A stretch of 64,000 nt of DNA from Flagellimonas aquimarina (GTDB lineage: Bacteria > Bacteroidota > Bacteroidia > Flavobacteriales > Flavobacteriaceae). The stretch's first letter is position 1. Each line of letters opens with the position of its first letter. Shown here piece after piece: positions 1 to 64,000 of this stretch. The notes beneath the pieces are model-generated. The model was not told where the DNA came from and did no database searches. It was given only the letters and a program-made list of their open reading frames with translations. The DNA lies in NCBI RefSeq assembly GCF_003149745.1, contig NZ_QGEG01000002.1, forward strand, positions 62,001-126,000, written 5' to 3'. Position numbers and translations under genes: made by a program.

Positions 1-185
1 AGATTTCTACAGCTATGAAATGGTTGATCAGTTACGCTAGAAAACGTAATGAAAAATCCATGGCGCAAAAATTGGCTGCAGAAGTTTTAGCTGCTGCCAA
101 AGAAGAAGGCGCGGCGGTTAAGAAAAGAGTAGATACTCACAAGATGGCGGAAGCCAATAAAGCATTCTCTCACTTTAGATTCTAG
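1..185 (+). CDS. rpsG: 30S ribosomal protein S7, 3' end only
   Basis: The window opens inside this gene; the last 60 codons are present, with the frame starting at base 3 and a TAG stop at 183-185. The translation contains [12 protein letters not shown] and ends in [11 protein letters not shown], which is the conserved C-terminal helix region of S7. S7 nucleates assembly of the 30S head on 16S rRNA and lines the E-site. It stands 8 nt before fusA, the usual rpsL-rpsG-fusA str-operon order, so rpsL should lie just outside the window. Confidence 0.95.
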
Positions 186-193
186 TTGGTAAA

Positions 194-2320
194 ATGTCAA
201 GAGATTTAAAATATACAAGGAATATTGGTATTGCAGCACACATTGATGCTGGAAAAACCACTACTACGGAGCGTATTCTTTTTTATACAGGTGTAAGTCA
301 CAAAATAGGTGAGGTGCATGATGGCGCCGCAACCATGGACTGGATGGAGCAAGAGCAGGAGCGAGGTATTACCATTACTTCTGCAGCAACTACTTGTACA
401 TGGGAATTCCCTACAGAAAACGGAAAGCCTACGGCAGATGCTAAAGGATACCACTTTAATATAATAGATACCCCAGGTCACGTTGATTTTACCGTAGAGG
501 TGAATCGTTCACTACGTGTATTGGATGGTTTGGTCTTTTTGTTCAGTGCTGTTGATGGTGTGGAACCACAATCAGAAACGAACTGGAGATTGGCTGATAA
601 CTATAAAGTGCCACGTATTGGTTTCGTTAACAAAATGGACCGTCAAGGATCTAACTTTCTTATGGTTTGTAATCAGGTGAAAACTATGCTTGGTTCCAAT
701 GCAGTTCCAATTGTATTGCCAATAGGAGACGAAGCTGATTTTAAAGGAATTGTTGACCTGGCAAAAAACAGAGCTATTGTATGGCACGATGAGAACTTTG
801 GTTCTACATTCGATGTTATCGATATCCCTGAAGAAATGAAGGCTGAAGTTAAGGAGTATAGAGCTGCCTTGATTGAAGCAGTTGCGGAATATGATGAGGA
901 GTTGATGGAGAAATTCTTCGAAGATGAAGATTCTATCACTGAAGAGGAAGTGCATGCTGCACTTAGAGCTGCTGTTATGGATAGAGCTATCATTCCTATG
1001 GTATGTGGTTCTTCATTCAAAAATAAGGGAGTTCAATTTTTGTTGGACGCTGTTTGTCGCTACCTGCCATCACCTATAGATAAGGATGATATAGTTGGTA
1101 CCGATCCAAATACAGGTAATGAAATTACTAGAAAGCCTGATCCGAAAGAACCATTTTCTGCCTTAGCATTTAAAATTGCTACAGATCCTTTCGTAGGTCG
1201 TTTGGCATTCTTTAGAGCATATTCTGGTCGTTTGGACGCGGGTTCATATATTTTGAACAATCGTTCAGGTAAAAAAGAACGTATTTCCCGTATTTATCAA
1301 ATGCATTCAAATAAGCAAAATGCTATTGATTACATAGAAGCTGGAGATATAGGTGCTGCCGTTGGATTTAAGGATATTAAGACTGGGGATACCATGTCTG
1401 CTGAGAAACATCCGATTGTATTGGAAAGTATGGATTTCCCTGATCCTGTAATTGGTATTGCGGTTGAGCCTAAAACTAAGGCTGATGTGGATAAGTTGGG
1501 AATGTCTTTGGCTAAATTGGCCGAGGAAGATCCTACCTTCCAGGTAAAAACTGATGAAGCATCTGGTCAGACTATTATTTCTGGTATGGGTGAGCTTCAC
1601 TTGGATATTATTGTAGACCGTTTACGTCGCGAATTTAAGGTTGAAGTGAACCAAGGTCAGCCTCAGGTTGAATACAAGGAAGCGATTACGCAATCTGCAG
1701 ATCATAGAGAAGTTTACAAAAAGCAGTCTGGTGGTCGAGGTAAGTTTGCAGATATTGTATTTACCATGGAGCCTGCTGGTGAAGATGTGGTTGGATTAGA
1801 GTTTGTGAACACAATTAAAGGAGGTAATATTCCTAAAGAATATATTCCATCAGTAGAAAAAGGATTTAAAGAAGCCATGAAAAATGGTCCTTTGGCCGGA
1901 TTTGAAATGGATAGTATGAAGGTTACTTTAAAGGACGGTTCTTTCCACCCTGTGGATTCGGATTCATTATCCTTTGAATTGGCTGCAAAAATGGGATACA
2001 AAGCTGCTGCAAAATCTGCGAGGTCCGTATTGATGGAGCCTATCATGAAGATTGAGGTGTTAACACCTGAAGAAAACATGGGTGATATTGTTGGGGATCT
2101 TAACAGACGTAGAGGAACCATTAGCGATATGAGTGATAGAGCTGGTTCTAAAGTGGTAAAAGGTGAAGTGCCATTATCAGAAATGTTCGGTTATGTAACT
2201 TCATTGAGAACATTGTCTTCTGGTAGAGCTACTTCTACTATGGAATTTTCGCACTATGCAGAAACTCCTACCAATATTGCAGAAGAAGTTATAAAATCAG
2301 TAAAAGGAGTAACCGCTTAA
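194..2320 (+). CDS. fusA: Elongation factor G
   Basis: This is the translocation GTPase that moves tRNA-mRNA after peptide transfer and helps recycle ribosomes. The 708-residue length is normal for the family (about 700). The G1 loop AHIDAGKT (residues 15-22), the switch II motif DTPGHVDF and the NKMD base-recognition motif are all present, followed by the usual domains II-V with GMGELHLDI in domain III. The start [13 protein letters not shown] fits the family. It sits between rpsG (8 nt upstream) and rpsJ (12 nt downstream); no tuf gene follows, which joins the str and S10 operons directly. Confidence 0.98.
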
Positions 2321-2332
2321 TTTTTCAGCAAG

Positions 2333-2638
2333 ATGAGTCAAAAAATAAGAATAAAACTTAAATCTTACGATCACAATTTGGTGGATAAATCTGCTGAAAA
2401 GATTGTGAAGACAGTTAAGACAACAGGTGCTGTGGTTACTGGTCCAATTCCATTGCCAACGCACAAAAAGATATTTACGGTTTTGCGTTCACCTCACGTG
2501 AACAAAAAATCAAGAGAGCAATTCCAATTGAGTTCTTATAAGAGGTTGTTGGATATTTATAGCTCTTCATCAAAAACCATTGATGCCCTTATGAAGCTTG
2601 AGCTTCCTAGTGGTGTTGAGGTTGAGATAAAAGTATAA
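2333..2638 (+). CDS. rpsJ: 30S ribosomal protein S10
   Basis: The product has 101 residues (103 in E. coli) and contains the conserved [11 protein letters not shown] start and the [10 protein letters not shown] loop that reaches into the 30S head. In E. coli S10 also acts as NusE in transcription antitermination. It is the last gene before a 155-nt structured gap preceding rplC. That is unusual placement: in E. coli the S10-operon leader lies before rpsJ, not after it. Confidence 0.97.
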
Positions 2639-2793
2639 TTAGTTGCTGCCTTAATAAGGTGGTGGACATGTCCTGAGCGTTTCGCAATGGAAAAACGGAG
2701 AAAGAAAAAAATCTGGGTCAGAGGATTTTCTTGACCCAATTTTTTTGCCAAGAAATTGGCGTAACAAAAAGTAAACAATTAATAATTATATAT
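2639..2793 (+). promoter_or_regulatory. Structured rplC leader with terminator-like hairpin (candidate r-protein attenuator)
   Basis: This 155-nt non-coding gap is the largest in the ribosomal cluster. Read by eye it holds CCTT-aat-AAGG (2649-2659), the palindrome GGACATGTCC (2664-2673), GCG-ttt-CGC (2677-2685), a 7-bp stem TGGGTCA (2714-2720) / TGACCCA (2732-2738) followed at once by a T-rich run (2740-2746), and a GCCAA / TTGGC stem closed by a GAAA tetraloop (2747-2760). Hairpin plus T-run is the layout of an intrinsic terminator inside the operon. The rplD product L4 autoregulates the S10 operon in E. coli by attenuation, so an analogous role here is reasonable but inferred. Confidence 0.5.
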
Positions 2794-3411
2794 ATGTCTG
2801 GGTTAATAGGTAGAAAAATCGGTATGACCAGCATCTTTGACGAGAGTGGAAAGAATATTCCATGCACCGTTCTTGAAGCTGGACCATGCGTGGTTACCCA
2901 AGTCAGAACCGAAGAGGTTGACGGGTACAGTGCCCTTCAGCTTGGTTTCGATGACAAGGCAGAAAAACGTGCAAACAAGGCTGAACTAGGTCATGTTAAA
3001 AAGGCAGGTGCTTCTCCAAAGAAGAAAGTCGTTGAATTCCGAGATTTTGAAGGTGAATACAAATTAGGTGATACTTTGAGTGTTGACCTTTTTGTAGAAG
3101 GTGAATTTGTGGATGTAGTTGGTACATCAAAAGGAAAAGGTTTTCAAGGTGTTGTTAAAAGACATGGTTTTGCCGGTGTGGGTCAAGCGACTCACGGTCA
3201 ACATAACAGACTTAGGGCTCCAGGTTCCATTGGTGCTGCATCATACCCAGCTCGCGTTTTCAAAGGAATGAAAATGGCAGGTAGAATGGGTGGAGGAAGA
3301 GTGACAGTTCAAAACTTGAAAGTATTGAAAGTGGTTGCGGACAAAAACCTTATCGTAGTAAAAGGTTGTGTTCCTGGTCACAAAAATGCTTACGTAACAA
3401 TTGAGAAGTAA
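2794..3411 (+). CDS. rplC: 50S ribosomal protein L3
   Basis: The start is taken at ATG 2794, giving [15 protein letters not shown] and 205 residues (209 in E. coli); an in-frame TTG upstream at 2731 lies inside the leader hairpin and is rejected. L3 binds domain VI of 23S rRNA and reaches toward the peptidyl transferase centre; the conserved glycine-rich segment [15 protein letters not shown] and the later [14 protein letters not shown] loop are present. The stop overlaps the rplD start by one base (TAATG), so the two are likely translationally coupled. Confidence 0.97.
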
Positions 3412-4040
3412 TGAAGGTTGCAGTTTTAGATATTAAAGGAAAAGAAACAGGAAGAAAGGTTGACCTTTCTGATGATGTTTTCGCTATAGAGCCTAATGAG
3501 CATGCCATCTATTTAGATGTTAAGCGATATTTGGCACACCAGAGACAAGGTACCCATAAGGCTAAAGAAAGAGCTGAGATAGTAGGTAGTACCAGAAAGA
3601 TTAAAAAACAAAAAGGAACTGGTACCGCAAGGGCTGGTAGTATTAAATCTCCTATTTTTAGAGGTGGTGGTAGAATTTTTGGTCCAAGACCAAGAGATTA
3701 CCAACAAAAATTGAACAAAAATGTTAAGCGTTTGGCTAGAAAATCAGCCTTAACATTAAAATCAAAAGACAAGGCTTTGGTTGTTGTTGAAGACTTCAGT
3801 TTTGAAGCGCCAAAAACCAAAGATTTTAAAGCATTTTTGACCTCTCTTGGAATAGAAAATAAAAAGTCTCTTATAGTGTTGGGCGATTCAAATAATAATG
3901 TATATTTGTCGTCGCGCAATTTGGAGCGTTCCGAAGTTGTAACAAGCTCAGAATTAAGTACTTACAAGATTATTAATGCTGGTAAGGTAGTGCTGACTGA
4001 AAGTGCTTTGGAAGGAATAGAATCGAACCTAAAGAAATAA
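3411..4040 (+). CDS. rplD: 50S ribosomal protein L4
   Basis: The product has 209 residues (201 in E. coli). The extended loop that lines the exit tunnel is recognisable from [15 protein letters not shown] to the [13 protein letters not shown] segment. L4 is an early assembly protein, and in E. coli it represses its own operon at transcription and translation. It overlaps rplC by one base and precedes rplW by 7 nt. If the hairpin at 2714-2746 is a real attenuator, L4 is the first ligand to suspect. Confidence 0.96.
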
Positions 4041-4047
4041 GAATATC

Positions 4048-4338
4048 ATGAGTGTGTTGATAAAACCAATCATTACGGAAAAAATGACCGCGGACAGCGA
4101 GCTTTTCAATCGTTATGGTTTCTATGTTGACCCTAAGGCCAACAAACTTCAGATCAAAGAAGCGGTTGAGACTACCTATGGTGTTTCTGTGGATAAAGTA
4201 CGTACCATGAACTATGGTCCAAATCGTAAAAGTCGTTATACAAAAACAGGAATCCAACACGGAAAGACTAATGCCCTAAAAAAGGCAATTGTAGATGTGG
4301 CGGAAGGCGATATTATTGATTTTTACAGTAATCTATAA
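4048..4338 (+). CDS. rplW: 50S ribosomal protein L23
   Basis: The product has 96 residues (100 in E. coli) and begins MSVLIKPIITEKMT, the conserved L23 opening. L23 sits at the exit of the peptide tunnel and is the docking site for signal recognition particle (Ffh, encoded here at 44.8 kb) and trigger factor. The C-terminal half carries the basic RKSRYTKTG stretch that contacts 23S rRNA. It is placed between rplD and rplB with gaps of 7 and 9 nt, the universal order. Confidence 0.96.
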   Translation: MSVLIKPIITEKMTADSELFNRYGFYVDPKANKLQIKEAVETTYGVSVDKVRTMNYGPNRKSRYTKTGIQHGKTNALKKAIVDVAEGDIIDFYSNL

Positions 4339-4347
4339 AGACGAGAG

Positions 4348-5172
4348 ATGTCAGTTAGAAAATTAAAACCGATAACCCCTGGACAGCGTTTTAGAGTAGT
4401 AAACGGATTTGACGCGATTACTACTGATAAGCCGGAGAAAAGTTTACTTGCTCCGTTAAAAAAGTCTGGCGGTAGGAACAGTCAAGGAAAAATGACCATA
4501 CGGCACAGAGGTGGTGGTCATAAAAGAAGGTATCGTGTTATCGACTTTAAAAGAGATAAGCAAGGTATTGATGCTACTATTGTTTCAATACAATACGATC
4601 CTAATAGAACTGCATTCATCGCGCTAGTTGAATATAAAGATGGCGAGAAGAGATATGTGGTTGCCCAAAATGGAATGCAGGTAGGTCAGAAGATTTCTTC
4701 TGGTACTAAATCTGCTCCAGAAATAGGAAATGCACTTCCTTTAAGTGAGATTCCATTGGGTACTATTATTTCTTGTATCGAATTAAGACCTGGTCAAGGT
4801 GCTGTTATGGCAAGAAGCGCAGGTACTTTTGCTCAGTTAATGGCAAAGGATGGAAAGTTCGTTACGATTAAACTACCATCTGGTGAAACACGTATGATAT
4901 TGGCCAACTGTTTGGCTACTATAGGTGCGGTTTCCAACTCCGACCACCAATTGTTAGTGTCTGGTAAAGCAGGTAGGAGCAGATGGTTGGGTAGAAGGCC
5001 AAGAACTAGACCGGTAGCCATGAACCCTGTCGATCACCCAATGGGTGGTGGTGAAGGAAGGGCTTCTGGAGGTCATCCTCGATCTAAGAACGGTATTCCT
5101 GCTAAAGGATTTAGAACTCGTTCTAAGACAAAAGACACAAATAGATATATCATAGAACGTAGAAAGAAATAA
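4348..5172 (+). CDS. rplB: 50S ribosomal protein L2
   Basis: The product has 274 residues (273 in E. coli). L2 is needed for subunit association and for building the peptidyl transferase centre. The universally conserved C-terminal loop [14 protein letters not shown] with its key histidine is present, as is [12 protein letters not shown] near the N-terminus. It lies 9 nt after rplW and 12 nt before rpsS, in the conserved S10-operon order. Confidence 0.98.
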
Positions 5173-5184
5173 AAGTAAAAGCAA

Positions 5185-5463
5185 ATGGCACGTTCATTAA
5201 AAAAAGGACCTTACGTTCATCATAGTCTGGAAAAGAAAGTCCAGAATAATATAGATTCAGGTAAGAAAACGGTAATCAAAACATGGTCTAGGGCCTCAAT
5301 GATAACACCGGATTTCGTAGGGCAAACCATAGCGGTACATAATGGGAGACAATTTGTTCCTGTTTACGTAACTGAAAACATGGTAGGTCACAAGCTTGGA
5401 GAATTTTCACCTACAAGATCCTTTAGAGGTCATGCAGGAGCTAAAAACAAAGGAAAAAAGTAA
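5185..5463 (+). CDS. rpsS: 30S ribosomal protein S19
   Basis: The product has 92 residues, identical in length to the E. coli protein. It starts [15 protein letters not shown] and contains [20 protein letters not shown], the core of the family, with [11 protein letters not shown] near the end. S19 forms a complex with S13 in the 30S head and contacts the A-site tRNA region. It is located between rplB and rplV. Confidence 0.98.
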
Positions 5464-5470
5464 GTAAGCT

Positions 5471-5878
5471 ATGGGAGTTCGAAAAAAACAAATGGCCGAA
5501 AGGTTGAAAGAAGAAAAAAAGCAGCTTGCTTTTGCAAAGCTTAACAACTGCCCTACTTCACCAAGAAAGATGCGTTTAGTAGCTGACTTGATCAGAGGGA
5601 AGCAGATAGAAATGGCACTTGCAATTTTAAAGTTCAATTCTAAAGAAGCTTCTAGAAAGTTGGAGAAACTTTTACTTTCTGCAATTGCTAACTGGGAAGC
5701 TAAGAATGAGGATGCAAGTATTGAAGATGCAGACCTTTATATAAAGGAAATCCGTGTGGATGGTGGTACTATGTTGAAAAGATTGCGCCCAGCACCCCAA
5801 GGTAGAGCACACAGAATTAGAAAACGTTCCAATCATGTTACCATGGTTTTGGAATCTAACAACAACGTTCAAAGCTAG
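5471..5878 (+). CDS. rplV: 50S ribosomal protein L22
   Basis: The product has 135 residues against 110 in E. coli. The extra length is partly an N-terminal lysine-rich extension ([18 protein letters not shown]) ahead of the conserved [19 protein letters not shown]. The hairpin that lines the exit tunnel is seen near the C-terminus ([18 protein letters not shown]). The start at 5471 is preferred because it directly follows rpsS by 7 nt; the internal ATG 18 nt downstream is a weaker alternative. Confidence 0.96.
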
Positions 5879-5886
5879 AGTATAAT

Positions 5887-6603
5887 ATGGGACAGAAAAC
5901 CAATCCGATAGGAAATCGCTTAGGAATTATCAGAGGATGGGAATCCAACTGGTACGGTGGTAAAGATTACGGCGATAAGCTGGCTGAGGATGATAAAATA
6001 AGAAAATATATCCATGCACGTTTGGCAAAAGCAAGTGTGTCTAGGGTTATTATTGAAAGGACTTTAAAACTTATTACCATTACTATTACCACAGCAAGAC
6101 CAGGTATTATTATCGGTAAAGGAGGTCAGGAAGTTGATAAGCTTAAAGAAGAGCTCAAAAAAATTACTGGTAAAGAAGTTCAAATCAATATTCACGAAAT
6201 CAAGAGACCTGAGCTTGATGCCAATTTGGTAGCTGCAAGTGTTGCAAGGCAAATTGAAAGTAGAATTTCATATAGAAGAGCCATCAAAATGGCTATTGCA
6301 GCTGCAATACGCATGAATGCAGAGGGTATTAAGATTCAGATTTCTGGACGTTTGAATGGAGCTGAAATGGCACGTTCAGAGTCTTACAAAGAAGGAAGGA
6401 TTCCATTATCAACTTTCCGTGCAGATGTAGATTATGCTTTGCATGAAGCGCATACTACTTACGGAAGATTGGGTATCAAAGTTTGGATAATGAAAGGTGA
6501 GGTTTATGGTAAGAGAGAACTTTCCCCGTTAGTAGGATTGTCCAAAAGTCAAGGAAAAGGCGGCAAACAAGATGGTAAAAAACCACAACGTCGTAGAAAG
6601 TAA
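5887..6603 (+). CDS. rpsC: 30S ribosomal protein S3
   Basis: The product has 238 residues (233 in E. coli). It has [14 protein letters not shown] at the start, a KH-domain GxxG signature in [15 protein letters not shown], and the C-terminal domain with [15 protein letters not shown]3 binds the 3' domain of 16S rRNA, and with S4 and S5 it forms the mRNA entry helicase. The tail is lysine- and arginine-rich ([16 protein letters not shown]). It is 8 nt after rplV and 20 nt before rplP. Confidence 0.97.
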
Positions 6604-6623
6604 TAAGATAAAGTAAAGGTAAA

Positions 6624-7043
6624 ATGTTACAGCCAAAAAGAACAAAATTTCGTAAGGCCCAGAAGGGACGTATGAAAGGAGACTCTCAAAGAGGACACCA
6701 GCTTTCCAATGGAATGTTTGGTATCAAATCCTTGGATTCACACTTCATTACCTCCCGTCAGATAGAAGCTGCGCGTATTGCTGCGACAAGGTATATGAAA
6801 AGACAAGGCCAACTGTGGATTAAAATATTTCCAGACAAGCCTATCACTAAGAAGCCTCTAGAAGTACGTATGGGTAAAGGAAAAGGTGCTCCGGAATATT
6901 TTGTAGCCGTTGTTAAGCCTGGAAGAATCATGTTTGAGGTAGCTGGAGTTCCAATGGATATTGCAAAGGAAGCGTTAAGACTTGCCGCACAAAAATTACC
7001 TGTGAAAACCAAGTTTATCGTAGCAAGGGATTATTCCGCTTAA
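6624..7043 (+). CDS. rplP: 50S ribosomal protein L16
   Basis: The product has 139 residues (136 in E. coli). It begins [19 protein letters not shown] and contains [19 protein letters not shown], the signature around the region near the A-site and the 5S rRNA interface. L16 is needed late in 50S assembly and for tRNA positioning. Its position between rpsC and rpmC is the conserved one. Confidence 0.97.
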
Positions 7044-7061
7044 TTTTTAATTGAGAAGAAG

Positions 7062-7253
7062 ATGAAACAATCAGAGATAAAAGAACTTTCAATTGAAGAG
7101 CTAAAAGAAAGGTTAGCTGAACAGAAAAAACAACACGCTGACCTGAAAGTGGCGCATTCAGTTACTCCTTTGGAAAATCCTTTACAAATAAGAAAAACGA
7201 GAAGGACGGTGGCAAGACTTGCAACAGAATTAACAAAAAGGGAATTACAATAA
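7062..7253 (+). CDS. rpmC: 50S ribosomal protein L29
   Basis: The product is a 63-residue two-helix protein (63 in E. coli) with the [14 protein letters not shown] opening and the [16 protein letters not shown]-terminal helix. L29 is next to L23 at the tunnel exit. It is placed 18 nt after rplP and 13 nt before rpsQ. Confidence 0.95.
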
Positions 7254-7266
7254 TTGGTTCTGCCTT

Positions 7267-7524
7267 ATGGAAAAAAGAAATTTAAGAAAAGAAAGAATAG
7301 GGGTTGTTACCAGCAACAAAATGGAGAAATCAATAGTGGTTTCTGAGGTAAAGCGTGTAAAGCACCCTATGTACGGTAAGTTCGTTTTGAAGACCAAAAA
7401 GTATGTTGCCCATGACGAAAAGAATGATTGCAAAGAAGGCGACACCGTTAAAATAATGGAAACAAGACCATTGAGTAAGACTAAATGTTGGAGACTGGTT
7501 GAAATCCTTGAAAGAGCTAAATAA
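7267..7524 (+). CDS. rpsQ: 30S ribosomal protein S17
   Basis: The product has 85 residues (84 in E. coli). It is an OB-fold primary 16S binder recognised by [18 protein letters not shown] and by [14 protein letters not shown]. The gap to rplN is only 2 nt, indicating tight coupling. Confidence 0.96.
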
Positions 7525-7526
7525 TT

Positions 7527-7895
7527 ATGTTACAGCAAGAATCTAGATTAAAGGTTGCGGACAACACGGGGGCTAAAGAAGTTTTGACCATTCGTGTGCT
7601 TGGAGGAACAAAAAGAAGATATGCTTCGTTGGGAGATAAGATTGTAGTTACTGTTAAAGAAGCTGCTCCCAATGGTACCATAAAAAAAGGTTCTGTTTCA
7701 ACAGCTGTTGTGGTTCGTACAAAAAAAGAGGTAAGAAGACCAGATGGTTCTTACATCCGTTTTGATGACAACGCATGTGTGTTATTGAATCCTACAGGTG
7801 AAATGCGAGGAACTAGGGTTTTTGGACCAGTTGCCAGAGAGCTTAGGGACAAACAGTTCATGAAGATTGTTTCATTAGCCCCAGAGGTGCTTTAA
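7527..7895 (+). CDS. rplN: 50S ribosomal protein L14
   Basis: The product has 122 residues (123 in E. coli). The start [19 protein letters not shown] and the segment [18 protein letters not shown] are highly conserved. L14 lies at the subunit interface, contacts 16S helix 14 and binds the silencing factor RsfS in other bacteria. It is located 2 nt after rpsQ and 16 nt before rplX. Confidence 0.98.
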
Positions 7896-7911
7896 AAGAA
7901 ATATCAGAAAG

Positions 7912-8223
7912 ATGAAGTTGAAAATAAAAACAGGGGATACGGTAAGAGTCGTTGCGGGAGACCACAAAGGCACTGAAGGTAAAATACTTCAGCTTGACCG
8001 TGAAAACAACAAAGCTATTGTAGAAGGAGCCAATATGGTTTCTAAACACGAAAAGCCAAGTGCAAAAAACCCTCAGGGTGGAATTGTTAAAAAGGAAGCT
8101 CCTATCCATATCTCTAACCTTTCGTTGATCGATCCAAAATCTGGAGAGACCACAAGAGTAGGTTATGAAGTGAGAGATGGAAAGAAAGTTAGATTTGCGA
8201 AAAAATCCAATGAAGTAATTTAG
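7912..8223 (+). CDS. rplX: 50S ribosomal protein L24
   Basis: The product has 103 residues (104 in E. coli). It contains a KOW motif ([20 protein letters not shown]) typical of this assembly-initiating 23S binder, then [20 protein letters not shown]. The gap to rplE is only 2 nt. Confidence 0.97.
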
Positions 8224-8225
8224 TT

Positions 8226-8777
8226 ATGAGTTACATTCCAAGATTAAAGACAGAATATAAAGAACGTGTTGTAAAAGCATTGTCTGAAGAATTTGGTTAC
8301 AAAAACGTAATGCAAGTTCCAAAGTTGGAAAAGATAGTTGTTAGCCGTGGGGTTGGTGCTGCTGTATCTGACAAAAAGCTTATTGATCACGCGGTTGATG
8401 AGTTGACAAATATTACGGGCCAAAAGGCTATTGCCACTCTTTCTAAAAAGGATGTTGCTTCCTTTAAATTAAGAAAGGGTATGCCAATTGGTGCCAAGGT
8501 GACTCTTAGGGGAGAAAAAATGTATGAATTTTTAGACAGATTGATTACATCTGCACTTCCTAGGGTACGTGACTTTCAAGGAATAAAAGCTACAGGTTTT
8601 GACGGAAGAGGAAATTATAACCTTGGTGTTACCGAGCAAATCATATTCCCAGAAATCAATATTGATAAAATCAACAGAATTAATGGTATGGATATTACAT
8701 TCGTTACTTCTGCGGAAACAGATAAAGAAGCAAAATCATTGTTAACCGAACTGGGATTACCCTTTAAAAAGAACTAA
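8226..8777 (+). CDS. rplE: 50S ribosomal protein L5
   Basis: The product has 183 residues (179 in E. coli). It carries 5S rRNA into the large subunit together with L18. The family signature is seen in [18 protein letters not shown] and [18 protein letters not shown]. It has 2-nt gaps on both sides (rplX, rpsN). Confidence 0.97.
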
Positions 8778-8779
8778 TT

Positions 8780-9049
8780 ATGGCTAAGGAATCAATGAAA
8801 GCCCGTGAGGTAAAAAGGGCTAAGACGGTAGCAAAATATGCTGAAAAGAGAAAAGCTCTTAAAGAAGCAGGTGATTATGAAGCTTTACAAAAGCTTCCAA
8901 AAAACGCATCTCCAGTACGTATGCGAAACCGTTGCAAATTGACTGGAAGACCAAGAGGATATATGAGAACATTTGGTATATCTAGGGTTACTTTTAGGGA
9001 AATGGCCAATCAAGGCTTGATTCCAGGAGTTAAAAAAGCAAGTTGGTAA
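8780..9049 (+). CDS. rpsN: 30S ribosomal protein S14, zinc-independent type
   Basis: The product has 89 residues (101 in the long E. coli form). The C-terminal core [19 protein letters not shown] is present, but there is only one cysteine and no CxxC pair, so this is the zinc-free version. S14 helps assemble the 30S head with S3 and S10. It lies 2 nt after rplE and 17 nt before rpsH. Confidence 0.96.
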
Positions 9050-9066
9050 ACAGATAAAGAAAAGAA

Positions 9067-9465
9067 ATGCTTACAGATCCAATTTCAGATTATTTGACCA
9101 GAATTAGAAATGCCAGTAGTGCAGGTCATAGGGTAGTGGATATTCCCGCTTCCAATCTAAAAAGACAGATTACCAAAATATTGTTCGATCAAGGATATAT
9201 TTTGAGCTACAAGTTCGAGGATAACAAAGTTCAAGGGAACATTAAAATTGCCTTGAAGTATGATAAGTTTACCAAAGAGCCGGTTATCAAAAAATTGCAA
9301 AGGGTAAGTAAACCTGGACTACGTAAATATTCTGGTTCAGACGAATTGCCAAGAGTTCTTAACGGCTTGGGTGTTGCTATTATATCAACGTCCCATGGTG
9401 TTATGACAAGCAAGCAAGCTAAGCAAGATAACGTAGGTGGCGAAGTTTTGTGCTACGTTTATTAA
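9067..9465 (+). CDS. rpsH: 30S ribosomal protein S8
   Basis: The product has 132 residues (130 in E. coli). The start MLTDPISDYLTRIRNA and the C-terminal motif STSHGVMTSKQAKQDNVGGE are the S8 hallmarks; the latter contacts 16S helix 21. In E. coli S8 represses the spc operon by binding near the rplE start. No obvious mimic of that site was seen here, since rplX-rplE spacing is 2 nt. Confidence 0.97.
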   Translation: MLTDPISDYLTRIRNASSAGHRVVDIPASNLKRQITKILFDQGYILSYKFEDNKVQGNIKIALKYDKFTKEPVIKKLQRVSKPGLRKYSGSDELPRVLNGLGVAIISTSHGVMTSKQAKQDNVGGEVLCYVY

Positions 9466-9484
9466 TTGAGTAAAGAGAAAAAAA

Positions 9485-10027
9485 ATGTCTAGAATAGGTA
9501 ACAATCCAATTACAATTTCTGATGGAGTCACTGTAGAAGTGAACGAGAATGTAGTTACCGTTAAAGGTAAGTTGGGAGAGTTGTCCCAGGAGTTTTCAGG
9601 GGTTACGGTTAAGGTTGAAGATGGAAGTGTACATGTGGCGAGACCTTCAGATTCCAAAGAACATAAAGCCAAGCATGGGCTGTACAGGTCCTTGATTTTG
9701 AATATGGTTGAAGGAGTCTCTAAAGGCTGGACCAAAGAACTTGAATTGGTCGGTGTAGGTTACAGAGCAAGCAATCAGGGGCAAAAATTGGATTTGGCTT
9801 TAGGTTTCTCTCATAACATTGTAATGAATATTGCTTCAGAAGTTAAGATTGAAGCTATTTCTGAAAAAGGGAAAAACCCAATAATAAAATTAACGTCTCA
9901 TGACAAGCAATTGGTGGGTCAGGTGGCCGCCAAGATTAGAGCTTTCCGTAAGCCAGAGCCTTACAAAGGAAAAGGAATCAAGTTTGTAGGTGAACAGTTA
10001 AGAAGAAAAGCCGGTAAATCAGCATAA
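9485..10027 (+). CDS. rplF: 50S ribosomal protein L6
   Basis: The product has 180 residues (177 in E. coli), with two tandem L6 folds. [11 protein letters not shown] starts the protein and [21 protein letters not shown] is the conserved C-terminal 23S-binding signature. L6 lies near the sarcin-ricin loop where EF-G docks. It is 19 nt after rpsH and 11 nt before rplR. Confidence 0.97.
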
Positions 10028-10038
10028 TAAGTAACAAG

Positions 10039-10392
10039 ATGGGATTATCTAAGACCGAAAGAAAATTACGAATCAGAAGAAGAATACGAAAAGTTTCTGC
10101 TGGTACTGAAACAAGACCAAGATTGTCTGTTTTCAGAAGTAATAAAGAGATATACGCTCAATTGATTGATGATGAAAATGGTGTCACATTGGCTGCTGCA
10201 TCATCAAGGGATAAAGACGTAGATGCAAAAGGAACAAAAATTGAAATTGCAAGCCAAGTAGGTAAAGCAATTGCAGAGAAAGCTGCAAAACTAGGTTTTG
10301 AAACAGTGGCTTTTGATAGAGGGGGAAACCTTTACCACGGCAGGGTTAAATCATTGGCTGAAGGAGCTAGAGAAGCAGGACTTAAATTCTAA
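10039..10392 (+). CDS. rplR: 50S ribosomal protein L18
   Basis: The product has 117 residues, the same length as in E. coli. It binds 5S rRNA with L5 in the central protuberance. The arginine-rich N-terminus [15 protein letters not shown] and the C-terminal [17 protein letters not shown] are family marks. It is located between rplF and rpsE. Confidence 0.97.
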
Positions 10393-10399
10393 ATAAACT

Positions 10400-10924
10400 A
10401 TGTACCAGAAATACAAAAACGTAGAAACAGTAAAGCCAGGTGGACTGGAGTTGAAAGATCGTTTGGTTGGTGTCCAAAGGGTTACAAAAGTTACCAAAGG
10501 TGGTAGAGCATTCGGTTTTTCGGCAATTGTTGTTGTTGGTGATGAGAATGGTGTGGTAGGTCATGGTTTAGGAAAATCTAAGGAAGTTGCTACAGCTATT
10601 GCCAAAGCTATTGAAGATGCTAAAAAGAATTTAATAAGAATTCCTTTGAACAAAGGAACGCTTCCTCATGAGCAGAAAGGAAAGTACGGTGGTGCACGAG
10701 TATACATTCAGCCAGCATCTCATGGTACGGGAGTTATTGCAGGTGGTGCGGTTAGAGCAGTATTGGAAGCAGTGGGAGTACATGATGTACTGTCAAAATC
10801 ACAAGGTTCTTCCAATCCCCATAATGTTGTTAAGGCCACTTTTGATGCGCTTTTACAATTAAGAGGAGCACAAACAGTAGCTAACCAAAGAGGTATTTCT
10901 TTAGAAAAAGTCTTTAAGGGATAA
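10400..10924 (+). CDS. rpsE: 30S ribosomal protein S5
   Basis: The product has 174 residues (167 in E. coli). The double-stranded-RNA-binding-like N-domain has [20 protein letters not shown], and the C-domain has [21 protein letters not shown]5 affects decoding fidelity (ram mutations in E. coli) and mRNA entry. It lies 7 nt after rplR and 13 nt before rpmD. Confidence 0.97.
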
Positions 10925-10937
10925 ATAAGAGGATATT

Positions 10938-11117
10938 ATGTCAAAGATTAAGGTTAAACAAGTAAAGAGCGCTATTAAGAGAACCCAAAACCAAAAAAGG
11001 ACTTTGGAAGCTCTAGGTTTGCGCAAGATTGGGCATGTTGTGGAGCATGATGCAACGCCTAATATCCTTGGAATGATAAATAAGGTAAAACACTTGGTTT
11101 CCACTGAGGAAGCTTAA
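10938..11117 (+). CDS. rpmD: 50S ribosomal protein L30
   Basis: This is a 59-codon gene short enough to be missed by length cut-offs. It has ATG at 10938 and TAA at 11115-11117. The translation begins MSKIKVKQVKSAIKRTQNQ, followed by RTLEALGLRKIGHVVEH, which is the L30 signature, and 59 residues is the exact E. coli length. It fills the expected slot between rpsE and rplO, with gaps of 13 nt on both sides. Confidence 0.96.
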   Translation: MSKIKVKQVKSAIKRTQNQKRTLEALGLRKIGHVVEHDATPNILGMINKVKHLVSTEEA

Positions 11118-11130
11118 AATATAACGGTAC

Positions 11131-11583
11131 ATGGATTTACATAATCTTAAACCAGCAGAAGGCGCTGTTAACAGAGATGGAAAACGCTTAGGAAGAGGTC
11201 AAGCCTCTGGTAAAGGCGGAACTGCCGCAAGAGGGCATAAAGGTGCAAAGTCTAGATCTGGATATTCCAAAAAGATTGGTTTTGAAGGTGGACAAATGCC
11301 TTTGCAACGTCGTGTTCCTAAATTTGGTTTTAAGAACATCAACAGAAAAGAATATCAGGGTATCAATTTAAGCAAATTGCAAGAATTGGTGGACAATGGT
11401 ACCCTTAAAAAGGAAGTGACCTTGGATATTCTTGTTGAGAACAGATTGGCACATAAGAATGATTTGGTGAAAATTTTAGGAAATGGTGAATTAAAGGCAC
11501 CTCTTAAGATTTCAGTACATAAATTTACTGCTTCTGCTAAAGCAGCAATTGAAGCCGCAGGAGGTGAAGCAATAAGTTTATAA
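11131..11583 (+). CDS. rplO: 50S ribosomal protein L15
   Basis: The product has 150 residues (144 in E. coli). The glycine-rich N-terminal extension ([20 protein letters not shown]) reaches into 23S rRNA, and [18 protein letters not shown] is the family core. It precedes secY by 10 nt, the conserved spc-operon order. Confidence 0.97.
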
Positions 11584-11593
11584 GGAAAATAGC

Positions 11594-12937
11594 ATGAAGA
11601 AATTTATTGAGACCATATCAAATATTTGGAAAATTGAAGAACTAAGACAGCGTATACTTATTACGTTAGGGCTGTTATTGGTTTATCGTTTCGGTGCCCA
11701 AGTGGTACTTCCAGGTATTGATACTTCCCAATTGGCGCAATTAACCTCTAATACTGAACAAGGTATTTTGGGTATTCTTAATGCTTTTACCGGTGGGGCT
11801 TTTGCAAATGCTTCTGTTTTTGCATTGGGTATTATGCCATATATCTCTGCTTCTATTGTAGTTCAGCTAATGGGAATCGCTATTCCCTATTTGCAAAAAT
11901 TACAGAAAGAAGGAGAAAGTGGTAGAAAGACAATAAATCAGATTACGCGATGGCTGACCATTGCTATCTGTATTGTTCAAGCCCCTGCATACTTGTTCGG
12001 TCTGGGTGCACTTGGTGTTCCAGATAGTGCCTTTGTTTTGGGAAAAGGCCCGGACTTCATAATTCCGGCAGTAATCATATTGGTTACAGGATGTGTGTTT
12101 GCTATGTGGTTGGGAGAAAAAATTACAGATAAAGGTATTGGAAACGGTATTTCTTTATTGATTATGATTGGTATTATAGCCACATTACCACAATCATTTG
12201 TTCAGGAATTTATTTCTAGAACAGCCAACAATACGGGAGGCATCATGTTTATCCTTATAGAAGTGATCATTTGGTTCTTGGTGATATTGGCCAGTGTCCT
12301 TTTGGTAATGGCAATAAGACAAATTCCGGTACAGTATGCTAGAAGGACTGCATCGGGAGGTTATGAAAAGAACGTTATGGGGTCTAGACAATATATCCCA
12401 TTAAAGTTGAATGCATCAGGCGTAATGCCTATTATTTTTGCACAAGCAATTATGTTTGCCCCAAGTTTATTGGGTAGAACATTCAATAATACAGCTGTTG
12501 GTCAATGGATGGAAGTTCAGTTTGCAGATATCTTTGGTTTGGCTTACAATATACTATTTGCAGTACTGATAATCATCTTTACCTATTTCTATACGGCTAT
12601 TACAGTTCCTACGAACAAAATGGCCGATGATTTGAAAAGAAGCGGTGGATTTATTCCTGGAATACGACCTGGTAAGGAAACCGGGGATTATTTGGATAAA
12701 ATTATGTCCTTAATCACATTACCTGGTTCTGTTTTCTTGGCACTATTGGCAGTATTGCCTGCAGTAGTTGTAAAGTTGATGGATGTGCAGGCAGGTTGGG
12801 CGCTGTTCTATGGAGGTACATCGCTATTGATTATGGTAGGTGTTGCAATAGACACGGTACAACAAGTAAATTCATATTTGTTGAACAGACATTATGATGG
12901 TTTGATGAAAACCGGAAAAAATAGAAAAGTAGCTTAA
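11594..12937 (+). CDS. secY: Protein translocase channel subunit SecY
   Basis: The product has 447 residues (443 in E. coli) with about ten hydrophobic membrane segments. Typical marks are the plug-region LPGIDTSQL near residue 40, the GIMPYISASIVVQL segment in TM2, the cytosolic loop IPVQYARR, and FIPGIRPGKET before TM9. It forms the inner-membrane SecYEG channel that exports the many lipoproteins and signal-peptide proteins encoded in this window. It is coupled to infA with a 3-nt gap. Confidence 0.98.
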   Translation: MKKFIETISNIWKIEELRQRILITLGLLLVYRFGAQVVLPGIDTSQLAQLTSNTEQGILGILNAFTGGAFANASVFALGIMPYISASIVVQLMGIAIPYLQKLQKEGESGRKTINQITRWLTIAICIVQAPAYLFGLGALGVPDSAFVLGKGPDFIIPAVIILVTGCVFAMWLGEKITDKGIGNGISLLIMIGIIATLPQSFVQEFISRTANNTGGIMFILIEVIIWFLVILASVLLVMAIRQIPVQYARRTASGGYEKNVMGSRQYIPLKLNASGVMPIIFAQAIMFAPSLLGRTFNNTAVGQWMEVQFADIFGLAYNILFAVLIIIFTYFYTAITVPTNKMADDLKRSGGFIPGIRPGKETGDYLDKIMSLITLPGSVFLALLAVLPAVVVKLMDVQAGWALFYGGTSLLIMVGVAIDTVQQVNSYLLNRHYDGLMKTGKNRKVA

Positions 12938-12940
12938 TTT

Positions 12941-13156
12941 ATGGCAAAGCAGCCAGCAATAGAACAAGACGGAACAATAATAGAAGCATTATCAAATGCA
13001 ATGTTCCGAGTAGAATTAGAAAACGGGCATGTTGTTACGGCACATATCTCTGGGAAAATGCGTATGCATTATATCAAATTGCTTCCCGGCGACAAGGTGA
13101 AGCTTGAAATGAGCCCATACGATTTAACAAAAGCAAGAATTACTTACAGATACTAA
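12941..13156 (+). CDS. infA: Translation initiation factor IF-1
   Basis: The product is a 71-residue OB-fold protein (72 in E. coli). It starts [20 protein letters not shown] and contains the conserved [20 protein letters not shown] and the [16 protein letters not shown]-type end. IF-1 binds the 30S A site during initiation. It sits between secY (3 nt) and rpmJ (4 nt), an arrangement common in Bacteroidota. Confidence 0.97.
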
Positions 13157-13160
13157 TACG

Positions 13161-13277
13161 ATGAAAGTAAGAGCATCAATAAAGAAGAGAAGCGCCGAAT
13201 GCAAAATAGTTCGCAGAAAAGGCAGATTATACGTAATCAACAAAAAGAATCCTAGATTTAAACAAAGACAAGGGTAA
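13161..13277 (+). CDS. rpmJ: 50S ribosomal protein L36, zinc-free type
   Basis: This is a 38-codon gene (ATG 13161, TAA 13275-13277). The translation starts [20 protein letters not shown] and ends [10 protein letters not shown]. In the zinc-binding form residues 11, 14, 27 and 33 are Cys, Cys, Cys and His. Here they are Ser11, Cys14, Asn27 and Phe33, so the metal site is gone. The gene is still at the standard place between infA and rpsM (2 nt), so this is probably the main L36 and not a zinc-starvation paralogue. Confidence 0.95.
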
Positions 13278-13279
13278 TT

Positions 13280-13654
13280 ATGGCAAGAATCGCAGGTGTA
13301 GATATACCTAAACAAAAGCGTGGAGTTATTTCACTCACCTACATTTACGGAATTGGTAAAAGTAGAGCACAAGAGATTTTAGAGAAGGCCCAAGTAAGCG
13401 AGGATACTAAAGTTTCGGATTGGAATGATGAAGAAATAGGAAGAATCAGGGATGCTGTTTCCTCTTACACAATTGAAGGTGAACTTCGTTCAGAAACACA
13501 ATTGAACATCAAACGTTTGATGGATATAGGTTGTTACCGTGGAATTCGTCACAGATCTGGATTGCCACTAAGAGGACAACGTACCAAGAACAACTCTAGG
13601 ACAAGAAAAGGAAAAAGAAAAACGGTTGCCAACAAGAAGAAAGCAACTAAATAA
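13280..13654 (+). CDS. rpsM: 30S ribosomal protein S13
   Basis: The product has 124 residues (118 in E. coli). It starts [15 protein letters not shown] and has the helix-two-turn-helix segment [14 protein letters not shown], then [19 protein letters not shown] and a basic tail that reaches P-site tRNA. It forms bridges B1a/B1b with the 50S. It follows rpmJ by 2 nt. Confidence 0.97.
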
Positions 13655-13666
13655 TAGGTAGGTATT

Positions 13667-14059
13667 ATGGCAAAGGCAAATACTAAAACAGCTAAGAAGC
13701 GCAAAGTAATAGTAGAATCTACAGGGGAGGCCCATGTTACTGCTTCATTCAACAATATCATTATTTCTTTGACCAATAAAAAGGGAGATGTAATTTCTTG
13801 GTCATCTGCTGGTAAACTTGGTTTTAGAGGTTCTAAAAAGAACACACCTTATGCAGCTCAAGTTGCAGCTGAGGATTGTGCTAAAGTTGCACATGAAGCA
13901 GGTCTAAGAAAAGTGAAAGTATATGTAAAAGGACCGGGAAATGGTAGAGAATCTGCTATCCGTTCTATTCACAATGCTGGTATAGAGGTAACGGAAATAG
14001 TTGATGTTACCCCACTTCCACACAATGGATGTAGACCACCAAAAAGAAGAAGAGTTTAA
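13667..14059 (+). CDS. rpsK: 30S ribosomal protein S11
   Basis: The product has 130 residues (129 in E. coli). [21 protein letters not shown] and the C-terminal [18 protein letters not shown] are the universal S11 signatures. S11 forms part of the platform near the E-site mRNA path. It is followed by a 99-nt gap instead of the tight spacing found elsewhere. Confidence 0.98.
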
Positions 14060-14158
14060 TTATTAATAAATCGGCCCATTAGGGTCTTCACGAAAGTGCT
14101 TTATAGATTATCGAAGGATAAGCCTTAATTCATAATCGCACTTTCCAATTTAAAGAAG
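14060..14158 (+). promoter_or_regulatory. Structured rpsD leader RNA (candidate S4 autoregulatory element)
   Basis: The 99-nt gap between rpsK and rpsD can fold into two domains. Hairpin 1 pairs GGCCC (14073-14077) with GGGTC (14082-14086) around the loop ATTA. Hairpin 2 pairs GAAAGTGC (14092-14099) with GCACTTTC (14138-14145), has a one-sided bulge TTTATA (14100-14105), continues as GATTAT (14106-14111) with ATAATC (14132-14137), and ends in AAGG (14114-14117) / CCTT (14123-14126). No T-run follows, so it is not a simple terminator. S4 regulates its own synthesis through leader RNA in both proteobacteria and Firmicutes. That S4 binds here is inferred, and the element may match a leader family already described for Bacteroidota, which I cannot check. 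Confidence 0.6.
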
Positions 14159-14764
14159 ATGGCAAGATACACAGGACCAAAATCAAAAATCGCTAGAAAA
14201 TTTGGAGAAGCGATATTCGGAGACGATAAAGCCTTCGAAAAGAAAAGTTACCCTCCAGGACAACACGGTAATAACAGACGTCGTGGAAAAAAGTCTGAAT
14301 ATGCTGTCCAGTTGATGGAGAAGCAAAAAGCCAAGTATACCTATGGTATTTTGGAAAAACAATTTAGAAACCTATTTGAAAAAGCAAACAGAAGCAAAGG
14401 AGTGACCGGTGAGGTTTTGCTTCAGTTGTGTGAATCCCGTTTGGACAACGTAGTCTATAGAATGGGACTTTCTCCTACAAGAAGTGGAGCAAGACAATTG
14501 GTTTCTCATAGGCATATCATTGTAAACGGAGAGATTGTAAATATTCCTTCTTATTCTTTAAAACCAGGAGATGTGGTTGGAGTTAGAGAGAAATCTAAAT
14601 CTGTTCAAGCAATATTAGATTCGTTAGCTAACAACAGTAGCGTTTACGAATGGATTACCTGGAATACTGAAAAACAAGAAGGTTCTTTTGTAACCGTTCC
14701 AGAAAGAATGCAGATTCCTGAAAATATCAAGGAACAATTAATCGTCGAGTTATACTCTAAATAA
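14159..14764 (+). CDS. rpsD: 30S ribosomal protein S4
   Basis: The product has 201 residues (206 in E. coli). It starts [17 protein letters not shown] and contains the S4 RNA-binding domain [27 protein letters not shown] split over residues of the middle third. S4 is a primary 16S 5'-domain binder, part of the mRNA entry gate, and an autoregulator in other phyla. It has no zinc-binding cysteine cluster. It is preceded by the structured leader and followed by rpoA after 18 nt. Confidence 0.98.
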
Positions 14765-14782
14765 AATCAACATTAATCCAAT

Positions 14783-15775
14783 ATGGCATTACTAAATTTT
14801 CAGAAGCCCGATAAAGTTATAATGATAGATTCAACCGATTTCGAAGGGAAATTTGAATTTCGCCCTTTGGAACCCGGTTACGGATTAACAGTTGGAAATG
14901 CGCTAAGAAGAGTCTTACTTTCCTCTTTGGAAGGTTTTGCAATTACTTCTGTTCGTATAGATGGAGTTGAACATGAATTTTCTGTTATTCCTGGCGTTGT
15001 TGAAGACGTTACAGAAATGATATTGAATCTTAAGCAGGTTCGTTTCAAAAGACAGATTGATGATGTTGAAAGCGAAACAGTTTCTGTTTCCGTAAGTGGA
15101 AAAGAACAATTGACAGCCGGAGATTTTCAAAAATTCATCTCTGGGTATCAAGTACTAAATCCAGATTTGGTTATCTGTAACATGGATCCTAAAGTAAGTA
15201 TTAACCTAGAGGTTATTATTGAAAAAGGACGTGGATATGTTCCAGCTGAGGAAAACAAAAAATCCAATGCCCCATTAGGAAGCATTGCGGTTGATTCTGT
15301 TTACACCCCAGTTAAGAATGTAAAATATAGCATCGAAAATTTTAGGGTAGAGCAAAAGACCGATTACGAAAAATTGGTTTTCGAAATCGTTACTGACGGT
15401 TCAATTCACCCAAAAGATGCGTTGACCGAAGCTGCTAAAGTTTTGATTCACCACTTTATGCTGTTCTCTGATGAGCGCATTACATTGGAAGCTGATGAAA
15501 TCGCGCAGACAGAGACGTACGATGAGGAATCATTGCACATGCGTCAATTGTTGAAAACCAAACTAGTAGACATGGACTTGTCCGTAAGGGCATTGAACTG
15601 TCTTAAAGCTGCTGAGGTTGATACCTTGGGAGATTTGGTTTCCTTCAACAAAAATGATTTAATGAAGTTTAGAAACTTTGGTAAAAAATCATTGACCGAA
15701 CTAGAAGAGTTGGTGATCAATAAAGGTCTTCAGTTTGGTATGGATTTATCCAAATATAAACTGGACAAAGATTAA
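14783..15775 (+). CDS. rpoA: RNA polymerase alpha subunit
   Basis: The product has 330 residues (329 in E. coli). The N-terminal assembly domain has [20 protein letters not shown] and [15 protein letters not shown]. The C-terminal domain has [20 protein letters not shown] and the [11 protein letters not shown] helix-hairpin-helix used for UP-element and activator contact. It is co-transcribed with the ribosomal genes as in nearly all bacteria. The gap to rplQ is 61 nt and contains a hairpin. Confidence 0.98.
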
Positions 15776-15780
15776 GTAAT

Positions 15781-15836
15781 CATATTTTGCTCCTCGTAAT
15801 GATGCGAGTTAGGAAGCAAGATGATAAAACAAAAAG
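15781..15836 (+). promoter_or_regulatory. Hairpin in the rpoA-rplQ gap
   Basis: TTGCT (15787-15791) pairs with AGCAA (15815-15819) and CTCG (15793-15796) with CGAG (15805-15808), leaving an asymmetric internal loop and an 8-nt apical loop. There is no T-run after it, so it is not an intrinsic terminator. Its place just upstream of rplQ makes it a candidate translational leader or an RNA-processing site. The folding was done by eye only. Confidence 0.4.
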
Positions 15837-16340
15837 ATGAGACACGGAAAAAAATTTAACCACTTAGGAAGAACAGCTGCCCATAGAAAGGCAATGTTGG
15901 CCAATATGGCATGTTCCCTAATAGAACATAAAAGAATCAACACTACGGTTGCAAAAGCAAAAGCATTGAAGCAATTTGTGGAGCCGTTGATTACCAAGGC
16001 TAAAGCCGAGAATAATCAGACTACAGAAAAAGGTACACATAACAGAAGGATTGTTTTTAGCAATCTTAGAAACAAGTATGCCATTACCGAATTGTTTGGG
16101 AATGTAGCTGAAAAGGTTGGAGATAGGCCTGGAGGATATACAAGAATCATCAAGTTGGGTAACCGTCTTGGCGATAACGCCGATATGGCGATGATAGAGT
16201 TGGTTGATTTTAACGAAGTATACAATGCTGGCAAACCGGCCAAGAAAACCACACGAAGAAGTAGAAGAGGTGGAGGTAAAAAAGTTGAAGCGGCCGCTCC
16301 AGTTGCAGAAACAAAAACAGCGGATGATTCAGAAGAATAA
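15837..16340 (+). CDS. rplQ: 50S ribosomal protein L17
   Basis: The conserved domain spans about residues 1-120, beginning [20 protein letters not shown] with [20 protein letters not shown]. The protein is 167 residues against 127 in E. coli because of a C-terminal tail that is first basic ([12 protein letters not shown]) and then Ala/Glu/Asp-rich (ending TADDSEE), typical of Bacteroidota L17. L17 lies near the peptide tunnel exit. It is the last gene of the super-operon. Confidence 0.97.
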
Positions 16341-16374
16341 CAATATGTTATTAACTATTGTATTATTGAAAAAA

Positions 16375-16401
16375 GGATAAGTGAAAACTTATCCTTTTTT
16401 T
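16375..16401 (+). terminator. Intrinsic terminator after rplQ
   Basis: A perfect 8-bp stem GGATAAGT (16375-16382) / ACTTATCC (16387-16394) is closed by a GAAA tetraloop and followed by seven T (16395-16401). It marks the end of the ribosomal super-operon. Confidence 0.9.
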
Positions 16402-16436
16402 ATGTTTTTTTGTCAAACTCGAAATTAAAAATCGCA

Positions 16437-17549
16437 ATGAAATATCACACAAAGAAAAAAGCACTGTTATTGTTGGCTGATGGTACAATTTTCTATGGCA
16501 AGTCCATTGGGAACAAAGAAGGTACCGCAGTAGGCGAAGTATGTTTCAATACTGGGATGACAGGATATCAGGAAATTTTTACGGACCCATCCTACTTTGG
16601 GCAGTTGATGGTAGCTACAAATGCCCATATTGGTAACTACGGAACCAATGTGGACGAGGTAGAATCAGACTCGATCAAAATTGCCGGACTTATTGTAAAA
16701 AACTTTAGCTATGAGTATTCTCGCCCCAGTGCGGATATGAGTCTGTTGGAATTTTTAGACAAGAACAATCTTTTTGCCATTTCTGATGTAGATACCAGGG
16801 CATTGGTAAGCTATATACGAGATAATGGAGCTATGAATGCTTTAATTTCCACCAGGGTTGATGAGATAGAAGCGCTTAAAATAGAGTTGGCCAATGTTCC
16901 TAGTATGGAGGGGCTGGAACTCGCTTCTAAAGTTTCAACCACAGAACCCTATTACTATGGTGAAGAGAATGCCACATATAAAATTTCAGCTTTAGATATT
17001 GGCATCAAGAAAAACATCCTTAGAAACTTGGCCAAAAGGGGAGCTTACATAAAAGTATTTCCGTACAACACGCCATTTAAAGATTTACAAGCATGGAACC
17101 CAGATGGGTATTTCATTTCCAATGGACCCGGTGATCCAGAACCATTGACAGATGCTATTTCTACGACAAAGGAGATGATGGAATCCAATAAGCCATTGTT
17201 CGGAATTTGCTTGGGACACCAAGTGCTGGCTTTGGCAAATGGCGTTTCAACATATAAAATGCACAACGGTCATAGGGGTATCAACCATCCAATACTCAAT
17301 TTGGTTACCGGAAAAGGTGAAATAACGTCGCAGAATCATGGTTTTGCTGTGGATAGGGAAGAAACTGAGGCTAATCAAAATTTGGAGATTACCCATTTAC
17401 ACCTTAATGATGATACAGTAGCTGGTATAAAAGTGAAAGGAAAAGATGTATTTTCCGTACAATATCACCCAGAAGCCAGTCCGGGGCCCCATGATGCGGA
17501 ATATTTGTTTGATCAATTTTTTGAGGCAATAAAAACAAGTCGCAACTAA
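16437..17549 (+). CDS. carA: Carbamoyl-phosphate synthase small (glutaminase) subunit
   Basis: This subunit hydrolyses glutamine and passes ammonia to CarB for carbamoyl phosphate, the precursor of arginine and pyrimidines. It contains the class I glutamine amidotransferase triad: the nucleophile region FGICLGHQVLALA, and the C-terminal His-Glu in YHPEASPGPHDAEYLFDQF. The N-terminal CPSase domain starts KKALLLLADGTIFYGKSIG. The start is set at ATG 16437 (370 residues; 382 in E. coli); the frame opens 27 nt earlier with a TTG that lies just past the terminator T-run and is less likely. carB is not in the window. Confidence 0.96.
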   Translation: MKYHTKKKALLLLADGTIFYGKSIGNKEGTAVGEVCFNTGMTGYQEIFTDPSYFGQLMVATNAHIGNYGTNVDEVESDSIKIAGLIVKNFSYEYSRPSADMSLLEFLDKNNLFAISDVDTRALVSYIRDNGAMNALISTRVDEIEALKIELANVPSMEGLELASKVSTTEPYYYGEENATYKISALDIGIKKNILRNLAKRGAYIKVFPYNTPFKDLQAWNPDGYFISNGPGDPEPLTDAISTTKEMMESNKPLFGICLGHQVLALANGVSTYKMHNGHRGINHPILNLVTGKGEITSQNHGFAVDREETEANQNLEITHLHLNDDTVAGIKVKGKDVFSVQYHPEASPGPHDAEYLFDQFFEAIKTSRN

Positions 17550-17587
17550 AACGTTGTAGTTCATTTTTAGGTTATTATCAGTGTTTT

Positions 17588-17632
17588 ATGAGCATTATCA
17601 TGAAGCTAAAAAGTTCACCTTTCGTATCTTAG
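17588..17632 (+). other. Short upstream reading frame sharing its first codons with eno
   Basis: The 14-nt string ATGAGCATTATCAT occurs here (17588-17601) and again exactly at the eno start (17667-17680). From the first copy a 14-codon frame reads MSIIMKLKSSPFVS and stops at TAG 17630-17632, 34 nt before eno; the two frames are not in register. It may be a leader peptide, a relic of duplication of the initiation region, or chance. A weak -7-like TATCTTAG at 17625-17632 would start transcription after it. Confidence 0.3.
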
Positions 17633-17660
17633 CCAAATTAATTTCAACCATAAATATTAA

Positions 17661-18959
<1,299 letters not shown>

Positions 18960-18980
18960 GGATAATGATTTTTTAGCACT

Positions 18981-19016
18981 AAAAAAGCCTTTCTCAATTG
19001 AGAAAGGCTTTTTTTT
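18981..19016 (+). terminator. Intrinsic terminator after eno
   Basis: A near-perfect palindrome: AAAAAAGCCTTTCTC (18981-18995) pairs through AATT to GAGAAAGGCTTTTTT, followed by more T. A stem of more than 10 bp plus a T-run gives strong termination, usable on both strands. Confidence 0.92.
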
Positions 19017-19066
19017 GTTTCCAAAATAAACTTTGGTTAACTTAATTGGCTAAACAAAACTTACCT

Positions 19067-20605
19067 ATGAACAATTTTCTTTTTGCTGCGGCAGAAAATG
19101 ATGCTTTGGCCAATTGTAAGGCCGGTGGAATGGGGGACGTGGTTAGAGACGTTCCTAGGCAGATTTCGGAACGAGGGGATAAGGTTCATGTAGTTGTGCC
19201 ATCATATTGTAGGCTTCATCAAGATGGCCTATTTAAAACAAACCTAAATTTTAGTTTAAGAGGACTTCCCTATACTGCAGAGCTTTACGAAGTAAAACCA
19301 AAGAAAGAGTATCCAAATATTGTTCATTATGTAATACATCATCCGGAAATTGAGGCTGGGGATATCGCCCATATATACCATAATGACCCGGAAGAACCTT
19401 TCTATACTGATGCCGTAAAATATATCATTTTTTGTACCGCTGTGGCAGAGGCTATTAAAAAAGGCGCTTTTGGAAAGCTGGATATTATTCACTTACATGA
19501 TTGGCACTCAAGTTTGCTTTTGTTTTTAAGAGAGTATCATAAGGATTATAAAAGCCTAAAAGATATTCGTACCGTATACAGTATCCACAATTTAGCCATT
19601 CAAGGTATAAGACCATTTGATGATAATTACTCATCGCTTAAGAATTGGTTTCCAGAAATACCAATAGATTATATGTCTCTTATGGATTACCGTTATCAGG
19701 ATTGTATTAATCTAATGGCAGTTGGTATTCGTTTTGCAGATGCCGTGCACACGGTTTCCCCTTCCTATAAGGAAGATGTGTTAATTCCTAGTTCACCTCC
19801 AGAATTCATTGGTGGGGAAGGATTAGAAAAGGATTTGGTACAAGCAGATGAAGAAGGAAGGCTTTTTGGCATTTTAAATGGGTGCAACTACAAAAATATC
19901 AATGCGGAAGAAAAAGGTTTTATTTACAGAAATACCGTAAAAGCACTTTTTAGATGGCTTCAAGAAGAGTCAAAAAAGTACAAAGCAGACTTTTTGGCCC
20001 ATACGGGTGAAAAAATAATGGAGTACGTAGATGTTAGGCCTAAATTTATTGTGTCTAGCGTAGCCAGATTAACAGAGCAAAAATTTTACTTTTTTAGGCG
20101 TTCCCCAGAGGCCTTTGTTGAGATTTTGAACAAATTAAAAAAAGTGGATGGTATTTTTATGCTTTTAGGCACAGGAGCACCCGAGTATGAAGAGCTTTTT
20201 AGAAAGTTGAGCTATGAACACAAGAATTTTGTTTTTACAAATGGCCAATCCGAAAGCCTTATTGACTCCATTTATTTAGAATCGGACCTGTATTTTATGC
20301 CAAGTCTTTTTGAGCCATGTGGAATAAGTCAGATGCTAGCTATGCGCAATGGAAACCCGTGCTTGGTTCATCATACAGGTGGACTAAAAGATACCGTCTC
20401 TCATATGAAGACCGGATTCAGTTTTGATGGTGATACATATGATGAGAAAATTAAAAGTATGCTAGAAGGCTTTGACCTTGCTTTGGATGTTTATAAGAAC
20501 GATAAACCAACCTGGAAAAAAATTCAAGCTGCCGCTAAAAAGAAGAGGTTTACCTGGAAGAAATCCGTAGATAACTATTACAAAGAGTTGTATAATTTTA
20601 GTTAG
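19067..20605 (+). CDS. Glycogen/starch synthase-like glycosyltransferase (GT5 family)
   Basis: Likely transfers glucose from a nucleotide sugar to an alpha-1,4-glucan. The GT-B fold is visible: the N-terminal nucleotide-sugar/acceptor loop CKAGGMGDVVRDVP (KxGG motif), the HLHDWHSSLLL segment typical of glycogen synthases, SVARLTEQK at the start of the second Rossmann domain, and the donor-site EPCGISQMLAMRNG with following HHTGGLKDTV. The start is set at ATG 19067 (512 residues); the frame opens 21 nt earlier with TTG. The N-terminus (MNNFLFAAAEND) deviates from the common GlgA start, so the exact glucan product is unsure. No other glycogen genes are adjacent. Confidence 0.8.
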   Translation: MNNFLFAAAENDALANCKAGGMGDVVRDVPRQISERGDKVHVVVPSYCRLHQDGLFKTNLNFSLRGLPYTAELYEVKPKKEYPNIVHYVIHHPEIEAGDIAHIYHNDPEEPFYTDAVKYIIFCTAVAEAIKKGAFGKLDIIHLHDWHSSLLLFLREYHKDYKSLKDIRTVYSIHNLAIQGIRPFDDNYSSLKNWFPEIPIDYMSLMDYRYQDCINLMAVGIRFADAVHTVSPSYKEDVLIPSSPPEFIGGEGLEKDLVQADEEGRLFGILNGCNYKNINAEEKGFIYRNTVKALFRWLQEESKKYKADFLAHTGEKIMEYVDVRPKFIVSSVARLTEQKFYFFRRSPEAFVEILNKLKKVDGIFMLLGTGAPEYEELFRKLSYEHKNFVFTNGQSESLIDSIYLESDLYFMPSLFEPCGISQMLAMRNGNPCLVHHTGGLKDTVSHMKTGFSFDGDTYDEKIKSMLEGFDLALDVYKNDKPTWKKIQAAAKKKRFTWKKSVDNYYKELYNFS

Positions 20606-20734
20606 CTCCCACACTTGTTTACGACATACGCAATATGTAGTCATCTGTACTATAATTGAAGCTTGGAATATTGTTAATGGTCGTGCTTTTTCGTAAATTT
20701 CAGGTTCTATTTTATTAATCTATTAAAACATACA

Positions 20735-22018
20735 ATGTCGGACAAAGCTATACTTGAATATGATGGTAAAAAATATGAATTCCCAGTTATTAAAGGCACT
20801 GAGAATGAACTGGCTATAGATATAAAAACACTTAGAGGAGTAAGTGGTATAGTAACAATTGATCCAGGCTACAAAAATACAGGTTCATGTGAGAGTGCTA
20901 TCACATTTTTGGATGGAGAAAAAGGAATTTTAAGGTATAGAGGTTATTCTATTGAAGATTTAGCTGAGAAAGCTGACTTTCTAGAAGTAGCTTATCTTTT
21001 AATTTTTGGAGAATTACCAAATAAAGAACAGCTAGATACTTTTCATAATGATATTAAAGAGGAATCTCATGTAGATGAAGAAATGAAAAAGATTTTGGAT
21101 GGTTTTCCAAAGTCAGCACATCCAATGGGTGTATTATCTTCTTTAACAAGTGCCTTAGTTGCTTTTAACCCAACCTCAGTGGACGTTTCTTCAGAAACAG
21201 CTATGTACAGTTCTATAGTTCGTATTCTTGCCAAGTTTCCGGTTTTGGTTGCCTGGGCGCAACGTAAAAAGAAAGGACTGCCGCTGGACTACGGAGATGA
21301 TACCTTGGGCTACGTAGAAAACATTCATAAAATGATGTTTAAAAAGCCAAATCAAGAGTATAAAAAAGATTCAATTGCAATAGATGCACTAGATAAACTA
21401 TTGATTTTGCATGCAGACCATGAACAAAATTGCTCTACATCCACAGTTCGTATCGTAGGTTCGTCCCATGCAGGCCTTTTTGCTTCATTGTCAGCAGGAA
21501 TTTCAGCCTTATGGGGCCCATTACATGGTGGTGCCAACCAAGCAGTTTTAGAAATGCTTGAAGCTATTCAAGAGGATGGAGGGGATACAAAAAAATATAT
21601 GGCCAAAGCTAAAGACAAGAATGATCCATTTAGGTTGATGGGCTTTGGACACAGGGTATATAAGAACTTTGACCCAAGAGCAAAGATTATTAAAAAATCT
21701 GCCGATGAAGTATTGGGTAATCTTGGAATTGAAGATCCCATCTTGGATATCGCAAAAGCCCTAGAAAAAGAAGCTTTGGAAGATGAGTATTTTGTAAAAA
21801 GGAAGCTTTATCCCAATGTTGATTTTTATTCCGGAATTATTTACCGAGCATTAGGTATTCCTACTGAAATGTTTACTGTTATGTTCGCTTTGGGAAGATT
21901 ACCTGGGTGGATTGCTCAATGGAGGGAGATGAGATTGAGAGGTGAGCCAATAGGAAGACCAAGACAGGTGTACATTGGTGAAAACCATAGACCTTTTGTT
22001 AAAGTAGAAAAAAGATAA
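20735..22018 (+). CDS. gltA: Citrate synthase
   Basis: Condenses acetyl-CoA and oxaloacetate at the entry of the TCA cycle. The product has 427 residues, the same as the E. coli type II hexameric enzyme. Active-site histidines lie in WGPLHGGANQAVLEML and GFGHRVYKNFDPRA, and the catalytic aspartate in NVDFYSGIIYRALGIP. The N-terminal beta-domain (EYDGKKYEFPVIKGTEN) is the type II form. It is monocistronic: a 129-nt gap precedes it and a terminator follows. Confidence 0.97.
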   Translation: MSDKAILEYDGKKYEFPVIKGTENELAIDIKTLRGVSGIVTIDPGYKNTGSCESAITFLDGEKGILRYRGYSIEDLAEKADFLEVAYLLIFGELPNKEQLDTFHNDIKEESHVDEEMKKILDGFPKSAHPMGVLSSLTSALVAFNPTSVDVSSETAMYSSIVRILAKFPVLVAWAQRKKKGLPLDYGDDTLGYVENIHKMMFKKPNQEYKKDSIAIDALDKLLILHADHEQNCSTSTVRIVGSSHAGLFASLSAGISALWGPLHGGANQAVLEMLEAIQEDGGDTKKYMAKAKDKNDPFRLMGFGHRVYKNFDPRAKIIKKSADEVLGNLGIEDPILDIAKALEKEALEDEYFVKRKLYPNVDFYSGIIYRALGIPTEMFTVMFALGRLPGWIAQWREMRLRGEPIGRPRQVYIGENHRPFVKVEKR

Positions 22019-22045
22019 ACAAGTCTTTAAGATGATAATTTATAG

Positions 22046-22072
22046 AAAGGCGATTTTCTCAAATCGCCTTTT
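22046..22072 (+). terminator. Intrinsic terminator after gltA
   Basis: An 11-bp stem AAAGGCGATTT (22046-22056) / AAATCGCCTTT (22061-22071) with a TCTC loop and a short T-rich tail. It also lies at the 3' end of the convergent minus-strand gene at 22078 and can serve both. Confidence 0.88.
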
Positions 22073-22077
22073 CTTAT

Positions 22078-22545
22078 TTATAATTTGGTAACATTGCCAT
22101 TAGATCCAAGGTTTAAAAACCTGTCCTTGTCATAACATATTTGCATTATGCCTCTGTGATAATATTTCTGAATTTCTGACAAGGAACCTGTGCTGATTTT
22201 AATTTTGCATCTTAGATATTCGCTATGCAAAAACTCATGGGCATCAATCGCATTTAAATTCTTAATGGTGGAGTTTAGAGAACGTTGGTAATTTTCAAGG
22301 CATAAATCTATTTCTTCAATAAAAATTTCTTCCTCTTTGGGCACATCTGTTCGTGTAGCATCGAAAAATTGGAGGTAATCACTTTTAGCAACACAATCCG
22401 AGTACTTTTTAGAATAATCACTTTCTTTATTTTCTTCAGTATTAAATACTTTGGATAAGGATATTTTTCCAGAGAAAGAATTCATGGACAGTAGACCTAC
22501 GCACACCATGATTATAAAACATAAAGGGAAAACAACTTTTTTCAT
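22078..22545 (-). CDS. Small exported protein of unknown function
   Basis: I do not recognise a family. With the start at ATG 22545 the product has 155 residues: a positively charged start MKKVVFPLCFIIMVCVGLL forms a signal peptide or membrane anchor, followed by a soluble, charged domain with four cysteines (in SDCVAK, DLCLENY, LRCKIK, QICYDK) that could form disulphides in the periplasm. An upstream in-frame start at 22608 would add 21 residues before the signal and is rejected for that reason. It is convergent with gltA and divergent from the candidate small RNA. Confidence 0.65.
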   Translation of the reverse strand: MKKVVFPLCFIIMVCVGLLSMNSFSGKISLSKVFNTEENKESDYSKKYSDCVAKSDYLQFFDATRTDVPKEEEIFIEEIDLCLENYQRSLNSTIKNLNAIDAHEFLHSEYLRCKIKISTGSLSEIQKYYHRGIMQICYDKDRFLNLGSNGNVTKL

Positions 22546-22599
22546 CCTGAAGTTTTTTCTCAGATTAAATGTAGTGATAACAATGTATTTTTTTGCACT

Positions 22600-22631
22600 T
22601 TTGCACAATAAATTATCAACTTTTAACTTTG
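22600..22631 (+). promoter_or_regulatory. Bacteroidota-type promoter TTTG-N20-TAACTTTG
   Basis: The -33 box TTTG (22600-22603) and -7 box TAACTTTG (22624-22631) are 20 nt apart, matching the Bacteroidota consensus TTTG / TAnnTTTG and its usual spacing of about 19-20 nt. Transcription would start near 22635 and run into the terminator at 22689. A second TTTG at 22592-22595 lies just upstream. Confidence 0.6.
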
Positions 22632-22634
22632 TAA

Positions 22635-22716
22635 ATATCTGATAATCAGATTATTAAATAATTTAAGGAAAAACCGTCCAAAGTTTGTAAAAAACCCTAA
22701 TTAAATTGGGTTTTTT
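22635..22716 (+). ncRNA. Candidate ~80-nt small RNA, or attenuated leader of the downstream operon
   Basis: The span runs from the predicted start of the promoter at 22600-22631 to the end of the terminator at 22689-22716 and contains no credible ORF. It would begin with a 6-bp hairpin ATCTGA-taa-TCAGAT (22637-22651), continue with an A/T-rich single-stranded middle, and end with the terminator hairpin. The next gene starts 111 nt later and has its own -7 box at 22752, which favours an independent sRNA over a leader. The boundaries are predictions. Confidence 0.45.
22689..22716 (+). terminator. Intrinsic terminator in intergenic region, no upstream ORF
   Basis: AAAAAACCC (22689-22697) pairs with GGGTTTTTT (22708-22716), with an inner AAT/ATT extension around a small loop. 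It is on the plus strand, but the only plus-strand gene upstream (gltA) already has its own terminator 640 nt earlier. Confidence 0.75.
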
Positions 22717-22751
22717 CTGTTTTTGTAAAGGGAAAATTGCCAGTAAAGCAC

Positions 22752-22759
22752 TAGTTTTG
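22752..22759 (+). promoter_or_regulatory. -7 promoter box TAGTTTTG of the amidinotransferase operon
   Basis: An exact TAnnTTTG match 68 nt upstream of the start codon at 22828. No TTTG at the right -33 spacing was found, so it is supported by one box only. Confidence 0.45.
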
Positions 22760-22827
22760 CCATAGAATTTTTAAGGATTTCTTCCTTCTAAAACAATTGA
22801 GTACCCTTTAGTTTAGAAAATTATTGT

Positions 22828-23742
22828 ATGATGCAGTTGCACATTGTAGATGAGACAAGTCCGCTAAAAGCGGTGATTTTAGGAACAGCAGAAAGCTGTG
22901 GTCCAACACCAACACCAGAAGAGGCATATGACCCAAAATCTTTGGAACACATTCTTGCAGGGACATATCCTAACGAGACCGATATGACAAAGGAGATGGA
23001 AGCTTTTTACAATGTTTTTAAAAAATATGGGGTGAAAGTTTTTAGGCCATCTGTTTTAAAAGATTGCAATCAGATTTTTTCAAGGGATATCGCTTTTGTA
23101 ATTGGGGACAAATTGTTTCATGCCAATATATTACCAGATAGAGAACGGGAGTTTGAAGCAATAGATCATGTTTTGAACAAAATGGACCCAAGCAAGGTCA
23201 TAAGACCTCCAGAGGAAGTACATATAGAAGGTGGGGACGTAATGCCTTGGAAAGAATATATTTTTATTGGAACATACACAGGGGAAGATTACCCAGATTT
23301 TATTACTGCGAGGACCAATAAAGCTGCAGTGGAATACATTAAAAGTCAATTTCCAAACAAAAAGGTAAAATCCTTTGAATTGAGAAAGTCCAACACTAAC
23401 GCCAAAGAAAATGCGTTGCATTTGGATTGTTGTTTTCAACCAGTAGGAAAAGACAAGGCCATTTTGCACAAAAATGGGTTTTTGGTTGAGGAAGAATACC
23501 AATGGTTGGTGGATTATTTTGGAAAGGAAAACATATTTGAAATTACCAAAGATGAGATGTACAACATGTTCAGTAATGTATTTTCTATTTCTCCGGAAGT
23601 GATTGTTTCAGAAAAAAGCTTTACAAGATTGAACAATTGGCTCAGAGAACAAGGTTTTACCGTTGAAGAAATTCCATATTCCGAAATTGCAAAACAAGAA
23701 GGCCTTCTCCGTTGTAGTACATTACCATTAATCAGAGCATAA
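22828..23742 (+). CDS. Amidinotransferase/arginine deiminase-fold enzyme
   Basis: A guanidino-group-modifying enzyme (pentein fold) that would act through a covalent thiouronium on a substrate such as arginine or a derivative. Visible parts: FSRDIAFVIGDKL with the substrate-binding Asp, HIEGGDVM with the conserved Glu-Gly-Gly-Asp, LHLDCCFQPVG with the catalytic His, and the C-terminal nucleophile in LLRCSTLPLIR. The product has 304 residues, close to single-domain amidinotransferases and dimethylargininases (250-350), and has no signal peptide. The second codon is also ATG (22831). It forms an operon with the CtlX-like gene 12 nt downstream. The actual substrate cannot be read from the sequence. 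Confidence 0.85.
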   Translation: MMQLHIVDETSPLKAVILGTAESCGPTPTPEEAYDPKSLEHILAGTYPNETDMTKEMEAFYNVFKKYGVKVFRPSVLKDCNQIFSRDIAFVIGDKLFHANILPDREREFEAIDHVLNKMDPSKVIRPPEEVHIEGGDVMPWKEYIFIGTYTGEDYPDFITARTNKAAVEYIKSQFPNKKVKSFELRKSNTNAKENALHLDCCFQPVGKDKAILHKNGFLVEEEYQWLVDYFGKENIFEITKDEMYNMFSNVFSISPEVIVSEKSFTRLNNWLREQGFTVEEIPYSEIAKQEGLLRCSTLPLIRA

Positions 23743-23754
23743 TCAACTTTTTCA

Positions 23755-24684
23755 ATGCAAGTAACAAATACCATTTTAATGATCAGGCCTGTTAATTTCA
23801 GGAAGAATGAGCAAACTGCCGTTAACAATTACTTTCAAGAAGATTTAAGCCTAAAAAATGACGAGATCAACAAGAAAGCTCAAAAGGAGTTTGATGATTT
23901 TGTGACCAAACTCAGAAGTCATGGGGTTAACGTTATTGTGGTCGATGATAAAATAGAAACCGACACTCCAGATTCAATATTCCCAAATAATTGGATTTCA
24001 TTTCATGAGAGTGGGACGGTATGCGTTTATCCCATGTTTGCCGAAAATCGCAGAAAAGAACGTCGAGAGGATATTTTTGATATTTTGGAGGGACACGGTT
24101 TTCGGATAGATAATATTGTTGATTACACAGCAGCTGAGGAAGAAGGTGTTTTTTTGGAAGGAACAGGCAGTATTTTAAAAGACAGAATCAACCAAAAGGC
24201 ATATTGTGCCTTGTCTGAAAGAGCTCACGAAGAACTTTTTATTGAGTTCTGCGAAGATTTTGATTGTTTTCCCGTAATATTCACAGCTAACCAAACTGTA
24301 GATGGTAAACGATTGCCCATCTATCACACCAATGTAATGATGGCAATGGCCGAGACGTTTGTCGTAATCTGTTTGGATACCATAGACGATAAAAAGGAAC
24401 GAAAGAATGTAGTGGACCATCTTAAAAAGGATGGTAGAGAGATTATTTCTATTACTGAGGATCAGATGTACCAGTTTGCCGGGAATATGCTTCAAGTAAT
24501 AGGGGCAAATGACGAGCGTTTTATGGTAATGAGTTCAGCGGCGTATAATAGTTTGGATAAGGCAAGGCTGAACGCTATTGAAAAGCATTGTAAGATTATC
24601 CATAGCTCGTTAGATACTATTGAGACCTGCGGAGGAGGAAGCGCCCGTTGCATGATGGCAGAAGTCTTTTTGCCAAAGGAGTAA
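23755..24684 (+). CDS. CtlX-like citrulline/arginine-utilisation hydrolase (amidinotransferase family)
   Basis: The product has 309 residues and belongs to the same pentein superfamily as the gene before it, but is clearly a different subfamily. Marks are FPNNWISFHESGTVCVYPM, the acidic residue in LEGTGSILKD, the catalytic His in YHTNVMMAMAE, and the nucleophile near the end in CGGGSARCMMAEVFLP. This pattern is that of proteins annotated CtlX. With its partner it may take arginine or a modified arginine through citrulline to ornithine, but the reaction is inferred. It ends 62 nt before the convergent minus-strand operon. Confidence 0.8.
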   Translation: MQVTNTILMIRPVNFRKNEQTAVNNYFQEDLSLKNDEINKKAQKEFDDFVTKLRSHGVNVIVVDDKIETDTPDSIFPNNWISFHESGTVCVYPMFAENRRKERREDIFDILEGHGFRIDNIVDYTAAEEEGVFLEGTGSILKDRINQKAYCALSERAHEELFIEFCEDFDCFPVIFTANQTVDGKRLPIYHTNVMMAMAETFVVICLDTIDDKKERKNVVDHLKKDGREIISITEDQMYQFAGNMLQVIGANDERFMVMSSAAYNSLDKARLNAIEKHCKIIHSSLDTIETCGGGSARCMMAEVFLPKE

Positions 24685-24745
24685 GATTGTTTTTGGTGAT
24701 CACACATCATTATTTTTGAGCGCCCTGTGATGTGCATAGAAGAAT

Positions 24746-26515
24746 TTAATTTACCCAAATTACTTCTCTTATTGAGATTGATTCACCAGAAGCTGTGAAC
24801 CCTTCAAGGCATATTTCATATTCGCCCGTGATGTCGGAGGTGAAAAAGTCTATTGTTGTTGTGTTGCTGTTCAGTTTAAAATTCGGTTCCCATACTAGTT
24901 GATGTCTAAAGTCCAATATCCTGTCTGTATAAGGCTTGTTCTCTATAGTATATTTTTGACGGAAATAATTTTTAATGGGCAGCGGCTTAAATAAATCAAC
25001 TTCTATCCTATGATCTCCATTATACGGAGAAACATAATTGCCATCAAAAGTTTCAATATCTAAAATACCCTGGAAAATCTTGGAACCAAGAATATACTTG
25101 CTTCTTAGAAAACCAATGCGTTTAACATTTCTTGCATTGTATTCCAAAAGGTGGTTATGGTTTTGAACAGGAACACCGTCTACTACTACCAAAGGCGAAA
25201 AATCAGGTTTCATGTAAAAATCATAATCATTCTCCTTAATTTGAAAAGTATATTCATCTCTCCCTATTTTTTTGGACCAAACAAGCTCAATTACTTCTAT
25301 AAGGGTTTCCTTAATGGTTGAAAAGCGGGTATAGTCATCCAGAACATAGGTGTTCAAAATATCTTTGTAGACAGGTACAACTGTTGGTGTGGGCTTTAAG
25401 GAATCTGGTTTTATGGAAAAATACGTGTTTTCAATCTGATTATGAACACTTCTTTCAACAATCATATTCTTCATTTGTGGAGTTATCTCGAATCTATTGA
25501 AAGTCAAATCTGAATAATCCATAGGAGGGTTGGAGCCTAGTTTCAATGTGTAGTTTTGTCTGTCCTTACCTAAAACCTGCACAAATGCCTTGGTGCCATT
25601 ATAAGGGTTTTCCAAACTAACTAAAAAGTTACCGTTCTTATCTGTGGTAACTACTTTTAGGTCATACCCATTTTTTTCAGGAATGGATAAAGCAATGTTC
25701 ACGTTCTCAACCTGGCTCGTGGAATCTTTTGGAAAAACCCTTCCAAAAATTAGCTCTCCTCTAAACTCTGGAAGAAAATGGTAATTTTCAGCATAATCAT
25801 TTAGCATTTTCACTTGTTTGTTCTGTGGGGAATAGAAACTCTTGGAAGTATGCATTAAAGGTTTTTCTATGGTGTCTTTGCTTCGTACAGAAAGGGAATA
25901 TGTGCCCTTGGCATATGGTTTGGCTACTTCTTTAATTTTTAGTGAAACCTTTGATCTTCTCTTAAATGTATCCTGACCGATACTGATATTTATTTTTTTC
26001 CTTCCCAGTTCCTTTATAGTGCTTGACAAGTTTATTGAATTGTTATGGACAATGCTTGTATCCTTTAGTATTTGCTCTTGATTGCCTTGATAGGGATTGA
26101 TTATGGCTATATCGCCTTGAAAAAAATTATTCTTGCCTCCATTTTTCATCCATTGGGTATAACCGATGAGTTTATAGTTTCCGGACCTTACCGTTGTTGG
26201 AATAAAAAAATCCCCTTGACCAGAACTGTTTTCTAAACGAACCTTTTGCTTGAACACAGATTTTTTATCCTCGCTCACCAGTTCAACATATGCTATCTTG
26301 CTTAGGTTACTTAAACCATTCGTTTCTGAATTAAGGTTATAAACTTTATAGTACAGATATTCCCCTGTATACAATAAGGTATTGTTATAGTGTATAAAAA
26401 TCTTTTCTTGTGGAATGTTTGAATAATCCAGCTCTAAGGATTGCCCAAATAAGTTGAAGATTCCCATAAAAAGAATCAAGAAGAACGCGAGGATATGTTT
26501 TTTTAGTTGTTCCAT
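24746..26515 (-). CDS. Exported MG2-like protein with a plug-like segment but no barrel
   Basis: The start is set at ATG 26515, 2 nt after the stop of the DUF4249 gene (the frame opens upstream with TTG at 26530); 589 residues with a signal peptide ending near LFGQS. The N-terminal part (IPQEKIFIHYNNTLLYTGEYL) resembles the macroglobulin MG2-type domain common in large Bacteroidota envelope proteins. At about residues 441-490, PLVVVDGVPVQ followed by VKRIGFLRSKYILGSKIFQG and ILDIETF resembles the plug of SusC-type receptors, yet only about 100 residues remain and no beta-barrel follows. It is the last gene of the receptor operon and probably interacts with that receptor at the periplasmic face; function unknown. 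Confidence 0.7.
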   Translation of the reverse strand: MEQLKKHILAFFLILFMGIFNLFGQSLELDYSNIPQEKIFIHYNNTLLYTGEYLYYKVYNLNSETNGLSNLSKIAYVELVSEDKKSVFKQKVRLENSSGQGDFFIPTTVRSGNYKLIGYTQWMKNGGKNNFFQGDIAIINPYQGNQEQILKDTSIVHNNSINLSSTIKELGRKKINISIGQDTFKRRSKVSLKIKEVAKPYAKGTYSLSVRSKDTIEKPLMHTSKSFYSPQNKQVKMLNDYAENYHFLPEFRGELIFGRVFPKDSTSQVENVNIALSIPEKNGYDLKVVTTDKNGNFLVSLENPYNGTKAFVQVLGKDRQNYTLKLGSNPPMDYSDLTFNRFEITPQMKNMIVERSVHNQIENTYFSIKPDSLKPTPTVVPVYKDILNTYVLDDYTRFSTIKETLIEVIELVWSKKIGRDEYTFQIKENDYDFYMKPDFSPLVVVDGVPVQNHNHLLEYNARNVKRIGFLRSKYILGSKIFQGILDIETFDGNYVSPYNGDHRIEVDLFKPLPIKNYFRQKYTIENKPYTDRILDFRHQLVWEPNFKLNSNTTTIDFFTSDITGEYEICLEGFTASGESISIREVIWVN

Positions 26516-26517
26516 AA

Positions 26518-27696
26518 TTATTCTATCCAAAAGTCGGGAATTGTGCTACTTCCAAGTACGGTGCAATCACCACAAACTCTGGGCACCAATTTATAAATGC
26601 CTTCTGATGCGTCTTCAGGTTCATGTGGCCCTGCATATTTTGATGTATTAAAATTTATGGCACCAAACAGTTCACCTAGAATTGGAGTGGTAATTCTGCA
26701 ATCATCAGGATAAGTGGGGACAAGGTCTTCTGGAAAAAAATCTTCATGGTTGAAAAAAATTCTTTCTGAATCTACAGACGATACATCAAAAAAACCAACT
26801 ACTTTTTCCTTGGGGTCGTTCTGCGGAATTATGTTCCCACTAAAAAAACCAGGTTGATTTTCAGAGAAAATGCTTTCCAATCCCGAAAATTCATTGAGGG
26901 TAGTATAAAAAGAGTGGGCTTCTCTGGATATTACATACTGCCTTACCAAAATACTGTACCTATGGCCAATTATATAGTCAAACCTATCAAGAAAACGAAT
27001 GGGAAAACGCGTTAATCGATCTTCCGAAAACCCAGTGGTATTTCCCAATATAATATTCAGTGAGTTTACGGTATTGTAGCATACTTGCTCTTCTCTGGGC
27101 CTTGGGGCAAATCCATAAATAACAGGAGACTCAGAAACTACTATCAAATCTTGTGGATTCCATCGTGGTGCTACAATCTTATATGTTTCTTCATAGTCAT
27201 ATCTGTAGTATTGGGATTCCCCTTCTGGATCAAATGTATCCACTAAGATAGCAACGCCCTCTACATTTTGGTCATTAGTTTCAACTGCGGCATATAGATT
27301 GTCTATTGAGGTATTTGTTGGTAGAACCACAGAATTGGAAATATAGGAACTCCCTCCGCTTGTGGTAATGGACAATTGATATTCAACATTGGGTTGGGCG
27401 CTAAACATATTGGTAGAGACATATGTGCCAGGAACACTTTCTTGGAAAACATATTCGTTCCCTTGACTATCTTCTATTTTTATTGCGGCATTGCTTTCTC
27501 CACTTGAAATTCCGTCTTCCAAACGAAAGGTTCTACTTAGATAGACTACCTGATGTTTAAACTCATTGGTAATCAAAGCATCAATTACCAAAGCACTCTC
27601 AAAATCCTCGGTTGCGGCATCAAAGGGTTCCACGCAACCAAAAAACAAGCCATTGAGTAGCACTAAAAAGATAAAATGGTATTTATGTTTAAACAT
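26518..27696 (-). CDS. DUF4249 family lipoprotein
   Basis: The product has 392 residues with a lipoprotein signal (lipobox LFFGC, Cys21). The sequence VEPFDAATEDFESALVIDAL followed by repeated beta-rich segments and PTNTSIDNL matches the DUF4249 family, proteins of unknown function almost always encoded next to TonB-dependent receptors in Bacteroidota. The C-terminal VCGDCTVLGSSTIPDFW contributes a CxxC pair. It lies 21 nt after the receptor gene and overlaps no start. It is likely an outer-membrane partner of the receptor, possibly substrate-binding, in place of a SusD. Confidence 0.82.
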   Translation of the reverse strand: MFKHKYHFIFLVLLNGLFFGCVEPFDAATEDFESALVIDALITNEFKHQVVYLSRTFRLEDGISSGESNAAIKIEDSQGNEYVFQESVPGTYVSTNMFSAQPNVEYQLSITTSGGSSYISNSVVLPTNTSIDNLYAAVETNDQNVEGVAILVDTFDPEGESQYYRYDYEETYKIVAPRWNPQDLIVVSESPVIYGFAPRPREEQVCYNTVNSLNIILGNTTGFSEDRLTRFPIRFLDRFDYIIGHRYSILVRQYVISREAHSFYTTLNEFSGLESIFSENQPGFFSGNIIPQNDPKEKVVGFFDVSSVDSERIFFNHEDFFPEDLVPTYPDDCRITTPILGELFGAINFNTSKYAGPHEPEDASEGIYKLVPRVCGDCTVLGSSTIPDFWIE

Positions 27697-27717
27697 TTGT
27701 TTGAATCCTGATTGTAC

Positions 27718-30483
27718 TTAAAATTTGAAATTATAGGTTATTGTTGGTATTGGAATTGAAAAAATTGAACTCTTAAAAGCTTTAATTTCACCACTTTCTG
27801 TTACAAAAAAAACAGAGTAGGGATTATTTCTTCCCAGTACATTATATATTGAAATGTTCCAAAAGCTATGTGCCAGTTTTTTTAACTTGTGATTTCCCTC
27901 AACATTAAAACTTAGATCTAACCTGTAATAGTCTGGAATTCTGAACTTATTTCTGTCGCTATAGAAAGCATAATTTGCGCCTCTAAAAGTATAGCTGCCA
28001 ATAGGATAAGTTACAGGTCTTCCCGTTTGGTAAACAAAATTAGAGGAGAGGCTAAAGCGTTTTGTGAACTTATAGTTGGCAACAAGGCTTATATCATGTG
28101 GTCGGTCAAAATTAGTGGGGAAATATTCTCCGTTATTCACCACTTCTTCTGCAAATTCACTATCCAGTTTTATAAAAGACCTTGCATATGTATATCCAAG
28201 CCAACCATTAAGTTTTCCTCTGTTTTTTCTAACCAAAAACTCAAGACCATAGGCTTTTCCTTCACCCTGTAAAACTTCTGTCTCTAAAGTTTCGTTCAAT
28301 AAAAGATCAGCACCTACTTTAAAATCAAGATTGTTTTTAGATTTTTTATAATACCCCTCCAAGCTTAATTCATAATTGCTGTTGTCAAAATTTTTAAAGA
28401 ATCCCAAAGAATACTGGTTTGCCCTTTGAGGTTCAATATTTAAATCGGAAAGTTTCCAAGTATCTATAGGAGATACGGTGGTATTGTTTGATAAAGTATG
28501 AATGTATTGATATGTACTATTGTAGGCTGCCTTAACCGAAAAGTCTTTTGCCAAAAAATATCTTCCAGACAGACGGAATTCTGGTCCGGAATAGGTTTCT
28601 ATCACTTCATTATTTCCAAATTCAACACTTTGCTCAACAGTTCCTTCACTTCGGGGCAATCCTTCCTGGTAAATCCTTTGAGTAGATTTTCCCAACGCAA
28701 AATAAATAGAGTACCTGAACCCTAAGTCGAGCAACAATTTGTCACTTACTTCATAAGTGTCCGATAAGAACAGTGCCGATTCTAAAGCTTTTTCCTTGGG
28801 AATGCTTAATGGCTCCACAATGGATTCACTGCCTTCGGGATTAATATCGCCAGGGTTTACCAAGTAGAGTTTTGATGAAATCCCGTAGTTAAACCTATGG
28901 GTATTGCTGTGCAAATACCTCATTTTGAATTTCACCTCCGTTTCATTGATTCTATATCCTAGGCGAAAATCAGCATCCGCTTCACCGTCAAAATCTATAT
29001 TGAATCGGTACTCACTATTGGCCAAAATCAAGTCTCCAGAATTCTTTTCATTAAACCTGTGATTCCATTTTACGGAAAACAGCCTATTACTGTAGTTGTA
29101 CAAGGAATCCGATGTTATACTAAAAGCGTCTCTGCTGTAATAAGCTGTTGCTTTTATATCATTTCTGTCGTTGATTTTATGGTTGTATTTTAGAATAACA
29201 TCATAAAACGAAGCTTGGCTGTTTTTCAAGGACTCCTCATCCAGAGATCTAAGAATCCAATCTGAATACGAACTTCTACCACCTACCAAAAGTCCAGATT
29301 TTTCTTTGGCAATCGGTATTTGGAGTGCTATGTTATTCGTTACGGGTCCAACAGAGGCTTCACCTGCAAACTCTTCTGTATTGGCATCCTTATTGGTAAT
29401 TTCAAAGACCGAAGACAAACGTCCGCCATATTCCGAAGGGATACTTCCTTTATATATTTTAAGGTCCTCCGCGGTAAAAGGATTTACTGCCTGAAAAATT
29501 CCAAAAAAATGGGTGGGATTGTAGATTACCGCATTGTCCATGAGGACCAAGTTCTGATCTGTGTTTCCTCCTCTTACATTAAATCCGGTGGCTCCTTCTC
29601 CAACTGAACTTATTCCTGGTAAAGTGGTGGCGACTTTTAGAATATTTCGTTCTCCAAGCACAACTGGGACATTTTTGGTCTCTTCAGCAGATATTTCTGT
29701 GGTTCCCATGACCGCTTCTTCCACGTTTTTGGCCAAATCTGCTCTAACCACAACTTCTTCCAATCGCTCCACACTTTCATTGAGCTGAAAATCAAGCTGG
29801 CCGTCATTGTAAATGATAACATTCTTCCGAATGGGTTGAATTCCAAGTGAACTGGTTTCAACAATATTTAATCCTGCCGGCAATTCAATTCTATAGAATC
29901 CCGAAGCATCCGTGACAGTTCCTATCTTTTGGTTTATTACTACAATAGAAAGATTGGGGATAGGTTCTTTGGATTTTTTGTTTTGAACATACCCGGTAAG
30001 AACAAATCTTTTTCTTTCTGTAACGTGTGCCTTGCCAATTCGCACAGTTTCAACTTCTAATCTTTCTATTGCATCATCTTTGGTGATGAATACTGCATTA
30101 TTGACCACGGTGCTTTCCTGTTCCTCGATTTTAGAGGATCTTTCCAGGTTTCCAAAAAAGCCTGATGGTAATTCATCATATACAATGTTATTTCTACTCA
30201 GCGCTATTTTCTTATCCTTAAGGATATAGAAATTAATAACGCTACCATTAAAAATATCTTCAAGTATGAACTGTATCGTCGCATTTTCATAGTCACCCGA
30301 GATGGTTTCATTTCCAAGCCAGTCCGGTACATAATAAAAGCGATATTCTGTTAGTTCTTCTATTTCTTTTAAAGCATCAATGATTGGGGCATCTTCAAAA
30401 TCCACTGTAATCTTAATTGAGTCATTTTGGGCAATGGCCAATTTAAAACCTAACAGGATCAGTATTGTTAGAATCCCCTTCAT
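27718..30483 (-). CDS. TonB-dependent receptor with STN and carboxypeptidase-regulatory domains
   Basis: The product is a 921-residue outer-membrane receptor for energy-coupled import. Domains: signal peptide 1-18; STN (secretin/TonB short N-terminal) about 23-96; a CarboxypepD_reg-like domain about 161-245 (GYVQNKKSKEPIPNLS, TDASGFYRIELPAG); plug about 255-365 with NVRGGNTDQNLVLMDNAVIY; and a 22-strand-type barrel to the C-terminus (ending ITYNFKF). STN domains normally signal to a FecR partner, but no FecR or sigma factor is adjacent here. It overlaps the upstream unknown gene by 4 nt (ATGA) and is followed by DUF4249. The substrate is unknown. Confidence 0.93.
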   Translation of the reverse strand: MKGILTILILLGFKLAIAQNDSIKITVDFEDAPIIDALKEIEELTEYRFYYVPDWLGNETISGDYENATIQFILEDIFNGSVINFYILKDKKIALSRNNIVYDELPSGFFGNLERSSKIEEQESTVVNNAVFITKDDAIERLEVETVRIGKAHVTERKRFVLTGYVQNKKSKEPIPNLSIVVINQKIGTVTDASGFYRIELPAGLNIVETSSLGIQPIRKNVIIYNDGQLDFQLNESVERLEEVVVRADLAKNVEEAVMGTTEISAEETKNVPVVLGERNILKVATTLPGISSVGEGATGFNVRGGNTDQNLVLMDNAVIYNPTHFFGIFQAVNPFTAEDLKIYKGSIPSEYGGRLSSVFEITNKDANTEEFAGEASVGPVTNNIALQIPIAKEKSGLLVGGRSSYSDWILRSLDEESLKNSQASFYDVILKYNHKINDRNDIKATAYYSRDAFSITSDSLYNYSNRLFSVKWNHRFNEKNSGDLILANSEYRFNIDFDGEADADFRLGYRINETEVKFKMRYLHSNTHRFNYGISSKLYLVNPGDINPEGSESIVEPLSIPKEKALESALFLSDTYEVSDKLLLDLGFRYSIYFALGKSTQRIYQEGLPRSEGTVEQSVEFGNNEVIETYSGPEFRLSGRYFLAKDFSVKAAYNSTYQYIHTLSNNTTVSPIDTWKLSDLNIEPQRANQYSLGFFKNFDNSNYELSLEGYYKKSKNNLDFKVGADLLLNETLETEVLQGEGKAYGLEFLVRKNRGKLNGWLGYTYARSFIKLDSEFAEEVVNNGEYFPTNFDRPHDISLVANYKFTKRFSLSSNFVYQTGRPVTYPIGSYTFRGANYAFYSDRNKFRIPDYYRLDLSFNVEGNHKLKKLAHSFWNISIYNVLGRNNPYSVFFVTESGEIKAFKSSIFSIPIPTITYNFKF

Positions 30484-31250
30484 TTACTGTTGATTTTTTG
30501 TTCCAATAACAATTCATGGATTCTTCTGGCTAGAGAAACCAAATGTTGGCGGTAGGTTGATTTTGGGAATGACTTTTTTTTAGAATATGTCTCAATTTGC
30601 TTTTTAAATTCAGGAAATATCTTGGTAAAGTCTTTTCTGTTCTTTACCGTGAAATATTCGTTATTGTAGTGAAGAATATTAAAATTCCTACTTTTAAACT
30701 CATGATAAACAGTATTCTTTCCCTTACGTTGAAACCTTTTCTTCTGGTGTTTTTCCAACAATTGAAAACTTGAGTTTTCCAAAAGCACTTCATGAAAACC
30801 TAAGATATTGAAGGCACTGGCTAAACTGTCATTTATATTGATGAATGAATGGTTGTCAATGGTGAATCTCATGACTTTTTTCTTTATTGGCTGCAAAAGG
30901 ACAATTCTTAAACCATGTTTAAGGTTTAATACAATAAGATCTTCATCCAAATCATACTTCATTTCCAATCCAGAATAGTAGTTTTTATCATAAACTATGG
31001 AGCCGGGAAGAAAGTCGGTAGTTTTATAAAACTTATGGTAATCGTTGATTACCTTATATTTTTCAATATAGCCTATGCCATTATATAACGCGGTGTTTTC
31101 AATACCTACCAATCCATCAAACCATTCGTGGTACTGGTCGTTAGATTTAGTTTGGCCAAAAACAAAAGAAAAGCATGAAATGTAAAACAACGGGATAAAC
31201 GTTGGCCGTCTTTTTTTTTGCAAAAGTTTGTAAGCGTTTAAAAAAAACAT
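30480..31250 (-). CDS. Exported protein of unknown function, first gene of receptor operon
   Basis: The product has 256 residues with an N-terminal signal peptide (basic LLQKKRRP, then a hydrophobic stretch ending VFGQ). The mature part is lysine- and tyrosine-rich (for example HEFKSRNFNILHYNNEYF and KQIETYSKKKSFPKS). No family was recognised. Its 4-nt overlap with the TonB-dependent receptor gene means translational coupling and suggests a periplasmic or envelope accessory role for that receptor. The basic C-terminus after about residue 210 may be exposed. Confidence 0.75.
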   Translation of the reverse strand: MFFLNAYKLLQKKRRPTFIPLFYISCFSFVFGQTKSNDQYHEWFDGLVGIENTALYNGIGYIEKYKVINDYHKFYKTTDFLPGSIVYDKNYYSGLEMKYDLDEDLIVLNLKHGLRIVLLQPIKKKVMRFTIDNHSFININDSLASAFNILGFHEVLLENSSFQLLEKHQKKRFQRKGKNTVYHEFKSRNFNILHYNNEYFTVKNRKDFTKIFPEFKKQIETYSKKKSFPKSTYRQHLVSLARRIHELLLEQKINSK

Positions 31251-31603
31251 GGCTACCGTGTTAAAGGTTATTTCATGAATACATATTCATGTAGTTTATT
31301 CTTTTATGAGAGGGATCATTTGTAAAAAGCTTACCTTATAATTAAAGATAATTATCTTTTGAACCCTGTAGCAATTATTTATACTAACGACAATGTAAGG
31401 AGGTAGTTCTGCATGATAACGTCGATAAAACCAATTAGATAAGTAGATTATTGAGGTAAAATGAGCACTTTTTTTGGACTGTTTTAAAAATTAAATAAAA
31501 CCATAATGTCATCTTATGCAATGTTCTGGAGCAATGTCAATTATATTGATGTTTTTGGATATTTCATGATTTTGAATGTAGACTAAAACGTGATTGGGCA
31601 AAA
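31251..31603. other. 353-nt gene-free region upstream of the receptor operon
   Basis: No credible ORF. It contains the inverted repeat CATGAAT-acat-ATTCATG (31274-31291), placed 24 nt before the start of the minus-strand operon, and a perfect 16-nt palindrome AAAGATAATTATCTTT (31344-31359) whose minus-strand reading includes a -7-like TATCTTTA. At its far end CAAAACTA (31598-31605) reads on the minus strand as an exact -7 box TAGTTTTG. Together these fit a regulated promoter region for the operon at 31250. Confidence 0.5.
31274..31291. promoter_or_regulatory. Operator-like inverted repeat before the receptor operon
   Basis: A 7-bp perfect inverted repeat CATGAAT / ATTCATG with a 4-nt spacer, 24 nt upstream of the start codon at 31250 (minus strand). 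The symmetry suits a dimeric DNA-binding protein or a small RNA hairpin in the 5' UTR. Confidence 0.4.
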
Positions 31604-32512
31604 CTATTTTTCCTTTCTATATTGAAACATCCAGTTATAAATTGACATATTAAAAACACTATAATCTGTACTTTCTGCTCCCATGCCAGAGCCGCTATAT
31701 GTCTGTGTCCATGAGTCATGACCTACATTTGGGTATATAGTGACCTTTGCAGTAAAAACGGGATTGTTTTGATTAATTTCTTCTACCATAGGGACCGAGC
31801 CGTTTTGATTAAAAGCACTTATGATATTATCTTCAGCGCCATGAAAGGCCCAAATAGGCACAGTAGAGAGCTTGTCTATTTGTGATGGGTCTCCAGACCC
31901 ACAAATTGGAACTATTGCCGAGACAAATCCTTCATTGCCTTTTTGCCCAATATATGACCAAGTGCCTCTTCCGCCCAAGCTTAAACCGGTTAGGTATATT
32001 CTCGTTTTGTTTATTCTATAGTTGCCCAAAAGATGACGTATAAATCCATCTACCAAGGATGGGGACCAATTACCAGAGCCTATTTGAGGAGATGCAACGA
32101 TACAGGGAAATTTGGGGTCCCATTGACTGGAATTAATCATGAAAGGAGGACCATGTGCCAACACTTTTTCTAAGTCGTTTGCATTTTCAAAACTGTTTCC
32201 TCTTTGCCCCCCACCATGTAAGAAAACGAGCAAGGGATAGCTATGATCATTATTGTCGTAACCACTAGGTGTATAAATATAATGTCCAAGGGGCGACAAT
32301 AGACTTGAAATGGGATTTGCCGTGTGCTGTCCACCTGTGTCTTTTGGTAGGTCCATTAGATCTGTGAACTCAGGGTCAAACAATATGCTTTGGGTTTCTA
32401 CAACAATTTCATCATCATTGGGGTCACTTGCTGGTGCAGTTGGTTTTTGATCGTCCTTTGAACATGAAATTAGGGCGACCATAAATAAGATTATGAATCG
32501 CTTGTTTTTCAT
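31604..32512 (-). CDS. Lipoprotein esterase, alpha/beta-hydrolase fold
   Basis: The product has 302 residues with lipobox LISC (Cys17), followed by SKDDQ, which resembles the Bacteroidota lipoprotein surface-export signal. The catalytic domain has the oxyanion strand YPLLVFLHGGGQRG, the nucleophile elbow GLSLGG, the acid region WAFHGAEDNI and the histidine in NVGHDSW, giving a complete triad. This arrangement is that of feruloyl-esterase/polyhydroxybutyrate-depolymerase-like secreted esterases. It lies 55 nt downstream of the gene ending at 32568, on the same strand. The substrate is probably an ester on a glycan or polymer, but that is inference. Confidence 0.82.
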   Translation of the reverse strand: MKNKRFIILFMVALISCSKDDQKPTAPASDPNDDEIVVETQSILFDPEFTDLMDLPKDTGGQHTANPISSLLSPLGHYIYTPSGYDNNDHSYPLLVFLHGGGQRGNSFENANDLEKVLAHGPPFMINSSQWDPKFPCIVASPQIGSGNWSPSLVDGFIRHLLGNYRINKTRIYLTGLSLGGRGTWSYIGQKGNEGFVSAIVPICGSGDPSQIDKLSTVPIWAFHGAEDNIISAFNQNGSVPMVEEINQNNPVFTAKVTIYPNVGHDSWTQTYSGSGMGAESTDYSVFNMSIYNWMFQYRKEK

Positions 32513-32567
32513 TTAAGATAGATTAAGGATAAAAGGTACGATAGAAACGTATTTAAACCAAAAAGTG

Positions 32568-34073
32568 TCACTCTTCTCCAGCGGTGAACTCTCTTATTGC
32601 GCGATTAGGTTCCATAATGTTATGTCCTTTCCAAAACTCTGGTTTATAGGAAGATAAGTAAGTGGCCTTTACTGTTTCATCTTCGCTCAATCCTTCAAAA
32701 CTTGATTTGGGGATTGTGCTGGAATCAAAAACCACCATTTCAAACTTTTCTGTATTGTAATTGACAATATCCAAGGCAAGTGACAGTTCGTTTTGTTTTC
32801 TTCTCCCTTTTACATGCTTGTTCTTTTCAATCACTTTTAAAGGACGGTCCACACCCATTTTACGTCCAAAGGTTAAAGCCATAAACTTGAGGTTATACTT
32901 ATCGGTTCCGTACTTGGAGAACACCGTACTGCCAGAATAGGTTTGTTCTTTATAACTAAAACCCAATAGCTTAATACTTTTTAGAGGTTTTATGTTTTCG
33001 TAATCTATGCGCATTATGGCAAAATCTTCTATGTTCACAAAGAGCTTGCCTTTAAAATCGGCCCTGCCAGAAGGTTCATAACCAATTACATACACGCCTT
33101 GGTTTTCTAGTTCTGAGTAACCTAAAAGTTCAAAATCATAGCGGTTAAGTTTCTTGGCTACATCTAATTTGGATTTTTTTCCAAAAAACTGAGAGTGAAT
33201 TTCATTAAGCACATATTTTCTGTTGCCCAAAAAATCATTTTTCTCAGGTTTTTTTAACTCTTCTTCTATTTCTTCAGTATCATTTTCGGCCTCCAAAATA
33301 GAGTCTACTTGCACTTTTTGGCCAAAAATGCCTGATTTTATTTTTAAATAAGAGTCTGGCTTTACATTTGCCTTGAAAATTGCTTCCATCTTTTCTGAAA
33401 GTGCTTCCATGGAACCTTCATTGCTTTTGTCATACAATTCAGCAGCCTTGATTACTTCCAATTTGTTTTCTTCATCGGCACGATAAAAATCTCCAAGAGT
33501 TTCTGTGTAGTAGGCAGCACTTCTTGGAAGAATGCTAATTATGCTATCTATGAGCTTTTTGTTCAATTCTGCAATAGTGGATTTTTTAAACTCGATATCC
33601 AGTTTTTGCATTGTATTATAGCTGGACTGTCTTAAAAAAAACCGTTGCTTTATTGGAGCGTTGTTATAATTAATGGGAAGACGTTCTTCCACTTTGTCCA
33701 TAATGTCGTCGACACTTAATTCTTTGTCAAAGAGATACACTCCACTGAGTTCAATGGCCCTAGGTGTTATTGCTATCACACTATCCATAACTTGTTGAAA
33801 TGGGATTCCGGTTTTGGAATACCCCATGCTGGATACGTAGATTGAATCCAATTGATGTTCAGACCTACTTAGTTCAAAGCTAAAGCGTCCTTCTTCATTT
33901 GTAATTACCCCTTGGTTTTCGCCATATTGTACGGTGGCATAGGGGATGGGTTCCTTGGTCTTACTATCTATGATTTTTGACGATATGGTCTGTGCAGATA
34001 ATTGAAACTGTAAGAAGTTGAATAATAGAAATAAAACAATAAGCTTAATAGATTGCATAGAGTCAGTTTTCAT
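32568..34073 (-). CDS. Exported protein with carboxypeptidase-regulatory-like domain
   Basis: The product has 501 residues with a signal peptide (hydrophobic LIVLFLLFNFLQFQLSAQ). Residues about 28-115 form a CarboxypepD_reg-like beta-sandwich (IIDSKTKEPIPYATVQYGE, TNEEGRFSFEL). The rest is a long domain found in Bacteroidota proteins usually annotated only as carboxypeptidase-like regulatory domain-containing, with an acidic stretch (AENDTEEIEEELKKPEKND). No receptor barrel or catalytic motif was seen. ATG at 34058 is an alternative start. A strong hairpin lies directly upstream. Confidence 0.75.
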   Translation of the reverse strand: MKTDSMQSIKLIVLFLLFNFLQFQLSAQTISSKIIDSKTKEPIPYATVQYGENQGVITNEEGRFSFELSRSEHQLDSIYVSSMGYSKTGIPFQQVMDSVIAITPRAIELSGVYLFDKELSVDDIMDKVEERLPINYNNAPIKQRFFLRQSSYNTMQKLDIEFKKSTIAELNKKLIDSIISILPRSAAYYTETLGDFYRADEENKLEVIKAAELYDKSNEGSMEALSEKMEAIFKANVKPDSYLKIKSGIFGQKVQVDSILEAENDTEEIEEELKKPEKNDFLGNRKYVLNEIHSQFFGKKSKLDVAKKLNRYDFELLGYSELENQGVYVIGYEPSGRADFKGKLFVNIEDFAIMRIDYENIKPLKSIKLLGFSYKEQTYSGSTVFSKYGTDKYNLKFMALTFGRKMGVDRPLKVIEKNKHVKGRRKQNELSLALDIVNYNTEKFEMVVFDSSTIPKSSFEGLSEDETVKATYLSSYKPEFWKGHNIMEPNRAIREFTAGEE

Positions 34074-34089
34074 GGTGTTTTAAAGAAAG

Positions 34090-34153
34090 ACAAGTTTTTA
34101 CGTCAAAGGGTTGCCTTAGGTTATAAGATTTGACGATTTAAGGTAAAACTTGT
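34090..34153 (-). promoter_or_regulatory. Large three-part hairpin between SDR gene and exported protein gene
   Basis: ACAAGTTTT-t-AC (34090-34101) pairs with GTAAAACTTGT (34143-34153) over 11 bp with one bulged T; GTCAAA (34102-34107) then pairs with TTTGAC (34129-34134); CTTA (34115-34118) pairs with TAAG (34124-34127). On the minus strand it is followed by TCTTTCTTTA and then the start codon at 34073, so it can act as a terminator of the upstream operon, a 5' UTR attenuator, or both. Confidence 0.55.
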
Positions 34154-34174
34154 TTCAAAGTTCGGGCCAGAATG

Positions 34175-35599
34175 TTATGTTTTTGAAAGATTTTTGATCA
34201 TTCCACCAAAAATAAAGTAGTGAAAGGGTAAAATGCTGTACCAGTACAATCTACCTCTAAGACCTTTTGGTCTAAAGGTCGCAGTTTGGTGCAGGACATT
34301 GTCGTCATCTATTTTGAACTCAAGCCATGCTTCTCCTGGCATGCGCATTTCTGCAAAAAGAAGGAGTCGCTTTGCTTTTTTATCAGCAAGTAATACTCGC
34401 CAGAAATCAAGTGCATCCCCAGGAAATATTTTGTCAGGATGGGTGCGTCCTCGCCGTAATCCGGGACCACCGTTCAATTTATCTAAAAACCCACGAATTT
34501 TCCATAACCTATTCCCGTAGTACCAGCCATTCTCACCACCAATACGCCAGATGTTTTCCAAAACGGCATCTCCATTTTTTATAGAAAGCCTTTTCTCATC
34601 TATTAGTACCCCATATTTGGGTACTTGAATGTATTTTTCTAAATGATCACTTACTTGTCCGCTAACAATACTGTCTTTCCAACTGCTTAACACCAAGTTT
34701 TGTTCGATTTTTTTAAAGGCCATTTCAATTGCTTGCTCATAAGAATGAGTTTTTATTCCCAATAATTGTTGTAATTGATCATCTTTGGCCACTACCTCCA
34801 TTTTCATGCTATCTACCAGATTGATAGCCAACTTATAAGACGTTGAGGTTACAAAATAGAGCCAATAGGATGATAATTTGGGAGTCATTATAGGTACAGT
34901 AAGTATCCAATTTTTAAATCCCCTTACCTCTGCATATTTATGGAGCATTTCCTTATATGTAAGTACATCTGGCCCTCCTATATCAAATGACTGATCATAG
35001 GTTTTTTGATTTTGGAGCACTCCTGTAAGAAATTTGATGACATCTCTAATAGCAATAGGTTGTGATTTGGTCAAGACCCACTTAGGCGTGATCATAAAGG
35101 GCAATTTTTCACATAAGTCTCTAATTATTTCAAAAGAAGAGCTTCCTGAGCCGACAATGATACCTGCTCGTAAAACGGTAAGATGAAAATCTCCTTGATA
35201 TAGAATATCCTCTACATTCTTTCTTGAGCTTAGATGTTTAGATAGCTTTTTATCATTTACAATACCGCTTAAATAAATAACCTGCTTTACGTTTGTGTGG
35301 GAAACATATTCATTGAAGCTTTTGGCAGTCGCGGCCTCTTTTTCATCAAAATCGTCAATGGACGAGGTCATTGAATGAATAAGATAGTAAGCGGCATCAA
35401 TATCTTTTGGTAGTTTACTTGTGTCAATATTTTCTAGAAAATCTATTTCCACAATCTGGATTTGTTCTTTGGTCCTTTTGTCTACAGAAAGTCTTTTTTC
35501 ATCTCTTACGGCACAGATTACTTCATGCCCTAATTCTAATAGTTGTGGCAACAACCGCATTCCAATATAACCGTTGGCGCCGGTGATAAGAATTTTCAT
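34175..35599 (-). CDS. SDR-family NAD(P)-binding protein with C-terminal DUF2867 domain
   Basis: The product has 474 residues. The N-terminal half is an atypical extended short-chain dehydrogenase (ITGANGYIGMRLLPQLLELG nucleotide-binding loop, YYLIHSM and VIYLSGIV segments) with homology to NmrA/complex-I-assembly-like epimerases. The C-terminal half (WYYGNRLWKIRGFLDKLNGG, then RRGRTHPDKIFPGDALDFWR) is DUF2867, a lipid-transfer-like domain often fused this way. It overlaps the DUF1648 gene by 4 nt and is the last gene of a four-gene operon. The substrate is unknown. Confidence 0.85.
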   Translation of the reverse strand: MKILITGANGYIGMRLLPQLLELGHEVICAVRDEKRLSVDKRTKEQIQIVEIDFLENIDTSKLPKDIDAAYYLIHSMTSSIDDFDEKEAATAKSFNEYVSHTNVKQVIYLSGIVNDKKLSKHLSSRKNVEDILYQGDFHLTVLRAGIIVGSGSSSFEIIRDLCEKLPFMITPKWVLTKSQPIAIRDVIKFLTGVLQNQKTYDQSFDIGGPDVLTYKEMLHKYAEVRGFKNWILTVPIMTPKLSSYWLYFVTSTSYKLAINLVDSMKMEVVAKDDQLQQLLGIKTHSYEQAIEMAFKKIEQNLVLSSWKDSIVSGQVSDHLEKYIQVPKYGVLIDEKRLSIKNGDAVLENIWRIGGENGWYYGNRLWKIRGFLDKLNGGPGLRRGRTHPDKIFPGDALDFWRVLLADKKAKRLLLFAEMRMPGEAWLEFKIDDDNVLHQTATFRPKGLRGRLYWYSILPFHYFIFGGMIKNLSKT

Positions 35600-36114
35600 T
35601 GTTTGGAGACATTGAACATTTTAAAGACATAGATAAAGGGAAGTAAGGCTATGGCAATCCATAATCCAATAAGGGTCTCTGTATCAATAGTATCAAAAAT
35701 CCCTTTTATTTTAAAAACGAAAATTAGGGTAGTTATTAAAAAAATAATGACAGTGGTAAGGTTCATTACAGTAAGCATGCGTATGCCCAAAGCATATAGT
35801 TCTTTGGCATTTTTTTCAGTTACTTTTACAGGGTAGTTCATGTAATAAGGCTTCATTTTTAAAACCAAAATACTCATGGCCATATATATGGATGCGCTAA
35901 TGGAGGGAATTATCCAAAGGATAGATTTACTTCCAAACCCATTGATTTCTCCTTTTAAATTAAAGTGAACAGGTATGGTCTCGGGCAAATCAAAATAGAA
36001 TAGCAGTACCACAACAAAGTTGAGGATTACAATAACCCATCCTATCAAAACCAATTTTTTGTCCGTTGTGGTTGGTTTTACTTCAATTTTCGGTTTTTTT
36101 CTTAAAATATTCAT
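35596..36114 (-). CDS. DUF1648 membrane protein
   Basis: The product has 172 residues with about four transmembrane segments. The region LPETIPVHFNLKGEINGFGSK after the first segment is the DUF1648 signature also seen in the SdpI-type immunity protein family. The N-terminus is cytosolic and basic (MNILRKKPKIEVKPTTTDKK). It overlaps both its neighbours by 4 nt (36111-36114 and 35596-35599), so it is translated in a coupled set. A role in envelope stress or signal-peptide immunity is only suggested by the family. Confidence 0.8.
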   Translation of the reverse strand: MNILRKKPKIEVKPTTTDKKLVLIGWVIVILNFVVVLLFYFDLPETIPVHFNLKGEINGFGSKSILWIIPSISASIYMAMSILVLKMKPYYMNYPVKVTEKNAKELYALGIRMLTVMNLTTVIIFLITTLIFVFKIKGIFDTIDTETLIGLWIAIALLPFIYVFKMFNVSKQ

Positions 36115-36536
36115 AGGTCTTCAATTGAGGTTGGGGCATTATCTGCTTTGTAATCCAAAAGTTTTCTAAAGTATTTTTGGATGGCTTTGGTATCAGATTT
36201 TACTTTTATAAAATAATTGTCCTTATAAATGGAATACACAGCGAAATCACCTTTGTATATTGTGAGTTTGTAATAGGGAATGATCAAGCCATAGGTTTCC
36301 AAAAGTGACCTAAAACGTACTATAATCCCTTTAGGGCGCATTTCTATGTTGCAGGTGTTTAAATTGTTGTCAAGTATCAGTAAATTTTGGATTTCGATAC
36401 TGGCGTCTGTCATAAAAAGTTTAGGAGAGCCTATGCCCCCCAATGCAAAACGTTCTTTTAGCGTAAAAGGCTTGCCCACGGCTTCATCTACTTTTTTAGT
36501 GATTTTTTTATCGGTGTATGAGACATTAAGAAGCAT
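36111..36536 (-). CDS. Conserved-looking cytosolic protein of unknown function
   Basis: The product has 141 residues, no signal peptide and no membrane segment. The sequence alternates short beta-like strands (ASIEIQNLLILDN, GIIVRFRSLLETYGLIIPYYKLTIYKGDFAVYSI) and ends with a helix, resembling PH-like or GRAM-like folds, but I do not recognise a family. It lies 11 nt after the YjbR-like gene and overlaps the DUF1648 gene by 4 nt, so it belongs to the same operon. Confidence 0.65.
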   Translation of the reverse strand: MLLNVSYTDKKITKKVDEAVGKPFTLKERFALGGIGSPKLFMTDASIEIQNLLILDNNLNTCNIEMRPKGIIVRFRSLLETYGLIIPYYKLTIYKGDFAVYSIYKDNYFIKVKSDTKAIQKYFRKLLDYKADNAPTSIEDL

Positions 36537-36547
36537 GGGACATAGTT

Positions 36548-36919
36548 TTATATGGAAGTGTTTTCATTTTCAAGTTGCAGGCGCATTGATTTGGGAAGAT
36601 TGGCAACAACCAAATTATAAGACGTGTCCAACCAACTAAAAAGCAATTCATCAGGAATACTGCCATCCATAACAACTCGGCTCCAATGTTTTTTACTAAA
36701 GTAAGAAGGTTCTTCCATAGCAGGATATTCCGCCCTTAACTCTTCAATGGTGTCTGGATTGCATTTAATACTAAAGCTGGCGAACGTATTTATGTCTGTT
36801 GCCGTGAACATTTTGCCCTTTACTTTAAACACCAAAACATCTGGCAGCTTTGAAAAAGGAATGGACTCGGTGACTCCATTTTTTGACAGGCAATATTGTC
36901 TATATACTTCTATGTTCAT
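36548..36919 (-). CDS. MmcQ/YjbR family DNA-binding-like protein
   Basis: The product has 123 residues from ATG 36919 (MNIEVYRQYCLSKNGVTESI), which matches the usual start of the family; the frame opens 36 nt further upstream but that part lies on the predicted -7 promoter box at 36953-36960. Family marks are the YCLSKNGVTESIPF opening, VFKVKGKMFT, and the end with YFSKKHWSRVVMDGSIPDEL. YjbR-like proteins adopt a double-wing (CyaY-like) fold with suggested DNA binding. It is the first gene of the operon to 34175, divergent from argS. Confidence 0.82.
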   Translation of the reverse strand: MNIEVYRQYCLSKNGVTESIPFSKLPDVLVFKVKGKMFTATDINTFASFSIKCNPDTIEELRAEYPAMEEPSYFSKKHWSRVVMDGSIPDELLFSWLDTSYNLVVANLPKSMRLQLENENTSI

Positions 36920-36952
36920 ATTTCTATCAAAAACTGAATACATAAAGTTAAC

Positions 36953-36960
36953 CAAAACTA
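36953..36960 (-). promoter_or_regulatory. -7 promoter box of the YjbR-DUF1648-SDR operon
   Basis: CAAAACTA on the plus strand reads TAGTTTTG on the minus strand, an exact TAnnTTTG box 34 nt upstream of the start at 36919. No -33 TTTG was found at the usual spacing. Confidence 0.45.
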
Positions 36961-37004
36961 GGTGGATTACTGATGGTCTTATGAATTAAAGACAAAGAAT
37001 TGAT

Positions 37005-37012
37005 TAGTTTTG
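37005..37012 (+). promoter_or_regulatory. -7 promoter box of argS
   Basis: TAGTTTTG is an exact TAnnTTTG match 22 nt upstream of the argS start codon, and is divergent from the identical box of the minus-strand operon 45 nt away. No clear -33 box was seen. Confidence 0.5.
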
Positions 37013-37034
37013 CACCCTTAAACGCAGCGTATAG

Positions 37035-38813
37035 ATGAACATTCAAAACGTCCTTACTACTACAGTTAAAAAAGCGGTTTTTTCCATTTTTAATGTGGAT
37101 TTACCTTCAGTGGAGTTTCAACCCACACGCAAAGATTTTGAAGGTGATATTACCGTGGTCATTTTCCCGATGCTCCGCTTTGTAAAAGGAAACCCTGTTG
37201 AAATAGGCACAAAGATTGGCGAGTACTTAGAGGAAAATGTGGATGAAGTTGCCAAGTTCAATGTGGTAAAGGGTTTTTTGAACGTTGTTATTGATAATGA
37301 TTTTTACCTTAACTTTTTTAATACTATTCAAGGTGAAGATAATTATGGATATGTAAAAGCTTCTTCCGTTGGAGCCACAATGGTCGAGTATTCCTCTCCA
37401 AATACCAATAAACCGCTGCATTTAGGGCATATTAGAAACAACCTGTTAGGGTATTCCGTAGCTGAAATTCTAAAAGCTTCCGGTAAAAAGGTCTATAAAA
37501 CCCAAATCATAAATGATCGCGGAATCCATATTTGTAAGAGCATGTTGGCTTGGCAGCAATTTGGAGATGGTGAAACACCTGAAACTTCTGGTGTAAAGGG
37601 CGATCATTTAGTGGGGAAATACTATGTGGCTTTTGATAAAGCGTATAAAAAACAAATTTCGGAACTAATAGCAAATGGGGTTGAAAAAGGAAGAGCTGAG
37701 AAAGAAGCGCCTATCCTACTTGAAGCTCAAGAAATGCTAAGGAAATGGGAAGCCGGCGATGATGAGGTCGTAGCACTTTGGAAAAAAATGAACGGCTGGG
37801 TATACGCTGGTTTTGATGTTACCTATAAGAATTTAGGAGTTGATTTTGATACTCTGTATTATGAGAGCAACACCTACCTTTTGGGTAGAGATGTGGTCAA
37901 AGATGGTTTGGAAAGAGGAGTTTTCTTTAAAAAAGAAGATGGCAGTGTTTGGATTGACTTAACAGATGAGGGTTTAGATGAAAAGATTGTCCTGCGATCT
38001 GACGGAACAGCGGTATACATGACCCAAGATATAGGAACCGCAATTCAGCGAGTAACTGATTTTCCTGACATTAATGGCATGGTTTACACTGTTGGCAACG
38101 AGCAAGATTATCATTTTAAAGTGCTGTTTTTAATTCTTAAGAAACTGGGATATGATTGGGCAAAGCAATTACATCATCTAAGTTATGGAATGGTGGATCT
38201 TCCCAGTGGAAAAATGAAGAGTAGGGAGGGTACGGTTGTAGATGCAGATGATTTAATTGAAAATATGGAAACCACGGCCGCTAATATCTCACAGGAATTG
38301 GGGAAATTGGATGGTTATTCTGAAGAGGAGAAGTGCCAATTATATAGAATCATTGGCTTGGGAGCTTTGAAGTACTATATTCTCAAGGTAGATCCTAAAA
38401 AACGTATTCTTTTCAATCCTGAAGAATCAGTGGATTTTCAAGGAAATACAGGACCTTTTATTCAATATACGTATGCAAGAATCCAGTCTATTCTTCGCAA
38501 AGCAGAAGGTAATGGGTCTGACCCTGTGGATACTTCATTAAAATTGCACGAAAAAGAGAAGGAATTATTAAAGCAGCTTCAGCTTTTTCCCGAAACCATT
38601 CAACTGGCTGCGGAAAACTATAGTCCTGCTTTGATTGCAAATTACACCTATGATTTGGTGAAGGAATTCAATTCTTTTTATCAACAAGTATCAATTTTGG
38701 GAGAGGCAGATGAACATAAAAAAATGTTTAGGGTACGGTTATCTAAAAAAGTTGGAGAAGTAATCGAATCTGCCTTTAAACTTTTAGGGATTGACGTTCC
38801 AGAGAGGATGTAG
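37035..38813 (+). CDS. argS: Arginyl-tRNA synthetase
   Basis: A class I synthetase charging tRNA-Arg; 592 residues (577 in E. coli). The N-terminal additional domain is followed by the HIGH-type motif in TNKPLHLGHIRNNLLG; KMSKS is replaced by the usual ArgRS version around LPSGKMKSREGT. The C-terminal DALR anticodon-binding domain starts about residue 475 (GPFIQYTYARIQSILRKAE). The stop codon (38811-38813) directly abuts the stop of the convergent receptor gene (38814), with no space for a terminator between them. Confidence 0.97.
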   Translation: MNIQNVLTTTVKKAVFSIFNVDLPSVEFQPTRKDFEGDITVVIFPMLRFVKGNPVEIGTKIGEYLEENVDEVAKFNVVKGFLNVVIDNDFYLNFFNTIQGEDNYGYVKASSVGATMVEYSSPNTNKPLHLGHIRNNLLGYSVAEILKASGKKVYKTQIINDRGIHICKSMLAWQQFGDGETPETSGVKGDHLVGKYYVAFDKAYKKQISELIANGVEKGRAEKEAPILLEAQEMLRKWEAGDDEVVALWKKMNGWVYAGFDVTYKNLGVDFDTLYYESNTYLLGRDVVKDGLERGVFFKKEDGSVWIDLTDEGLDEKIVLRSDGTAVYMTQDIGTAIQRVTDFPDINGMVYTVGNEQDYHFKVLFLILKKLGYDWAKQLHHLSYGMVDLPSGKMKSREGTVVDADDLIENMETTAANISQELGKLDGYSEEEKCQLYRIIGLGALKYYILKVDPKKRILFNPEESVDFQGNTGPFIQYTYARIQSILRKAEGNGSDPVDTSLKLHEKEKELLKQLQLFPETIQLAAENYSPALIANYTYDLVKEFNSFYQQVSILGEADEHKKMFRVRLSKKVGEVIESAFKLLGIDVPERM

Positions 38814-41381
38814 TCAAAAATTGACCCTAAAACTAACATTTGGTGTAATACCCAAAGAAATACTTTCCACAGTTTCAATTTGGTTGTCCTCTGTAACCCT
38901 ATAATACTTGTTTAAACTGTTTTTCCGGTTGGTCATGTTAAGAAGAGAAACACCAGTAGTGGCCTTTATTCTTTGGTTAATATTAAAAGTGTAAATGGCA
39001 GAAGCATCTACCCTAAGATATTCAGGAAGTCTACTGCTGTTAGGTGATTCATAATTTATTCTTGCCGGAAAAACAGATGTGTCCAGAGCTAAATCACCTT
39101 CTTGGGGTTCAGTAAAGGGCTTTCCAGAGCGGTAGTTAACCCCTAAACTTAATTTTAGGTTTTCGTAGGAATAAGTGCCTGCAAAAGTAATTGTATGTCT
39201 AATATCCAAGTTGTTGGGGAAACTGTTGGGAACTATAGCACTAAAGTCATAATCATTTTTGTTATAGGTGTAGGTTAACCATGTGCTGTAGTTATTACCC
39301 TTTTTGTTGATTAAAAATTCAACTCCCTTAACATCATAGCTGCCAATTTCACCATTAAATTGATTTTGATTCTGAAATCCTTGAGTACTGGTGCTTATAC
39401 CATCAACTTTTTTATAAAACCCTTCTACACCAAGATAGATGTCGTTCCTATCATAGTTTATTCCTAAAGACCCCTGTTTACTCTTTGTAATGGGCAAAGT
39501 ATTATCATCAGATAAAATCCACCTACGTTTTTCAATACCGAGGAAATTTTGTTCTAAATCTATGATCTGATTGGTGGTCTGACTTTTAAACTCTCCCAAA
39601 ACTTCTCCCCTTAGATGATTTGCCAATCTAAAATTGAGATTAAGACGAGGCTCAATCAGGAACCTTGAAAATGTACCAAGGTTTTCTATATAGTTGAAAC
39701 GAACACCTGCTTTACCAATAAATTTATTTTCAGGAGAGCTATAACCAATTTCACTGTGCGGGGCATGAATTCTAATAACTCCCTTTATTTCACTATCAAA
39801 ACTAGGTTGGGTTAGAAATGTGGTATTTGTAATGCCTGTTTCAATGTATTGATAACCATTGCTCCAGTTGAGGTTCTTTAACAAGGAGTAGTCAGTATTT
39901 AGTTTTATGGCATTTTCCAAAACTTGATTGTTTTGCAGAAGAAGCTGTATTTGATTCCCAAAAAGGTTTTGGGCATCCAAATTATAGCGAGAATAGTAAA
40001 TATTTAAATTGGAAGAAAGCCTATCGGTCCATTTACTCTGTAGTTGACCACCAAAAGATAGATTGGTCTGCTCTAGAACACTATTGGTAGTTTCCAAATC
40101 TACTAGATTGGTTTCTACATAATCAAGATTGTTATTGATGCTGATAAAATTCAACCTTAGTTGATGCTGGTCATTTACATCATATAAAAGCTTTCCGGTA
40201 AAATCGTAAAAAAAGAAATTTTCATCCCTTATAATATCCTCATCTACTGCTATATTATTTTCATTGGTTACTTCACTATCCTGAAAAGCACGATCAAAAA
40301 ACTTATTGTAGGTGGGGGTGTTCAAAAAATCAGTGGTTGATCGTCTAGCAGAGAACTGCAATCCAATTTTTTCCGTGATAGGAATTTGCCCATAAACATC
40401 TCCACTAATAAAGTTAAAACCTGCCCCGCCAGTTAGATTATCTGATAGTTCGTTACTGGTTTCCATTTGTATCACGCTGCTTACACCATCTCCATATGCC
40501 GACGGTGTGCCATTCTTTATTACGGTTATTTTGTCCGTTAAATAGGGGTTAAAAGCAGAAATCAACCCAAAGAAATGTCCAGATTGATACATTTTAATAC
40601 CATTCCATAAAATTAGATTTTGATCATTGGTTCCACCACGCACATTAATGTCGGAGACGGTTTCATCAATACTTTTAATTCCTGGGAGTGCCTGTAAGGT
40701 CTGTAAGATGTCAGGCTCGATTAATCCAGGTAAAATTCCAAAATCTGCAGTGTTTAGGGTGATACTGGCATCTTTATCCCTAACAAGTCCGGTTGTTAGA
40801 AACTGATAAACGATGACCTCCTTTAGTTGTTCGTAATACTGGGCCAATAGTATTTTTACGGGACCACCTTCTTTTAACAATTCTTCTACAGTAATGTATT
40901 TGGTGATGTACCCCAGATATCTAACTTTTAATGTTGCGTTTCTGGGAATATCTTTGAGTATAAAGGTGCCATCTGTATCTGTGATAATGGCTATCTCTGT
41001 GTCAAAAACCTCTACAGAAGCACCTGGAATGGTGTTTTCAGCAAAGTTGTCCAGTATCTTTCCTTGGACTGTGACAAGGGTACTTTTTGTAATGGTGTAA
41101 TACCTATCATTGAGCTTTTCAGTTTTTATCTGAAATTGGTCTTCAATGTATTTAAAGATATCATTGAGTGAAACTAGATTTTCTGGTACAATGATAGTTA
41201 TATCTTCTAAATCTTCATTGATGTAAGAAAACTTTACGTTGAATTTATCTTCTAAATTCTTTATGTACTGAACGAGTGTTAGGGGTGTGTCTTGTCCACC
41301 CTGTGCATTTATATTCAAACACAGGAAAAAGAAAAACCCAAAGAGGAGGCCAAAATGGCTACTGCGGAGCTTTTTCAGCAT
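38814..41381 (-). CDS. TonB-dependent transducer/receptor of a sigma-FecR signalling system
   Basis: The start is set at ATG 41381 (MLKKLRSSHFGLLFGF), giving 855 residues; the frame opens 24 nt earlier. Domains: signal peptide about 1-27; STN about 35-100, the domain that in FecA-type transducers talks to FecR; CarboxypepD_reg-like about 104-185 (GKILDNFAENTIPGASVEV); plug about 205-310 with NVRGGTNDQNLILWNGIKMY; then barrel to the end (TPNVSFRVNF). It overlaps the fecR-like gene by 23 nt, with a sigma gene upstream, so it should both import a ligand and report its presence. No SusD gene is present. The ligand is unknown. Confidence 0.93.
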   Translation of the reverse strand: MLKKLRSSHFGLLFGFFFFLCLNINAQGGQDTPLTLVQYIKNLEDKFNVKFSYINEDLEDITIIVPENLVSLNDIFKYIEDQFQIKTEKLNDRYYTITKSTLVTVQGKILDNFAENTIPGASVEVFDTEIAIITDTDGTFILKDIPRNATLKVRYLGYITKYITVEELLKEGGPVKILLAQYYEQLKEVIVYQFLTTGLVRDKDASITLNTADFGILPGLIEPDILQTLQALPGIKSIDETVSDINVRGGTNDQNLILWNGIKMYQSGHFFGLISAFNPYLTDKITVIKNGTPSAYGDGVSSVIQMETSNELSDNLTGGAGFNFISGDVYGQIPITEKIGLQFSARRSTTDFLNTPTYNKFFDRAFQDSEVTNENNIAVDEDIIRDENFFFYDFTGKLLYDVNDQHQLRLNFISINNNLDYVETNLVDLETTNSVLEQTNLSFGGQLQSKWTDRLSSNLNIYYSRYNLDAQNLFGNQIQLLLQNNQVLENAIKLNTDYSLLKNLNWSNGYQYIETGITNTTFLTQPSFDSEIKGVIRIHAPHSEIGYSSPENKFIGKAGVRFNYIENLGTFSRFLIEPRLNLNFRLANHLRGEVLGEFKSQTTNQIIDLEQNFLGIEKRRWILSDDNTLPITKSKQGSLGINYDRNDIYLGVEGFYKKVDGISTSTQGFQNQNQFNGEIGSYDVKGVEFLINKKGNNYSTWLTYTYNKNDYDFSAIVPNSFPNNLDIRHTITFAGTYSYENLKLSLGVNYRSGKPFTEPQEGDLALDTSVFPARINYESPNSSRLPEYLRVDASAIYTFNINQRIKATTGVSLLNMTNRKNSLNKYYRVTEDNQIETVESISLGITPNVSFRVNF

Positions 41382-42273
41382 AGAAAAGTACATTATCACC
41401 CTCAAGTTTGTAATTAATATGAGATGGGGTACTAATACTTTTTAACGCCATATTTAAGTCTGTGTTGCTAAAAGTTCCAGTAAATAACAGACTTTTATCC
41501 ACATTTTGTGAATTTACTTCAATATTGTATTGTCTTTCAAGCTCAGCAAAAACATATTCTAGTGGAATTCGGTCAAAACTACTTTCGTTATTTACCCAAG
41601 ATGGTTGCAATGCATCAGGCCTTGCGGTATTCATAATTTTGCCATTAATGACCAAAAAGGATGTGCCAGCAGGCAACTTGGTTTCAGCATTGTTATAGGT
41701 TACACTTACCAAACCTTCGTAGCAGGTAACTTCAAAAAAACCGTCTCTGTTTTCTACGTTAAATTGGGTGCCGAGTACGGCTACCGTTCCTTGATCTGTA
41801 GAAACAGTAAATCGTTTTCCTTTGGCAACTTTGAAGAACGCTTCACCATTTAAGGTAACATTTCGCTTTTCATTCCAATTTTTCTCACTGAAGGAGATTT
41901 TAGAACCTGCATTCAATATAATTTCAGAATTGTCCGGTAAAATAACCTCAGAATGTTCTGCCAACTGTGCAGTAACGGATTTGTCCAATGTGCTTACATA
42001 AAAATAGGAACCTGTAAGCAAAACTGCAATAACGGCAGCAATACGCAAGAATTTTTTAAACGGATTTAATGCAATAACCTTAGGGGCATTACCAATTCGT
42101 TCTTCTTTCAATTGTTCAAAAGCTTGGTCAACATCAAATTCAGGAGCTTTCAATTTTGCTGAAACATCCTTTAATTTCTGGTAAGAAGCATAAGCATCGG
42201 ACTTTTTAAATTCCGTAAGCTCCTCCCCAGAGAGTTCACCGTTTAGCCATTTTGCCAAGTAATTTTCTTGCAT
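41359..42273 (-). CDS. FecR family anti-sigma factor
   Basis: The product is a 304-residue inner-membrane protein. Residues 1-74 are the cytosolic sigma-binding part with a basic end (NPFKKFLR), about 75-93 the single membrane helix (AAVIAVLLTGSYFYV), and the periplasmic part contains the FecR domain (SEVILPDNSEIILNAGSKI, LNGEAFFKVAKGKRFTVST, VAVLGTQFNVEN). The C-terminal part (DRIPLEYVFAELERQYNIEV) is the STN-like receptor-interacting domain. It holds or activates the ECF sigma factor encoded 64 nt upstream, depending on the receptor at 38814-41381. Confidence 0.93.
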   Translation of the reverse strand: MQENYLAKWLNGELSGEELTEFKKSDAYASYQKLKDVSAKLKAPEFDVDQAFEQLKEERIGNAPKVIALNPFKKFLRIAAVIAVLLTGSYFYVSTLDKSVTAQLAEHSEVILPDNSEIILNAGSKISFSEKNWNEKRNVTLNGEAFFKVAKGKRFTVSTDQGTVAVLGTQFNVENRDGFFEVTCYEGLVSVTYNNAETKLPAGTSFLVINGKIMNTARPDALQPSWVNNESSFDRIPLEYVFAELERQYNIEVNSQNVDKSLLFTGTFSNTDLNMALKSISTPSHINYKLEGDNVLFYAEKAPQ

Positions 42274-42337
42274 GATTTCTATGCTTTACATCTTTATAAC
42301 AACTATCTTTTTAAAAACCCTACTTTTTAACCGACCT

Positions 42338-42835
42338 TTAAATACCATCAATCTGTTCCCGTAATGTTTTTAATGCCAAATGCATACGTTTTTCAATGGC
42401 TTTAATGCTTACCCCCTCCATTTCTGCAATTTCAGCATATTTTTTTCCATCAATCCTATTAAGTAAAAAAGTAATTCTTTGGTTTTCGGGCAAATCATTT
42501 AATGCTTTGTCCAATTTTTCCTTGTATTCTTTCTCCTCTAACAAAAACTCGGGAGATTCATTTGAGTGTTTATAAGTTGGTTCCGCATACTTAAGCCTAA
42601 CTTTTTCAGCCTTGATTACATTCAGGTATAAATTGTTGGCTACCGTATACAAATATGATTTGGCTTTTTCAGGAGTTACCTTGGCGCAATTTTCCCAAAG
42701 TTTTACAAATGCCTCTTGGACAGCATCATGAGATTTCTCTTCATTGCCAAATTTATAATATATATAATTGAATACCGTTTTGGAATTAGCCTTGAATATT
42801 GTGCTAAAGACTTGCTCTTCGCAAACGTTGTTCAT
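42338..42835 (-). CDS. ECF (FecI-type) RNA polymerase sigma factor
   Basis: The product has 165 residues with only regions 2 and 4. Region 2 has VFNYIYYKFGNEEKSHDAVQ and AFVKLWENCAKVTPEKAKS; region 4 (about 108-160) has LPENQRITFLLNRIDGKKYA and EIAEMEGVSIKAIEKRM, the helix-turn-helix that reads the -35 element. It is the first gene of the minus-strand signalling operon and has an exact TAnnTTTG box 23 nt upstream. Its likely targets are its own operon and the divergent acidic lipoprotein gene. Confidence 0.93.
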   Translation of the reverse strand: MNNVCEEQVFSTIFKANSKTVFNYIYYKFGNEEKSHDAVQEAFVKLWENCAKVTPEKAKSYLYTVANNLYLNVIKAEKVRLKYAEPTYKHSNESPEFLLEEKEYKEKLDKALNDLPENQRITFLLNRIDGKKYAEIAEMEGVSIKAIEKRMHLALKTLREQIDGI

Positions 42836-42857
42836 TGAGGAAGGTTTGTCGATTGCC

Positions 42858-42865
42858 CAAAGATA
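42858..42865 (-). promoter_or_regulatory. -7 promoter box of the sigma-FecR-receptor operon
   Basis: CAAAGATA on the plus strand reads TATCTTTG on the minus strand, an exact TAnnTTTG box 23 nt upstream of the sigma-factor start. TTTA lies about 20 nt further upstream in place of TTTG. The housekeeping type of the box suggests basal expression independent of the ECF factor. Confidence 0.5.
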
Positions 42866-42948
42866 TTTTAAAAAAAATTAAGATAAAGTAGGGTTTTTTA
42901 TTTGAGAGTTGTTTTAAGGTTGTATTCTAACTGAAAATCCAAATCGTT

Positions 42949-44712
42949 ATGAAAAAGTTGATAAATAACTTATTGTATGCAGGCCTTGTAGTTATGGCCT
43001 TTAGTTTTACCTCTTGTCAAGAGGAATTTGAAGAAGTAGCAGGAGGTAATGACCAAGAAACCATTACAGCAAACTCTTCTACTGCTCAATTAATAGAGAA
43101 AACGTCTTCCAATGATGGTTCTTTTGACAATATTGTGGACGGCGCTAGCTGTATTGCTCTAAAATTTCCATATACTGTTGAAGTAAATGGAATCCAAATT
43201 ACAATCGACTCTAGAGAAGATCTTCACACTATTGAAGATATTTTTGATGAAGTTGATGTGGACGAAGATATTTTAGATATCATTTTTCCTATTACCATTA
43301 CACTAGCAGATTTTACTGAGATTGTTATTGAGAATAAGGAACAATTAAGAGAATTGGCCGCACAATGTTTAGAAGGTGGGGACGATGATGATATTGAATG
43401 TATTGACTTTGTTTACCCAATCACACTATTTACGTTTGATATCAACAACCAACAAACTGGAGAGGTTGTTGTGGAAAGCGATGAAGATTTAAGAAAGTTC
43501 TTTAACGGGTTGGAAGATGACGATCTAGTGAGCATTCAATTTCCTTTGACCTTAAAGAAATTTGATGGAACTGAGATTGTTGTAGATAGCAATGGTGAGC
43601 TGGCCAACGCTTTGGAAATGGCCAAAGATGAGTGTGACGAGGATGACGACGATGATTTTAATGATGATGATTTTGATGAAGAACGATTTGACTTCTGTTT
43701 GACGCAGTGCCCATGGGAAGTTCGTGAGGTAGTAAGAGACAATCAAAGTCAAACAGAACAGTACCTAGAGTACATAATGACTTTTGCAGAGGATGGAACA
43801 GTAGTAGTAAAAGATAGAGAAGGTAATATTCTTAACGGTACTTGGACCTCAAGTTTTACCGATCGTGGTCCACTTTTAACTCTTGAATTTGATGTCTTGG
43901 TAGACTTTAACCTTGAATGGTTGGTATATGAAATTGGTGATCATACAATTAAATTATATGCTGAGAATGGGAATAAGATAATCCTTAAGCAGCTTTGTGA
44001 AGATGATCCGGGAGAAGTACCAGGTCCAGATACACTAAGAGAAATCCTGAAAGAATGTGAGTGGATTATCAAAAAGGTTAAAAACCAGGGTGAAGAAATT
44101 GACAGACTATTAGGATTTGAATTCAAGTTCTTGCCTGAGGGTGTAGTAACCCTAAGCAATGGAATTACAACTTCAGAAGGTACCTGGGAAATTGGGTATA
44201 ACAATGATCAGGTGTTGTCCTTGTTGATTACTATGGGAGATGAGCCTGGAGTAAGCTTTGAATGGCCATTAAGAGACCTTAACAATACCAGATTAAGGTT
44301 TGAAGTAGAAGAAGTTGACTATGAATTGGTTCTATTGCGTGTATGTGATGATAATGCCAGCGATGGAGATGTACCTGAAATCAGAAACATTATGATGGGT
44401 GGAGCATGGAATGTAGCCATGTATAAAGAAAATGATATGGACATGACCTCAGAATTTGCAGGAATGGACTTCAATTTCTCTACTATGCACCAAGTTGAAG
44501 TTTCAGTCAATGACGACCCTATCTCTGCCGGTATCTGGAGAGTAATAAGAAATCATGATAATGAGTTGAAATTCTTCTTGAACTTTGGCGACGAGGCTGT
44601 TCTAGGTGAACTTACGGATGATTGGTACATAAATACAGTAGACTCAAATCGTATTGAATTAATACATGAAGATGAAAATTCTACTGAAACATTGGTTTTT
44701 GAAAGACCATAA
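42949..44712 (+). CDS. Large acidic repeat lipoprotein, probably surface-exposed, divergent from the signalling operon
   Basis: The product has 587 residues and matches no family I recognise. Lipobox SFTSC (Cys23) is followed by QEEFEE, which closely resembles the Bacteroidota surface-export signal. Residues 68-230 hold four ~40-residue repeats with the pattern FP(Y/I/L)T...G..I.I.S.E.L (at 73, 113, 156 and 198), bordered by cysteines. An Asp tract (about 228-247) links to three ~100-residue repeats (250-350, 370-466, 487-587), each with a W near the start, then F.F...G.V, GTW/GIW, L.L, F.W or W, and a closing Cys in the first two; these look like lipocalin-like barrels. It is very acidic throughout. 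It is followed by a strong terminator. Confidence 0.8.
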   Translation: MKKLINNLLYAGLVVMAFSFTSCQEEFEEVAGGNDQETITANSSTAQLIEKTSSNDGSFDNIVDGASCIALKFPYTVEVNGIQITIDSREDLHTIEDIFDEVDVDEDILDIIFPITITLADFTEIVIENKEQLRELAAQCLEGGDDDDIECIDFVYPITLFTFDINNQQTGEVVVESDEDLRKFFNGLEDDDLVSIQFPLTLKKFDGTEIVVDSNGELANALEMAKDECDEDDDDDFNDDDFDEERFDFCLTQCPWEVREVVRDNQSQTEQYLEYIMTFAEDGTVVVKDREGNILNGTWTSSFTDRGPLLTLEFDVLVDFNLEWLVYEIGDHTIKLYAENGNKIILKQLCEDDPGEVPGPDTLREILKECEWIIKKVKNQGEEIDRLLGFEFKFLPEGVVTLSNGITTSEGTWEIGYNNDQVLSLLITMGDEPGVSFEWPLRDLNNTRLRFEVEEVDYELVLLRVCDDNASDGDVPEIRNIMMGGAWNVAMYKENDMDMTSEFAGMDFNFSTMHQVEVSVNDDPISAGIWRVIRNHDNELKFFLNFGDEAVLGELTDDWYINTVDSNRIELIHEDENSTETLVFERP

Positions 44713-44734
44713 AACTATTTCCCCATTTTTTTTG

Positions 44735-44766
44735 AAAAGGACGGCTTCCCCCAAAGCCGTCCTTTT
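44735..44766 (+). terminator. Intrinsic terminator after the acidic lipoprotein gene
   Basis: A 13-bp stem AAAAGGACGGCTT (44735-44747) / AAGCCGTCCTTTT (44754-44766) with a C-rich 6-nt loop and a T-rich tail. It isolates the lipoprotein gene from ffh. Confidence 0.92.
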
Positions 44767-44777
44767 CTTTTTATTCT

Positions 44778-44785
44778 TAAATTTG
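44778..44785 (+). promoter_or_regulatory. -7 promoter box of ffh
   Basis: TAAATTTG is an exact TAnnTTTG match 27 nt upstream of the ffh start codon at 44813, directly after the terminator of the previous gene. A 6-codon frame (MTRAHV, 44800-44820) overlaps the ffh start in another frame. Confidence 0.5.
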
Positions 44786-44812
44786 TTCCTTCTTCAAAAA
44801 TGACGAGAGCAC

Positions 44813-46141
44813 ATGTTTGATAATTTAAGTGAAAAGCTGGATAAAGCGTTCCATGTCCTAAAGGGTCATGGACAGATAACCGAAATCAATGTAGCCGAAA
44901 CCCTTAAGGAAGTAAGAAGGGCTCTTTTAGATGCCGATGTTAACTTTAAGATAGCTAAGGAATTTACAAATAGAGTAAAGGAAAAAGCCTTAGGGCAGAA
45001 CGTTCTGACCAATTTACAACCGGGCCAACTCATGGTCAAGATTGTAAAAGATGAGCTTACGGAATTGATGGGAGGAGATGCAGAAGAGGTGGACCTTTCA
45101 GGTAATCCTTCTGTAATTCTTATGTCCGGTCTACAGGGTTCTGGTAAGACCACTTTCTCTGGTAAATTGGCCAGTTATTTAAAAAGCAAAAAAAGTAAGA
45201 AACCACTTTTGGTCGCATGTGATGTTTATCGACCGGCGGCAATAGACCAATTACATGTGGTTGGGGAGCAGATAGGGGTAGAGGTCTATTCAGATAGGGG
45301 AAACAATGATCCCGTAGCTATTGCAAAAGCAGGTGTAAAACAAGCAAAGAGCACTGGCTGTAATGTAGTAATCATAGATACCGCAGGTCGTTTAGCTGTA
45401 GATGAGCAGATGATGACAGAAATTGCCAATATCCACAAGGCAATTACTCCTCAGGAAACTCTTTTTGTGGTTGATTCCATGACAGGTCAAGATGCTGTAA
45501 ACACAGCAAAAGCCTTTAATGATGTCTTGAATTTTGATGGGGTCATATTGACCAAATTAGATGGCGATACCAGAGGTGGTGCCGCCATTTCCATCAAATC
45601 CGTTGTTGACAAGCCTATTAAGTTTATCGGTACGGGCGAAAAAATGGAAGCCATTGATGTTTTCTATCCATCAAGGATGGCAGACAGAATTTTAGGAATG
45701 GGAGATGTGGTTTCCTTAGTAGAACGCGCCCAGGAACAGTTTGATGAAGAGCAAGCTCGAAAAATTCAGAAAAAAATTGCCAAGAACCGCTTTGGTTTTG
45801 ATGACTTTCTTAGTCAGATACAGCAGATTAAGAAAATGGGGAACATGAAGGACCTTATGGGGATGATTCCGGGGGCTGGAAAAGCACTAAAAGGATTGGA
45901 CATAGATGATGATGCCTTTAAACATATTGAAGCCATTATCCATTCTATGACACCAGAAGAACGTTCCACACCGTCAAAGTTGAATGCAAGCCGTAAAAAA
46001 CGCATCGCAATGGGAAGCGGACGTACCGTGCAAGAAGTAAATCAGTTGTTGAAACAATTTGAGCAAATGAGCAAGATGATGAAAATGATGCAAGGCGGCG
46101 GCGGAAAGAAGATGATGCAGATGATGCAAAACATGAGATAG
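44813..46141 (+). CDS. ffh: Signal recognition particle protein Ffh
   Basis: The product is the GTPase of the bacterial SRP that brings ribosomes making membrane proteins to FtsY and SecY; 442 residues (453 in E. coli). The N-domain starts MFDNLSEKLDKAFHVLKGHG. The G-domain has LQGSGKTTFSGKLA (P-loop), DVYRPAAIDQL, DTAGRLAVDEQMM and LTKLDGDTRGGAA. The M-domain has GMIPGAGKALKGL, the RNA-binding SRKKRIAMGSGRTVQEVN, and a methionine-rich tail (KMMKMMQGGGGKKMMQMMQ). It is followed by folD after 38 nt. Confidence 0.98.
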   Translation: MFDNLSEKLDKAFHVLKGHGQITEINVAETLKEVRRALLDADVNFKIAKEFTNRVKEKALGQNVLTNLQPGQLMVKIVKDELTELMGGDAEEVDLSGNPSVILMSGLQGSGKTTFSGKLASYLKSKKSKKPLLVACDVYRPAAIDQLHVVGEQIGVEVYSDRGNNDPVAIAKAGVKQAKSTGCNVVIIDTAGRLAVDEQMMTEIANIHKAITPQETLFVVDSMTGQDAVNTAKAFNDVLNFDGVILTKLDGDTRGGAAISIKSVVDKPIKFIGTGEKMEAIDVFYPSRMADRILGMGDVVSLVERAQEQFDEEQARKIQKKIAKNRFGFDDFLSQIQQIKKMGNMKDLMGMIPGAGKALKGLDIDDDAFKHIEAIIHSMTPEERSTPSKLNASRKKRIAMGSGRTVQEVNQLLKQFEQMSKMMKMMQGGGGKKMMQMMQNMR

Positions 46142-46179
46142 TTCTATACAATAAATTATTGCCTAAATAAGCCGACCCA

Positions 46180-47067
46180 ATGGAAATCCTCGACGGAAAG
46201 AGAATATCAAACCAAATAAAAGATGAGATAGCTATTGAGGTAGCAGAAATGAAGGAGAGAGGAGAAAAAGTGCCCCATTTGGCCGCTGTTTTGGTTGGGA
46301 CGGATGGAGCAAGCTTGACCTATGTGGGCAGCAAAGTGCGCTCCTGTAAAAAAATAGGCTTTGAGTCAACCCTAGTACACCTTCCAGAAGAAACCACCGA
46401 GGAAGCATTGTTAAAACAAGTTGAAGATTTAAATGCCAATCCAGATATTGATGGTTATATCGTGCAATTGCCCTTACCCAAGCACATAGATGAGGAAAAA
46501 GTGCTTATGGCCGTTGATCCAGACAAAGATGTGGATGGTTTTCACCCTACCAATTTTGGTAAAATGGCCTTGGATATGGAATCTTTTATATCCGCCACAC
46601 CATTTGGGATAATGGAATTATTAAGACGTTATAATGTGGATACAGAAGGCAAGCACACAGTTGTTATTGGCCGTAGCCACATTGTAGGTCGACCTATCAG
46701 TATTCTAATGAGTCAAAAAGGGAAAGCTGCCAATTCTACAGTTACCTTAACCCATAGCAGAACTAAGAACATTGAGTCCTTCACCCAAAAAGCGGATATC
46801 ATTGTTTCCGCTTTGGGAGTCCCCAACTTCTTAAAAGCTGAAATGGTTAAAAATGATGCTGTCATAATTGATGTAGGCATCACCCGTGTACCAGACAAGA
46901 CCAGAGAAAAAGGCTACTACATTACTGGCGATGTAGATTTTGAAAATGTAAGCAAAAAAGCATCCTATATTACTCCTGTTCCTGGAGGGGTGGGCCCTAT
47001 GACCATTGCAATGCTTTTAAAAAATACATTGTTGGCAAGAGAAAGACATAAATTAAAGAGCAACTAG
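46180..47067 (+). CDS. folD: Bifunctional methylenetetrahydrofolate dehydrogenase/cyclohydrolase
   Basis: Interconverts 5,10-methylene-, methenyl- and 10-formyl-tetrahydrofolate for purine and formyl-Met-tRNA synthesis. The product has 295 residues (288 in E. coli). The active-site lysine lies in TYVGSKVRSCKKIGF, the signature in DGYIVQLPLPKHIDEEKV, and PDKDVDGFHPTNFGKM, the nucleotide-binding GRSHIVGRPISILM and the C-terminal PVPGGVGPMTIAMLL are present. The TAG stop (47065-47067) overlaps the end of a small convergent lipoprotein gene by 4 nt. Confidence 0.98.
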   Translation: MEILDGKRISNQIKDEIAIEVAEMKERGEKVPHLAAVLVGTDGASLTYVGSKVRSCKKIGFESTLVHLPEETTEEALLKQVEDLNANPDIDGYIVQLPLPKHIDEEKVLMAVDPDKDVDGFHPTNFGKMALDMESFISATPFGIMELLRRYNVDTEGKHTVVIGRSHIVGRPISILMSQKGKAANSTVTLTHSRTKNIESFTQKADIIVSALGVPNFLKAEMVKNDAVIIDVGITRVPDKTREKGYYITGDVDFENVSKKASYITPVPGGVGPMTIAMLLKNTLLARERHKLKSN

Positions 47068-47222
47068 TTTTTGACTTCTTTTTCTGGATGGGATGACGTT
47101 ACTTCCTGTTCATCATTTGGGGTTAGAATATCAAGGTCGCCTTCACCTTCATCATTGGTGCAGCTAGATAAGGCCATAGACGAGAATAACACTGTAATCA
47201 ATAGTAGAACAACTTTCATCAT
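47064..47222 (-). CDS. Small 52-residue acidic lipoprotein
   Basis: A short minus-strand gene with ATG at 47222 (second ATG 47219) and TAG at 47064-47066. The translation is a clear lipoprotein: MMKVVLLLITVLFSSMALSS followed by Cys21, then the acidic TNDEGEGDLD tail, ending EKEVKN. The lipobox (ALSSC) is good, and the acidic residues after the cysteine resemble the surface-export signal. The last 4 nt overlap the folD stop in a convergent arrangement. No family was recognised; it may be part of the envelope lipoprotein set of unknown role. Confidence 0.7.
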   Translation of the reverse strand: MMKVVLLLITVLFSSMALSSCTNDEGEGDLDILTPNDEQEVTSSHPEKEVKN

Positions 47223-47319
47223 TTGGTAATTTAGTAGGTATAGTACCTTATGATTTCTTCATATATAACGTTTTACAAGTAATAATTAGTATCCATTATT
47301 TAGTTAGGATGTGAAATGA

Positions 47320-47350
47320 TTTGAACAGCGATTTAAATTCAGTACCTTTT
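47320..47350 (+). promoter_or_regulatory. Promoter of the esterase-like lipoprotein gene
   Basis: The -33 box TTTG (47320-47323) is followed after 19 nt by TACCTTTT (47343-47350), one mismatch from TAnnTTTG, 20 nt upstream of the start codon at 47371. Spacing and position fit the Bacteroidota consensus. Confidence 0.5.
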
Positions 47351-47370
47351 TGATCAAATTCCCATCCATC

Positions 47371-49098
47371 ATGAAAAATCATCTTTTCGCATTAGTTTGC
47401 CTTATACTTTTCTTGAATTCTTGTACCAAAAATAAAATCACAAATCAAATTGTGGTCTCTTTTTCCAAAGAGGCAAAAGAGGGTGCTGTTGATGGGCGTT
47501 TGCTTTTAATGCTTTCCACCAATGATGAAAAAGAACCACGATTTCAAATCAGCAGCGGACTGAATGCTCAATTGATATTTGGAATGGATGTGGAAGATTT
47601 TAAACCAGGAGATGAAATTGTCTTTGATGATTTGGTATTTGGATTTCCGTATGCAAGTTTAGCAGAAGTATCTCCTGGCGAGTACAATGTGCAGGCACTT
47701 TTGCACACGTACGAAACATTCAACCTATCCACAGGGCATACAGTTAAATTGCCCATGGATAATGGGGAAGGACAACAATGGAACAGGTCTCCGGGAAATT
47801 TGTACAGTACTCCCTTTAAGATTACAATTAATGAAAATGGTGTCCAAAACGTAAGTGTTACAATGGATAAGGTAATTCCACCAATTGAAGAAGCAGAAGA
47901 CACCAAATGGATAAAGCACCTGAAAATTAAATCTGAAAAACTATCTGAATTTTGGGGAAGGGATATGTATTTGGGAGCTCATATTCTGCTGCCAAAAGGT
48001 TTTGAAGAACATCCAGAGGCAAAATACCCGTTAATGATTTTTCATGGGCATTTTCCGAACGATTTTGGCGGTTTTAGGACTACGCCCCCAGACCCCAACA
48101 CAAAACCCGAGTACTCCGCACGTTTTGATGTTGAAGGCTACAATATCATCCAAAAACAAGAAGCATACGATTTTTACAAAAGATGGAACGAACCCGATTT
48201 TCCAAGGTTTTTGATTATTGAAATTCAACACCCCACCCCATATTACGATGATTCGTATGCTGTAAATTCAGCTAGTCAAGGCCCTTATGGTGATGCCATC
48301 ACTCATGAGTTGATTCCATACATAGAAAAAGAATTTAGGGGCATTGGAGAAGGCTGGTCACGGTTTTTGTATGGAGGCTCAACAGGAGGTTGGGAAGCCC
48401 TTGCCGTTCAAGTGAAGTATCCTGAGGAATACAATGGTTGTTTTGCCGCTTGCCCAGACCCTATTGATTTTAGAGCCTATTGTTTGACCAATATTTATGA
48501 GGACAAGAATGCATATTATTATGAAAGCGACCATAAAGTAGCAGAAGTTCCCGCCCATCGTGATTACCTTGGCCATGTTCAAAGTACTGTTCGTGAAAAC
48601 AATCATTTAGAATTGGTATTGGGAACAAAATCACGATCAGGTCAGCAATGGGATATTTGGGAGGCCACATATTCCCCCCAAGGGAAAGATGGGTATCCGC
48701 AACGACTGTGGGATAAAACTACAGGAGTAATCAACCCAGAGGTAGCGGAATATTGGAAAGAAAACTTTGACCTTAAACATATTCTAGAACGGGATTGGGA
48801 TAAACTAGGCGAAAATCTTAAGGGGAAAATTCATATTTATTGCGGTGATATGGACAATTACTATTTAAACAATGCCGTTTATTTAATGGAGGATTTTCTG
48901 GAAAGTACCACAGATCCATATTATGAAGGTGAGGTATTGTATGGGGATAGAGCGGAACATTGTTGGAACGGTGACCCAGAATTACCCAATCATATTACTA
49001 GAATGCGCTACAATACTATGTATGTGCCAAAAATAATGCAACGAATTGCTGAAAGCGCACCAAAAGGTGCTGATCTTAGTAGCTGGCGTTATAAATGA
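47371..49098 (+). CDS. Large esterase-like lipoprotein (alpha/beta hydrolase)
   Basis: The start is set at ATG 47371 (MKNHLFALVCLILFLNSC; lipobox Cys18), giving 575 residues; an upstream TTG frame start would put extra residues before the signal. The N-terminal ~170 residues are beta-rich. A putative-esterase domain follows: YPLMIFHGHFPNDFGG, the nucleophile elbow YGGSTGGWEALA, the acid region in YCGDMDNYYLNN and the histidine in RAEHCWNG. The residues after the lipid cysteine (TKNK) are basic, so surface export is less likely than periplasmic anchoring. The substrate is unknown. Confidence 0.8.
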   Translation: MKNHLFALVCLILFLNSCTKNKITNQIVVSFSKEAKEGAVDGRLLLMLSTNDEKEPRFQISSGLNAQLIFGMDVEDFKPGDEIVFDDLVFGFPYASLAEVSPGEYNVQALLHTYETFNLSTGHTVKLPMDNGEGQQWNRSPGNLYSTPFKITINENGVQNVSVTMDKVIPPIEEAEDTKWIKHLKIKSEKLSEFWGRDMYLGAHILLPKGFEEHPEAKYPLMIFHGHFPNDFGGFRTTPPDPNTKPEYSARFDVEGYNIIQKQEAYDFYKRWNEPDFPRFLIIEIQHPTPYYDDSYAVNSASQGPYGDAITHELIPYIEKEFRGIGEGWSRFLYGGSTGGWEALAVQVKYPEEYNGCFAACPDPIDFRAYCLTNIYEDKNAYYYESDHKVAEVPAHRDYLGHVQSTVRENNHLELVLGTKSRSGQQWDIWEATYSPQGKDGYPQRLWDKTTGVINPEVAEYWKENFDLKHILERDWDKLGENLKGKIHIYCGDMDNYYLNNAVYLMEDFLESTTDPYYEGEVLYGDRAEHCWNGDPELPNHITRMRYNTMYVPKIMQRIAESAPKGADLSSWRYK

Positions 49099-49116
49099 TT
49101 GAACTTTTGGCAATAA

Positions 49117-49146
49117 TCAGTTTAATGGCAAAAATGTCAGTTTAAT
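49117..49146. repeat. Direct repeat TCAGTTTAAT, two copies 20 nt apart
   Basis: Copies at 49117-49126 and 49137-49146, repeat start to repeat start 20 nt (about two helical turns), in the 126-nt gap upstream of the DUF2306 gene. The spacing suits a regulator that binds one face of the DNA, such as a tandem dimer. Chance is possible in such AT-rich sequence. Confidence 0.35.
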
Positions 49147-49224
49147 AGGTTTTATTACGATTCAGATTTCTGACTATTGCACCTTAACCAGTTTATTTAA
49201 TAATTTGCATATAAATCATCAATC

Positions 49225-49851
49225 ATGGCCGGTATCATAAGAAACAAAATAGCTTGGGTAGTATTTGCCTTTTTAGCTATGGGTGTGGGGCTCTATCCCT
49301 TTGCATATTGGATGACTTCAGAAAAATTTGGGTTACTTTCTAGTAAAACGACGGAGTTATTAGCAAATGAAATCTGGACTGTTGGGTTTTACGGACATAT
49401 TACTTTTGGCGCTTTTGCGCTTATGAGCGGGTGGTCTCAATTCAGTAAAAAAATCAGGTCCAGAAACCTAAAACTACATCGAAATCTGGGAAAAGTATAT
49501 GTTTTTTCGGTGTTGATCAGTGGAATATGTGGCGTATACATTGCTTTTTTTGCCACAGGTGGGCTTATTACTTCGCTGGGTTTTCTTGGTTTGGGGATTA
49601 TCTGGTTGTTTACTACTTTAAAAGCATATTTTGCCATAAGAGCAAAAGATTTAGCACTTCACCAAGGAATGATGATTTACAGCTATGCCGCTTGTTTTGC
49701 AGCAGTAACACTTCGACTTTGGTTGCCATTGTTAACTATGGCTTTTGGGGAATTTTTGATTGCCTACAAAATAGTGGCTTGGCTTTGTTGGGTTCCAAAT
49801 ATGATATTTGCCTTTTTCTGGGTTAAGCGAAAAGGTTTGACCTTGGTTTAG
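49225..49851 (+). CDS. DUF2306 family membrane protein
   Basis: The product has 208 residues with about six membrane helices. Marks of DUF2306 are YGHITFGAFALMSGWSQFSK and KLHRNLGKVYVFSVLISG followed later by LHQGMMIYSYAACFAAVTLR; the conserved histidines at the membrane face could bind haem or metal, but no function is established. It ends 2 nt before the convergent VOC gene. Confidence 0.8.
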   Translation: MAGIIRNKIAWVVFAFLAMGVGLYPFAYWMTSEKFGLLSSKTTELLANEIWTVGFYGHITFGAFALMSGWSQFSKKIRSRNLKLHRNLGKVYVFSVLISGICGVYIAFFATGGLITSLGFLGLGIIWLFTTLKAYFAIRAKDLALHQGMMIYSYAACFAAVTLRLWLPLLTMAFGEFLIAYKIVAWLCWVPNMIFAFFWVKRKGLTLV

Positions 49852-49853
49852 TG

Positions 49854-50276
49854 TTATTTGGCAAACAGCTGACCCATATCCTTAAAAGCCTTAAATTCCA
49901 AAGCATTACCGGCTGGATCTAAAAAAAACATAGTGGCCTGCTCGCCTATTTCACCTTCAAACCTAACATAGGGTTCAATAATGAACTCAACACCTTTGGT
50001 CTTCAGGTTCGTTGAAAAAGACTGGAAGGTTTCCCACGGCAGAACAACTCCATAATGAGGTACAGGAACGTTTTTGCCATCTACGGGATTGGTATGAAGT
50101 TCAATATTGGATTTTGGTTTGTAATGAATCACCAGTTGGTGACCAAACAAGTTAAAATCTACCCAATGATCGCTGCTTCTCCCTTCCTTGCATTCTAAAA
50201 CGTTTCTATAAAAGTTTCTACATTCATCAAGGTTATGGACGGGAATGGCTATATGAAAAGGAGTGATATTTTGCAT
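49854..50276 (-). CDS. VOC superfamily (glyoxalase-like) protein
   Basis: The product has 140 residues from ATG 50276 ([20 protein letters not shown]); the longer frame to 50348 adds 24 hydrophobic residues without the fold and is rejected. Two beta-alpha-beta-beta-beta modules are visible, with metal-ligand candidates His in PFHIAIPV, His in PHYGVVLPW and Glu in GNALEFKAF, and [13 protein letters not shown] as the typical C-terminal signature. Probably a small metal-dependent lyase or dioxygenase-like enzyme; the substrate is not inferable. Confidence 0.82.
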
Positions 50277-50468
50277 AGTGTGATAAAAGTAAATTGTGGG
50301 GATCAATCTTCCAAATAGATATGAGGCTATTTTTATTGAAATTTTCAATGGTTCCAGATAAAATGGTATTCATGGTTTATGGGATGTTGATAGTCTATAT
50401 AATATTTATAAAAAAATAAATGTATTTATCTTTAGAAACCACCGTATATCAATTTGATTAACAGTACT

Positions 50469-51260
50469 ATGAAAAAAATAGCGTTCCTATTAGTTTTGAT
50501 TCTAATAAGCTCTTGCAAAAAAGAGAACAAAACCCAAACAGCAGAAAGTAATTTAAATGAACAAGAAACCATACCTAATGAGTGGGTGTATCTTTTTGAT
50601 GGTACCAACACCGATGGATGGAGAGCATATAACGGAGATGTATTGCCGCCAGGTTGGATTATAAAGGACAGTACACTGACATTTGATACCGAACTAGGTC
50701 TTGAGCAAGATTACAAAGGAGGCAAGGATATCATATATGGTGCCGAGGAGTTTGATAATTTTGAACTATACCTTGAATGGAAATTGCCTGAAGGAGGTAA
50801 CAGCGGTATTTTCTATCACCTTAAGGAAGGCTATGACGGCCCTCCGGAAGTTTCCCCTGAATACCAATTAATTGATGACGAAAATTATGCTAGAATCCAT
50901 GATTTAACAGCTTACAACACCAGTCTTGGATACACAGAAAAACCTGAAGAACTGAAACCATTGCAAAGAACAGCCTCGGATTATGCCATGCACCCTGCAG
51001 ATACAATAAAAAAGAAATTGAACCCTATTGGCGAATGGAATTCTTCTAAAATTGTTTTTACCCCTAAAAAAGTGGAACATTGGCTTAATGGGGAAATGGT
51101 GCTTTCCTTTGTCCCATGGGATGAAGCTTGGTACGAAAAGAAAAATTCCGATAAATGGAAGAACAGCGCAGATTACGGAAAATTCAAAACCGGATTCATT
51201 GGATTACAAGATCATTCCAGTCCTATCTGGTTTAGAAACATAAAAATTAAAAAATTATAA
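50469..51260 (+). CDS. DUF1080 (3-keto-disaccharide hydrolase family) lipoprotein
   Basis: The product has 263 residues from ATG 50469 with lipobox ISSC (Cys16). The domain WVYLFDGTNTDGWRAYNG, GGKDIIYGAEEFDNFELYLE, WKLPEGGNSGIFYHL and the end GKFKTGFIGLQDHSSPIWFR is the concanavalin-like DUF1080 fold, members of which cleave 3-keto-glycosides. It is followed after 12 nt by a Gfo/Idh/MocA oxidoreductase, the enzyme type that can make the 3-keto group, so the two probably act in sequence on a glycoside in the periplasm. Confidence 0.88.
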   Translation: MKKIAFLLVLILISSCKKENKTQTAESNLNEQETIPNEWVYLFDGTNTDGWRAYNGDVLPPGWIIKDSTLTFDTELGLEQDYKGGKDIIYGAEEFDNFELYLEWKLPEGGNSGIFYHLKEGYDGPPEVSPEYQLIDDENYARIHDLTAYNTSLGYTEKPEELKPLQRTASDYAMHPADTIKKKLNPIGEWNSSKIVFTPKKVEHWLNGEMVLSFVPWDEAWYEKKNSDKWKNSADYGKFKTGFIGLQDHSSPIWFRNIKIKKL

Positions 51261-51272
51261 CAGGTTTTAGAT

Positions 51273-52709
51273 ATGAAAAAAAGAGAGTTTTTAAAGACCG
51301 CCGCTATAGCATCATCATTGGCAATAATGCCATCGGGAACTTGGGCTTTTTCAGGAAATAAACGTTTGAGAACAGCACATATTGGTGTAGGCAATATGGG
51401 TTTTGAAGATTTAAAGGCAATTTCATCTCATAAATTGGTCGATGTGGTGGCACTATGCGATGTGGATGCCAATAATCTAGAAGCGGCTCATAAAATTCAT
51501 TCTAATGCTAAAACTTTTCCAGATTATAGAGAAATGTTACGGGTCATGGGTGATGAAATTGATGCTGTTATCGTATCAACCCCGGACCATACGCATGCTC
51601 CAGCTTCAATGATGGCAATGAACATGGGTAAACCGGTTTATTGTCAAAAGCCACTAACCCATCATGTGTCAGAAGCAAGAGCAATGCGCAAACTGGCTGC
51701 CGATAAAAACTTGATTACCCAAATGGGTATTCAAGTACATTCATTTTATGATTATAAATTGGCCACGTTGCTCATCCAATCCGGCATTATTGGCAAAGTA
51801 CATACGGTAAGGGCATGGTCTCCCAAGGATTGGGGGTACAATGGTCCGGCACCAACAGGGATTGACCCAATTCCAGAATCCTTGGATTGGAACCTTTGGT
51901 TGGGAACAGCGGCTGAAAGACCCTATAAAAAAGACTATTATCACCCTGGAAATTGGAGAAAATTAATGGATTATGGGTGTGGTACTCTAGGGGATATGGG
52001 AGTGCATATTTTTGATACTCCTTATAACGCACTTCAATTGGATGTTCCACTTACCGTTAAAAATGAATGCAGACAACCAACAGGATTTGGCTATCCAGAG
52101 AAGAATATAGTTACATATGAATTTCCAGGCACAAAATATACCGCCGATAAACTAAAATGGGTATGGTATGATGGTCCAGGTGCCCCAGAAATGCATGAGG
52201 ACCTTAAATTGCCCAATTCAGCGGTTCATGCAAAGAAAAGTAAAGAAACCGCAAATGGAGATGATCAGTCTATGGAAGATAAAATGTCACTAGACACCAA
52301 AGAAGCCATGGATGGAGCCTTACCTGACCAAGGGGCTATGTTCATTGGCGACAATGGACGTTTGCTGCTTCCTCATTTTATGCAATTGCCAAGGAAAATA
52401 GTAGATGGGAAATATGTGGATATATCCAATGAAATTGCTGAGGTTGAGAAAGCGAACAACATGGGCAAACCTATACGTAATTACGATTCTGAAGGTCCAA
52501 AACATTATCATCAGTTTGTGGATGCGTGTTTGGGGAGTGATGATTGTACTGCACCCTTCTCTTATTCGGCACGATTAACGGAAACCATCTTGTTAGGTGT
52601 TATAGCGGGTCGTTTTCCTAGTAAAACGTTGCATTGGGATAATAAAACAGCTAGGTTTTCAGAAGAAGAAGCCAATAAGTATTTAGAATCACCATATAGG
52701 GATTTTTAA
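51273..52709 (+). CDS. Gfo/Idh/MocA family oxidoreductase, exported
   Basis: The product has 478 residues. The N-terminus MKKREFLKTAAIASSLAIMP resembles a twin-arginine signal (here KKREFLK), consistent with folding around its nucleotide cofactor before export. The Rossmann motif is AHIGVGNMGFEDLK, followed by STPDHTHAPASMMAMNMGKP and VYCQKPLTH (the EKP motif position), and GDMGVHIFDTPYN with the catalytic His. The coupled DUF1080 gene suggests oxidation of a glycoside at C3, followed by hydrolysis. The sugar is unknown; no transporter is adjacent. Confidence 0.9.
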   Translation: MKKREFLKTAAIASSLAIMPSGTWAFSGNKRLRTAHIGVGNMGFEDLKAISSHKLVDVVALCDVDANNLEAAHKIHSNAKTFPDYREMLRVMGDEIDAVIVSTPDHTHAPASMMAMNMGKPVYCQKPLTHHVSEARAMRKLAADKNLITQMGIQVHSFYDYKLATLLIQSGIIGKVHTVRAWSPKDWGYNGPAPTGIDPIPESLDWNLWLGTAAERPYKKDYYHPGNWRKLMDYGCGTLGDMGVHIFDTPYNALQLDVPLTVKNECRQPTGFGYPEKNIVTYEFPGTKYTADKLKWVWYDGPGAPEMHEDLKLPNSAVHAKKSKETANGDDQSMEDKMSLDTKEAMDGALPDQGAMFIGDNGRLLLPHFMQLPRKIVDGKYVDISNEIAEVEKANNMGKPIRNYDSEGPKHYHQFVDACLGSDDCTAPFSYSARLTETILLGVIAGRFPSKTLHWDNKTARFSEEEANKYLESPYRDF

Positions 52710-52730
52710 AGCCTCATGATTACTTAGCAC

Positions 52731-52745
52731 AACTTTGCCAAAGTT
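52731..52745. repeat. Short inverted repeat between convergent genes
   Basis: AACTTTGCCAAAGTT is a 6-7-bp inverted repeat in the 39-nt gap between the convergent oxidoreductase and alpha/beta hydrolase genes. It lacks a T-run on either strand, so it is at best a weak terminator. Confidence 0.35.
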
Positions 52746-52748
52746 CCT

Positions 52749-53588
52749 TTAGGCTTCCAAAAATGAAATAATTTGGTTGTTAACATCTTCTTGGTGCATG
52801 GAATGTCCTAACCCCTCAGTACTTATCAGCGTGCTGCCCTTCCAATTTTCGTTTACTTTTTGGGAAGCATGATAAGGTGCTACAGCATCTAATCTATCAT
52901 GAAATAACAATCCCTTTTTGGTGTTTGACCGTGCAAATTTTGATGCCGAAAAATCATGGATTCTAAACCCAAATCTTTTAAGAATATAGTTGTCTAATGC
53001 TGTCATTACCCTATTGTTGAATTTTAGTAGGTACTGATAATGTTCCATAATTTCATGAAATTCGGATGGAGCACCAATGGTCACCATTTTTTCAACCTTA
53101 GGATTTGGATTCTTGTACTCATTGTACATCAAGGTCATGCCTCCAACGGAATGTCCCACAAGGTATTTTGGATCGTATTTGTTTATCATATGTTGTAGGG
53201 CTTCCTCATACAAGGGCACGTATAAAATTTTGCCAGTAGAATACCCATGTGAGGGTGCATCAAAAGCTATGATGTTAAAATTGGCTTCTTTAAGCTTATC
53301 AATGAGATTACGCCATCGAAAGGTGTTGCTCTCCCAACCATGTACTAACAAGACAGTTTCTTTGTTACCTGGCCAATGATAAGATTGCAGTTTATGTCCA
53401 GCCGCAGTTTCTACTTCATTTTTGGCGTTATCCAAATACGCTTGCTGTTGAGGTAAAACCCTTCCTTTTCTAACAGTACAAAACAAGTTAAAGGCCTTGT
53501 CTGCGGTTTTTTGTGGTGCAAATAGTGCAAACAGGTTAAAATATTGGCCGTATGCCAGAGGTAGTATTTTGGTGATTAATTTTTTCAT
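52749..53588 (-). CDS. Alpha/beta hydrolase
   Basis: The product has 279 residues with a hydrophobic N-terminus but no clear signal peptide. The fold is complete: ETVLLVHGWESNTFRWRNL, AFDAPSHGYSTG, nucleophile elbow VGHSVGGMTLMY, acid in FHDRLDAVAPY, histidine in TEGLGHSMHQ. It is divergent from an HxlR regulator, and the operator candidate at 53592-53606 lies 4 nt from its start codon, so it is probably the regulator's target, for example for detoxifying an electrophile-derived or ester compound. Confidence 0.85.
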   Translation of the reverse strand: MKKLITKILPLAYGQYFNLFALFAPQKTADKAFNLFCTVRKGRVLPQQQAYLDNAKNEVETAAGHKLQSYHWPGNKETVLLVHGWESNTFRWRNLIDKLKEANFNIIAFDAPSHGYSTGKILYVPLYEEALQHMINKYDPKYLVGHSVGGMTLMYNEYKNPNPKVEKMVTIGAPSEFHEIMEHYQYLLKFNNRVMTALDNYILKRFGFRIHDFSASKFARSNTKKGLLFHDRLDAVAPYHASQKVNENWKGSTLISTEGLGHSMHQEDVNNQIISFLEA

Positions 53589-53591
53589 TAG

Positions 53592-53606
53592 GTTACTTTT
53601 TGTAAC
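53592..53606. promoter_or_regulatory. Candidate HxlR operator GTTAC-N5-GTAAC
   Basis: A perfect 5-bp inverted repeat GTTAC-ttttt-GTAAC in the divergent region, 3 nt upstream of the hydrolase start codon and 79 nt before the hxlR-type gene. An imperfect extension continues as TTAC. Its size and symmetry suit a winged-helix dimer, and its place would block the hydrolase transcript directly. Confidence 0.55.
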
Positions 53607-53685
53607 TTACTCTTTAAAAGAAACTAAAAATACAGAATCCTTTTGTAAGAAAAAAGAAGTCACCTATTCAAAACCAAGTATAATT

Positions 53686-54108
53686 ATGGAAACTGTTACT
53701 GAAAATCAACAACTTAGAACGGCAAAAAAAATTGAAAAAATGTTTGGGCATATTGATTATAAAAATCCACCTGAACTTTGCCCCGTTCGCGATGTAATGT
53801 CTGTTGCTTCAGATCAATGGAGCACTTTGATTATTCTTTGGTTGGGATATTTTCCAGTTTTACGTTTCAACAAGCTTAAAAAGTTTGTCTACGGTATATC
53901 TAACAAGGTTTTAAGTCAGCGCTTGAAAGTATTGGAGGCTGATGGTTACATTTCTAGAAAAGCGTATCCGGAAGTCCCCATTAGGGTAGAATATAGTTTA
54001 ACCGATTTTGGAAAAACCTATGTTGAAAAGCTACTGGAATTGACCGAATGGATGCAGACGAATAGCCCAAAAGTGATTGCAAACAGAGAAAAATATGGTT
54101 TGTTCTAA
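53686..54108 (+). CDS. HxlR family winged-helix transcriptional regulator
   Basis: The product has 140 residues from ATG 53686; the open frame begins at 53497 inside the divergent hydrolase gene and is not credible. HxlR marks are CPVRDVMSVASDQWSTLIIL, LRFNKLKKFVYGISNKVLSQ and RLKVLEADGYISRKAYPEVP, then VEYSLTDFGKTY. Cys32 (in ELCPVRDV) is the only cysteine and sits where HypR/YodB-type members sense electrophiles by thiol modification. It probably represses the divergent hydrolase, and perhaps itself, through the inverted repeat. Its 3' end overlaps the convergent gene by 4 nt. Confidence 0.88.
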   Translation: METVTENQQLRTAKKIEKMFGHIDYKNPPELCPVRDVMSVASDQWSTLIILWLGYFPVLRFNKLKKFVYGISNKVLSQRLKVLEADGYISRKAYPEVPIRVEYSLTDFGKTYVEKLLELTEWMQTNSPKVIANREKYGLF

Positions 54109-55067
54109 TCTTTGAGCCTATTCCATATATCAATGTACATTTTCCAGTCACCACCTTCTTTTTTCCAGATAACCACATATTTCCCTTTCCAACTGGACAC
54201 AGGTTCTTCTCCTTTTTTACTAGTACCATGGTAATATCCATAGTCGTATGCGTAATCACCGATGATATTTATTTCGGAAGCATCCATACCGTGAGATAGA
54301 ATTTTGGTTTCCTTTCCCATTTCCCATCGTGCTTTTATTGCTTCTCTGCCTTCTATTATGGGAATTCCTAATGGAATGAGTTTGGCATCTTGCGTATAAC
54401 TATTTGCCATGACATCAAAATCTTGGTTCATATATGCTGTTGAAAAAGCTCTGGAAGCAGCAACTATTTTACTTTTTTCACCTTCATCGGTATTTGAAAT
54501 TTTACCATTGGAGCAATCGATTCGCCAAGTTGGGAAAACTACAGATTCAGTTTTATCTACCCATTCGCCAACCCATTTAAAACCTTTGTCATCAATGTCA
54601 TAAAATGAAAGTCTGTAAAAACCATCAATACCGTTTGGAGCCTTTTGTTCACTATACAATACAATTTTGCCCTCTTCGTTTTTATTTCCTTCCCAAGCCC
54701 TTAATGTGGTCGAAACAGTTCGGGTGGTGTAATAATGAACATACCATCTGGTACTGTCTGGACTAAATTGACGAATACTGCCGGAATAGGTTTCATCTTT
54801 TTTTAAAGTTTCATCTTGAATGGCCATGCCGTTCATAATATATTTAAACCGCCAGATCATATCTACGGGCTCTGCCCATGTTTGGTCCGGATTTCTGGTC
54901 TCAGACTTGCAATTGCATTCCCCTATCATTGGTGCAAAATCCATCAGTTCTTTTGGCGCCTTCGGATTTGGTAGCCCAAACGGATGTTCCGCTGTGGGTT
55001 CAAAATCGTATTGAGCCAGCAAGGCAAAGGGAACAAGAAAGGTGGTGAGAAAGTATATAGTCTTCAT
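54105..55067 (-). CDS. Exported protein with SnoaL-like C-terminal domain
   Basis: The product has 320 residues from ATG 55067 with a signal peptide (MKTIYFLTTFLVPFALLAQ). The first half (MIGECNCKSETRNPDQTWAE, then beta-strands with SIRQFSPDSTRWYVHYYTTR) resembles DUF1579-like lipocalin domains. From about residue 195 the sequence SRAFSTAYMNQDFDVMANSY and KLIPLGIPIIEGREAIKARW is the SnoaL/DUF4440 NTF2-like fold, which binds or isomerises small hydrophobic molecules. Such two-domain exported proteins are common but uncharacterised. It is convergent with hxlR (4-nt overlap). Confidence 0.8.
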   Translation of the reverse strand: MKTIYFLTTFLVPFALLAQYDFEPTAEHPFGLPNPKAPKELMDFAPMIGECNCKSETRNPDQTWAEPVDMIWRFKYIMNGMAIQDETLKKDETYSGSIRQFSPDSTRWYVHYYTTRTVSTTLRAWEGNKNEEGKIVLYSEQKAPNGIDGFYRLSFYDIDDKGFKWVGEWVDKTESVVFPTWRIDCSNGKISNTDEGEKSKIVAASRAFSTAYMNQDFDVMANSYTQDAKLIPLGIPIIEGREAIKARWEMGKETKILSHGMDASEINIIGDYAYDYGYYHGTSKKGEEPVSSWKGKYVVIWKKEGGDWKMYIDIWNRLKD

Positions 55068-55141
55068 TTGGATTGGTTTGACAATCAAATTAACCAAACG
55101 AAAATAAGTAGCTGCGGCTTTTAGGATTTAATTAACAGTGA

Positions 55142-55690
55142 TTAATCCCAGGCCAACATCAAATATTTTATTTTGGAATTGTCCGGTATTTGGACAGTTT
55201 CAATATTGGAAGTGGTGTACCTAAGGTTAGATGGCAATTCCTCCTTGTCAATTGTAAAATACAGATTACTGTGTTTAGGAAATATGACTACGCTATTCAG
55301 TGTTGTTACCGTTTTTTTTATGCTGTAGTTATTTAGGATTTCTTTGAATGTGCTGTTTAAGCCAATCCCTTTGTCAGTAGTATACCGAGAATCAAATATT
55401 CTAATATTTCCTATAGTTGGAATGCTGTCCAAATTTGAGGTTAGTGTCAAAAGATGCTTGCCTCCTTTTTCAAAAACCATGATTTTTTCCGCTGTTGCCC
55501 CAATTTTAAGTTTGGAGGTGTCTTTTACAATGGAATCCTGAGCAAAGATTGCTTCCAAGGTATCTACAGGAGATGTTTTTTGAAGAGTTCCCACGGAGTT
55601 TTCCGTGATTAAAAAAGTAGTGTTCTTTTCGCTGCACTGTATAAATGCCAAACAGCATGCAAATACACAAACTATAAGTGTTCTTTTCAT
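55142..55690 (-). CDS. Small lipoprotein of unknown function, coupled to the HerA-like gene
   Basis: The product has 182 residues, lipobox FIQC (Cys19). The mature part is a beta-rich domain (IMVFEKGGKHLLTLTSNLDS, IRIFDSRYTTDKGIGLNSTF) similar in feel to small periplasmic sensor or chaperone-like domains; no family was recognised. Its start lies 5 nt after the stop of the ATPase gene, so both are on one transcript, which is odd for a cytosolic ATPase. Confidence 0.75.
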   Translation of the reverse strand: MKRTLIVCVFACCLAFIQCSEKNTTFLITENSVGTLQKTSPVDTLEAIFAQDSIVKDTSKLKIGATAEKIMVFEKGGKHLLTLTSNLDSIPTIGNIRIFDSRYTTDKGIGLNSTFKEILNNYSIKKTVTTLNSVVIFPKHSNLYFTIDKEELPSNLRYTTSNIETVQIPDNSKIKYLMLAWD

Positions 55691-55695
55691 AAAAA

Positions 55696-57207
55696 TTATC
55701 GGATAACTTTTTTCAAAACTCCCAGCACCCCACGAATAAATGTAGCACTTGTCAAAACTTTTACAACCGGATTCATTCGTGTACTTCTTCTTGTGGATGT
55801 TTTACTTCGGGATGTTGCCTTTTGCTTTTCTTCTTTTTCGGCTTCCTTTTGCGCTTTTTCTATCTTTTCATTTAGTAACTCATAGGCACTTTCTCTATCA
55901 ACATCATCGTTGTATTTTTTTATCAATTTGGATTTAGCCAACGTTTCTTTGAGTTCAGCTTCCGTTAAAACATCCATACGACTCATTGGCGCGCGCAGCA
56001 TGGTAGCCGCCAAAGGAGTAGGACGTCCTTTTTCATCCAATGCTGAAATAAGTGCCTCGCCAATTCCTAATGATGTCAATACTTCCTTAGTATCATAAAA
56101 CTCAGAATCTGGATAGTTTTCGGCGGTTAGTTTTATGGCCTTTCGGTCTTTTGCGGTAAACGCCCTTAAGGCATGCTGTACTTTTAACCCTAACTGTGCC
56201 AACACATCATCAGGGACATCGGTTGGGTTCTGGGTTACAAAATAAAGTCCAATTCCTTTAGATCGGATTAATTTTACAATACTTTCAATCTGGTCCAACA
56301 AAGCCTTGGAAGCCTCTTTAAAGATTAAATGTGCTTCATCTATAAAAAGAATCAACTCTGGTCTATCACTATCTCCCTGTTCAGGAAAAGTGGCATAAAT
56401 TTCAGCTAATAGGCTCAACATAAATGTTGAAAACAACTTTGGTCTGTCTTGAATATCCGTAAGCCTTATAATGTTGATGTAACCTCTGCCATTTTCATCA
56501 ATACGAACCAAATCATCCACTTCAAAGGATTTTTCGCCAAAGAACAAATCAGCTCCTTGTTGTTCCAGTTCAATGATTTTTCTTAGAATAGTTCCGGTGG
56601 AACTGGTCGAAATTCGACCATAAGACTCTTGGAATTCTTTTTTTCCTTCTCCAGTGGCATACTGCAATACTTTTTTGAAATCTTTTAAATCCAGTAATGG
56701 CAACTTATTGTCATCACAGTACTTGAATACAACCGCAACAATTCCTTCTTGGGTAACGGTTAGGTCAAGAATCCTGGATAGCAAGACAGGACCAAATTCT
56801 GAGACCGTAGCTCTTAGGCGAACACCATCTTGTTCTGAAAGGGATAAAATCTCTACTGGAAATCCGCTGGCTTCAAAAGGAAGGCCAATTTTTTCATGAC
56901 GTTCATCAATTTTAGGATGGCCTGGGCTAGGTTGTGCAATTCCACTTAGGTCACCTTTTAAATCCATTAGAAGAACTGGAATGCCTTTATTGGAGAGGTT
57001 CTCGGCAATAACCTGAAGCGTTTTTGTTTTTCCAGTACCTGTTGCGCCGGCAATAAGTCCATGTCTGTTAAGTGTCTTTAAAGGAATTTTCACAAAAGCG
57101 TTGGTCACTGTTTCGCCATTGTACATTCCAGCACCCATAGTAATGAAGTCACCTTTGGTTGTATAGCCTTTTTCAATATGTTCAAAGAAATTTTCTTTGC
57201 TGCCCAT
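55696..57207 (-). CDS. HerA-like ATPase (DUF853 family)
   Basis: The product has 503 residues from ATG 57207 (MGSKENFFEHIEKGYTTKGD). It is a FtsK/HerA-type P-loop ATPase: Walker A GATGTGKTKT, Walker B LILFIDEAHLIF, and sensor VTQNPTDVPDDVLAQLGLKV. DUF853 members are annotated as HerA-helicase-related, but no NurA nuclease is adjacent. The C-terminus is a long charged helix (EKAQKEAEKEEKQKATSRSK) and a hydrophobic end. The minus-strand -7 box TAAATTTG at 57245-57252 gives a ~35-nt 5' UTR. It may act on DNA or as a translocation motor; unproven. Confidence 0.85.
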   Translation of the reverse strand: MGSKENFFEHIEKGYTTKGDFITMGAGMYNGETVTNAFVKIPLKTLNRHGLIAGATGTGKTKTLQVIAENLSNKGIPVLLMDLKGDLSGIAQPSPGHPKIDERHEKIGLPFEASGFPVEILSLSEQDGVRLRATVSEFGPVLLSRILDLTVTQEGIVAVVFKYCDDNKLPLLDLKDFKKVLQYATGEGKKEFQESYGRISTSSTGTILRKIIELEQQGADLFFGEKSFEVDDLVRIDENGRGYINIIRLTDIQDRPKLFSTFMLSLLAEIYATFPEQGDSDRPELILFIDEAHLIFKEASKALLDQIESIVKLIRSKGIGLYFVTQNPTDVPDDVLAQLGLKVQHALRAFTAKDRKAIKLTAENYPDSEFYDTKEVLTSLGIGEALISALDEKGRPTPLAATMLRAPMSRMDVLTEAELKETLAKSKLIKKYNDDVDRESAYELLNEKIEKAQKEAEKEEKQKATSRSKTSTRRSTRMNPVVKVLTSATFIRGVLGVLKKVIR

Positions 57208-57244
57208 GGTATTCAATTTCCGATAAAAATAGGGTAATTTTAGG

Positions 57245-57252
57245 CAAATTTA
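57245..57252 (-). promoter_or_regulatory. -7 promoter box of the HerA-like operon
   Basis: CAAATTTA on the plus strand reads TAAATTTG on the minus strand, an exact TAnnTTTG box 38 nt from the start at 57207. On the opposite strand TAATTTTA (57229-57236), one mismatch from the box, could serve the divergent Rid gene, so the two promoters would overlap. Confidence 0.45.
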
Positions 57253-57263
57253 AAAACGCACTT

Positions 57264-57716
57264 ATGAAAGCTACTCTTCGTATTTTTCTTTCTATTTTGT
57301 TTATGGGGGTATTGACGAATACCTATTCACAAGAAAAAACAGAAATCATTTTTCACAAGCCTGCAAATCCTGAACGAGCAAAGGCTCCATTCAGTGAAGC
57401 CGTTCAGGCAGGAAACCTGTTCTTTTTAGCAGGACAGATAGGCATGGACCGCTCTGTTGGAAAATTGGCTGATGGAGGTATTCAGGGCGAAACGAAACAG
57501 ACCATCAAGAACATTCAAGGAGTTTTACAGCATCATGGATTATCGCTTGACAATGTGGTTAAATGCACTGTGATTCTAAGTGATATCAATGATTTTAAAG
57601 CCTTTAACGAAGTATATACACAGTATTTCACCAACAAACCGGCTAGGACTACTTTTGCAGCTAAAGACCTTGCCGCAGGAGCTAAAATTGAGATTGAGGT
57701 TATGGCGATCAGATAA
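57264..57716 (+). CDS. Exported RidA/YjgF-like protein
   Basis: The product has 150 residues from ATG 57264 (MKATLRIFLSILFMGVLTNT), with a signal peptide ending near NTYSQ. The mature Rid domain has the conserved glycine-rich FLAGQIGMD region, LDNVVKCTVILSDINDF, the substrate-carboxylate arginine in KPARTTFAA and the end KIEIEVMAIR with the conserved glutamate. RidA enzymes deaminate reactive enamines/imines in the cytosol; an exported version must act in the periplasm and may have another substrate. Confidence 0.88.
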   Translation: MKATLRIFLSILFMGVLTNTYSQEKTEIIFHKPANPERAKAPFSEAVQAGNLFFLAGQIGMDRSVGKLADGGIQGETKQTIKNIQGVLQHHGLSLDNVVKCTVILSDINDFKAFNEVYTQYFTNKPARTTFAAKDLAAGAKIEIEVMAIR

Positions 57717-57748
57717 GTTTAAACCTAGGTCTAAGATGAACTAAACCC

Positions 57749-57756
57749 TATCTTTG
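57749..57756 (+). promoter_or_regulatory. -7 promoter box of queE, implying a nearly leaderless mRNA
   Basis: TATCTTTG is an exact TAnnTTTG match whose last base is 4 nt before the ATG at 57761. As transcription starts a few nt after this box, the mRNA would begin at or next to the start codon. No clear -33 box was found. Confidence 0.55.
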
Positions 57757-57760
57757 CAAA

Positions 57761-58393
57761 ATGGTTACAGCAGAGGTACATGATTTGGTGAACAAAGGGC
57801 ATATGCTCCCTTTAATGGAAGAATTTTATACCATTCAAGGTGAAGGTTATCATAAGGGGACCGCAGCATACTTTATTCGTATTGGAGGATGTGATGTTGG
57901 GTGCCATTGGTGCGATGTTAAGGAGAGTTGGAATGCCGAAACGCACCCGCCTACTTCAATCGACAGTATTGTGGACAATGCAGCGTCTTATTCAGATACC
58001 ATAGTAATTACTGGCGGCGAGCCGCTTACATGGGACATGGGACCATTGACCACTGCATTAAAGGCAAAAAACCTTCAAACGCATATAGAGACTTCTGGGG
58101 CTTATCCTCTAACAGGAACTTGGGATTGGATTTGTCTTTCTCCGAAGAAAAATAAACTTCCAGAGGAAGAGATATACAATGTGGCAAACGAGCTAAAAGT
58201 CATTGTCTACAATAAGCATGATTTAATCTTTGCAGAAGAGCAAGCGGCAAAAGTAAATGAAAACTGTATTCTCTATTTACAGCCAGAATGGAGCGTTAGG
58301 GATAAAATGGTTCCCTTGATCGTGGACTATGTAATGCAAAATCCCAAATGGAAAGTGTCTCTGCAGACGCACAAATACTTAAATATTCCGTAG
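57761..58393 (+). CDS. queE: 7-carboxy-7-deazaguanine synthase
   Basis: A radical-SAM enzyme in queuosine/deazapurine synthesis that converts 6-carboxytetrahydropterin to 7-carboxy-7-deazaguanine. The product has 210 residues, the usual QueE size. It contains the N-terminal EEFYTIQGEGYHKGTAAYF, the cluster motif GGCDVGCHWCDV (Cx3Cx2C), TGGEPLTWDMGPL for SAM binding, and SPKKNKLPEE. No queD, queC or queF lies nearby, so the pathway is scattered. It is likely transcribed from the TATCTTTG box right at its start. Confidence 0.95.
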   Translation: MVTAEVHDLVNKGHMLPLMEEFYTIQGEGYHKGTAAYFIRIGGCDVGCHWCDVKESWNAETHPPTSIDSIVDNAASYSDTIVITGGEPLTWDMGPLTTALKAKNLQTHIETSGAYPLTGTWDWICLSPKKNKLPEEEIYNVANELKVIVYNKHDLIFAEEQAAKVNENCILYLQPEWSVRDKMVPLIVDYVMQNPKWKVSLQTHKYLNIP

Positions 58394-58402
58394 TAGGTAA
58401 AG

Positions 58403-59200
58403 TTAGCGTCCCCCGTTACCTTGTAAGTCAAGAATGCACTCAGCATCAAGCACGGGAACCGCGGCAGATCCTTTGGATGCGTTGCTTTCCAGCATTTTCA
58501 TCATAGGACCGCCAAACTGTAGTTCAGCTCTCATAAGGCAGCCATTAACATTACAATGATTTTCCGCCTCTGCATCTTCATGATTGTTCACCGGTGTGGT
58601 TCCAAGATTAACCAAACCAAATAAATGTCCAAACTCATGATTGAGCGTAGCTGTTTCTACGTCTGTCAAGGTTATTGTAGTTGCTCTATTTGCCAAATCC
58701 CTTATAGTTGACTCATATATTACCATAGACGTGTTTCTGTAAACCGCACCTAGAGTTACCAAGCCTTCAGACTCATCATCTCCATCAGAGGGGGCATCGG
58801 CAAAATAGATGTACACCGCTAGCGTGGTGCCATCATTATAAGCAGTTCTATTCTCGTTTTCCAATTCAGAGATCTCTTCCAATACAAGCGTTTCTTCATT
58901 GGGAGATGAAAGACTTTTAAAGGAGAATTCTATGTTCTGTTTAAAAGTTCTTTCTCTAAGATAGTCTTCAAAATTGGCCACTGTCTGTCCGGAAGGTTGA
59001 AATCCTTCAACATAGGCGATTTCAACTAAAAGTCTATCAAAATTAGTATTGGATAAAAAATCATTTGCGGAAGAACCTGTTGCCTGAAGATTGGCAGACT
59101 TGTTAACATTTTGAGTGGTCGGCGCGTCATCTGAATCATTAGAACAACCAATGATGCATCCGAAAACAAATATAATGGCAATTAAGATTTTCTTTTTCAT
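58403..59200 (-). CDS. Metzincin-like metalloprotease lipoprotein
   Basis: The product has 265 residues, lipobox IIGC (Cys19) followed by SNDSDD, an acidic surface-export-like motif. The zinc motif HEFGHLFGLVN (His188, His192) is present, but the usual third histidine of HExxHxxGxxH is Asn198; another His (about 207, in NNHEDAE) and a Met-turn-like GCLMRAEL lie downstream. CysCys pairing around ENHCNVNGCLM is likely. It could be an active protease using another ligand, or an altered one. It ends 9 nt from the queE stop (convergent). Confidence 0.8.
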   Translation of the reverse strand: MKKKILIAIIFVFGCIIGCSNDSDDAPTTQNVNKSANLQATGSSANDFLSNTNFDRLLVEIAYVEGFQPSGQTVANFEDYLRERTFKQNIEFSFKSLSSPNEETLVLEEISELENENRTAYNDGTTLAVYIYFADAPSDGDDESEGLVTLGAVYRNTSMVIYESTIRDLANRATTITLTDVETATLNHEFGHLFGLVNLGTTPVNNHEDAEAENHCNVNGCLMRAELQFGGPMMKMLESNASKGSAAVPVLDAECILDLQGNGGR

Positions 59201-59242
59201 ATTAATTTGATATGTATTAAAAACGATAAGGAGGCCATTCTA

Positions 59243-59953
59243 TTATGATTTTAGAGAAAGTTTTGCTAAATAGTCGTAATGTTCTCCTTCTCTTACAAGT
59301 TCACAATTAAGATCAAGGGCGGAGCAAGCACTATGTAAAGTAGCAAAATCAAGGTAAAGCCATTCAAAAGGAGCACTTTTCTGCTTCTTGTACTCCATGA
59401 CAAAGGTTACTTCGCCATAATAATCTCCATTGTTTGGAACCCAAAACCCACCATCCTCATCTTCTTCAAACATATAAATGATATTGCTGGAATCCAATAA
59501 AACTTGTCCCTTTGGTTGTAATAGTGATTTTAAGTGATTCAAAAAAGAGCTCAAGTTATTCAGTTTTCCAGCTAAACCTATCCCGTTCATAAGCAGTAAT
59601 AGGGTATCGAATTTTGAGTCATTATAATCAAGAAACGAATTGTGAACAGAAGATGTAACACCTCTATTTTTACAAATTTCAATAGCTCCTTTTGAAGCGT
59701 CCAAGGCAGTAACATCAAATCCTTTTTTTTGTAGATATAAGGCGTGGTTTCCAGCGCCGCAACCAATATCAAGAATGGTTCCTCTGGCCATTTCCAATGC
59801 TTTTTGCTCCAATAAAGGCATTTCTTCAAAACACCTGAACAGATAGGGAAGCGGAATACTATCTTCTTCATCTAGAGATGAATAGGTTTTAATGTCTTCC
59901 GTGTATTTCCCTGAATGGTAATCTAGCAAGGCCGTTCCAAGAATATCCAACAT
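59243..59953 (-). CDS. Class I SAM-dependent methyltransferase
   Basis: The product has 236 residues. The SAM-binding motif I is TILDIGCGAGNHALYLQ, motif post-I is VTALDASKGAIEICKN, and motif IV appears as FDTLLLLMNGIGLAG. The N-terminal helix region (LDYHSGKYTEDIKTYSSLDE) and the C-terminal KQKSAPFEWLYLDFATLHSA may shape the substrate pocket. No neighbour indicates the substrate. It is divergent from the YkgJ-type gene. Confidence 0.88.
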   Translation of the reverse strand: MLDILGTALLDYHSGKYTEDIKTYSSLDEEDSIPLPYLFRCFEEMPLLEQKALEMARGTILDIGCGAGNHALYLQKKGFDVTALDASKGAIEICKNRGVTSSVHNSFLDYNDSKFDTLLLLMNGIGLAGKLNNLSSFLNHLKSLLQPKGQVLLDSSNIIYMFEEDEDGGFWVPNNGDYYGEVTFVMEYKKQKSAPFEWLYLDFATLHSACSALDLNCELVREGEHYDYLAKLSLKS

Positions 59954-60021
59954 AAATTAAAATAATTGATGCAAAAATGGGACTTTATTAATAGATAAAG
60001 GTTTAAATGAAATGTGTTTTT

Positions 60022-60029
60022 TATGTTTG
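60022..60029 (+). promoter_or_regulatory. -7 promoter box of the YkgJ-type gene
   Basis: TATGTTTG is an exact TAnnTTTG match ending 6 nt before ATG 60036. It lies downstream of the alternative ATG at 60012, which therefore could not be on the transcript; this decides the start and implies a leaderless or nearly leaderless mRNA. Confidence 0.55.
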
Positions 60030-60035
60030 TCTCTC

Positions 60036-60530
60036 ATGAAAGAGAAATTAGAACAGCTACCAAAAAGAGCAAGGGAAAAACATATTGAAAATAAAAGGTT
60101 CTTTACAAAACTGAAAAAACGCCCGCCAAAGAATCTGGATTATATGATGAGTGAATTGCATGAGGCTGAGTTTAAAAAAACGGATTGTCTTACTTGTGCC
60201 AATTGCTGCAAAACAACAGGTCCTCTTTTTACCAATACAGATGTTGAGAGAATTGCAAAACACTTTAGAACGAAGCCCTCAAAATTTATTGATGAGTACT
60301 TGAGAGTAGATGAAGAAAATGATTATGTATTAAAGAAAGTGCCCTGTGCTTTTCTTGGAGCTGACAACTATTGCTCCATATATAATGTAAGACCAAAGGC
60401 ATGTAGAGAGTTTCCCCATACAGACCGTAAAAAGTTTCATCAAATCAACAATCTTACCCTTAAAAATGTAGCTATTTGCCCTGCTGCTTTTAACATTGTT
60501 GAAGAGATGAAAAAGAAACTAGGTAAATAG
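60036..60530 (+). CDS. YkgJ/FliB family cysteine-cluster protein
   Basis: The product has 164 residues from ATG 60036 (MKEKLEQLPKRAREKH). The cysteine pattern CLTCANCCKTTGPLF, then VPCAFLGADNYCSIYNVRPK and ACREFPHTD, is the zinc- or iron-chelating cluster of the YkgJ family (PF03692), proteins of unsettled function; the N-terminus is a basic helical extension. A fourth part, AICPAAFNIVEEM, adds a cysteine. It is divergent from the methyltransferase gene. Confidence 0.88.
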   Translation: MKEKLEQLPKRAREKHIENKRFFTKLKKRPPKNLDYMMSELHEAEFKKTDCLTCANCCKTTGPLFTNTDVERIAKHFRTKPSKFIDEYLRVDEENDYVLKKVPCAFLGADNYCSIYNVRPKACREFPHTDRKKFHQINNLTLKNVAICPAAFNIVEEMKKKLGK

Positions 60531-60602
60531 CCCATAACTATTATGAGAATTGAAAAATTGCTATACTTGCAAACTCATTAAAAAAATCAGAAATATCTTA
60601 TT

Positions 60603-61820
60603 ATGAAAAGCTATATTACTTCTGTAATCTGCATGTTTTTTCTTTATTTACCAATTTTGAATGCTCAAAATATTGAAGTTAAATTGGTTGATGGAACATC
60701 ATTAAAAGGCATTGCCAAATACGGTGGGTGGGTAAAGACACCAGCTGAAATTGAGATAAAGTCTGACGAAGAAACTGCGATTTACAAACCATCCCAGATT
60801 TTAGAGTTTGATATAGACGATGATAGATATCTCTCAAAAACTGTAGATCTTAATATCACAAAACAGGACATTCAGAATCTATCAGATTTCAAAGAGTTGA
60901 AATCTGTCCGTAAGCAGGTTTTTTTAAAGGTAATAGTTCAAGGAAATGCAAACTTGTACACCTATAGGGATAATAGAACGCATTATTTTGTAGAGAAGGG
61001 AGGGAAGATTATCGAACTCATACGTTTGATACGATCTACTAAGTCTCCATTTAATAAATATGTTGGTCAATTGAACATTTTATTCTCGGACTGTCAGAAA
61101 CTGTCTAAAAATGAAAATGTTCAGTTTAATAAAACAAGTTTAAAGCGTGCTATAATTGCATATAACAAATGTCAGTCTGGTGAAAGTAGTTTTATTGAAA
61201 AAAAATATCCCATCCAATTCTCTTTATATGCTATTGGGGGTTATAAGTTAACTTCTTATGGAATTGATAATGGTAGTTTTTATGGCAATTACCAAATTGA
61301 AAATGAAAGCAATGGAACACCTGCCTACGGAATAGGTTTTGATATTAACATATTACAAAGAACAAAAAAGCTACAATTTTATGCAGAATTCCTTTTGCAA
61401 AACTACAAGTTTGAGGCGTTTTACCGAAATCAAAGATTACCAGAACAGTACATTGATTACTTTCTTGATGTGGATGTTAGTTATCTGGAGATAAACGGAT
61501 TAGTAAGGTACAATTTTGGAAATGATTTGAATAGCACTCGTTTTTTTGTAAATGCGGGTTTTAATGAGGCAGTTCAGGTTTCTGACAAAAGCGAGGAGTA
61601 CTCAAATTCAGTTTTTTTTGAGGCCGAAAACAGGAGAGAACGAGAGCCTTTAAATGGGGATATTGTCACCAATAGGATTACCTTTTTGTTAGGTGCGGGT
61701 CTTAGATACAAGTTTGTTAGCGGTGAAATCAGGTATGGTTTTAATCCACGATTTTCTGATTTTCCAACTATTTCAAAAACCGATAATCTGAATTTTTTGT
61801 TAGCATTTAAGGTGTTGTGA
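60603..61820 (+). CDS. Exported protein with probable outer-membrane beta-barrel
   Basis: The product has 405 residues with a signal peptide ending LNAQN. The first ~110 residues form a soluble beta-rich domain (VKLVDGTSLKGIAKYGGW). From about residue 200 the sequence has alternating amphipathic strands (IQFSLYAIGGYKLTSYG, LQFYAEFLLQNYKFEAF, YLEINGLVRYNFGND, ITFLLGAGLRYKFVSGEIRYG) and ends in NLNFLLAFKVL, all typical of PorT-like outer-membrane barrels of about eight strands. No specific family was recognised. Confidence 0.75.
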   Translation: MKSYITSVICMFFLYLPILNAQNIEVKLVDGTSLKGIAKYGGWVKTPAEIEIKSDEETAIYKPSQILEFDIDDDRYLSKTVDLNITKQDIQNLSDFKELKSVRKQVFLKVIVQGNANLYTYRDNRTHYFVEKGGKIIELIRLIRSTKSPFNKYVGQLNILFSDCQKLSKNENVQFNKTSLKRAIIAYNKCQSGESSFIEKKYPIQFSLYAIGGYKLTSYGIDNGSFYGNYQIENESNGTPAYGIGFDINILQRTKKLQFYAEFLLQNYKFEAFYRNQRLPEQYIDYFLDVDVSYLEINGLVRYNFGNDLNSTRFFVNAGFNEAVQVSDKSEEYSNSVFFEAENRREREPLNGDIVTNRITFLLGAGLRYKFVSGEIRYGFNPRFSDFPTISKTDNLNFLLAFKVL

Positions 61821-61925
61821 TTTAACTGGAATTTAGATAGTTGAAAAAAATAGGTAAAGGGTAAAAAAGGTCTTTTTCAAATATTACTTATTTTAGACGG
61901 GAATCTATCCTTGGTACTTATTTAG

Positions 61926-62756
61926 ATGGAGCAGATAATCACATACTTTGAAAATATTCCGGCACTGCACAGAAGTCTTATTCTGGTCGGAGGAATTACG
62001 TTCTTCTGGGTTTTAGAAGGAATAGTGCCACTTTTTAGTGTTAAGTATAAAAAATGGCGTCATTCCATTCCTAATTTTTTCTTTACGCTCACAACCATAA
62101 TTATCAACTTTCCACTAGCATTTTTATTATTGAAAACATCGGATTGGACGGTAGAAAACCAATTTGGGATTATTAATTGGTTGCCAGAAATGCCTCTGTG
62201 GCTGTATGTTGTTCTAGGCGTTATGCTTCTTGATCTAATTGGAGCATATACTGCGCATTTGGTTGAACATAAGGTAAAACCCCTTTGGATGGTTCATTTG
62301 GTGCATCATTCCGATCATAATGTGGACACTACCACTGCGAACAGACATCATCCATTGGAGAGTTTAATTAGGTATACTTTTACTTTAATAGGTGTTTTCA
62401 TTGTTGGTGCCCCTATTGGTGTCATTATGCTATATCAAAGTTTATCGGTTGTTCTTTCTCAATTTAATCATGCGAACATACGTTTGCCCAAGAAAGTTGA
62501 CAATGCAATAAGTTGGTTTATTGTGAGTCCAGATATGCATAAAGTGCATCACCATTACAAATTGCCTTATACAGACTCAAATTATGGCAATATTTTTTCT
62601 ATTTGGGACAGGCTATTTGGAACCTTTATGAGGATGGATGTAAATTCAATTGTTTACGGAGTGGATACCTTTCCTGATGAAAAAGAGAATAGTAGTATAA
62701 TGGGGTTGCTTAAACAACCTTTTCATAAATACAAAAGACCTACCACAGAAAACTAA
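61926..62756 (+). CDS. Sterol desaturase/fatty acid hydroxylase family protein
   Basis: The product has 276 residues with four or so membrane helices. The diiron histidine clusters are seen as AHLVEHKVKPLWMVHLVHHS, then NRHHP, and later MHKVHHHY followed by the SNYGNIFSIWDRLFGTF signature. It hydroxylates or desaturates a lipid chain, such as a fatty acid of ornithine lipids, sphingolipid or carotenoid, in the inner membrane. A near -7 box TATCCTTG (61906-61913) precedes it. It overlaps the convergent NamZ gene by 4 nt. Confidence 0.87.
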   Translation: MEQIITYFENIPALHRSLILVGGITFFWVLEGIVPLFSVKYKKWRHSIPNFFFTLTTIIINFPLAFLLLKTSDWTVENQFGIINWLPEMPLWLYVVLGVMLLDLIGAYTAHLVEHKVKPLWMVHLVHHSDHNVDTTTANRHHPLESLIRYTFTLIGVFIVGAPIGVIMLYQSLSVVLSQFNHANIRLPKKVDNAISWFIVSPDMHKVHHHYKLPYTDSNYGNIFSIWDRLFGTFMRMDVNSIVYGVDTFPDEKENSSIMGLLKQPFHKYKRPTTEN

Positions 62757-63979
62757 TCGTAGATCAAATACTTTTGCCTTATTTTTTTAAAAGCATCCAA
62801 ATCTTGTTTCCAACTTGCTTTTATTTCTGATTCTGATTGTCCCTCTTCAATTTGTTTTTGCAATTCTGGCGTTCCCGCATGTTTGGTAAAAGATGCGGTA
62901 ATAAAGAACTTCGACCTGTCCAAGGTGTTTTGGTAGGCATCGAGCAACCATTGTAAAGAAACCGATTCCATTCGTTCAGATTGGGATAAATCTCTTCCAA
63001 AGGAAGTTTTACCTTGTTCTTTTGGGTGTTTGGACCCAAAATTAGGTTTAGGCACATAGCTAAAATCATATTGCACACTATCTAAAAAAGATGCTCCATA
63101 CCGCTGAAACTGAAACTCAGTTCCACGCCCAGCATTAACATTGGTGCCTTCAAAAAGGCCCAAGCTGGGATAAAGATTGATAGATACATCATTTGGGAGG
63201 TTAGGGGAAGGTCTGATGGGAACATGATACTCAGAATGATGCTTGTAATTTTTAAGTGGAACAACGGTCAAAGCAACAGTTGTATCTCCTTTTAGCCATC
63301 CTTCAGCATTGATCATTCGTGCATATTCACCAATTGTCATACCGTATACCAACGGAATTGTTGTCATGCCCAAAAAACCAGTATGTTCCTTTTTCATTGT
63401 TGGGCCATCAATGTAGTGACCATTAGGATTTGGTCTGTCCAAAACAACAATGGGAATGTTACTTTCAGCACAGGCTTCCATCACTAATTGTAATGTGGCT
63501 ATATAGGTGTAAAATCGCACTCCAACATCCTGAATATCAAAAATCACAAGATCAAGCCCTTCCAATTGCTCTTTTGAAGGTTTCTTGTTTTTGCCATATA
63601 AAGATATAATGGGTAAGCCTGTTTTGGTATCCAAACCGTCCTTGACCAATTCTCCTGCATCTGCCTTCCCCCTGAACCCATGCTCTGGAGCAAAGACTTT
63701 CTTGACACCAACTTTTAACGAGATCAAGGAATCTACCAAGTGTGTGTGTCCATTTTCTTTAAAAACAACACTGGTTTGGTTAGCGACCACCCCAATGACT
63801 TTGTTTTTGAGTAATGGGAGGTATTCTTCTGTTCTATTGGCAGCAACACTAATTTTTGATATAGAATCTGTTTCTACGCTAACAGTGGTGAGCTTACTTT
63901 CTTTTTCCTGTCCCTTACATGAAGAAAACAGCAAAACCAACAATAAAACTGTACTTTTGAAAATAGATAAAATGGGCAT
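62753..63979 (-). CDS. Exo-beta-N-acetylmuramidase NamZ-type (DUF1343) lipoprotein
   Basis: The product has 408 residues, lipobox FSSC (Cys21). The DUF1343/NamZ domain is complete: VIGVVANQTSVV, VFAPEHGFRGKADAGE, LPIISLYGKNKKPSKEQLEG, FDIQDVGVRFYTYI, DRPNPNGHYIDGP, and SLGLFEGTNVNAGRGTEFQF. Characterised members split N-acetylmuramic acid from the ends of peptidoglycan fragments, so this is a cell-wall recycling enzyme on the periplasmic side. Its upstream region lies outside the window. Confidence 0.92.
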   Translation of the reverse strand: MPILSIFKSTVLLLVLLFSSCKGQEKESKLTTVSVETDSISKISVAANRTEEYLPLLKNKVIGVVANQTSVVFKENGHTHLVDSLISLKVGVKKVFAPEHGFRGKADAGELVKDGLDTKTGLPIISLYGKNKKPSKEQLEGLDLVIFDIQDVGVRFYTYIATLQLVMEACAESNIPIVVLDRPNPNGHYIDGPTMKKEHTGFLGMTTIPLVYGMTIGEYARMINAEGWLKGDTTVALTVVPLKNYKHHSEYHVPIRPSPNLPNDVSINLYPSLGLFEGTNVNAGRGTEFQFQRYGASFLDSVQYDFSYVPKPNFGSKHPKEQGKTSFGRDLSQSERMESVSLQWLLDAYQNTLDRSKFFITASFTKHAGTPELQKQIEEGQSESEIKASWKQDLDAFKKIRQKYLIYD

Positions 63980-64000
63980 TCGTTGAATTTAGAATTGTTT

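Follow-up and report, generated by a model that had tools for sequence, protein, structure and literature searches.

A FecI/FecR/FecA-type signalling cassette of Flavobacteriaceae predicted to share promoter elements with a divergent, putative surface lipoprotein

Closest described systems and layout of the locus

In the FecIRA and FoxIRA systems of Pseudomonadota, transcription of the receptor gene is described as sigma-dependent (PMC11637429, abstract). In Flavobacterium johnsoniae, the PUSIII genes (Fjoh_3856-3859) are all reported to be induced by phosphate depletion (PMC8115612, extract), and in vitamin B12 uptake by Bacteroides, the receptor BtuB and the surface lipoprotein BtuG form a proven lid complex (PMC10404256, abstract).

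The locus described here (Table 1) lies in a window of 64,000 nucleotides, the whole stretch of Flagellimonas aquimarina DNA that was analysed. It has in common with FecIRA and FoxIRA an ECF sigma factor, a FecR-type anti-sigma factor, a receptor and a predicted sigma-dependent promoter before the receptor unit; the N-terminal signalling domain of those receptors may have its counterpart here in a putative STN-like stretch. Unlike in those systems, FecR is predicted to belong to the sigma-dependent unit of the receptor, whereas in Escherichia coli fecR goes with fecI; the second unit is a lipoprotein gene, and none of the genes beside the cassette was recognised as an iron or siderophore gene. 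Likened by description only, PUSIII also brings together a lipoprotein, a receptor, FecR and a sigma factor, but its lipoprotein is described as polygalacturonase-like and, by locus number, comes next after the receptor (PMC8115612, extract). The pairing of a TonB-dependent receptor with a predicted surface lipoprotein, known here from the genes alone, recalls BtuB-BtuG, the abstract on which mentions neither FecR nor a sigma factor (PMC10404256); unlike in that system, no sequence link of the lipoprotein to a named family was found. Finally, as in SusCD loci, an outer-membrane receptor with a CarbopepD_reg_2 domain adjoins a lipoprotein, although the latter has no SusD match and the receptor no NCBIfam match. 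The locus is probably a cell-surface signalling system of the FecI/FecR/FecA type, the co-regulated output of which is a dedicated surface lipoprotein.

Table 1. Genes, domains and predicted promoter elements of the locus (positions within the window).
Feature	Position	Strand	Details or basis
TonB-dependent receptor/transducer	38814..41405	-	863 aa as listed (TTG start)
Putative STN-like N-terminal signalling domain of receptor	41088..41294	-	about residues 38-106; FecR_C weak match
FecR-type anti-sigma factor	41359..42273	-	304 aa; FecR E 2.1e-19, FecR_C E 4.5e-13 (Pfam)
Predicted sigma-dependent promoter of fecR-receptor, GTAGGGTTTTTAAAAAGATAGTTGTTATA	42295..42323	-	motif comparison
ECF sigma factor	42338..42835	-	165 aa; Sigma70_r2 and r4_2 (Pfam), above cut-offs
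Candidate -7 box, TATCTTTG	42858..42865	-	22 nt before sigma start codon
Predicted sigma-dependent promoter of lipoprotein, GTAGGGTTTTTTATTTGAGAGTTGTTTTA	42888..42916	+	motif comparison
Lipoprotein gene	42949..44712	+	587 aa; lipid cysteine 23, then QEEFEE
N-terminal domain of lipoprotein	43054..43635	+	four modules of about 42 aa; sequence alignment and model
Asp linker, C-D-E-D-D-D...	43633..43674	+	conservation
Three lipocalin-like beta barrels	43678..44706	+	about residues 244-350, 358-466 and 474-586; predicted structure

The original prediction, made from the DNA letters, had placed four genes here, and all are present, including the divergent arrangement in which the start codons of the sigma factor and lipoprotein genes are 113 nt apart. 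The sigma factor is TIGR02985-like (121.8 bits against an NCBIfam cut-off of 126.4) and FecR has a solved relative in the putative anti-sigma factor 4m0n (E 1e-19). In the receptor, CarbopepD_reg_2 (E 7.6e-13) and Plug (E 2e-8) exceed the Pfam cut-offs; the TTG start as listed produces a 47-nt overlap with fecR, and an inner ATG is an equally likely true start. The STN domain that had been assigned to this protein received only indirect support: residues 44-104 match Pfam FecR_C under the cut-off (E 0.05), and the same N-terminal stretch was read by eye in the 14 listed of 48 short relatives, which appear to be devoid of the CarbopepD domain; the Pfam STN model itself was unmatched.

It had also been claimed that neither SusD nor a glycan-degrading enzyme is present. 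Indeed, Pfam scans of 14 proteins of the window turned up neither SusD nor a glycoside-hydrolase family; the part concerning enzymes is qualified by a gene with a 3-keto-disaccharide hydrolase domain in the same window (50454-51260). The receptor has no NCBIfam match at E<=0.01, hence no SusC/RagA-type model, and an ordinary polysaccharide locus was ruled out on these two grounds, the missing SusD and the missing receptor model.

Predicted promoters and their co-variation

A bipartite site, GTAGGG-N16-TGTT, occurs once in the 64-nt gap between the sigma factor gene and fecR and again before the lipoprotein gene, with a motif spacing that is constant at 224 of 226 sites. Across 134 cassettes (139 stretches less 5 without a sigma ORF), a relaxed motif covering classes A and B was found in 95 sigma-fecR gaps and before 88 of the divergent genes on the lipoprotein side, with 82 cassettes having it at both places; the corresponding means after shuffling were 0.5, 0.38 and 0. 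Among the named loci, the motif precedes the lipoprotein in 77 of 80 and occupies the sigma-fecR gap in 74 of 80, and in one genome, where the sigma-lipoprotein and fecR-receptor units are split over two contigs, both units have kept it. Thus, the fecR-receptor unit very probably has its own predicted promoter within the gap, and because this promoter lies between the sigma factor gene and fecR, the single tightly packed operon envisaged in the original prediction is unlikely.

The motif was found in 0 of 107 regions within 110 nt upstream of the sigma factor gene itself, and sigma autoregulation through it was consequently dropped. The sequence TATCTTTG upstream of this gene conforms to TAnnTTTG, the consensus published for the housekeeping -7 box (PMC9723704, extract), although such a box precedes the sigma factor gene in only 35 of 107 cases.

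The -35 word varies by clade, and its two copies within a cassette agree in 99 of the 102 classable cassettes (in 32 of the 134, one side or both had no site that could be classed), against a mean of 36.8 and a maximum of 58 in 10,000 permutations. In genomes holding several classes, the -35 words match within the own cassette in 52 of 54 comparisons and across cassettes in 1 of 78; of 45 class-A cassettes, 44 likewise have the same -10 element, TGTT or TGTC, in both promoters, and region 4.2 of the sigma factor differs by class among the rows listed. The classes track clades, with 6 and 7 changes on a tree of 95 cassettes (7 of the 102 lacked a receptor read that reached 700 aa), and the number of independent events behind the concordance is therefore small: of the independent pairs for classes A and B, 3 changed in the same direction, 0 in opposite directions and 1 not at all, and for class C 2 changed in the same direction, which is not significant in a sign test. 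Because the spacing is fixed and the -35 words co-vary between both promoters, we consider the lipoprotein to be very probably a target of the sigma factor and a member of the switch's own regulon, which lends strong support to the earlier suggestion that it is a target of the cassette. These promoters amount to a predicted code by which a FecI-type sigma family of Flavobacteriaceae is linked with a family of unannotated lipoproteins. They also supply naturally occurring, paralogous pairs of sigma factor and promoter, seemingly insulated from one another; the role of the lipoprotein, and the ligand, thereby become directly testable. In searches of open-licence PMC papers, no description of the lipoprotein family or of the GTAGGG promoter was recognised.

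The lipoprotein and its relation to the receptor

As originally predicted, the lipoprotein is unrecognised, with no match in Pfam (E<=1) or NCBIfam (E<=0.01), and its predicted location at the cell surface is supported by the charged QEEFEE stretch after the lipid cysteine, which by eye resembles published export signals (extracts give the consensus SDDFE for F. johnsoniae and C-X-K-(D/E)2 for C. canimorsus). The full-length model is of moderate quality (mean pLDDT 76.6, pTM 0.43); modelled alone, the N-terminal domain reaches a pLDDT of 81.4 and a pTM of 0.66. Prolines 74, 114, 157 and 199 are invariant in 20 diverse lipoprotein sequences. For the fold of this domain, Foldseek returned no match at E<=0.001, and the best VIA-align score among the matches listed, Z 6.0 for 57 residues, falls below the noise level given for such scores. 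The C-terminal domains are predicted to form 8-stranded lipocalin-like barrels. VIA-align relates the first to 8u2f (Z 11.0, rmsd 2.3, 97 aligned) and 4qrl (Z 10.5, rmsd 2.5, 91 aligned), the second to 4nw4 (Z 10.1, rmsd 4.0, 107 aligned) and the third to 7kv6 (Z 8.6, rmsd 3.3, 99 aligned). The conserved Asp stretches only hint at metal or protein binding, and the Asp linker may conceivably bind calcium.

The pairing of lipoprotein and cassette extends well beyond this genome. We found 109 lipoprotein relatives in 119 other genomes of the family, counted down to E 5.6e-25 with weaker matches left out, and 105 of them have a FecR gene of the cassette type no more than 6 kb away, all in divergent arrangement, so that the association survived the check by which it might have been refuted. 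The 70 named loci with enough flank contain the sigma factor in 69 cases, FecR in 67 and the receptor in 68. Such conserved receptor-lipoprotein gene pairing would also be expected of lid complexes of the BtuBG type.

In the reading that we favour, the sigma factor gene would have a separate promoter, possibly of the housekeeping kind, as the -7 box suggests, and the sigma factor would be held at the inner membrane by FecR. As known for systems of this type, a ligand outside the cell would cause the N-terminal signalling domain of the receptor to alter its contact with FecR, freeing the sigma factor, which, with strong support from the sequence, is predicted to direct transcription at the two matching promoters; the receptor, the brake (FecR) and the lipoprotein would therefore rise together. 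After its presumed export to the cell face, the likeliest role of the lipoprotein, at about even chances, would be to pass the ligand to the receptor or sit with it; a partnership with the receptor is plausible. More tentatively, and with the balance somewhat against it, the four-module domain, previously undescribed, may serve as a docking lid for a class of signalling receptors throughout Flavobacteriaceae, with the variable number of lipocalin-like barrels setting ligand choice and paralogous copies within one cell kept apart by the promoter code, the -35 word having changed jointly with the recognition helix of the sigma factor.

The strongest competing explanation, possible but clearly behind the favoured reading in our estimate, is that the lipoprotein is regulon output only, e.g., a surface coat, adhesin or scavenger, with no contact to the receptor. 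The shared promoter is the sole supported link between the two, the total length of the lipoprotein varies, with some divergent members of just 216-228 aa, and in rate it correlates only weakly with the receptor. Partial correlations on 83 cassettes gave 0.14 and 0.18 for the two lipoprotein domains with the receptor; against output alone, however, both domains weakly track the receptor and not FecR (0.00 and -0.03), although one of them also tracks the sigma factor (0.30; the other, -0.19), and the divergent linkage is nearly constant. The rate correlations are too weak to decide on docking.

It is improbable that the receptor senses the lipoprotein itself, whether as a measure of surface-lipoprotein level or as a kin signal with feedback. 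Predicted co-induction of the fecR-receptor and lipoprotein units would suit such a loop, as would the finding that, with ffh, folD and argS set aside, each neighbour family is present in 19 of 138 stretches at most. However, in 27 of 134 cassettes the divergent side shows nothing that matches the window lipoprotein, and in at least one of their genomes (L197/G053) no relative was found anywhere. Rejected as the least credible by far is the view that functionally unrelated genes merely share a chromosomal neighbourhood between argS and ffh: ffh is present in 59 and argS in 28 of the 138 stretches, and ffh in 69 of the 70 named loci, but with the lipoprotein cluster in 110 stretches, at least 51 carry it without ffh in the fetched part, and the promoters co-vary and outlast the separation of the cassette on two contigs.

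Reach of the motif beyond the cassette

The genome of the locus described here holds 6 exact sites of the strict motif, and allowing up to one mismatch gives 8 sites versus 5 for the reversed control; given this margin and exact sites counted with no control figure, the own-genome count taken alone is weak evidence for a regulon. In 17 relatives, there are 49 exact sites against 2 control sites. Eight of the 49 share the string CGTTC-GTTGTTATA and are probably all coincidences, because the four seen with downstream sequence (L221, L228, L231 and L236) look by eye like coding sequence. A site before a 27-aa ORF in the own genome resembles the same string and is doubtful. The case is firmer for a 55-aa membrane protein, encoded elsewhere in the genome of the nearest relatives: 14 of 120 genomes, counting the own one, encode it at 15 places in total, and GTAGGG-N16-TGTT/C stands upstream at 10 of these places, suggesting that it may join the regulon.

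Conservation of the lipoprotein-cassette pairing

The original prediction of ECF sigma, FecR and TonB-dependent receptor genes facing a divergent 587-residue lipoprotein gene is borne out in the window, where all four genes are present between argS and ffh-folD. The three cassette proteins have clear domain matches; for the lipoprotein, neither Pfam (E≤1) nor NCBIfam (E≤0.01) gave any.

Coordinates of features in the window and at candidate sites elsewhere in the genome of F. aquimarina
Feature	Stretch	Position	Strand	Remark
TonB-dependent receptor	window	38814-41405	minus	
FecR-type anti-sigma factor	window	41359-42273	minus	
ECF sigma factor	window	42338-42835	minus	
Lipoprotein, 587 aa	window	42949-44712	plus	113 nt from sigma start codon
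Second receptor and DUF4249 gene	window	26518-30483	minus	CarbopepD_reg_2, Plug
Esterase-domain protein	window	47350-49098	plus	
3-keto-disaccharide hydrolase-domain protein	window	50454-51260	plus	
NamZ exo-muramidase	window	62753-63979	minus	
55-aa membrane protein	L212	1778-1945	plus	
183-aa lipoprotein, DUF5723 gene	L210	2428-4483		strict motif 21 nt before lipoprotein
Hydrophobic ORFs, 27 and 28 aa	L211	7702-7983	minus	

Relatives of the lipoprotein occur in 87 out of 120 genomes of the family (F. aquimarina counted), the closest named one among 80 listed loci being from an uncultured Allomuricauda (94% identical). FecR relatives show a sharp E-value break: outside the own genome, 138 places reach E≤7.7e-45 and the next has 9.6e-26; all 138 stretches formed the neighbourhood sample. 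A search for the pairing in other Flavobacteriaceae genomes, as had been proposed, found it kept: 105 of the 109 lipoprotein places outside the own genome (E≤5.6e-25) have such a FecR gene within 6 kb, divergent in 105/105. Of the remaining four, two begin close to a contig start (about 720 bases or less), another comes from a genome without any match in the FecR search, and the last belongs to a cassette split over contigs (genome G050). Seen from the cassettes, the divergent side matches the window lipoprotein in 107 of the 134 with a readable sigma gene (window counted); no such match was found there in 27, at least one of which (L184) carries a distant lipoprotein that clusters with the family.

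Neighbour-gene clustering placed the lipoprotein family in 110 of the 138 stretches, ffh in 59, folD in 56, argS in 28 and every other family in at most 19. Enough flank was available at 70 of the 80 named loci, with sigma at 69, FecR at 67, receptor at 68, ffh and folD each at 69 and argS at 36. The N-terminal lipoprotein domain was found in 30 of 296 genomes drawn from the phylum: 26 of the same family (own counted), one from a different family of that class, with a strong match, and three with weak matches. At two cassettes (L143 and L197) the sigma gene directly faces ffh, with no lipoprotein relative found at that place; at L123 a DUF4382 lipoprotein gene is directly divergent from sigma, and a lipoprotein-family relative lies farther out. 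Elsewhere in the window, the second receptor again adjoins a non-SusD protein.

Matching predicted promoters before fecR-receptor and before the lipoprotein gene

The sigma-fecR gap of the window contains GTAGGGTTTTTAAAAAGATAGTTGTTATA, and GTAGGGTTTTTTATTTGAGAGTTGTTTTA stands upstream of the lipoprotein gene. Of 134 cassettes, 95 have a relaxed motif (GTAGG, 15-18 bases, then TGTT or TGTC) in the gap (mean of 0.5 after shuffling), 88 have it on the lipoprotein side (0.38) and 82 at both places (0). With spacers of 14-18 bases permitted, the distance from -35 start to TGTT/TGTC end is 26 nt in 224 of 226 sites.

Promoter classes, assigned by first match in the order A to D, and typical sigma recognition helices
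Class	-35 word	Helix
A	GTAGGG	SVKAIEKRMHLALK (window-like clade)
B	GTAGGA, GTAGGT or TTAGGA	STKAVEKRIYGAL
C	mostly TCAGGA; pattern [TA][CA]AGG[AG]	TKKVVEYRIYSAF
D	TTGGGA	TKKVAEHRIYGAL

The -35 class is the same at both promoters in 99 of the 102 cassettes with both sites classed, against a permutation mean of 36.8 and maximum of 58, and 44/45 cassettes of class A have the same -10 variant, TGTT or TGTC, at both. Several classes, defined by -35 and -10 jointly, coexist in 23 genomes; there, 52/54 own pairs agreed versus 1/78 cross pairs, a result that speaks against an effect of genome composition. In the rows inspected (at most nine per class; for class A the window-like clade), the recognition helix of sigma varies with class. 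This co-variation evidence is limited by its history, the receptor tree holding only six class changes on the fecR side and seven on the lipoprotein side. Independent pairs gave three changes in the same direction, none opposite and one unchanged for class A and likewise for B, and two in the same direction for C, numbers with which a sign test is unable to reach significance.

In G050, the fecR-receptor contig has GTAGGGTTTTTAATCCTTCAGTTGTT upstream and no sigma match within the fetched DNA; sigma and lipoprotein genes share a different contig, where the motif precedes the lipoprotein. Upstream of the sigma gene itself (≤110 nt, sigma strand) the motif was found in 0/107 cases, and a -7 box TAnnTTTG, the housekeeping consensus in PMC9723704, in 35/107, the window among them (8.15 in mono-nucleotide shuffles, 6 on the opposite strand). 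Judged from these sequence patterns, the sigma factor very probably reads both the fecR-receptor and the lipoprotein promoters.

Lipoprotein architecture and possible role

QEEFEE directly follows lipoprotein cysteine 23; in relatives the cysteine is followed by, among others, QDE, QKEE, RKEE or RTEE. Such stretches are close to the surface-export signals described in PMC5080379. The predicted model runs from four ~42-aa modules, mostly of three strands and one helix, through an Asp linker, a putative calcium binder, to three barrels. Each module carries a proline (74, 114, 157 and 199; spacings 40, 43 and 42) that is conserved without exception in 20 diverse sequences and in a second set of 28 that partly overlaps the first. 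The barrels match lipocalin-like folds, with which weak Pfam matches of a few of 20 members to lipocalin-type models (DUF4923 in four, Lipocalin_4 in two, META in two) agree, other chance-like matches standing beside them. Divergent lipoproteins with a match span 216 to 922 aa, and the N-terminal domain therefore looks like the constant part of the family.

The lipoprotein is a candidate partner of the receptor, with the chances about evenly balanced. The system probably works like FecIRA signalling with the surface lipoprotein as a second output. Among described relatives found, PUSIII of F. johnsoniae is nearest in gene content; it is induced by phosphate depletion (PMC8115612), and its lipoprotein is described differently from that of the cassette.

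Further candidate regulon members

Two of the six strict sites (GTAGGG-N16-TGTT) in the own genome belong to the cassette itself. Another precedes the 55-aa membrane protein gene, which is present in 14/120 family genomes and has GTAGGG-N16-TGTT/C upstream in 10 of 15 places; a large opposite-direction reading frame follows it in most relatives inspected. Targets beyond the cassette and this gene are candidates only: the 183-aa lipoprotein gene, which the DUF5723 gene follows, a 27-aa ORF and one further gene. The two hydrophobic ORFs of L211 are similar to each other, and one lies just after a strict site, which may be a coincidence.
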